Part shown: positions 1-22,286 of the stretch, piece after piece
Numbering within the stretch: the first letter of the stretch is position 1
How the letters are laid out: each line of letters opens with the position of its first letter
Assembly: GCA_002450255.1 (NCBI GenBank)
Contig: DJYW01000079.1
Span: 1 to 22,286 of the forward strand
Source of the DNA: Gammaproteobacteria bacterium UBA6968
Lineage (GTDB): Bacteria > Pseudomonadota > Gammaproteobacteria > Pseudomonadales > Azotimanducaceae
DNA: 22,286 nucleotides
Reading direction: 5' to 3'
Position numbers and translations under genes: made by a program
Notes under the pieces: model-generated
The model's database searches: none
Seen by the model: only the letters and a program-made list of their open reading frames with translations
Told to the model about the DNA's origin: nothing

Positions 1-1
1 T

Positions 2-244
2 TACGTGCTTTACAACGAGATTAACCCAGGTTTGGCGGCGCACGGCGGCGTGGTGTCGCTTGTTGAGGTGACCTCGGATGGCGCGGCTGTGCTGCAATTC
101 GGCGGTGGCTGTCAGGGCTGCGCTGCAGTAGATATCACCTTAAAAAACAGCGTTGAGACAACGCTATTAGAGCGCGTTCCCGAAATATCAAGCGTGATTG
201 ATCACACCGACCATACGATTACAGAAAACGCATACTACACATAA
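2..244 (+). CDS. nfuA: Fe-S biogenesis protein NfuA, C-terminal part (5' end outside window)
   Basis: This is the last 80 codons of a NifU-type scaffold/carrier protein that delivers 4Fe-4S clusters to target enzymes in the cytoplasm. The reading frame is open from the window edge, so the true start and the degenerate A-type N-terminal domain lie upstream. The visible part is the Nfu domain: an [14 protein letters not shown] opening followed by [12 protein letters not shown]. Its CxxC pair is the cluster-binding motif of the family. The ending (…[10 protein letters not shown]) lines up well with the C-terminus of E. coli NfuA, which ends in …EHSYY. The gene converges on the DAHP synthase gene, with about 134 bp between the two stop codons and no convincing terminator there. 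The identification is firm; only completeness is unknown. Confidence 0.93.
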
Positions 245-378
245 GCAAGCTATTGCTGCGCACGGTCTCGCTAATAGCGACGCCGCAAACAAAGGGCGCG
301 GAACAAAGTTACGCGCGGGCGACTTTCAAAGTTGCGAACACCTCCCTGACGGATGCGCCGGGGAGCTTACCCGAGCCG

Positions 379-1431
379 TTATGCGGCTTTCCGAGTTCTT
401 AGGGATTCGCTCAGTTTACGCAACATGCTTTCGGTCTCGTCCCAGCCAACGCACGCATCCGTAATGGAAACCCCGTAAGCCAAATCGCCCGCATCCCCCA
501 TATCTTGACGCCCTTCATTGAGGTGGCTCTCTATCATCACGCCGGTAATGGATTGATTACCGGCTTTGATTTGTTGCCCAACTGCTTCCAAGACCTCGTT
601 TTGCAGACGATGGTCTTTTTTAGAATTGGCGTGTGAGCAATCGACCATAATCGATGGCTGCTGGTGTACCTTCGCTAAAGCCCTCTCGCATTCGGCAATA
701 TGCGCTTCGCTGTAGTTAGGACCATTTGATCCGCCGCGCAGCACGACGTGCACGTGATCATTGCCGGTAGTGTGAATCACGCTAACCTGGCCTGCGGGAT
801 TGATGCCTAAAAAACGGTGTGGGCTGATTGCAGATTGCAGGGCATTGATCGCCACGCCGAGTGAGCCGTCGGTGCCGTTTTTGAAGCCCACCGCGCAGCT
901 TAGACCCGATGCCATTTCGCGATGCGTTTGAGATTCGGTGGTCCGCGCGCCGATGGCTGACCATGAGATCAAGTCTTGCATGTACTGTGGGGTGATAGGG
1001 TCGAGGGCCTCAGTTGCGATAGGCAGGCCGAGCTCGGTGATGTCCAGCAGAAGCTTTCTCGCGATCCGCAAGCCTTCGTGCACCTTGAAACTGTCGTCCA
1101 TGAAGGGATCGTTGATCAAGCCTTTCCAACCTACAGTGCTGCGCGGTTTTTCGAAATAAGCGCGCATCACGCAGAATAATTTGTCATCCAACTCGCCCGC
1201 TAACGCACTCAGCTTCGTCGCGTATTCCAATGCGGCTTGCGGGTCGTGGATTGAACAAGGGCCAACCACGACTAGCAGCCGCGGATCTCGACGCGCGACG
1301 ATTTCCTGGACGGTCTTTCGGTAGGCTTTCACAGCCTCACCGATGGCGCCGTCTACTGGCAACTCAGCTTTTAATTGTTCAGGAGTGATAAGCACTTGAT
1401 GTGTCTCAATATTAATATTCTCTAGTTCCAC
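379..1431 (-). CDS. aroF: 3-deoxy-7-phosphoheptulonate (DAHP) synthase, class I, AroF-like
   Basis: Condenses phosphoenolpyruvate with erythrose 4-phosphate, the first step of the shikimate pathway. The GTG at 1431-1429 is preferred because GGAG lies 8 nt upstream and it gives 350 aa, close to E. coli AroG and AroF. An upstream in-frame TTG (1470-1468) would add 13 residues and has no clear Shine-Dalgarno sequence. From the GTG, the metal ligands are Cys59 (GPCSIHD), His267 (DCSHANS), Glu301 (IESH) and Asp325 (ITDACVGW), almost the numbering of E. coli AroG. Stretches such as ATEALDP, HRF.GIN.AGQV and SQTHREMASGLS resemble the Tyr-sensitive isozyme AroF more than AroG or AroH. The feedback specificity is inferred and would need an assay. 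The gene stands alone on the minus strand behind a probable Phe/Tyr attenuator (1486-1651). Confidence 0.95.
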   Translation of the reverse strand: MELENINIETHQVLITPEQLKAELPVDGAIGEAVKAYRKTVQEIVARRDPRLLVVVGPCSIHDPQAALEYATKLSALAGELDDKLFCVMRAYFEKPRSTVGWKGLINDPFMDDSFKVHEGLRIARKLLLDITELGLPIATEALDPITPQYMQDLISWSAIGARTTESQTHREMASGLSCAVGFKNGTDGSLGVAINALQSAISPHRFLGINPAGQVSVIHTTGNDHVHVVLRGGSNGPNYSEAHIAECERALAKVHQQPSIMVDCSHANSKKDHRLQNEVLEAVGQQIKAGNQSITGVMIESHLNEGRQDMGDAGDLAYGVSITDACVGWDETESMLRKLSESLRTRKAA

Positions 1432-1485
1432 GTTAGCCGCTCCAACTGGTAATTCGCCCCAAGATTGCAATGCTAAAAAATGACC

Positions 1486-1518
1486 AAAAAAAAACCCGTT
1501 GGCGCCGCCTAACGGGTT
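1486..1518 (-). terminator. Intrinsic terminator in the aroF leader (attenuator terminator)
   Basis: Read on the minus strand, AACCCGTT (1518-1511), a 10-nt loop and AACGGGTT (1500-1493) form a perfect 8-bp stem. It runs into nine consecutive T residues (1494-1486), the form of a Rho-independent terminator. It lies upstream of the aroF start in the sense direction of aroF, with no gene ending just before it except the short leader frame at 1562-1651. Its position and the leader frame make it a likely attenuator. The attenuation role is inferred; the hairpin and T-run are seen directly. Confidence 0.8.
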
Positions 1519-1523
1519 TATCC

Positions 1524-1558
1524 GAAGGCAGTCATCTGCCTTCCGTAATAAAGAAGGC
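1524..1558 (-). promoter_or_regulatory. Mutually exclusive hairpins between leader frame and terminator
   Basis: On the minus strand, GAAGGCAG (1543-1536) can pair with CTGCCTTC (1531-1524) across a 4-nt loop, giving 8 bp. The same GAAGGC (1543-1538) can instead pair with GCCTTC (1558-1553), which begins 3 nt after the leader stop codon. A ribosome stalled on the Phe/Tyr block or sitting at the stop would cover GCCTTC and favour the first hairpin. Separately, GTTGGCGC inside the leader frame (1596-1589) is complementary over 8 bases to GCGCCAAC (1505-1498) in the loop and 3' arm of the terminator, so it could act as an antiterminator. Pairings are read directly; the switching order is inference. 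Confidence 0.5.
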
Positions 1559-1561
1559 TAT

Positions 1562-1651
1562 TTATGTAAAGAAGTAAAAGAAAGCCTCGCGCCAACCGCA
1601 GTCAGACCCAGCAGTGCGCGCCACACTTGCACCGTTTGTCATCGTGGACAT
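1562..1651 (-). CDS. Candidate Phe/Tyr leader peptide of the aroF attenuator
   Basis: A 29-codon frame on the minus strand runs from ATG (1651-1649) to TAA (1564-1562). A second in-frame ATG at 1642-1640 would give 26 aa. It ends …REAFFYFFT, with five aromatic codons in a row (TTC TTT TAC TTC TTT, 1582-1568) just before the stop. This is the pattern of leader peptides such as PheL that sense charged tRNA-Phe or tRNA-Tyr through ribosome stalling. The stop codon is followed by alternative hairpins and then an intrinsic terminator ahead of aroF. A weakness is that no clear Shine-Dalgarno sequence precedes either ATG. The single Trp codon earlier in the frame seems incidental. Function is inferred from codon content and position. 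Confidence 0.6.
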   Translation of the reverse strand: MSTMTNGASVARTAGSDCGWREAFFYFFT

Positions 1652-1670
1652 TACGGCGGTGTGGGAGGCT

Positions 1671-1699
1671 CTAAAACAACCCAAGTTTGTGTTGGTCAA
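1671..1699 (-). promoter_or_regulatory. Possible aroF leader promoter
   Basis: On the minus strand TTGACC (1699-1694) matches the sigma-70 -35 box at five of six positions. A 17-nt spacer is followed by TTTTAG (1676-1671), a weak -10 match at three of six. The spacing is ideal and it lies just upstream of the leader frame, but the -10 is poor and the resulting leader 5' end would be short. The rest of 1700-1861 shows no gene or clear structure. Confidence 0.25.
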
Positions 1700-1861
1700 A
1701 TTCATAGCGGCCGATAGTACTCATAGAGATTTAAAAAGCAATGACTACGTGACTCAGAGGTAGCACAAAACCCGCGACAAGAGTCCGCGTATTCATACGT
1801 CGGGCTGCTATGGCTCATCTATGATTCGGATATGGTTCATAGTTGACTGCGTTCGGATGAG

Positions 1862-4800
1862 CTATACGACTAAATGAAGTGTCGCTGAACCGGTAAAAAA
1901 AAGCGCGGTACGAACTTCGGCGCAACTTGCTAACTCCGGTAAATAACCTGCTATCTCGCGGTAGCGATCTAACTGTTGCTGGTACCGTTGTGCTTCATGT
2001 TGCAAAAAACCTCGCAGCGGCTGCCCTTCGTCTGGCGTGCTCGTTTTGTAGTCGATAATCCAGCAGATATTGTCTTCAATGAAGCATCGATCGAGCACGC
2101 TGGTTGCAAACCCGCGCGCATCAGCGTGAGTTAGTGACCATTCGCAGCGTTCGAATGTTTTCGGCTGCAGGATCCATTGGCCGGTCTCGCTTTGCCAGGT
2201 TGAATGGATGTGCGTCCGGGCTTGTTCGCAAAGCAGCCTAGCCTGCTCTGCTGCAATCGGTAATTGCCTAGACCATTGGGCGAGACGCTGATCCAGCTGA
2301 CTAAGTTCTGCAGGATGCTCGTGGCCTAGCCAGGCCAGCGTGCGATGTACGAGATTGCCTAATGCCACCTCTAGGCGGGCACCAATAAGATCGGTTTTTG
2401 TAGCGCGTGCGGGTGCCGCAATAGCGGCTGGTGCATAAGCCGGTGGTTGCCAGCGATAGTCTGCGGGCAGGCGGGACAAAGTCTGTTTTGCAGGGATTTG
2501 CGCGTATGCCAAAGCGGTTGTTTCCGGTACGTCAGAGATCGGCGCGAATTCAGCCTCGCTAAAAAATAGGCGAGCGAGGCCCCGCGGTGGCGGGGATAGA
2601 GCCGCAGGCGCAGGTACCTCTGGACAGATAACACAACTGAAGCTTAACCAGAGGCTTTTGATTGCACGGGTACAAGCCACGTATAACAAACGTTTGTGTT
2701 CATTCGCGCTGCGTATGGCGTTTTCGTGTTTGAGCCATTGGTGAACAGGGTCACCACGCACGCCGGCAAGCAGCGTGTCATTCTGGCCTTCCAGACTGGT
2801 CTGCCAAAGCAGAAGATCAGAGCCGTCCCCGCGCGGATCGCGCTCCGTAAATGGGACGATAACGTGGTCGAACTGGAGCCCCTTCGACCGGTGAATGGTC
2901 ATGACGTCTAGTCTGCCGGTGGTTTCGTTGGCAGTAGTGGGTTGGGCATATAAGCGTCTAGTCGCGCGGTTAACATAGTCGATGTCGTAGCCGCGCGGCC
3001 CGTGCTGATCCAGAGATTGCAGCCAGTTAAAACAATTTTGTAATGCTTCAGCTGAATACGCGTCCATACCGCCAAGGCGAAACCAAAATCCTTCTATCAC
3101 TTCGCGCAAGCTCACTTCGTACAAGCGAGTATGGGCCCAGTTCAATGCTGCATTGAGTCTTGCGAGCCTGGGGTCTGTCGCGGCTATAGCTGGCAAGATC
3201 GCTTGCAAATCGGCGGTGTCCTGGAATTGCTCCAACTGTGTTAGCGGCAGGCCGATGAGTGGGCTGCGTAACAGGCTGAACCACGCCAATCTGTCTAACG
3301 GCGTAAGCAACACCTTAAGCAGCGTTATGAGGTCGCGTACCTCAGGAAGCTCATGGAGCGGATCGATATCGGTTGCCTGCCAGGTGATCTCGGCGTTTTG
3401 CAAAGCCCTTAACAAAGGCGGTAGGTGGTTTCTCGCCCGGCAAAGCACACCGATGTGGCAGTCGGGTTCTGTGCTTCTCAGCGACCGAATGTGATCGACG
3501 ATGCCGCGAATCTCTGCCTCAGTTGCGGTGAAAGCCAGACAGCTTACGGTTGCAGACCCGGCATGAATGGCGCTTGCCGGGGCAAAGGGGATGGCCCCCA
3601 GATGCGTCATGCCGCCTTGGCCAAACAGTTTGGAAAACAGCTCGTTATTCCATTGGACCAAAGTTTTCTGTGAGCGGAAATTTGCTGTTAACGTCAAAGG
3701 AGTTAATGGCAAATCCCCCAACCCTTGTGTCCGACATCGACCAAATAGCGAGACTTCTGCATCACGAAACCGATAAATCGATTGCATCGGATCGCCGACC
3801 GCAAAAAATGTGTTGGCTGCATCCCCCGACCAGTTTTCGGTTAACAGCTGAAAGAACCGGTACTGGCTTTGCGAAGTATCTTGGAATTCGTCCACCAGAA
3901 TATGGCGTATTCGATAATCCCAATGCAGCGCGATGTCAGTCGGCCCTGCTTCGTCGCGCAAACTGCGTGCCGCGCGCATGAGGATGCCGGTGAAATCGAT
4001 TTGCCTAGCCGCGTACATAACGCTCTCTAGCTCGGCTGCAGCCAGTGACAGTGTTAGAGCAACGCAGAGCAAGTTGTCGGCAGCAGTATCCTCGAGTTGC
4101 TTAGGCGGTAGTTTTAGCAACATAGCGAAGTCATCAGCTAGCTCGCGGGCATGGAGATCCTGCAGCCAAGCGAGCACCGTCGTTTTCAGCGTCTTGTCAG
4201 CAAATGCTTCGTGTTCGCGTCGCGTTAGCGTCTTCCGAAATTGTCCTTTTGCAGTAAGCAGCAGCGGGGCAATATCGGAGAGCTCCGGTTGGCGGCCAGT
4301 TTGTTCGGCGAGCCAAATCAGTTTAGCTTGATCTGCTTCGGTTAGGGCTTCAATTAGCGGTGTAGTAATTGCCTGATGCAACTCGGCAATGGCGGTTTCA
4401 ATCAGTGTGATTATGGGGAAGGCGGGTTGCGCTGCCAGACCACTTAGGTCGTTAGTTAGGCCTAGCCACTGATCTCGTTTGCTAAGCATTCTGACCAACA
4501 AGGCGCTCGCCGTTTGTGGATTGTTGTCTACGATTCGCAAGAACTCCGCGATAATGCCAGCGGTTTCATCATCGGCGTATAATCGCCCCAGCAGTTGCTG
4601 CGCTGCAGCAGCGTAGTATTCTTCAGGTTCCTCCGCGATGTCCATTCCGGCAGCTGTCGCCGCAGACGGGAGTTGAGTAGCGAGATCCAGAGCGAAACTA
4701 TCGATGGTTTGGATTTTGAGTCGGTATGGGGTTAGCTCGAGTTGCCAGCCCAGTTTTTGGTCGCGTTCGCGAATAGCCCTTGCTAGCGGCGTGTCTCCCT

Positions 4801-5017
4801 GCAGCGTCAGCAAAACTCGTGAGCGCATTTCTTGTGCAGCCTTGCGGGTAAAGGTAATGGCAAGAATTTCTTCTGGGCGAGCGACGTATTGCAGCAGGGT
4901 TAAATAGCGCTCAACAAGTAAAGTGGTTTTGCCCGACCCGGCAGGCGCCTGCACGATAAAAGAAGCGTTAGGGTTTAGCGCTTCGTCTCTTTGGGCTTGA
5001 TCTGGGGGTGGCTGCAT
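1862..5017 (-). CDS. AddA-like UvrD/RecB-family helicase-nuclease
   Basis: A 1051-aa DNA repair helicase with a fused nuclease, expected to unwind and resect double-strand breaks with the AddB-like partner encoded just upstream. Superfamily 1 motifs are all visible: Walker A APAGSGKTT (24-32), motif Ia ITFTRKAA, motif II DEFQDT (from Asp376), motif III VGDPMQSIYRFR, motif IV NFRSQ, motif V TIHRSKGLQF (His709) and motif VI YVACTRA (779-785). The C-terminus carries a RecB-type PD-(D/E)xK nuclease with Asp976 in LDR, Asp989 and Lys991 in DYKTS, then a QxxxY element (QHEAQRYQQQ). The size is somewhat below RecB and AddA. Its ATG overlaps the TAA of the upstream gene by one base (TAATG), so translational coupling is likely. 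No RecC/RecD-like gene is present. The symbol addA is not given because homology is to the family, not to a characterised orthologue. Confidence 0.9.
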   Translation of the reverse strand: MQPPPDQAQRDEALNPNASFIVQAPAGSGKTTLLVERYLTLLQYVARPEEILAITFTRKAAQEMRSRVLLTLQGDTPLARAIRERDQKLGWQLELTPYRLKIQTIDSFALDLATQLPSAATAAGMDIAEEPEEYYAAAAQQLLGRLYADDETAGIIAEFLRIVDNNPQTASALLVRMLSKRDQWLGLTNDLSGLAAQPAFPIITLIETAIAELHQAITTPLIEALTEADQAKLIWLAEQTGRQPELSDIAPLLLTAKGQFRKTLTRREHEAFADKTLKTTVLAWLQDLHARELADDFAMLLKLPPKQLEDTAADNLLCVALTLSLAAAELESVMYAARQIDFTGILMRAARSLRDEAGPTDIALHWDYRIRHILVDEFQDTSQSQYRFFQLLTENWSGDAANTFFAVGDPMQSIYRFRDAEVSLFGRCRTQGLGDLPLTPLTLTANFRSQKTLVQWNNELFSKLFGQGGMTHLGAIPFAPASAIHAGSATVSCLAFTATEAEIRGIVDHIRSLRSTEPDCHIGVLCRARNHLPPLLRALQNAEITWQATDIDPLHELPEVRDLITLLKVLLTPLDRLAWFSLLRSPLIGLPLTQLEQFQDTADLQAILPAIAATDPRLARLNAALNWAHTRLYEVSLREVIEGFWFRLGGMDAYSAEALQNCFNWLQSLDQHGPRGYDIDYVNRATRRLYAQPTTANETTGRLDVMTIHRSKGLQFDHVIVPFTERDPRGDGSDLLLWQTSLEGQNDTLLAGVRGDPVHQWLKHENAIRSANEHKRLLYVACTRAIKSLWLSFSCVICPEVPAPAALSPPPRGLARLFFSEAEFAPISDVPETTALAYAQIPAKQTLSRLPADYRWQPPAYAPAAIAAPARATKTDLIGARLEVALGNLVHRTLAWLGHEHPAELSQLDQRLAQWSRQLPIAAEQARLLCEQARTHIHSTWQSETGQWILQPKTFERCEWSLTHADARGFATSVLDRCFIEDNICWIIDYKTSTPDEGQPLRGFLQHEAQRYQQQLDRYREIAGYLPELASCAEVRTALFFTGSATLHLVV

Positions 5018-7815
5018 TAGTCGATCGCGCTGTCAAAAGGGATGGGCTCGGAGAACGCGCTTGTTTCTGTAGTGACGTTAGATTCTTCCATGTTTGTAGC
5101 GGTTTGTATGCGACAGAAACTATGTAAATGACAGTATCGGCAAGCCGTTGGCGCAGGATTTACCGTCGCGTTGCCTTCTCGTAACTCGTTGGCCAGAGAC
5201 TCCAACTGCTCGCGCCAAATTGACTTTTGTTGGGTCCAGTTTGACTGCGGATTTTTAATCGTTATCCCGCGGGCTCTACCCTCGACGATGCTAGTGCCTG
5301 GATCGACGATGCCGGTCAGTTTCACGTCGTCAGACTTTAGTTTTGCGAAGCATACGCCGTGTATGGCATCTGCGGTGAGACTGTATATGGCCAGCTGGGG
5401 CGCTAACAGTGGTGTTTGTGTCGCAGCGCTCAGATTGACGTTGCCGGTTTTGTAGTCGATGACCACTTCGCCACTTGCAGTCAAATCTATTCGATCAAGG
5501 CGTAGATTAAACTGCAAACCAGCTATTTCCAGACTTGTTTTTTGTTCCACTGCTTTGATTTCAAAAGGCTGGCGTTGCGCCTCCAGTTGTAACCATGTTG
5601 CGATAATTGTGATTAGCCGCTCAACCTCATTTTCGATGAAGCGCTCTGGTAAAGAACCGCTGCGAGAGAGGACGTGATGGCACAGGGCGCCAATTTTGGT
5701 GCTATCTAATTTGACTAGCGCCGCCTGAGTTGTGTTTGGCGTGGCCAGTGCCTGCAGAATAGCGTGTAGTTGAGTGCCACGCTCCAGTGGGTCAAGAAAA
5801 TCGAATGGTGTCCGCGGGTCACGCAGGTTCAGACGATGTTTGGCAAAACTGCGCATTGGGCATAGCGCTTGATCCTCCAGCCGCCCGATGCCGCCGCTCA
5901 CAGATTGCTCATCTAGCGCACTGCCGTAATCGTCCACATAGCGCTCCAGGACGGTCGATTGCCGCACGCGGTACGGGTGGAGCTGTTCGGGGAGTATGGG
6001 CGGATGAAGCGTTAGCTCGGGGATAGAGTCCCGTTCTTGCAGGGCTCCTAATAGCAGCGGCGAGGGGGCGATTGCCTCGTTATTCTCTGTATGCGTGAAA
6101 CTAATCCGGGTTGTTTCTGCCATAGACAGCCAGTGTCGAATTTGGCGTTCTGCAAAGGCTAAGTCGGCTGTCGCGTCCGCTCGAGGCAGACCGTGCCGTA
6201 TCGCGAGTTGTTTGGGGATAAACGGATTTTTGGCGGCGACTTGTGGATAGCTATCTTCACCAAGACCACACACCCATAAATGGCTGCATGATAATCCTGT
6301 TGTCTCTAATGCGCCTAGAACGCGAACTTGGCCAGCTGGCCGCTCGGGGGCGAACATCTGTTGGCCGATTATCAAATCGAAATACTCCAATGCCTGCGAC
6401 AAAGCAAAGCGCTGTTCAGTATGGTCATCGTAGCGCTCTTGTTCTGCGGTGCTCTGCAGGCTCCCTAAAACCCTTTCAGCGGCCTGAAACTGCACCGAAT
6501 TCAGTGCAGGCGAGCCTGGCCAACCCGCAGCTCGCAACAGCTGCATAATGGTTTCCGCCCATGCGCTTAGCGTCGCCTCTACTGGTAGACTTTGCGCGCT
6601 TTCCAATGTAGCGGTGATTGCGTCACGACTGGTGTTTTGCTCCAGGCCTTTCGACTTTTGATCCTCAGGCAGGCTTAGGTCTTCGTTCCGGCTTATGGAA
6701 AGGGCGCGGCCAAAAGCATGCTGCAATGAAATGGTTTGGCGATACGTAGTCGGCCAGCCGCTTTCCGTTTGGAACAAAGCAGCCAGTTCGCGATAGTTGA
6801 GAAAGGGCGAATGCGCGAGCGCGCTTGCGCGAGCTTGCCCGCGCGGATGGACGCACCAATCCAATAGCATCCGCGCGTGTTGCCACACAGGTTGCAGGCC
6901 TAGACTGACGCCGCCGGAAAGATCAAAGGTGTCCGTTAGGCTACCTCGCTCGGGGTCGAAAATTGCCGCAAACTGGCGCTGTGTGCTGGCGTAGTGCTGA
7001 GCCAATTGCGGCATCACGACGATACAAGTGGCGTCCGGCTCGGTGTTCAACGTGGCTTTAATCCAGTCAGCCGCGGCAGCGACTTCTTCCTCTAAGCAGC
7101 CATAACCGATAAGTGCCGTGTTGTCTGCGCATTGCCTTGATGAGTTTGGCAATCCACCCGAATGGTGTTCTGCGGAGCTTTCCTGAAATTCCAAATAATA
7201 TTCATAAAAATCAACGATTTCTTTATGATTATTAAAAATTTTTATAGGTTTTGATTCGCTCGCCATCGATAGATAGCTCAGTTCCGCTGGTGCGAGGTGT
7301 TCAAAGGCAATCAATAGCAATGGCTGTGCGCTCGAGAACCTGTGGCTGCTCAGATATTCGGGAATCGCCGGGCCAAGCAAGACGTTTTGCCCAAGGCTTG
7401 TCTGAGCGCGCGCGCACCAGTCGCGAAACGGCAGTAGGTCGTTTCTGGCAAAGGCATCATCGTCCCAATCGATTCTATAACGTAGACATAGGTTCCAGGC
7501 ATCAAGAGCCGAAATGGTCTGCGCTCGCTGATCTGGTGTAGCGGCTGCGTAAAGTGCCGCTAACATCTCGCTACGATCAACAATCCGAAGTTTGGTGAAA
7601 TTTTGCTCCTCGAACCTGCACCATTCCTGGTTTAACCATTTGTTGAGGCTGAGGCTTTGCAATGTGGCCCAGGTACGTTTCCCACTATTGCGCATCGCTT
7701 CGTTGTAAGCCGTCGCATATTCCCTGGGTAGCCGCTCATTGGGAGTCAGCCAAATATGCGAATGCGCATGCGCCAGAAGATTGTCGGTAAGTTGGGCGAA
7801 GGCTCTGTAAGGCAT
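5017..7815 (-). CDS. AddB-like PD-(D/E)xK nuclease (probable DNA repair protein)
   Basis: A 932-aa partner of the downstream AddA-like helicase. The N-terminal half resembles an inactivated helicase: there is no Walker A lysine motif, but helicase-like blocks such as LWVCGLGEDSYP remain. The C-terminus holds a RecB-type nuclease with DYKTG (Asp787, Lys789) followed by a Q.A.YS-type element. Four cysteines fit the iron-sulfur 'staple' of AddB nucleases: Cys652 (ALCPMRSF) before the nuclease core and Cys892, Cys895 and Cys901 (CRYCHLHSFC) after it. The protein matches the short AddB-like repair proteins of beta- and gammaproteobacteria that sit beside a RecB-like helicase. The ATG start has GAGGA about 13 nt upstream, rather distant. 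The stretch coding for residues about 188-208 is strikingly AT-rich. Chi recognition cannot be judged from sequence. Confidence 0.85.
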   Translation of the reverse strand: MPYRAFAQLTDNLLAHAHSHIWLTPNERLPREYATAYNEAMRNSGKRTWATLQSLSLNKWLNQEWCRFEEQNFTKLRIVDRSEMLAALYAAATPDQRAQTISALDAWNLCLRYRIDWDDDAFARNDLLPFRDWCARAQTSLGQNVLLGPAIPEYLSSHRFSSAQPLLLIAFEHLAPAELSYLSMASESKPIKIFNNHKEIVDFYEYYLEFQESSAEHHSGGLPNSSRQCADNTALIGYGCLEEEVAAAADWIKATLNTEPDATCIVVMPQLAQHYASTQRQFAAIFDPERGSLTDTFDLSGGVSLGLQPVWQHARMLLDWCVHPRGQARASALAHSPFLNYRELAALFQTESGWPTTYRQTISLQHAFGRALSISRNEDLSLPEDQKSKGLEQNTSRDAITATLESAQSLPVEATLSAWAETIMQLLRAAGWPGSPALNSVQFQAAERVLGSLQSTAEQERYDDHTEQRFALSQALEYFDLIIGQQMFAPERPAGQVRVLGALETTGLSCSHLWVCGLGEDSYPQVAAKNPFIPKQLAIRHGLPRADATADLAFAERQIRHWLSMAETTRISFTHTENNEAIAPSPLLLGALQERDSIPELTLHPPILPEQLHPYRVRQSTVLERYVDDYGSALDEQSVSGGIGRLEDQALCPMRSFAKHRLNLRDPRTPFDFLDPLERGTQLHAILQALATPNTTQAALVKLDSTKIGALCHHVLSRSGSLPERFIENEVERLITIIATWLQLEAQRQPFEIKAVEQKTSLEIAGLQFNLRLDRIDLTASGEVVIDYKTGNVNLSAATQTPLLAPQLAIYSLTADAIHGVCFAKLKSDDVKLTGIVDPGTSIVEGRARGITIKNPQSNWTQQKSIWREQLESLANELREGNATVNPAPTACRYCHLHSFCRIQTATNMEESNVTTETSAFSEPIPFDSAID

Positions 7816-8067
7816 GATGGACGGTCGTTCCTCTTTTGCGGAGGTCGTTAACTCGTAACGGATTTCTATCCTAGCCGTTTAGTCATAGCACGATGGTTAA
7901 TCGACCTATTCAGACGACCCAGTATACCGTTACTATAGCGTTCTAAGGCGGCTAAATTGATGCACAAGGTTTTGCGCGCGCCGCTGTCGTTGTTGACTGC
8001 TGAGTAAAGCAGTTCGAATCGATCGTTGTTCATCTAGTTTCAAGTAGTTTCAAGCGGAGAAATGCAA
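7816..8067. other. Divergent intergenic region with small repeats
   Basis: This gap separates the minus-strand AddB-like gene from the plus-strand microprotein gene and must carry promoters for both. Visible elements are an inverted repeat ACTGCT/AGCAGT with a 6-nt loop (7996-8013), and a perfect tandem 10-mer TAGTTTCAAG (8035-8044 and 8045-8054) directly before the GGAG ribosome binding site. TTGACT at 7994-7999 could be a -35 box, but no good -10 follows. No operator can be assigned. Confidence 0.35.
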
Positions 8068-8202
8068 ATGTGGCACGTCATAGAAGACTTTTTTGATCAA
8101 GGTTTAGCCGTCAAGGCACTCATCGGATGGGGCTGGCTTTGCTTCGGCATTATGGCTTGGAGTATCGCTGTAAAAATAGTCTCCGTTTTATTCTCTGGCT
8201 AA
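8068..8202 (+). CDS. Single-pass membrane microprotein, unknown function
   Basis: A 44-aa protein beginning MWHVIEDFF and ending VLFSG. The ATG at 8068 is preferred because GGAG ends 8 nt upstream; an ATG at 8062 would add two residues but would lie only 2 nt from the GGAG. The N-terminus is short and acidic. It is followed by one hydrophobic stretch rich in Trp, Gly, Ile and Val (roughly residues 16-42), enough for one membrane helix. No cysteine pair or known motif is visible. It lies 22 nt before the TerB-like gene and is probably co-transcribed with it. I do not recognise the family. The good ribosome binding site and tight spacing to the next gene make it a plausible real gene. Confidence 0.55.
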   Translation: MWHVIEDFFDQGLAVKALIGWGWLCFGIMAWSIAVKIVSVLFSG

Positions 8203-8224
8203 CAAAAGAGGGATCAGCAGCGAA

Positions 8225-8626
8225 ATGTGGCTTTCTACTCTCAGCGACGAACAGCGTAATGCCCTGTTTCGGCTAGCTCACAATGTCATCGTGAGTGATG
8301 GTATTCTTGACCCGAACGAAGAGGGAATGATGGCTGATTTCCGGCGCGAAATGGAAATATCATCCCATTTGGATCCTGAGTACTTGGCGCTCGATGGAAT
8401 AGATACGGTGTTCCCGGATCGCGAAGCACGTATCGTTGTTCTTTTGAACCTCCTCAAGATCAGCTACGCGGATGGCGCTTTCGATATTGAGGAAGAATGC
8501 CTGCTTAACGAGATCCGCACGGCCTTTGAGTGTTCAGACGATGAGTTTCGCTTGCTAGATAACTGGGTGCGTCGTCTGCACGCGCTTGAGCGCGAGGCCG
8601 ATGACATCATTCACGGATTAGTTTAG
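8225..8626 (+). CDS. TerB-like acidic helical protein
   Basis: A 133-aa soluble, all-helical, acidic protein resembling the TerB/DjlA-N fold. It shows the internal duplication typical of the fold: DGILDPNE (25-32) and DGAFDIEE (83-90) both follow the pattern D-G-x-x-D-x-x-E and sit about 58 residues apart. In the family these acidic loops are thought to bind a metal ion. TerB-like proteins occur in stress or membrane-linked systems and also as stand-alone housekeeping genes, so tellurite resistance should not be assumed; no other ter gene is present. The start at 8225 has GAGG 13 nt upstream, rather far, but no better start is seen. It follows the membrane microprotein gene by 22 nt, so the two products may work together at the membrane (inference). 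Confidence 0.75.
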   Translation: MWLSTLSDEQRNALFRLAHNVIVSDGILDPNEEGMMADFRREMEISSHLDPEYLALDGIDTVFPDREARIVVLLNLLKISYADGAFDIEEECLLNEIRTAFECSDDEFRLLDNWVRRLHALEREADDIIHGLV

Positions 8627-8768
8627 CCCCATTTGATTCACGCTTTGATGATGCGCCGTACATCCCCAAGTCGGTAGGCTTCCGAACGTTAGCTCCAATT
8701 GAGCTGTTAGGTAGGCAGAACTTATAGAAAGGACTTTGAATTCAGGATGATTCGAGTGAACACAACCC

Positions 8769-8978
8769 GTGTCTGACTCCGAGGATAGGCAACAACTCTT
8801 TGACTCGCTTGAAGAGTTACGTACCGAACATCGTGATCTGGATGTTGTAATCAATCACTTAGTGGATAGTAGGCATCACGACACAATGCGCATCCAGCGC
8901 TTAAAACGTCGCAAACTTCAGATAAAAGATCTGATCCATCGTTTGGAAAGCGAGTTGATACCGGATCTGGACGCATAG
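8769..8978 (+). CDS. YdcH family (DUF465) small coiled-coil protein
   Basis: A 69-aa, highly charged, all-helical protein. The central and C-terminal part, with LRTEHRDLDVVINHL and then RLKRRKLQIKDLIHRLE, shows the heptad pattern and the RLK+KLxIKDxI signature of YdcH/DUF465 proteins, whose molecular role is unknown. The start is GTG at 8769. An in-frame TGA 12 nt upstream (8757) excludes a longer protein, and no strong ribosome binding site is seen. A tiny overlapping frame starting at ATG 8748 ends at TGA 8775-8777 and could couple translation, but this is speculative. It lies 142 bp after the TerB-like gene, with no terminator visible between them. Confidence 0.75.
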   Translation: MSDSEDRQQLFDSLEELRTEHRDLDVVINHLVDSRHHDTMRIQRLKRRKLQIKDLIHRLESELIPDLDA

Positions 8979-9182
8979 TCCGTCTCCCGACCGCAACCGC
9001 TGAATGTGTTTCAGTTTTCTTCGCGGATATTCATACTAATTATCCATCCTCGAACGGCATTATCATTGTCGCCAGGGTTAGCCTATAGTGATTTGGTATA
9101 GCCCCAAGCTCGGCCTTGGCGGACTAATTCGCGTAAGGGGTAATATAGTCGCTTAAGGCCGCATTGAAACTGAGATAGCCAG

Positions 9183-10181
9183 ATGCCAAAAGCTGAGCAG
9201 CCGACAAAAAAACACCAGACAACCAAGACGAATGCAGCGAATGCTGCAAGCGGCGGGACCTGGTCGAACCCGAAAACATTGCAAGAAAAACCACTCACCG
9301 TCGCGATATCCTCCTCTGCGCTATTCAATCTGACTCAATCAGATGAGGTTTACGTAGCCAAAGGCTTGGAAGCCTATCGTCGTTATCAGATTGATAATGA
9401 AGACGCGGTCTTGGAGCCGGGCCAGGGGTTCGCCTTGGTTGAGAAACTGCTCGGCTTAAATACCTTACTCCAACGCCATGCTGTAGAAATCATTCTACTT
9501 TCGAGGAACTCAGCAGATACCGGGCTGAGGGTTTTTAACTCCATTCGCGAACATAAGCTAGAAATCACTCGAGCGGCTTTCTGCGGAGGTGAATCGCCAT
9601 ATCGTTACATCAATGCGTTTGGGTGTGATCTGTTTCTGTCGACAGACGCCGAGGATGTCGCCCAAGCTTTGCAACAGGGTGTTGCCGCCGCGACTTTGCT
9701 CGGCCGAGCACATACGTTTGGAGAGGAAAAAGCGCCAGATCAAGCTCACCTAAAAATAGCCTTTGATGGCGACTCTGTTTTGTTCTCCGACGAGGCAGAG
9801 ATTGTTTATCAAGAACAGGGTTTGGCAGCATTTAGCGAATCCGAGGTGGCTCAGGCGGGGGAGACTTTGCAGGGAGGTCCCTTTAAATCTTTTTTAGCGG
9901 CTCTCAACAATCTTCAGCAAGAGTTTTCTCCTCAAGTCAATCCGATCAGAACGGCCTTAGTCACGGCGCGCAGCGCGCCAGCCCATGAGCGCGTTATACG
10001 AACATTGCGGGCTTGGGACATACGCTTAGATGAATCTTTGTTTTTAGGGGGCATGGAGAAGACAGCTTTTCTGGCCGCCTTTGAAGCAGACATATTTTTT
10101 GATGATCAGGCGCTACATTGCGAGCGTGCTGCGACGCAAATCGCGACTGGTCACGTGCCACATGGTGTCGTTAATCGCTAA
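9183..10181 (+). CDS. Cytosolic 5'-nucleotidase family protein
   Basis: A 332-aa protein of the 5'-nucleotidase family related to vertebrate cytosolic 5'-nucleotidase 1 (Pfam 5-nucleotidase), predicted to dephosphorylate nucleoside monophosphates. Visible family blocks are AISSSALFNL (41-50), LLSRNS, FDGDSVLFSDEAE (Asp195 and Asp197), ALVTARSAP and FFDDQ (Asp307, Asp308), followed by the HVPHGVVNR tail. The first 35 residues are Lys/Thr/Ala-rich and low in complexity, and look like a disordered extension. GAGA lies 8 nt upstream of the ATG. The gene stands alone: a 204-bp gap precedes it and a 527-bp gap follows. Substrate preference cannot be read from the sequence. Confidence 0.85.
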   Translation: MPKAEQPTKKHQTTKTNAANAASGGTWSNPKTLQEKPLTVAISSSALFNLTQSDEVYVAKGLEAYRRYQIDNEDAVLEPGQGFALVEKLLGLNTLLQRHAVEIILLSRNSADTGLRVFNSIREHKLEITRAAFCGGESPYRYINAFGCDLFLSTDAEDVAQALQQGVAAATLLGRAHTFGEEKAPDQAHLKIAFDGDSVLFSDEAEIVYQEQGLAAFSESEVAQAGETLQGGPFKSFLAALNNLQQEFSPQVNPIRTALVTARSAPAHERVIRTLRAWDIRLDESLFLGGMEKTAFLAAFEADIFFDDQALHCERAATQIATGHVPHGVVNR

Positions 10182-10708
10182 TTTACTACACTTTAGCGGA
10201 TCTTTAGTCCCAAGCCGTAGTAACCGTCGCAGTATGTGGCGGATTTTGCATAAGCGATTCGAGAGCGCATGGAGCGTGATTTGAGAGCGCATGGAGCGTG
10301 ATTCGAGAGCGCGTTCAGGGCAAAACAGAACGAACGGGTGCTTAAGGTGGGTTGGAGGGCAGATTTTTGAAGCAGACGGAACGCCTTTAGACGTGAAGTT
10401 TTTACGTAGATCGGTCTCCGCACGCGACAAGTGAACTAAGCATGACCAGGTAGTCACTGTATCTGCAGGCTTGTTCGCGTTCTCTGATATAGCAGTCGAT
10501 GTTATTGCTCGGCAATCAGCACTTGCTATGTGATTTGAAGGGCTATGGGCCGTGGCTTTTTAGAATCTTTTAAACGATGGGTAAAAACTCGCGTTCGTGA
10601 ATCGTTGTGAAAATCATTAATGGATAGAATAACAATAAATCTGAGGCCGAGGTGGCGGTGATTTATCCCGCCTGCGTTTCGCCTAGAAAATGAAAGGTTA
10701 AGCATTAC
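10182..10708. other. Intergenic region between 5'-nucleotidase gene and cysB
   Basis: This 527-bp gap has no convincing gene on either strand. It holds a short tandem repeat (10256-10312). Further on is a small nested inverted repeat: ATAGCA (10489-10494) can pair with TGCTAT (10524-10529), enclosing ATTGC-TCG-GCAAT (10504-10516). The AT-rich stretch at about 10600-10650 is the likeliest place for the cysB promoter, but I could not find a properly spaced -35/-10 pair. A minus-strand frame through 10113-10457 overlaps the nucleotidase gene and has no recognisable product. Confidence 0.45.
10256..10312. repeat. Short tandem repeat, 22-bp unit, about 2.6 copies
   Basis: Two near-perfect 22-bp units (10261-10282 and 10283-10304) begin GAGAGCGCATGGAGCGTGAT and differ only in the last base. 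They are followed by the first 8 bases of a third copy (10305-10312) and preceded by GATTC, the last five bases of the unit. The repeat lies about 75 bp after the nucleotidase stop codon. It has no coding role I can see. Confidence 0.85.
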
Positions 10709-11683
10709 ATGAAATTACAACAACTTCGCTATATCTGGGAGGTCGCTAACCACGACCTAAACGTTTCCGCTACCGCGCAAACGCTATTTACTTCGCAGCC
10801 GGGTGTCAGCAAACAGATTCGTCTGCTAGAAGACGAACTTAACGTTGAGATATTTGTCCGCAGCGGCAAACATCTGACTGAAATCACCGAGGTAGGCCAA
10901 TCAATAATTGAAGTCGCGGGCGAAATACTCAGCCGCACTCGCGCAATCAAACAAATGGCCCAGGAATATTCCGAGGAGCGCGAGGGAGACCTATCAATCG
11001 CCACGACACACACCCAAGCAAGATATGCACTACCAAGCGTCATAAATGAGTTTAGAACGAAGTATCCTCACGTCAATTTGCATATGAGCCAGGGATCGCC
11101 AGAGCAAATCGCTGAGCTTGCTGATTCTGGTGAAGTGGACTTCGCGATCGCGACCGAAGGACTGGATTTGTTCAATAATCTGATCATGATGCCCTGCTAT
11201 CAATGGAACCGATGTGTGGTCGTTCCCAAGGGGCACCCACTCGCCAATGTTTCCGAATTAACACTCGAAGATGTAGCCCGTTATCCAATTGTGACCTATG
11301 TCTTCGGATTTACCGGACGCTCAAAGCTCGACGACGCATTCCGCGACGCGAAGCTGCTACCCAATGTCGTGTTTACCGCCACTGATACTGATGTCATCAA
11401 GACTTACGTCAAACTAGGCCTGGGCGTGGGTATCGTTGCGCAAATGGCCTACGAGCAAGAGCACGATAGCGATCTGGTTTCCATACCTGCTGATCACCTC
11501 TTTGAACCTAGCGTGACTCATATTGGGTTTAGGCGCGGTACGTTTCTACGTGGTTATATGTACGAGTTTATTCGTTTGTTCGCGTCGCATTTGCAACCGG
11601 AACTGGTACGCGAAGCGGTGGGATGTTCGACTCGTAAAGATCGAGAACGGTTGTTCGCGGAAACGGCGTTGCCGTCGCGTTAG
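10709..11683 (+). CDS. cysB: LysR-type transcriptional regulator CysB
   Basis: The master activator of sulfate assimilation, responding to N-acetylserine or O-acetylserine and opposed by sulfide or thiosulfate in characterised bacteria. The 324-aa length matches the family. The N-terminal winged helix-turn-helix spans about residues 1-60 (MKLQQLRYIWEV…SQPGVSKQIRLLEDELN). The inducer domain keeps the E. coli ligand residues in register: Thr100, Thr102 and Gln103 (TTHTQ), Thr149 (AIATE) and Thr202 (GFTGRS). This makes true CysB far more likely than the paralogue Cbl or another LysR protein. It converges on cysH and its CxxC neighbour, placing regulator and probable target side by side. The start ATG has only a modest Shine-Dalgarno match (AAAGG). 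Confidence 0.96.
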   Translation: MKLQQLRYIWEVANHDLNVSATAQTLFTSQPGVSKQIRLLEDELNVEIFVRSGKHLTEITEVGQSIIEVAGEILSRTRAIKQMAQEYSEEREGDLSIATTHTQARYALPSVINEFRTKYPHVNLHMSQGSPEQIAELADSGEVDFAIATEGLDLFNNLIMMPCYQWNRCVVVPKGHPLANVSELTLEDVARYPIVTYVFGFTGRSKLDDAFRDAKLLPNVVFTATDTDVIKTYVKLGLGVGIVAQMAYEQEHDSDLVSIPADHLFEPSVTHIGFRRGTFLRGYMYEFIRLFASHLQPELVREAVGCSTRKDRERLFAETALPSR

Positions 11684-11894
11684 CACTGGGCTTGCTTGGG
11701 ACCTGGAAGTCTCTGATCGAAGATAGAGCGTCTGTTAGCGTGTCCTACAAACAGGTCATGCTATTGGACGGCGCTTTTAGACGGTGCTTTTCAATTGGGT
11801 TGCGAGAGTCGACTCAATAGATGCACAAAAAAACATCTGCTTAAGTCTGGTCCATGTGTGGATCGAGTATTCCAGTACGCCCTATTGAATACTG

Positions 11895-12299
11895 TTAGAT
11901 GAAATCCAACTCCGGGTGAGCGTGCAGTAGCGCGCTTGCCTCGGCAGTTTCTTCCCGGCGGGCTTGAAGTTGGGGATGGCTGGATTTTTGCGTTCGGGCA
12001 AGGGATGGAAAGACCGCTTTCAAAAAACGGAAAAAAACCGTGTAAACCACCCGTTTCCCGTTTTCGGTCACAACGAAAAAGGGGGCTACAGTTACACCGA
12101 GTTCTGACGCGAGTCGTTGTCCGGACGAGTGTGGATCTCGCTCGTCGGCGATGAGTACTTCATCTATGACATGCTCGATGCCAAGTGAGCGCACGCGTGC
12201 TTCGACGTCGGCACACTTGCCGCATAACTCTCCGTTCGCGAGATATTTTTTTACCCACTGGATATGTGGTCGGTTTGCTTTGAGTTGCTGGCTAGACAT
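11895..12299 (-). CDS. Small CxxC thioredoxin/glutaredoxin-fold-like protein linked to cysH
   Basis: A 134-aa protein with a probable redox site CGKC (Cys26, Cys29) after a short N-terminal segment ending WVKKYLANGEL. About 44 residues later comes GVTVAPFFVV, whose proline (Pro73) is in the position of the cis-proline of thioredoxin-fold proteins. The order, CxxC then helix then VAP before a strand, supports a glutaredoxin-like fold, though it is not a textbook thioredoxin (no WCGPC). The start ATG 12299 lies 17 nt after the cysH stop with GAGA nearby. The frame stays open upstream into cysH, so a GTG at 12371 (158 aa) is possible but less likely. Tandem arrangement suggests it is made with CysH and could supply its reducing power or maintain its iron-sulfur centre. 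That role is inference; no such function is shown in the sequence. Confidence 0.7.
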   Translation of the reverse strand: MSSQQLKANRPHIQWVKKYLANGELCGKCADVEARVRSLGIEHVIDEVLIADERDPHSSGQRLASELGVTVAPFFVVTENGKRVVYTVFFRFLKAVFPSLARTQKSSHPQLQARREETAEASALLHAHPELDFI

Positions 12300-12316
12300 G
12301 CGTTTCTCGACGGCGG

Positions 12317-13075
12317 TTAAGTTTGCTGGATCGTGCTGACAGGTTCCAGGTTCTGTGCATGTAACCCGCACTCCTTAATGGTGCTTTCTTCCCACCACCA
12401 GCGTCCCGCCCGTTCATGTTCATGGGGCGCAACCGGTCGCGTGCAAGGCTGGCAGCCGATGGAAACGAAACCCTGATTATGCAGCGGGTTGAACGGGACT
12501 TGGTTTGACCGGATGTATTGCCACACGTCGTTACTTGTCCAGTCAGCAAGCAGATTAAACTTCACGAGTTCTCGCTGATCATTAGAGAACGCTAGGTCCA
12601 CTTGCTCGATGGGGACATTGCCCCGGGTCACACTCTGATCGCGCCGTTGGCCGGTTATCCATGCGTCTAAGCGATCTAACTTTCGGCGGAGTGGAGCGAT
12701 TTTGCGAACGGCGCAGCATTCTGCATGACCTTCTTTGTAAAAACTGAACAAGCCTTTCTCGCGTACCAGGCTTTCAACCGCCGATGCTTCAGGCATGACC
12801 ACCTCTATGGCAATGCCATAATGGTCGCGAACGGCTTCGAAATAGGCATAGGTCTCAGGGTGCAGGCGAGCGGTATCCAGTGAAAAAACTGCGCACTTCA
12901 AACCGATTTGATGCATTAGATCAACGAGGATAATGTCTTCCGCGCCGCTGAACGAGATGGCTATTTTATCGTGGTCGAATCGCTGCAGTGCGTCGCTAAG
13001 GTAGTCTTGGGTTGTGCCAGTGAGTGTGGCCAACCGCTCATTTGCGCTGGTTTCGATTGCTAAGTTTGTGGTCAT
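12317..13075 (-). CDS. cysH: Assimilatory adenylylsulfate (APS) reductase, Fe-S type
   Basis: Reduces activated sulfate to sulfite in cysteine biosynthesis. The 252-aa protein has the PP-loop nucleotide site SFSGAED (41-47). It also has the paired cysteines of the 4Fe-4S APS reductases: Cys120-Cys121 (ECCAVRK) and Cys208/Cys211 (GCQPCTRPV). The catalytic cysteine is Cys236 in KECGLH. PAPS reductases such as E. coli CysH lack the CC and CxxC pairs, so this is the APS-using, Pseudomonas/plant-like type and would not need APS kinase for this step. The remaining pathway genes are outside the window. It is divergent from thrH (308-bp gap) and is followed 17 nt later by the CxxC gene. CysB control is likely from family knowledge; the upstream DNA is AT-rich, but I cannot define a CysB site. 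Confidence 0.95.
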   Translation of the reverse strand: MTTNLAIETSANERLATLTGTTQDYLSDALQRFDHDKIAISFSGAEDIILVDLMHQIGLKCAVFSLDTARLHPETYAYFEAVRDHYGIAIEVVMPEASAVESLVREKGLFSFYKEGHAECCAVRKIAPLRRKLDRLDAWITGQRRDQSVTRGNVPIEQVDLAFSNDQRELVKFNLLADWTSNDVWQYIRSNQVPFNPLHNQGFVSIGCQPCTRPVAPHEHERAGRWWWEESTIKECGLHAQNLEPVSTIQQT

Positions 13076-13383
13076 GTCTAAGGGTCCGATATAGGCTACC
13101 GACGGGTTATTTATTGCTTAATCTGTGCTGCTAAAAGTGCTTCGATGAAGCGGCAGCTGGATGTGTTTATTCAGTTCGGCCAGAGAGGTTTTTGTTTCGA
13201 GGGTTGTGCGGTCAAAGTTTCTTGATCAAAATTTCCGCGCTCGACCAGTCTGGCTGGGATTGCCTCGCTGCAATAACAATCCTTGCTACTGCGTGATTTA
13301 GCGCGACAGTAACAGTCGGTCTGCGACAAAAAAAATAATCTCTTGCTATATGCTTACGCCCTAATTTTATTTGAGGTAATGCC
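13076..13383. other. Divergent promoter region between cysH and thrH
   Basis: This gap of about 308 bp must carry the promoters of cysH (minus) and thrH (plus). The part nearest cysH (13105-13135) is AT-rich (minus strand TTTAGCAGCACAGATTAAGC and onward), which fits the loose AT-rich sites known for CysB, but no consensus can be applied by eye. An A8 run (13327-13334) lies about 50 bp before thrH. No gene, RNA or strong hairpin is seen. Confidence 0.35.
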
Positions 13384-13980
13384 GTGGATATTTTGTGTCT
13401 TGATCTAGAAGGTGTGCTGGTTCCGGAAATTTGGCAGGCCGTGGCAATATCGACACAGATAGACGATTTGCAAAAGACTACGCGAGACATCCCTGTCTAT
13501 GCTGATCTGATGAACTATCGGCTCGAAATTCTGGCTCGCGAAGGCATCACGCTCAGCGACATTCAGACCGAGATAGCGAAGCTCGCTCCTTTGCCGGGTG
13601 CGAAAGTATTTTTGGACTGGGCGCGCCAAAAATTCCAGGTGGCGATCATTTCAGATACGTTTTACGAGTTTGCAGGCCCATTGATGGCCCAGTTGGACCA
13701 ACCCCTTTTGCTGTGTCATCACCTTTCAATCGAGAACGACAAGGTGGTTGGATTCAATATACGTCAACCTGACCCTAAGCGTTGCTCGGTGCAGGCTTTT
13801 AAGTCGCTGAGTTATAGGGTGTTTGCAGCTGGTGACTCTTTTAATGATGTGTCGATGCTCGAGGAAGCTGATCACGGCTTTTTCTTTTCTGCACCTGCAA
13901 ACGTTGTGGCGCAGTATCCGCATTATCCGTTGACTGAGACCTACGATGAGTTACGCGAACGTTTGTTGGAATTGTCGTAG
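13384..13980 (+). CDS. thrH: ThrH: phosphoserine phosphatase / homoserine phosphotransferase
   Basis: A 198-aa HAD-superfamily enzyme very close to P. aeruginosa ThrH, which removes phosphate from phosphoserine and can transfer it to homoserine. HAD motif I is CLDLEGVLVPEIW, with Asp6 as nucleophile and the second acid replaced by Glu (DLEG), as in ThrH. Motif II is IISDTFYEF. The DPKR block supplies the lysine and motif IV is AAGDSFND. The TTRDIP stretch after motif I is also ThrH-typical. Start is GTG 13384 with GAGG 7 nt upstream; a nearby ATG (13379) is out of frame. The gene faces away from cysH. Serine made by this enzyme is the carbon skeleton for cysteine, so the placement beside cysH and cysB makes metabolic sense (inference). 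Confidence 0.94.
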   Translation: MDILCLDLEGVLVPEIWQAVAISTQIDDLQKTTRDIPVYADLMNYRLEILAREGITLSDIQTEIAKLAPLPGAKVFLDWARQKFQVAIISDTFYEFAGPLMAQLDQPLLLCHHLSIENDKVVGFNIRQPDPKRCSVQAFKSLSYRVFAAGDSFNDVSMLEEADHGFFFSAPANVVAQYPHYPLTETYDELRERLLELS

Positions 13981-14316
13981 TTGCGATTGAACCAGGCGAG
14001 TAGGATGCACAACGTACTTAGCACTATAGGTGCGCTGTGGTATAACGCGCAGTCGTTTTGGGAGGCATCCGAACACCTTCTGTAGAGCTTCGATAGATTT
14101 GGTTAGAGAAGCTTCAAAGAAGCATCTTGCGAGGTATCCAGCGAAGAGTAAGGAGGACAGCGCAGCAGATTCGGCGCCGCGCAGTAATCATTTAAGATTC
14201 ATGAAAGGTAGTACCTAAGAGGGGCTGTACTCAGCCCGATGCAAAACAAACGATAGTGCCGGCGAAGTGAAAACAACTTCAGAAGCGTTAACAACGGATT
14301 TGATGGGGAACAAACA
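13981..14316. other. Intergenic region upstream of prpB
   Basis: This 336-bp stretch probably contains the thrH end signals and the prp promoter. Visible structures are GCTTC-AAA-GAAGC (14111-14123), an 11-bp palindrome AGGTAGTACCT (14206-14216) and a hairpin GGGCTG-TACT-CAGCCC (14222-14237). An AGGAGG at 14150-14155 is not followed by a usable start codon. I found no good -35/-10 pair, no sigma-54 -24/-12 site I would trust and no gene. Confidence 0.4.
14222..14237 (+). promoter_or_regulatory. Hairpin in the prpB 5' region
   Basis: GGGCTG and CAGCCC form a perfect 6-bp GC-rich stem around a TACT loop, 79 nt before the prpB start. No T-run follows, so it is not an intrinsic terminator. It may be an mRNA 5' structure or half of an operator. 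Confidence 0.4.
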
Positions 14317-15192
14317 ATGAGTATGGGAGCGCGATTTAGAGCAGCGCTGGCGGCAGAAAAACCGTTGCAAATTCCGGGCACGATTAATGCGTATACCGCG
14401 CTCATGGCCCAGAGCGTGGGCTATCAAGCGATTTATTTGTCCGGTGGTGGAGTCGCTAACGCGTCGTACGGTTTGCCTGATTTAGGTATGACCTCGATGA
14501 ACGATGTTCTTGCAGACGTCCGGCGTATCACTGCGGCGGTTGATCTACCGTTGTTGGTCGACATCGATACTGGTTGGGGTGGTGCATTCAATATAGCGCG
14601 CACGGTTCGCGAGATGACTGCAGCCGGTGCGGCGGCCGTGCACATCGAGGATCAAGTGGCGCAAAAACGTTGTGGCCATCGCCCGAACAAAGCCATTGTT
14701 AGCATCACTGAGATGGAAGATCGTATTAAGGCAGCTGTTGACGCTAAAACCGACTCAGAATTCGTGGTCATGGCGCGGACCGATGCCTTGGCGGTTGATG
14801 GTATGGATGCCGTGGTCGAACGTGCCGGTCGCTTCGCCGAGGCAGGAGCAGACGCGATTTTTGCGGAAGCCATGATCGAGATTGGTTCGTACGCGCCAAT
14901 TGTGTCGGCCGCCAACGTGCCGGTCCTGGCTAATCTGACCGAGTTCGGGCAAACCCCGTTGTATACGCTTGATCAACTCGAGGCAGTGGGTATTAGCATG
15001 GCGCTCTACCCGTTGTCCGCGTTCCGCGCTATGAACAAAGCCGCATTGAATGTTTATCAGACGATTCGCGAGCATGGCACCCAGGCAGATGTAGTTGCGA
15101 CAATGCAAACCCGTATGGAACTTTATGATTTCTTGGGTTATCACGAATACGAGCAAAAGCTGGATCAATTGTTCGCAGAACAACCGGCATAA
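14317..15192 (+). CDS. prpB: 2-methylisocitrate lyase
   Basis: Cleaves 2-methylisocitrate to pyruvate and succinate, the last step of the 2-methylcitrate cycle for propionate breakdown. The 291-aa length matches PrpB. Key blocks are [27 protein letters not shown] with magnesium ligands Asp82 and Asp84, and KRCGHRPNK with catalytic Cys119. KRCGHR distinguishes this enzyme and isocitrate lyases from carboxyPEP mutase relatives. The ATG at 14317 is preceded by GGGGA at 7 nt, a good ribosome binding site. A second in-frame ATG at codon 3 is less well placed. It is the first gene of the prpB-prpC-prpD series. Confidence 0.95.
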
Positions 15193-15200
15193 CGTTTAGA

Positions 15201-15231
15201 GTCCCGCTGTGGCTATGCAGCCAGCGGAGAC
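15201..15231 (+). promoter_or_regulatory. Hairpin between prpB and prpC
   Basis: CCGCTG (15204-15209) pairs with CAGCGG (15222-15227). After a 2-nt bulge, GCT pairs with AGC around an ATGC loop, and outer GTC/GAC may close the base. No T-run follows, so it does not look like a terminator. It could protect the prpB 3' end or mark an RNA processing site, both inferred. Confidence 0.4.
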
Positions 15232-15308
15232 GAGTACCAGTCCGACTGTTGCGGTAACTTGCCAAAGCGTCGGTCTTCATTGCTAAGTGCGAGGCACAGG
15301 AGAGGGAT

Positions 15309-16433
15309 ATGGTGGATAAAAAATTAGGTGGCGCCGGATTGCGGGGCCAAAGTGCGGGGTCAACCGCGCTCTGTACCGTGGGTCAATCAGGCACTGGCCT
15401 TACTTATCGCGGCTATGACATCACTGATCTCGCCGAGAACACAACTTTCGAGGAAGTAGCCTATCTGATCTTTTACGGCGAGTTGCCTAATACTGATCAA
15501 TTGGCAGACTACCACACCACCTTGCGCGGTAATCGAGGCCTGCCCGCCGCTTTGAAAGAAGTTTTAGAGCGTATCCCTGCCGGCGCGCACCCGATGGATG
15601 TCATGCGGACGGGTTGTTCAATGCTGGGCAACTTGGAGCCAGAGGGCGATTTCGATAATCAGCAGCACATAGCGGACCGTTTGCTTGGCGTATTGCCCTC
15701 CATCATTAACTACTGGTATCGGTTTAGTCACGAAGGCGTTCGCATTGAAACTGAAACCGATGCTCCGAATATCGCCGGGCACTTTCTGCAGACCTTATTG
15801 GGTGAAGCACCTAGCGAGTTACATCAGCGGGTTATGGATGTCTCACTCATTTTATATGCTGAACACGAGTTCAACGCGTCGACTTTCACGGCACGCGTTT
15901 GTGCATCGACGTTATCGGATATGCATTCGTGCATCACTGGAGCAATTGGTTCGTTGCGCGGTCCACTGCACGGTGGCGCAAACGAAGCCGCGATGGAGTT
16001 GATCGAAAAGTTTGATTCCCCTCAGGCAGCGATCGAAGGGGTGACCGGAATGCTCGAGCGCAAAGACAAAATTATGGGTTTTGGACATGCGATCTATCGC
16101 ACTTCCGATCCGCGTAACGTCATTATCAAAGGCTGGGCTGAAAAGCTGGCAGAAGAGGTGGGTGATACGCGCCTTTACCCAGTCTCTTGCGCCATTGAGA
16201 AATTGCTGTGGGATGAGAAAGAGCTTTTCGCAAACGCCGACTTCTTCCACGCCTCAACCTACAACGCGATGGGTATTCCAACTAAGTTGTTCACGCCAAT
16301 ATTCGTTTGCTCCAGAGCATCCGGGTGGGCGGCCCACGTCATGGAGCAGCGTACGAATAATCGGATTATTCGGCCAAGCGCAGACTACGTCGGCTCGGAG
16401 CCACGCAAGGTCACTCCGATCGCTGATCGATAA
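15309..16433 (+). CDS. prpC: 2-methylcitrate synthase
   Basis: Condenses propionyl-CoA with oxaloacetate. The 374-aa length and blocks such as GLTYRGYDI, GPLHGGANE, GFGHAIYR and NADFFHAS fit the PrpC branch of the citrate synthase family. Expected catalytic residues are His221, His260 and Asp311. The C-terminal GWAAHVMEQR…NRIIRPSADYVG closely follows E. coli PrpC and supports methylcitrate synthase over the longer housekeeping citrate synthase GltA. The ATG has AGGAGAGGG directly upstream. It follows prpB after 116 bp that hold a hairpin and is followed by prpD after 83 bp. Some citrate synthase activity is common in this subfamily. Confidence 0.93.
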   Translation: MVDKKLGGAGLRGQSAGSTALCTVGQSGTGLTYRGYDITDLAENTTFEEVAYLIFYGELPNTDQLADYHTTLRGNRGLPAALKEVLERIPAGAHPMDVMRTGCSMLGNLEPEGDFDNQQHIADRLLGVLPSIINYWYRFSHEGVRIETETDAPNIAGHFLQTLLGEAPSELHQRVMDVSLILYAEHEFNASTFTARVCASTLSDMHSCITGAIGSLRGPLHGGANEAAMELIEKFDSPQAAIEGVTGMLERKDKIMGFGHAIYRTSDPRNVIIKGWAEKLAEEVGDTRLYPVSCAIEKLLWDEKELFANADFFHASTYNAMGIPTKLFTPIFVCSRASGWAAHVMEQRTNNRIIRPSADYVGSEPRKVTPIADR

Positions 16434-16481
16434 GCGACCCATCTTTTAACCACCGGGCACTATACCCACCGCAAAATCTAT

Positions 16482-16497
16482 GCGGCCGAGAGGCCGC
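16482..16497 (+). promoter_or_regulatory. Strong hairpin just upstream of prpD
   Basis: GCGGCC-GAGA-GGCCGC is a perfect 6-bp all-GC stem closed by a GNRA-type GAGA loop, a very stable combination in RNA. It ends 19 nt before the prpD GTG and only a few bases before its GAGGAG ribosome binding site. There is no T-run. It could affect translation of prpD or the stability of the prpC-prpD junction. Confidence 0.55.
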
Positions 16498-16516
16498 TTA
16501 GCCAGAGGAGTTTTAC

Positions 16517-17962
16517 GTGAGCGCAAATGTTGAAACGAATGTTCGACCCGATCCAGATGCAGAATTGGTAGCCATTGCCGATTACGTCACCAAGATCGAT
16601 ATCACCAGTGCAGAAGCGTTAGACACTGCACGCAATTGTTTGATGGATACTCTGGGTTGCGGATTGCTCGCTCAGCGCTTTCCAGAGTGCACCAAGCACC
16701 TGGGTCCAATTGTTACCGGTACCGTCGTGCCAAATGGCGCCAGAGTGCCGGGGACGCAGTTTGAACTAGATCCAGTGAAAGCCGCTTGGGATATCGGCTG
16801 CATGATTCGCTGGCTCGACTTTAACGACACTTGGTTGGCTGCGGAATGGGGCCATCCTTCGGATAATCTCGGCGGTATTTTGGCTGTCGCCGATTACTTA
16901 AGCCGCGTCAATGTGGCGGCAGGCAAAGCACCGCTTACTATGCAGGACGTTTTAGTGGCCATGGTTAAAGCGCATGAAATTCAGGGCTGTTTGGCTTTGG
17001 AGAATAGTTTTAACCGGGTTGGTTTGGATCACGTCCTGTTGGTGCGCGTTGCTTCTACAGCGGTCGTGACAGCCCTGCTTGGTGGCACTCATTCGCAAAT
17101 CGTCGATGCGCTGTCGCATGCCTGGGTCGACGGTTCTAGCTTGCGTACTTATCGGCATGCACCGAACGCCGGACCGCGCAAGTCCTGGGCGGCTGGCGAT
17201 GCCACATCGAGGGCGGTTCGTCTGGCGATGTTAGTAATGAAGGGCGAGATGGGTTATCCCAGTGCTTTAACCGCGCCCACCTGGGGTTTTTACGACGTAT
17301 CGTTTAAAGGCAACGCATTTAAATTCCAACGCCCATACGGCAGCTATGTCATGGAGAGTGTGCTCTTCAAAATCTCCTTTCCTGCCGAATTTCATGCGCA
17401 AACAGCGGTGGAAGCTGCGGTCATCTTGCATCCAGAAGTTGCACACCGACTCGATGATATCGAGAAGATCGTTATGACCACTCATGAGTCAGCAATTCGC
17501 ATTATCAGTAAGACAGGTGAATTGAATAATCCGGCAGACCGAGACCATTGTTTGCAATATATGGCGGCAATCGGTTTGCTGAAGGGCAATTTGATCGCCG
17601 AAGATTATGAGGACGATGTGGCGGCAGACCCTCGCGTTGACCAGGTTCGTGACTTGATGGAAGTGGTTGAAGATGAGCGTTACAGCCGCGAATACCATGA
17701 GCCCGACAAGCGTTCTATCGCCAACGCAATCCAAGTATTTTTCAAAGACGGCACCAGCACGGCTAAAGTTGAGGTGGAGTATCCGATTGGTCACCGCCGC
17801 CGTCGCGAGGAAGGTATTCCTGTATTGGAAGACAAGTTCATGCGTAACCTGCAAGTGCGTTTTCCTGCTGCACGAGCCGAGAAGATATTCGACTTGTGTA
17901 AAAATGCGGATCAATTGAATGCGACGCCGGTCAATGAATTCATGGATTTGTTAGTCATCTAG
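16517..17962 (+). CDS. prpD: 2-methylcitrate dehydratase, MmgE/PrpD family
   Basis: Dehydrates 2-methylcitrate to 2-methylaconitate (481 aa, cofactor-free family). Family features include [14 protein letters not shown] near the N-terminus, [21 protein letters not shown] and GGILAVADY in the active-site region, the [22 protein letters not shown] block and [14 protein letters not shown]. The start is GTG 16517 with an ideal GAGGAG at 6 nt. It completes the set with PrpB and PrpC. The pathway version therefore uses PrpD rather than AcnD plus PrpF, at least at this locus. Rehydration to 2-methylisocitrate would rely on a general aconitase encoded elsewhere (inference from E. coli/Salmonella). No prpE or prpR follows. 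Confidence 0.94.
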
Positions 17963-17996
17963 CTTACCGATCAGGTGGAACCGTTACAGGCTCGGT

Positions 17997-18048
17997 AGCC
18001 TCGTTGGGTTGTTTGTGGTGAGAGCCCTTGAATACCGACAACGAGGCT
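17997..18048. terminator. Candidate terminator / inverted repeat between prpD and the HxlR gene
   Basis: AGCCTCGTTG (17997-18006) and CAACGAGGCT (18039-18048) form a perfect 10-bp inverted repeat with a 32-nt loop, lying between the convergent prpD and HxlR genes. The T-run after it is poor (TATTCT), so Rho-independent termination is uncertain. TCGGTA (17992-17997), next to the left arm, can also pair with TACCGA at 17965-17970 or with TACCGA at 18033-18038, giving alternative folds. Confidence 0.4.
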
Positions 18049-18154
18049 TATTCTGTGGCAGGTACTGATCTATTTGCGGGCCACGTCTGCCAACTAGGTG
18101 TCCGCCACAAAGCGCATCCTCCGGAAGGAGTTGACTGGTAAAAAGCGCTAGCCG

Positions 18155-18571
18155 CTAGGCGTCCGTAAAATATGCTTCGCCGAATTTTCGTACTTCGCGC
18201 AACAGCGGTTTTAGCGCCTTAGCTAAATCCGTCGGGACGTACTCATATCGCATTGGATTGGTCTGATACGGTACTTTTTCCAGAAACCCCTGTTTGGTTA
18301 GAGTTTTTAGCCGACTGGCCAAGAGGTTAGTTGGAATGTGTTCTATTTGGCTCGCAAAATCAGCATAGGTGCGCACGTTGAAGTACAGCGCATCGCGCAT
18401 TACGAGCAAAGTCCACTTATCCCCCAATATATCTAAAGCTCGTGCGATCGGGCAGGGCGAGCGAAACGGGGTGCCTGCACTGGGCTCAGTAATGGCGTGA
18501 GTCTTCGTAATCGACTTATTGGTGGTGTTACTAGGCCGGCTATTCGACGGCCTGTCCGGCGGCTGGGACAT
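18155..18571 (-). CDS. HxlR-family (DUF24) winged-helix transcriptional regulator
   Basis: A 138-aa regulator. Residues 1-35 are a polar Ser/Thr/Pro/Asn-rich extension. The HxlR winged helix begins at CPIARALDILGDKWTLLVMRD, with the conserved Cys40 that is redox-sensitive in some relatives, followed by FASQIEHIPTNLLASRLKTL as recognition region and the YEYVPTDLAKAL wing. The ATG has GAGG 8 nt upstream. It lies about 110 bp downstream of the MATE gene on the same strand, with no clear promoter of its own, so it is likely co-transcribed and may repress its own operon through the palindrome at 20104-20132. Ligand unknown; HxlR proteins often respond to quinones, aldehydes or other electrophiles. 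Confidence 0.88.
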   Translation of the reverse strand: MSQPPDRPSNSRPSNTTNKSITKTHAITEPSAGTPFRSPCPIARALDILGDKWTLLVMRDALYFNVRTYADFASQIEHIPTNLLASRLKTLTKQGFLEKVPYQTNPMRYEYVPTDLAKALKPLLREVRKFGEAYFTDA

Positions 18572-18680
18572 GGTCTATACCTCGCTCTCCTTGGTCTAAT
18601 TCGTTTCTTACGACTTTGTCGGATTAGGCGTTTCAGGTCTAGCCCAGGTACGCTTACTCTCCGTTATTCATTGCAGTTGG

Positions 18681-20069
18681 CTATCGTTCAGCAGTTTGCC
18701 TCTCTTTGATCGGGCCTGTTTGGATCGATATACGCCAGGCTCCGCGATTGATAGCTACCGCTATCACGGTGGCGTAAAGAGCCATCGCAGCGGCGGCTGC
18801 GACATAAATGCCGGCCAGCCCAAACTCGAGCGTGAAGGCGAATGTATAGGCCGCAGTCGCCGCGACGAGGAGTCGAAGGATGGTGGCGATGACTGGCCAC
18901 AACATGGCACTTGCGCCCTGGGAGGCAAAATAAAGCGACAAGCCAATGCCGTGAAAAAAGAAGAATGGGCCTACGATTTGGATGTAGCCCTTCGCTGCTT
19001 CATGAACTTCTGGCGCATCGGTAAAGACGCTGATCCATGTATCAGGAAAGAGTGCTAGGATAAGTCCAACGCTTCCGGCGATTAGCCCTGCCGTTGTCCC
19101 GCCGACCCGAGCGACCTGTTCTGCTCTTTCGGCATTCGCCGCGCCGATACTGATTCCCACCAGCGAAGTCATTGCCGAACCGAGGCCAAATACGAGCGGG
19201 ATGATAAGAAATTCAACCCGCGAACCGATCCCATAGCCCGCTAGCGCGGCTTCGCCGAAGGTTGCTACGAAAGCGGTCAACACCAGCACGGTTGATACGG
19301 TGAGCACAGGTGAGAGAGATGCGGGAAGGGCGACCCGTAAAATATCGCCAAAGTCGATTTTAGAAAAGCGCATGGCAGAGCGCCGTAAAGACACGGAACC
19401 CTTACTAAAGATGAGACGCAGCAAAAGCGGCACACAAACGACGGTTGCCGCGATTATTGCTGACAAGGCAGCGCCGATGATTCCTAATTGTGGTGCCCCG
19501 GCCCAGCCCAGGATCAGGCAACCTGAGAGAGGGATCTGAATGATGGCGTTGAGCACCATCATTTGTGCCGGAAATTGCATCTCGCCGGTGCCACGAAATA
19601 CAGCTGTTAGAATGCCGACCAGCCAGAGGGAAACGCCGGCCGATAACAGGATGGATGCGTAGGCGTAGGATTGCACCAAAACTTCGCCGGTGCCGCCGAG
19701 AAAACGTAAAAAGGCTTCCCCTCCAATAAGAAAAATAATCAGAATCAGCATTGCACCGCCGATAGCAACCGCCAGAGCGTGCCAGATTAGGCGTTCCGCC
19801 CTGGGTGCGTCGCCAGCACCAAGCGAACGCGCGATAGATGCAGCGACTGCGCCTCCGATAGCGCCACCAGACAAGGTTTGGGTAAGCATCAGTAACGGGA
19901 AGGCAAGTGCAATGGCCGCAAGAGGTGTTTCGCCAAGTTGACCGATGAACCACACTTCAGTCAGGCTGACGCTGCCTTGGATAAAGAAAGCCACCGTGCT
20001 GGGTGTGGCAAGGCGTGCAAGAAGCGGTAGCGGCTGTGCTGTAAGCAAGTGCTTGGTGCGCGGGTCCAT
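18681..20069 (-). CDS. MATE-family multidrug/metabolite exporter
   Basis: A 462-aa inner-membrane protein with about 12 hydrophobic segments in two similar halves, the layout of cation-coupled MATE exporters. Recognisable stretches are PSTVAFFIQGSVSLTEVWFIGQLGETPLAA near the N-terminus, the start of the second half (VALPASLSPVLTVSTVLVLTAFV) and GIGSRVEFLIIPLVFGLGSAMTSLVG. It keeps a charged C-terminal tail. Substrate cannot be predicted. The ATG at 20069 has no strong Shine-Dalgarno. Its upstream DNA carries a perfect palindrome 35 bp before the start and an HxlR regulator gene follows, so regulated expression is likely. A 5'-proximal TTCGTAA repeat (20077-20083, 20084-20090) lies between palindrome and start. 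Confidence 0.92.
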   Translation of the reverse strand: MDPRTKHLLTAQPLPLLARLATPSTVAFFIQGSVSLTEVWFIGQLGETPLAAIALAFPLLMLTQTLSGGAIGGAVAASIARSLGAGDAPRAERLIWHALAVAIGGAMLILIIFLIGGEAFLRFLGGTGEVLVQSYAYASILLSAGVSLWLVGILTAVFRGTGEMQFPAQMMVLNAIIQIPLSGCLILGWAGAPQLGIIGAALSAIIAATVVCVPLLLRLIFSKGSVSLRRSAMRFSKIDFGDILRVALPASLSPVLTVSTVLVLTAFVATFGEAALAGYGIGSRVEFLIIPLVFGLGSAMTSLVGISIGAANAERAEQVARVGGTTAGLIAGSVGLILALFPDTWISVFTDAPEVHEAAKGYIQIVGPFFFFHGIGLSLYFASQGASAMLWPVIATILRLLVAATAAYTFAFTLEFGLAGIYVAAAAAMALYATVIAVAINRGAWRISIQTGPIKERQTAER

Positions 20070-20103
20070 GCTTTATTTCGTAATTCGTAATTAAAGGGAC
20101 ATG

Positions 20104-20132
20104 CTAGTGACTTTAATTTTTAAAGTCACTAG
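20104..20132. promoter_or_regulatory. Perfect 29-bp palindrome, probable operator of the MATE-HxlR operon
   Basis: CTAGTGACTTTAA (20104-20116), TTT, and TTAAAGTCACTAG (20120-20132) form a flawless 13-bp inverted repeat. It lies 35 bp upstream of the MATE start. On the minus strand a weak -10-like TTTAAT lies just after it and a poor -35 would fall inside the right arm, a classic repressor position. The likeliest binder is the HxlR protein encoded downstream in the same operon. A terminator is unlikely because no gene ends here and no T-run follows on either strand. Operator function is inferred from symmetry and position. Confidence 0.7.
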
Positions 20133-20342
20133 ACGAATTTAATACTTTGATTTTGGCCGGAAGAAATGGCGCGGCCGGGTTCGACAGGCTTGCTGTAAAA
20201 TTTCTGCCAAAGTTGAGCGGACAGATTTGATTTTGAACGATGGGTGCGGCTGTCGATGGCAGCTTCTTGATGACAGATTTCACCAAGGGCTAAGGACCAG
20301 GCCGGTTAGCAATGGCATCGATTGGCTTCAATGATTAGGGCG

Positions 20343-20786
20343 CTAATCGTGGTGCGGACTTAGCCGCATTGCAATGTGTGGAATATTTGCGTCTAGGAAT
20401 TCTTCGCCATAAGGTTTGAAGCCTGCTTTTGCATAAAAGCCTTCTGCATGCCGCTGTGCGTGCAGGAAAACCTCTGCCATACCTAGCTCTCGTGCTTTGG
20501 CAACTGCGGCATCTAACAGTAGGCGTCCGATGCCGTGCTCACGATGTTCAATTAAAACTGCCATCCGACCGATCTGTCCGGACGGCATAAGTCTTGCGCA
20601 GCCGATACCGGGGCAGTGGCCTGTCTCGGTAAAAGCGAGGAAGTGCTCGCAGTCCGGATCTGCTCCATCCCACTCTTCGGCGACCGGAACTCTTTGTTCC
20701 TCCACGAATACCTTTAGTCGAATTGCAGCGAGTTTAGATTTGTTGGGTTCTGTCCAGCGGGTATGTATTACATTGATGGCAGGCAT
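20343..20786 (-). CDS. GNAT-family N-acetyltransferase, ElaA/YjcF-like
   Basis: A 147-aa acyl-CoA-dependent acetyltransferase. The N-terminal RLKVFVEEQRVPVAEEWDGAD block is typical of the ElaA/YjcF group. The acetyl-CoA loop is REHGIGRLLL (Arg82, Gly85, Gly87) after the strand GRMAVL. The end HAQRHAEGFYAKAGFKPYGEEF gives the usual Tyr region near residue 118. The substrate is unknown. It follows purB by 44 bp on the same strand and is probably in its transcript; the ribosome binding site is weak (AAGAAAAGAAAAAG). A small hairpin GATTAG-GGCG-CTAATC (20333-20348) overlaps the stop codon, without a T-run. Confidence 0.85.
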   Translation of the reverse strand: MPAINVIHTRWTEPNKSKLAAIRLKVFVEEQRVPVAEEWDGADPDCEHFLAFTETGHCPGIGCARLMPSGQIGRMAVLIEHREHGIGRLLLDAAVAKARELGMAEVFLHAQRHAEGFYAKAGFKPYGEEFLDANIPHIAMRLSPHHD

Positions 20787-20830
20787 AAACTTTTTCTTTT
20801 CTTGACCCTTCTTAGTATCGTTAGAGTTGG

Positions 20831-22204
20831 CTATAGCGTCTTGGTCGCAAGTGTGGGCGCAAGTCCGACGTACCCCGCCGGCGTTAGTGTTTTAAGTTCG
20901 GCGTAGGCGGCCTTGGGTAAATCTAGGTCGATTAGCAGTTGCTGATAAGAAGACTCGGTCACTTGTTGGCCTCGTGTTGCAGTCTTAAGCCGCTCGTAGG
21001 GTTCATCCATGCCGTGTTTGCGCATTACCGTTTGTACCGCTTCGGCCAGGATCGCCCAGCTGGCGTTCAGGTCGGCGGTGATGGTTTCAGCATTCACTTC
21101 TAGTCTCGATAATCCTTTCAGCGTTGCCTGATAGGCGATGATGCAGTGCGCAAAAGCTGAGCCGATATTGCGTAAGACAGTGGAGTCTGACAAGTCGCGC
21201 TGCCATCGCGATACTTGCAGTTTGCTGGCCATATGCTCAAGTAACGCATTCGCTATGCCGAGATTACCCTCGGAATTCTCGAAGTCGATTGGATTCACTT
21301 TGTGCGGCATCGTTGATGAACCCGTTTCGCCTTCCACTTTTCGCTGAGTAAAGTAGTCGATTGAAATATAGCTCCACATGTCCCGATCAAAATCTAACAA
21401 GATTTGGTTGGCGCGCATTAGGCAATGGAATAGCTCTGCCAAGTAGTCATGCGGCTCAATTTGGGTGGTCCATGGATTTTGGGTTAGCCCTATGCGTTCA
21501 AGGAAGCTTGCGCTGAGTTCGGGCCAATCGACCTCCGGATAGGTGTATGCATGGGCATTGTAATTGCCGACTGCGCCATTGAACTTACCCAGGATTTCTA
21601 TTTCAGCTAACTGCGTCCGCTGGCGTTGCAATCGCGCCGCTACGTTCTTGATTTCTTTACCGAGAGTAGTCGGTGATGCGTCTTGTCCATGCGTCCGTGA
21701 CAGCATTGGCAACTGAGCATGGGTTTGTGCTAATTGGTCGAGCTCGGTAATGATCTGATCTAAACCAGGCAACAGAACGGTGTCTCGTGACGCTTTCACC
21801 ATCAGACCGTAAGCCGCGTTATTGATGTCTTCGGACGTGCATGCGAAATGCACCCATTCTTTGATGTTGTCCAGCTCAACATCCTCCTGCAACCGCGTTT
21901 TAATGTAGTACTCAACTGCCTTCACGTCGTGATTAGTGGTTTGTTCGAATTCTTTAACCGCTGTGGCAGCGGCGATGTCAAAATGCTCGCCAATAGAGCG
22001 AATAAATTGTTGTTTTGCTTTGTCGATAGAAGGGCATTCTGGTATCCCGCTGGTGGCGCAAAGCGTCAAAAGCCATTCACATTCGACTTGTATCCGATAC
22101 TTCATTAGGCCGAATTCGCTAGCAATTGGTGCCAGGCTTTCGGTTTTGCTGCGATAGCGCCCGTCTACTGACGATATAGATAAGCTATTTTGCTCTGATT
22201 GCAT
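20831..22204 (-). CDS. purB: Adenylosuccinate lyase
   Basis: Acts twice in purine synthesis, releasing fumarate from SAICAR and from adenylosuccinate. The 457-aa length fits the E. coli-type enzyme. The fumarase/aspartase-superfamily signature GSSTMPHKVNPIDFEN holds the catalytic serine (Ser296 in GSS). Other blocks are SSVDGRY at the start, TSEDINNAAYGLM, LSRTHGQDASPTTLGKE with the general acid/base histidine, and KFNGAVGNYNAH. The ATG has GAGA 7 nt upstream. In many gammaproteobacteria hflD or mnmA lies upstream of purB, but the window ends 82 bp before the start, so this cannot be checked. A GNAT gene follows. Confidence 0.97.
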   Translation of the reverse strand: MQSEQNSLSISSVDGRYRSKTESLAPIASEFGLMKYRIQVECEWLLTLCATSGIPECPSIDKAKQQFIRSIGEHFDIAAATAVKEFEQTTNHDVKAVEYYIKTRLQEDVELDNIKEWVHFACTSEDINNAAYGLMVKASRDTVLLPGLDQIITELDQLAQTHAQLPMLSRTHGQDASPTTLGKEIKNVAARLQRQRTQLAEIEILGKFNGAVGNYNAHAYTYPEVDWPELSASFLERIGLTQNPWTTQIEPHDYLAELFHCLMRANQILLDFDRDMWSYISIDYFTQRKVEGETGSSTMPHKVNPIDFENSEGNLGIANALLEHMASKLQVSRWQRDLSDSTVLRNIGSAFAHCIIAYQATLKGLSRLEVNAETITADLNASWAILAEAVQTVMRKHGMDEPYERLKTATRGQQVTESSYQQLLIDLDLPKAAYAELKTLTPAGYVGLAPTLATKTL

Positions 22205-22263
22205 AACGATCTCTTTTTGCTGGTGAGTATTGCAAGTCTGATTGGTTGGCCGGATTGATTGTC

Positions 22264-22285
22264 AGATCAGTTTTTAGTCTGATCT
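22264..22285. other. Inverted repeat upstream of purB at window edge
   Basis: AGATCAG (22264-22270) and CTGATCT (22279-22285) form a 7-bp inverted repeat around an 8-nt T-rich loop, 60 bp before the purB start. It could be a terminator stem of the gene upstream or a protein site. The window ends here, so no choice can be made. Confidence 0.3.
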
Positions 22286-22286
22286 T

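Follow-up and report, generated by a model that had tools for sequence, protein, structure and literature searches.

DAHP synthase is the gate to phenylalanine, tyrosine and tryptophan, and in Escherichia coli its three isoenzymes are placed under the control of TyrR and TrpR. The pheL-pheA and pheST attenuators of this organism combine a Phe-rich leader with a terminator and are concerned with Phe only. The attenuator of the his operon has a six-segment topology with alternating pairings. In classical attenuators, the choice of read-through is held to be made kinetically. Proteobacterial attenuators are reportedly the subject of papers by Panina et al. in 2001 and by Vitreschak et al. in 2004. 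The pheL-pheA and pheST systems are described as known in PMC11802643, which also covers part of the isoenzyme, TyrR and TrpR control of E. coli.

Attenuators located in front of a DAHP synthase gene are already known, for example aroR-aroF of Corynebacterium glutamicum (Neshat et al. 2014), whose leader contains Phe-Tyr-Phe and responds to Phe, not to Tyr (PMC11802643, PMC4046766). Further attenuators were predicted before aroF-type genes of Vibrio and Shewanella (PMC1173090, PMC2659441), and a motif named uORFC-13-1 precedes aroF in Acholeplasma (PMC8632094). Leader-peptide mRNAs that are themselves leaderless have been described for trpL of Sinorhizobium meliloti (PMC7298713) and in Streptomyces lividans (PMC8079986).

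The window studied here is the whole stretch of 22,286 nucleotides of contig DJYW01000079.1 from Gammaproteobacteria bacterium UBA6968. Attenuation at its aroF locus is very likely, and there is good reason for confidence that the region is a ribosome-mediated transcription attenuator sensing aromatic tRNA charging and controlling aroF, the one class I DAHP synthase detected in the genome. Like aroR-aroF, for which a response to Phe limitation is reported, this locus has an aromatic-codon leader before DAHP synthase; the two are likened by description, the C. glutamicum system being that of an actinobacterium, with Phe-Tyr-Phe and no Trp named in the accounts available. The Acholeplasma, Vibrio and Shewanella predictions also stand before DAHP synthase, in other organisms, and the available accounts of them do not mention Trp codons. 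The S. meliloti and S. lividans leaders belong to other pathways and other bacterial classes, and leaderlessness in the window is deduced from the promoter position. With pheL-pheA and pheST the window shares the Phe-rich leader and the terminator; those systems differ in reading Phe only and in the genes controlled. The pairing chain resembles that of the his attenuator as commonly taught (0:A, B:C and terminator when off; A:B and C:D when on), from which the window differs in sequence, amino acids and gene, and in that its segment D overlaps the terminator arm and loop. New features are the three amino acids, the probable leaderless start, the spread of the element, the his-like segment chain and the reading of the P15 RNA presented below.

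Layout of the aroF leader region

A previous sequence-only reading had proposed amino-acid attenuation before the DAHP synthase gene, which is borne out by comparison with relatives. The parts of the element are present in the sequence as follows.

1736..1741, minus strand: promoter -35 hexamer TTGCTT (pattern match)
1714..1719, minus strand: promoter -10 hexamer TACTAT, 8 nt upstream of ATG 1705 (comparison with relatives)
1562..1705, minus strand: leader peptide of 47 codons plus stop TAA, MNLTNTNLGCFRASHTAVMSTMTNGASVARTAGSDCGWREAFFYFFT (frame and relatives)
1565..1594, minus strand: control-codon stretch, with TGG (Trp) at 1594-1592 and Phe-Phe-Tyr-Phe-Phe at 1582-1568, then Thr, then the stop
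1584..1588, minus strand: segment 0 (GAGGC), partner of A if no ribosome lies over segment 0 (folding)
1553..1558, minus strand: segment A (GCCTTC), 3 nt past the stop codon (folding)
1536..1543, minus strand: segment B, GAAGGCAG (folding)
1524..1531, minus strand: segment C, CTGCCTTC (folding)
1507..1515, minus strand: segment D, CCGTTAGGC, antiterminator partner of C, overlapping the terminator 5' arm (folding and swap test)
1486..1518, minus strand: intrinsic terminator, AACCCGTT at 1518-1511 with AACGGGTT at 1500-1493, T run at 1494-1486 (folding)
1440..1443, minus strand: Shine-Dalgarno-like GGAG of aroF (sequence)
379..1431, minus strand: aroF-type class I DAHP synthase, likely start GTG 1431 (TIGR00034 aroFGH, 510 bits)

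The whole attenuator region occupies 1741-1486 of the minus strand, between an addA-like gene of the same strand, which ends at 1862, and the DAHP synthase gene. Its downstream end had been placed correctly at 1486; its upstream end, formerly set at 1651, lies 90 nt further because both the conserved start at 1705 and the promoter at 1741-1714 are found in relatives. The frame ending in Phe-Phe-Tyr-Phe-Phe-Thr-stop is likewise retained, and the 29 codons counted from ATG 1651 turn out to be the 3' part of the 47-codon frame. The 29-codon leader was rejected, the start conserved in relatives being located 18 codons upstream. The leader stop codon is found at 1564-1562, followed by GCCTTC at 1558-1553 and GAAGGC at 1543-1538. 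The terminator reads AACCCGTT-AGGCGGCGCC-AACGGGTT from 1518 to 1493 and carries the nine T residues already noticed, at 1494-1486. The start of the gene with a ribosome binding site of its own was also confirmed, as GTG 1431 behind GGAG 1443-1440.

As in attenuators of the trp and his type, the region appears to hold a short frame with control codons for the products of the pathway near its end. The tail of the window leader is W-R-E-A-F-F-Y-F-F-T, and those of relatives include W-P-G-F-F-Y-M-F-A, W-R-G-F-T-Y-F-F-V-T and W-Q-G-F-F-T-Y-F-Y-M. The Trp/Phe/Tyr run is kept at the leader end and the remaining leader sequence is divergent: over 13 non-redundant leaders, 75 of 156 codons are aromatic among the last 12, versus 15 of 317 elsewhere. 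In one leader (L102), an N in the run leaves a codon unread, and no Tyr is seen there. When the upstream region was shuffled 5000 times, a frame ending with five aromatic codons in seven arose on 20 occasions. The control codons had first been read as Phe and Tyr, which was right and incomplete, a Trp codon being conserved as well. Sensing of Phe and Tyr by the window leader is likely; that of Trp is probable, although RNA pairing could instead account for the retention of TGG.

The promoter TTGCTT-N16-TACTAT (1741-1714) lies directly upstream of the leader ATG. In all 13 non-redundant leaders, a promoter-like TTGCnn-N16-TAnnAT lies upstream with its end 7-10 nt from the start, and no GGAG or other Shine-Dalgarno-like site is seen by eye between promoter and leader start. 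For this count, the L112 leader was taken to start at a GTG that lies in frame two codons upstream of its ATG, and the automatic promoter picks of L094, L097 and L104 (5 nt) gave way to TTGCTT-N16-TACTAT or TAGTAT at a distance of 8 nt from the ATG, from a pattern match in L094 and by eye in the two others. The pattern TTG[CA][AT][AT]-N15-17-TANNAT matches all 11 attenuator loci scanned, of 16 known, and has a single match on both strands of the window, at 1741-1714. Since the conserved promoter ends 7-10 nt before the leader start, the attenuator transcript is probably leaderless and would begin at or beside ATG 1705. A transcript start downstream of 1582, named in the sequence-only reading as a finding that would tell against attenuation, is made improbable by the position of this conserved promoter upstream of the leader ATG and by the single pattern match in the window. 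Outside the genus, an automatic scan gave a promoter at the leader start with a score of at least 8 of 12 in L161, L167 and L177 and of 5-7 of 12 in L163, L165, L168, L171 and L175; it gave none in L162 and L170, nor, within the genus, in L148. A simple consensus scan of the window missed both the promoter, which with 7 of 12 matches falls below its limit, and the terminator, whose loop exceeds the permitted length.

The aroF product is a class I DAHP synthase, with the Tyr-sensitive AroF structures 6agl and 6agm as nearest solved relatives, and the only match of its class in its own genome, a draft of 187 contigs that is 94% complete. The Trp repressor profile PF01371 matches in none of 40 genomes of the genus, the E. 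coli and Bacillus subtilis controls being positive. The TyrR-type helix-turn-helix profile PF18024 found nothing in the own genome; it matches in 21 of the 40 genus genomes, 3 of them over the cut-off, and is not specific because it also matches in 5 of 14 control genomes. These absences fit attenuation as a main transcriptional control and are no proof of it.

Directly upstream of aroF, the window region 1862-7815 (minus strand) contains an addA/recB-like helicase gene, below curated cut-offs, and a TIGR03623 gene for a probable DNA repair protein. A methylcitrate-cycle cluster is located at 14317-17962 (plus strand), with prpB and prpD recognized by profile match and a middle frame that is presumably citrate-synthase-like; cysB (plus strand) lies near a cysH-type reductase gene (minus strand) at 10709-13075.

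Predicted folding states of the leader transcript

The alternative hairpins of the sequence-only reading were recovered as mutually exclusive predicted folds of segments A-D and the terminator. The ribosome was modelled as masked sequence in 15 element-bearing sequences, L099 being left out. With A masked, corresponding to a ribosome at the stop codon, B:C and the terminator form in all 15. With A free and the terminator 3' arm unfinished, A:B and C:D dominate in 12 of 15, the exceptions being L083, L092 and L095. Minimum-free-energy folds of the 13 non-redundant sequences gave the expected stop state in all 13 and the stall state in 10. In the complete transcript at equilibrium, the terminator wins in 15/15 even with A free, and antitermination must therefore be kinetic. 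The ribosome-free state is mixed: A:B is preferred in 8 of 15 sequences, and the combination of 0:A and B:C is dominant in just four, the window (L001), L083, L092 and L103. In these models, an antiterminator mutually exclusive with the terminator would be chosen by the position of the ribosome.

This antiterminator is, by folding, C:D, which joins 1531-1522 with 1515-1507. Two other candidates had been put forward. The GCCTTC/GAAGGC pairing corresponds to the A:B helix, which is not the antiterminator and comes into play one step before it, releasing C. The pairing of GTTGGCGC (1596-1589) with GCGCCAAC (1505-1498) was rejected in this role, since it turns up only in the fold without ribosome, at a stage when the terminator is still unfinished, and is weakly supported by the swap test.

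The 75-nt and 60-nt folds taken from the 3' part were more stable than any of 200 shuffles (z -4.1 and -5.8), and the 170-nt fold was more stable than all but 2 of 200 (z -2.7). The covariation score of B:C plus terminator was reached by 0 of 500 shuffles, and its four pairs with double-sided changes by 32 of 500. No double-sided changes are found for A:B and C:D in the alignment, which is expected since each segment serves two partners, yet is also a lack of support. When segments were swapped between sequences, C:D pairing was better for native than for exchanged partners (57 of 20000 permutations gave an equally low value), and the helix between the W region and the terminator loop had weak support (260); 0:A (3362), A:B (1335) and B:C (2390) were without significance. 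Kinship of the rows inflates all of these shuffle and swap tests. All 14 aligned rows share an unchanged TGGC, which in several folds forms pairs with A or the terminator loop.

We infer the start site, the response to each amino acid and the kinetic decision on read-through in the following scheme, in which ribosome footprints are taken from general background. Transcription would start at or next to ATG 1705. When Trp-, Phe- and Tyr-tRNA are charged, the ribosome would reach the stop codon and cover A, so that B:C could pair and the terminator form. A stall on Trp, Phe or Tyr codons would cover segment 0 and leave A free; A:B would then pair and release C, which would take D within the terminator 5' arm, and the polymerase would read through into aroF. 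A ribosome-free transcript of the window should adopt the 0:A plus B:C fold and terminate. Because an aromatic-codon leader and a switchable stop signal precede the gene, the enzyme is most likely made only when Trp, Phe and Tyr run short.

Distribution of the element and its relation to P15

Regions upstream of the homologous gene were read in the same genus and beyond. The element is found at 16 loci (L001, L005, L006, L083, L092-L097, L099, L102-L104, L112 and L113), among which L005 is also L098, L006 is also L100, and L094, L097 and L104 are near-identical. A terminator is located between leader and gene in all 16, and conservation is seen only in the leader tail, A-D and the terminator. 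The strongest sign that the observation is more than chance is the presence of the same arrangement in relatives with otherwise dissimilar leaders. Relatives keeping the terminator without the aromatic frame had been named as counting against attenuation; 15 of the 16 loci keep the frame and L099 does not. Upstream of its DAHP synthase, L099 retains the RNA segments and terminator with a broken leader frame, by decay or assembly error.

A covariance model, R1, was built from 14 aligned rows. Strong matches (at least 67 bits) were obtained in 17 of 40 same-genus genomes, 14 of which are model rows; 16 of the 17 matches precede DAHP synthase, and the other (L147, in G026) runs off its contig. 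A weaker match (L148, G027:C185:9385-9490), with a leader ending ..FAWYGFYFLT, stands before DAHP-synthase fragments. Over the order, R1 matches at E 0.01 or better in 21 of 293 genomes, own included. Outside the own genome, 10 of 21 matches lie before DAHP synthase, with leaders containing Trp, Phe and Tyr. The other 11 (L164, L166, L169, L172, L173, L174, L176, L178, L179, L180 and L181) have no DAHP-synthase frame start within 400 nt, look like terminators and were rejected, as were weak matches in the genus (e.g. L149-L154). No convincing leader was found at the 26 best-scoring first-paralogue loci outside family f1 (L183-L208); frames flagged there by script in L188 and L201 have no terminator behind them.

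In a tree built from 48 of the 52 DAHP-synthase proteins found, after removal of 4 short ones, the attenuator label requires 4 changes, compared with a shuffled mean of 14.6. The genus constitutes one supported group, with 14 members having the attenuator, L099 counted in, and 14 without. The promoter is kept at 11 of 13 loci without attenuator, 71-158 nt before the gene, the exceptions being L106 and L107; this agrees with loss of the leader-terminator block. The 11 loci (L002-L004, L082, L085-L087, L089, L090, L101 and L105) retain TTGC..TACCAT with neither leader nor terminator and are natural attenuator-free versions.

A second DAHP-synthase paralogue was also searched, and the regions upstream of its 30 best-scoring loci were read. 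Leaders of a second type were found in 24 of them, and L209, the same locus as L168 above, makes 25; the other five (L234-L238), and also L231, match the first paralogue better. Their tails read Y-F-F-Y-G-Y-W-F-S-Q-R-R-A or F-F-W-W-F-G-Y-G-F-Y-F-S-Q-N-P-G-R-P, and Trp, Phe and Tyr are all present in 25/25. In families f21 and f43, most of the leaders read carry a GGAG-like site ahead of their start, and they do not seem to be leaderless. Odd stops inside second-paralogue genes proved ordinary: in L233 the stop is near the match end, and in L210-L215 the BLAST match is without a stop.

The Rfam family RF00627, 'Pseudomonas sRNA P15', matches 7 of the 12 second-type loci searched with Rfam (L218, L222, L223, L225, L227, L228 and L230), with weaker matches in G075, G081, G140 and G198; in L228, the match runs from the leader aromatic codons to the terminator. 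P15 is found in 14 of 194 genomes of the order, 10 over the cut-off, and in none of 14 control genomes. Each of the 14 is followed on the same strand, at 101-318 nt, by the matched part of a DAHP synthase (places compared by eye). P15 has no match in the window or its genome at its gathering score of 70 bits, and the proposed search of Rfam for a Phe or aromatic leader family drew a blank in the window, where none of 4227 families, leader families and riboswitches included, matches at the gathering score. P15 resembles the window in having the tail of a Trp/Phe/Tyr leader and a terminator before DAHP synthase, and differs in leader sequence and paralogue. One place in G075 (family f37) is matched weakly by both R1 (E 0.0014) and P15 (E 0.0007), and common descent of the two leader types is possible. 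P15 is typed as gene and described as sRNA in Rfam, is listed among the sRNAs detected by Livny et al. (PMC2375449) and was guessed from synteny, in a 2008 paper, to be perhaps a riboswitch (PMC2527527). A description of P15 as an aromatic attenuator was not found in the openly licensed PMC literature. This RNA is probably an attenuator rather than a trans-acting sRNA.

Alternative explanations and significance

The most serious alternative, though an unlikely one, keeps the attenuator and limits its sensing to Phe and Tyr, TGG being retained for the part that TGGC takes in RNA pairing, of segment 0 with A or with the terminator loop. The invariance of TGGC in 14 rows, its pairing with A or the loop and the W region:loop result (260 of 20000) agree with such a role. 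In addition, not every control codon need be sensed, because the Phe-Tyr-Phe leader of C. glutamicum is described as answering Phe and ignoring Tyr (PMC11802643). Against this stands the presence of Trp in the run of all 25 second-type leaders, whose sequence is different, and in other genera of the family (L161, L162, L165 and L170). A far less probable proposal invokes nascent-peptide arrest as in TnaC, a W-x-G motif sensing the free aromatic amino acid in the exit tunnel. This motif does occur in 11 of 13 window-type leaders, and as W-F-G or W-Y-G in second-type leaders of families f20 and f39; the window, however, has W-R-E, leaders ending in G-Y-W-F-S lack it, TGG-nnn-GGC is explained by the pairing of segment 0, and a stall at high amino acid would have the reversed sign for a biosynthetic gene.

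Just as improbable is a metabolite-binding riboswitch or a trans-acting small RNA, despite the gene/sRNA label of P15 in Rfam and the synteny-based guess of a riboswitch in PMC2527527. What is conserved is a short coding frame with switching hairpins, no Rfam riboswitch matches, and all 14 P15 matches are upstream of DAHP synthase and on its strand; an sRNA may still arise from the locus as a by-product. The end of an upstream gene at 1862 on the same strand would suit an ordinary terminator of this addA-like gene, with the aromatic frame as a coincidence, but this reading hardly deserves credit: a conserved promoter separates the gene from the leader, and leader, A-D and terminator are conserved together, an intact frame missing only in L099 of 16 loci. 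Moreover, 12 of 13 upstream regions (up to 420 nt) of loci without the leader have no CGGG-T run, and the one of L090 is 396 nt away.

Attenuation by a leader peptide with Trp, Phe and Tyr codons is the reading retained. On balance, we favour the wider view that one leader integrates the charging of all three aromatic tRNAs and gates shikimate entry, in a device widespread in the order as two leader types on two paralogues, with P15 as the second form and with no Trp repressor found in the genus. On the same view, the element is absent from about half of the sampled loci of the genus, where the promoter is mostly kept, and these are natural attenuator-free counterparts. If this is true, the orphan 'sRNA' family P15, which had appeared in print by 2008, becomes an attenuator with a named target, and relatives that have the same promoter and lack the leader make it possible to study what the device costs and what it is used for. 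With a single class I enzyme found in the cell, one leader that reads all three end products would be a compact arrangement.
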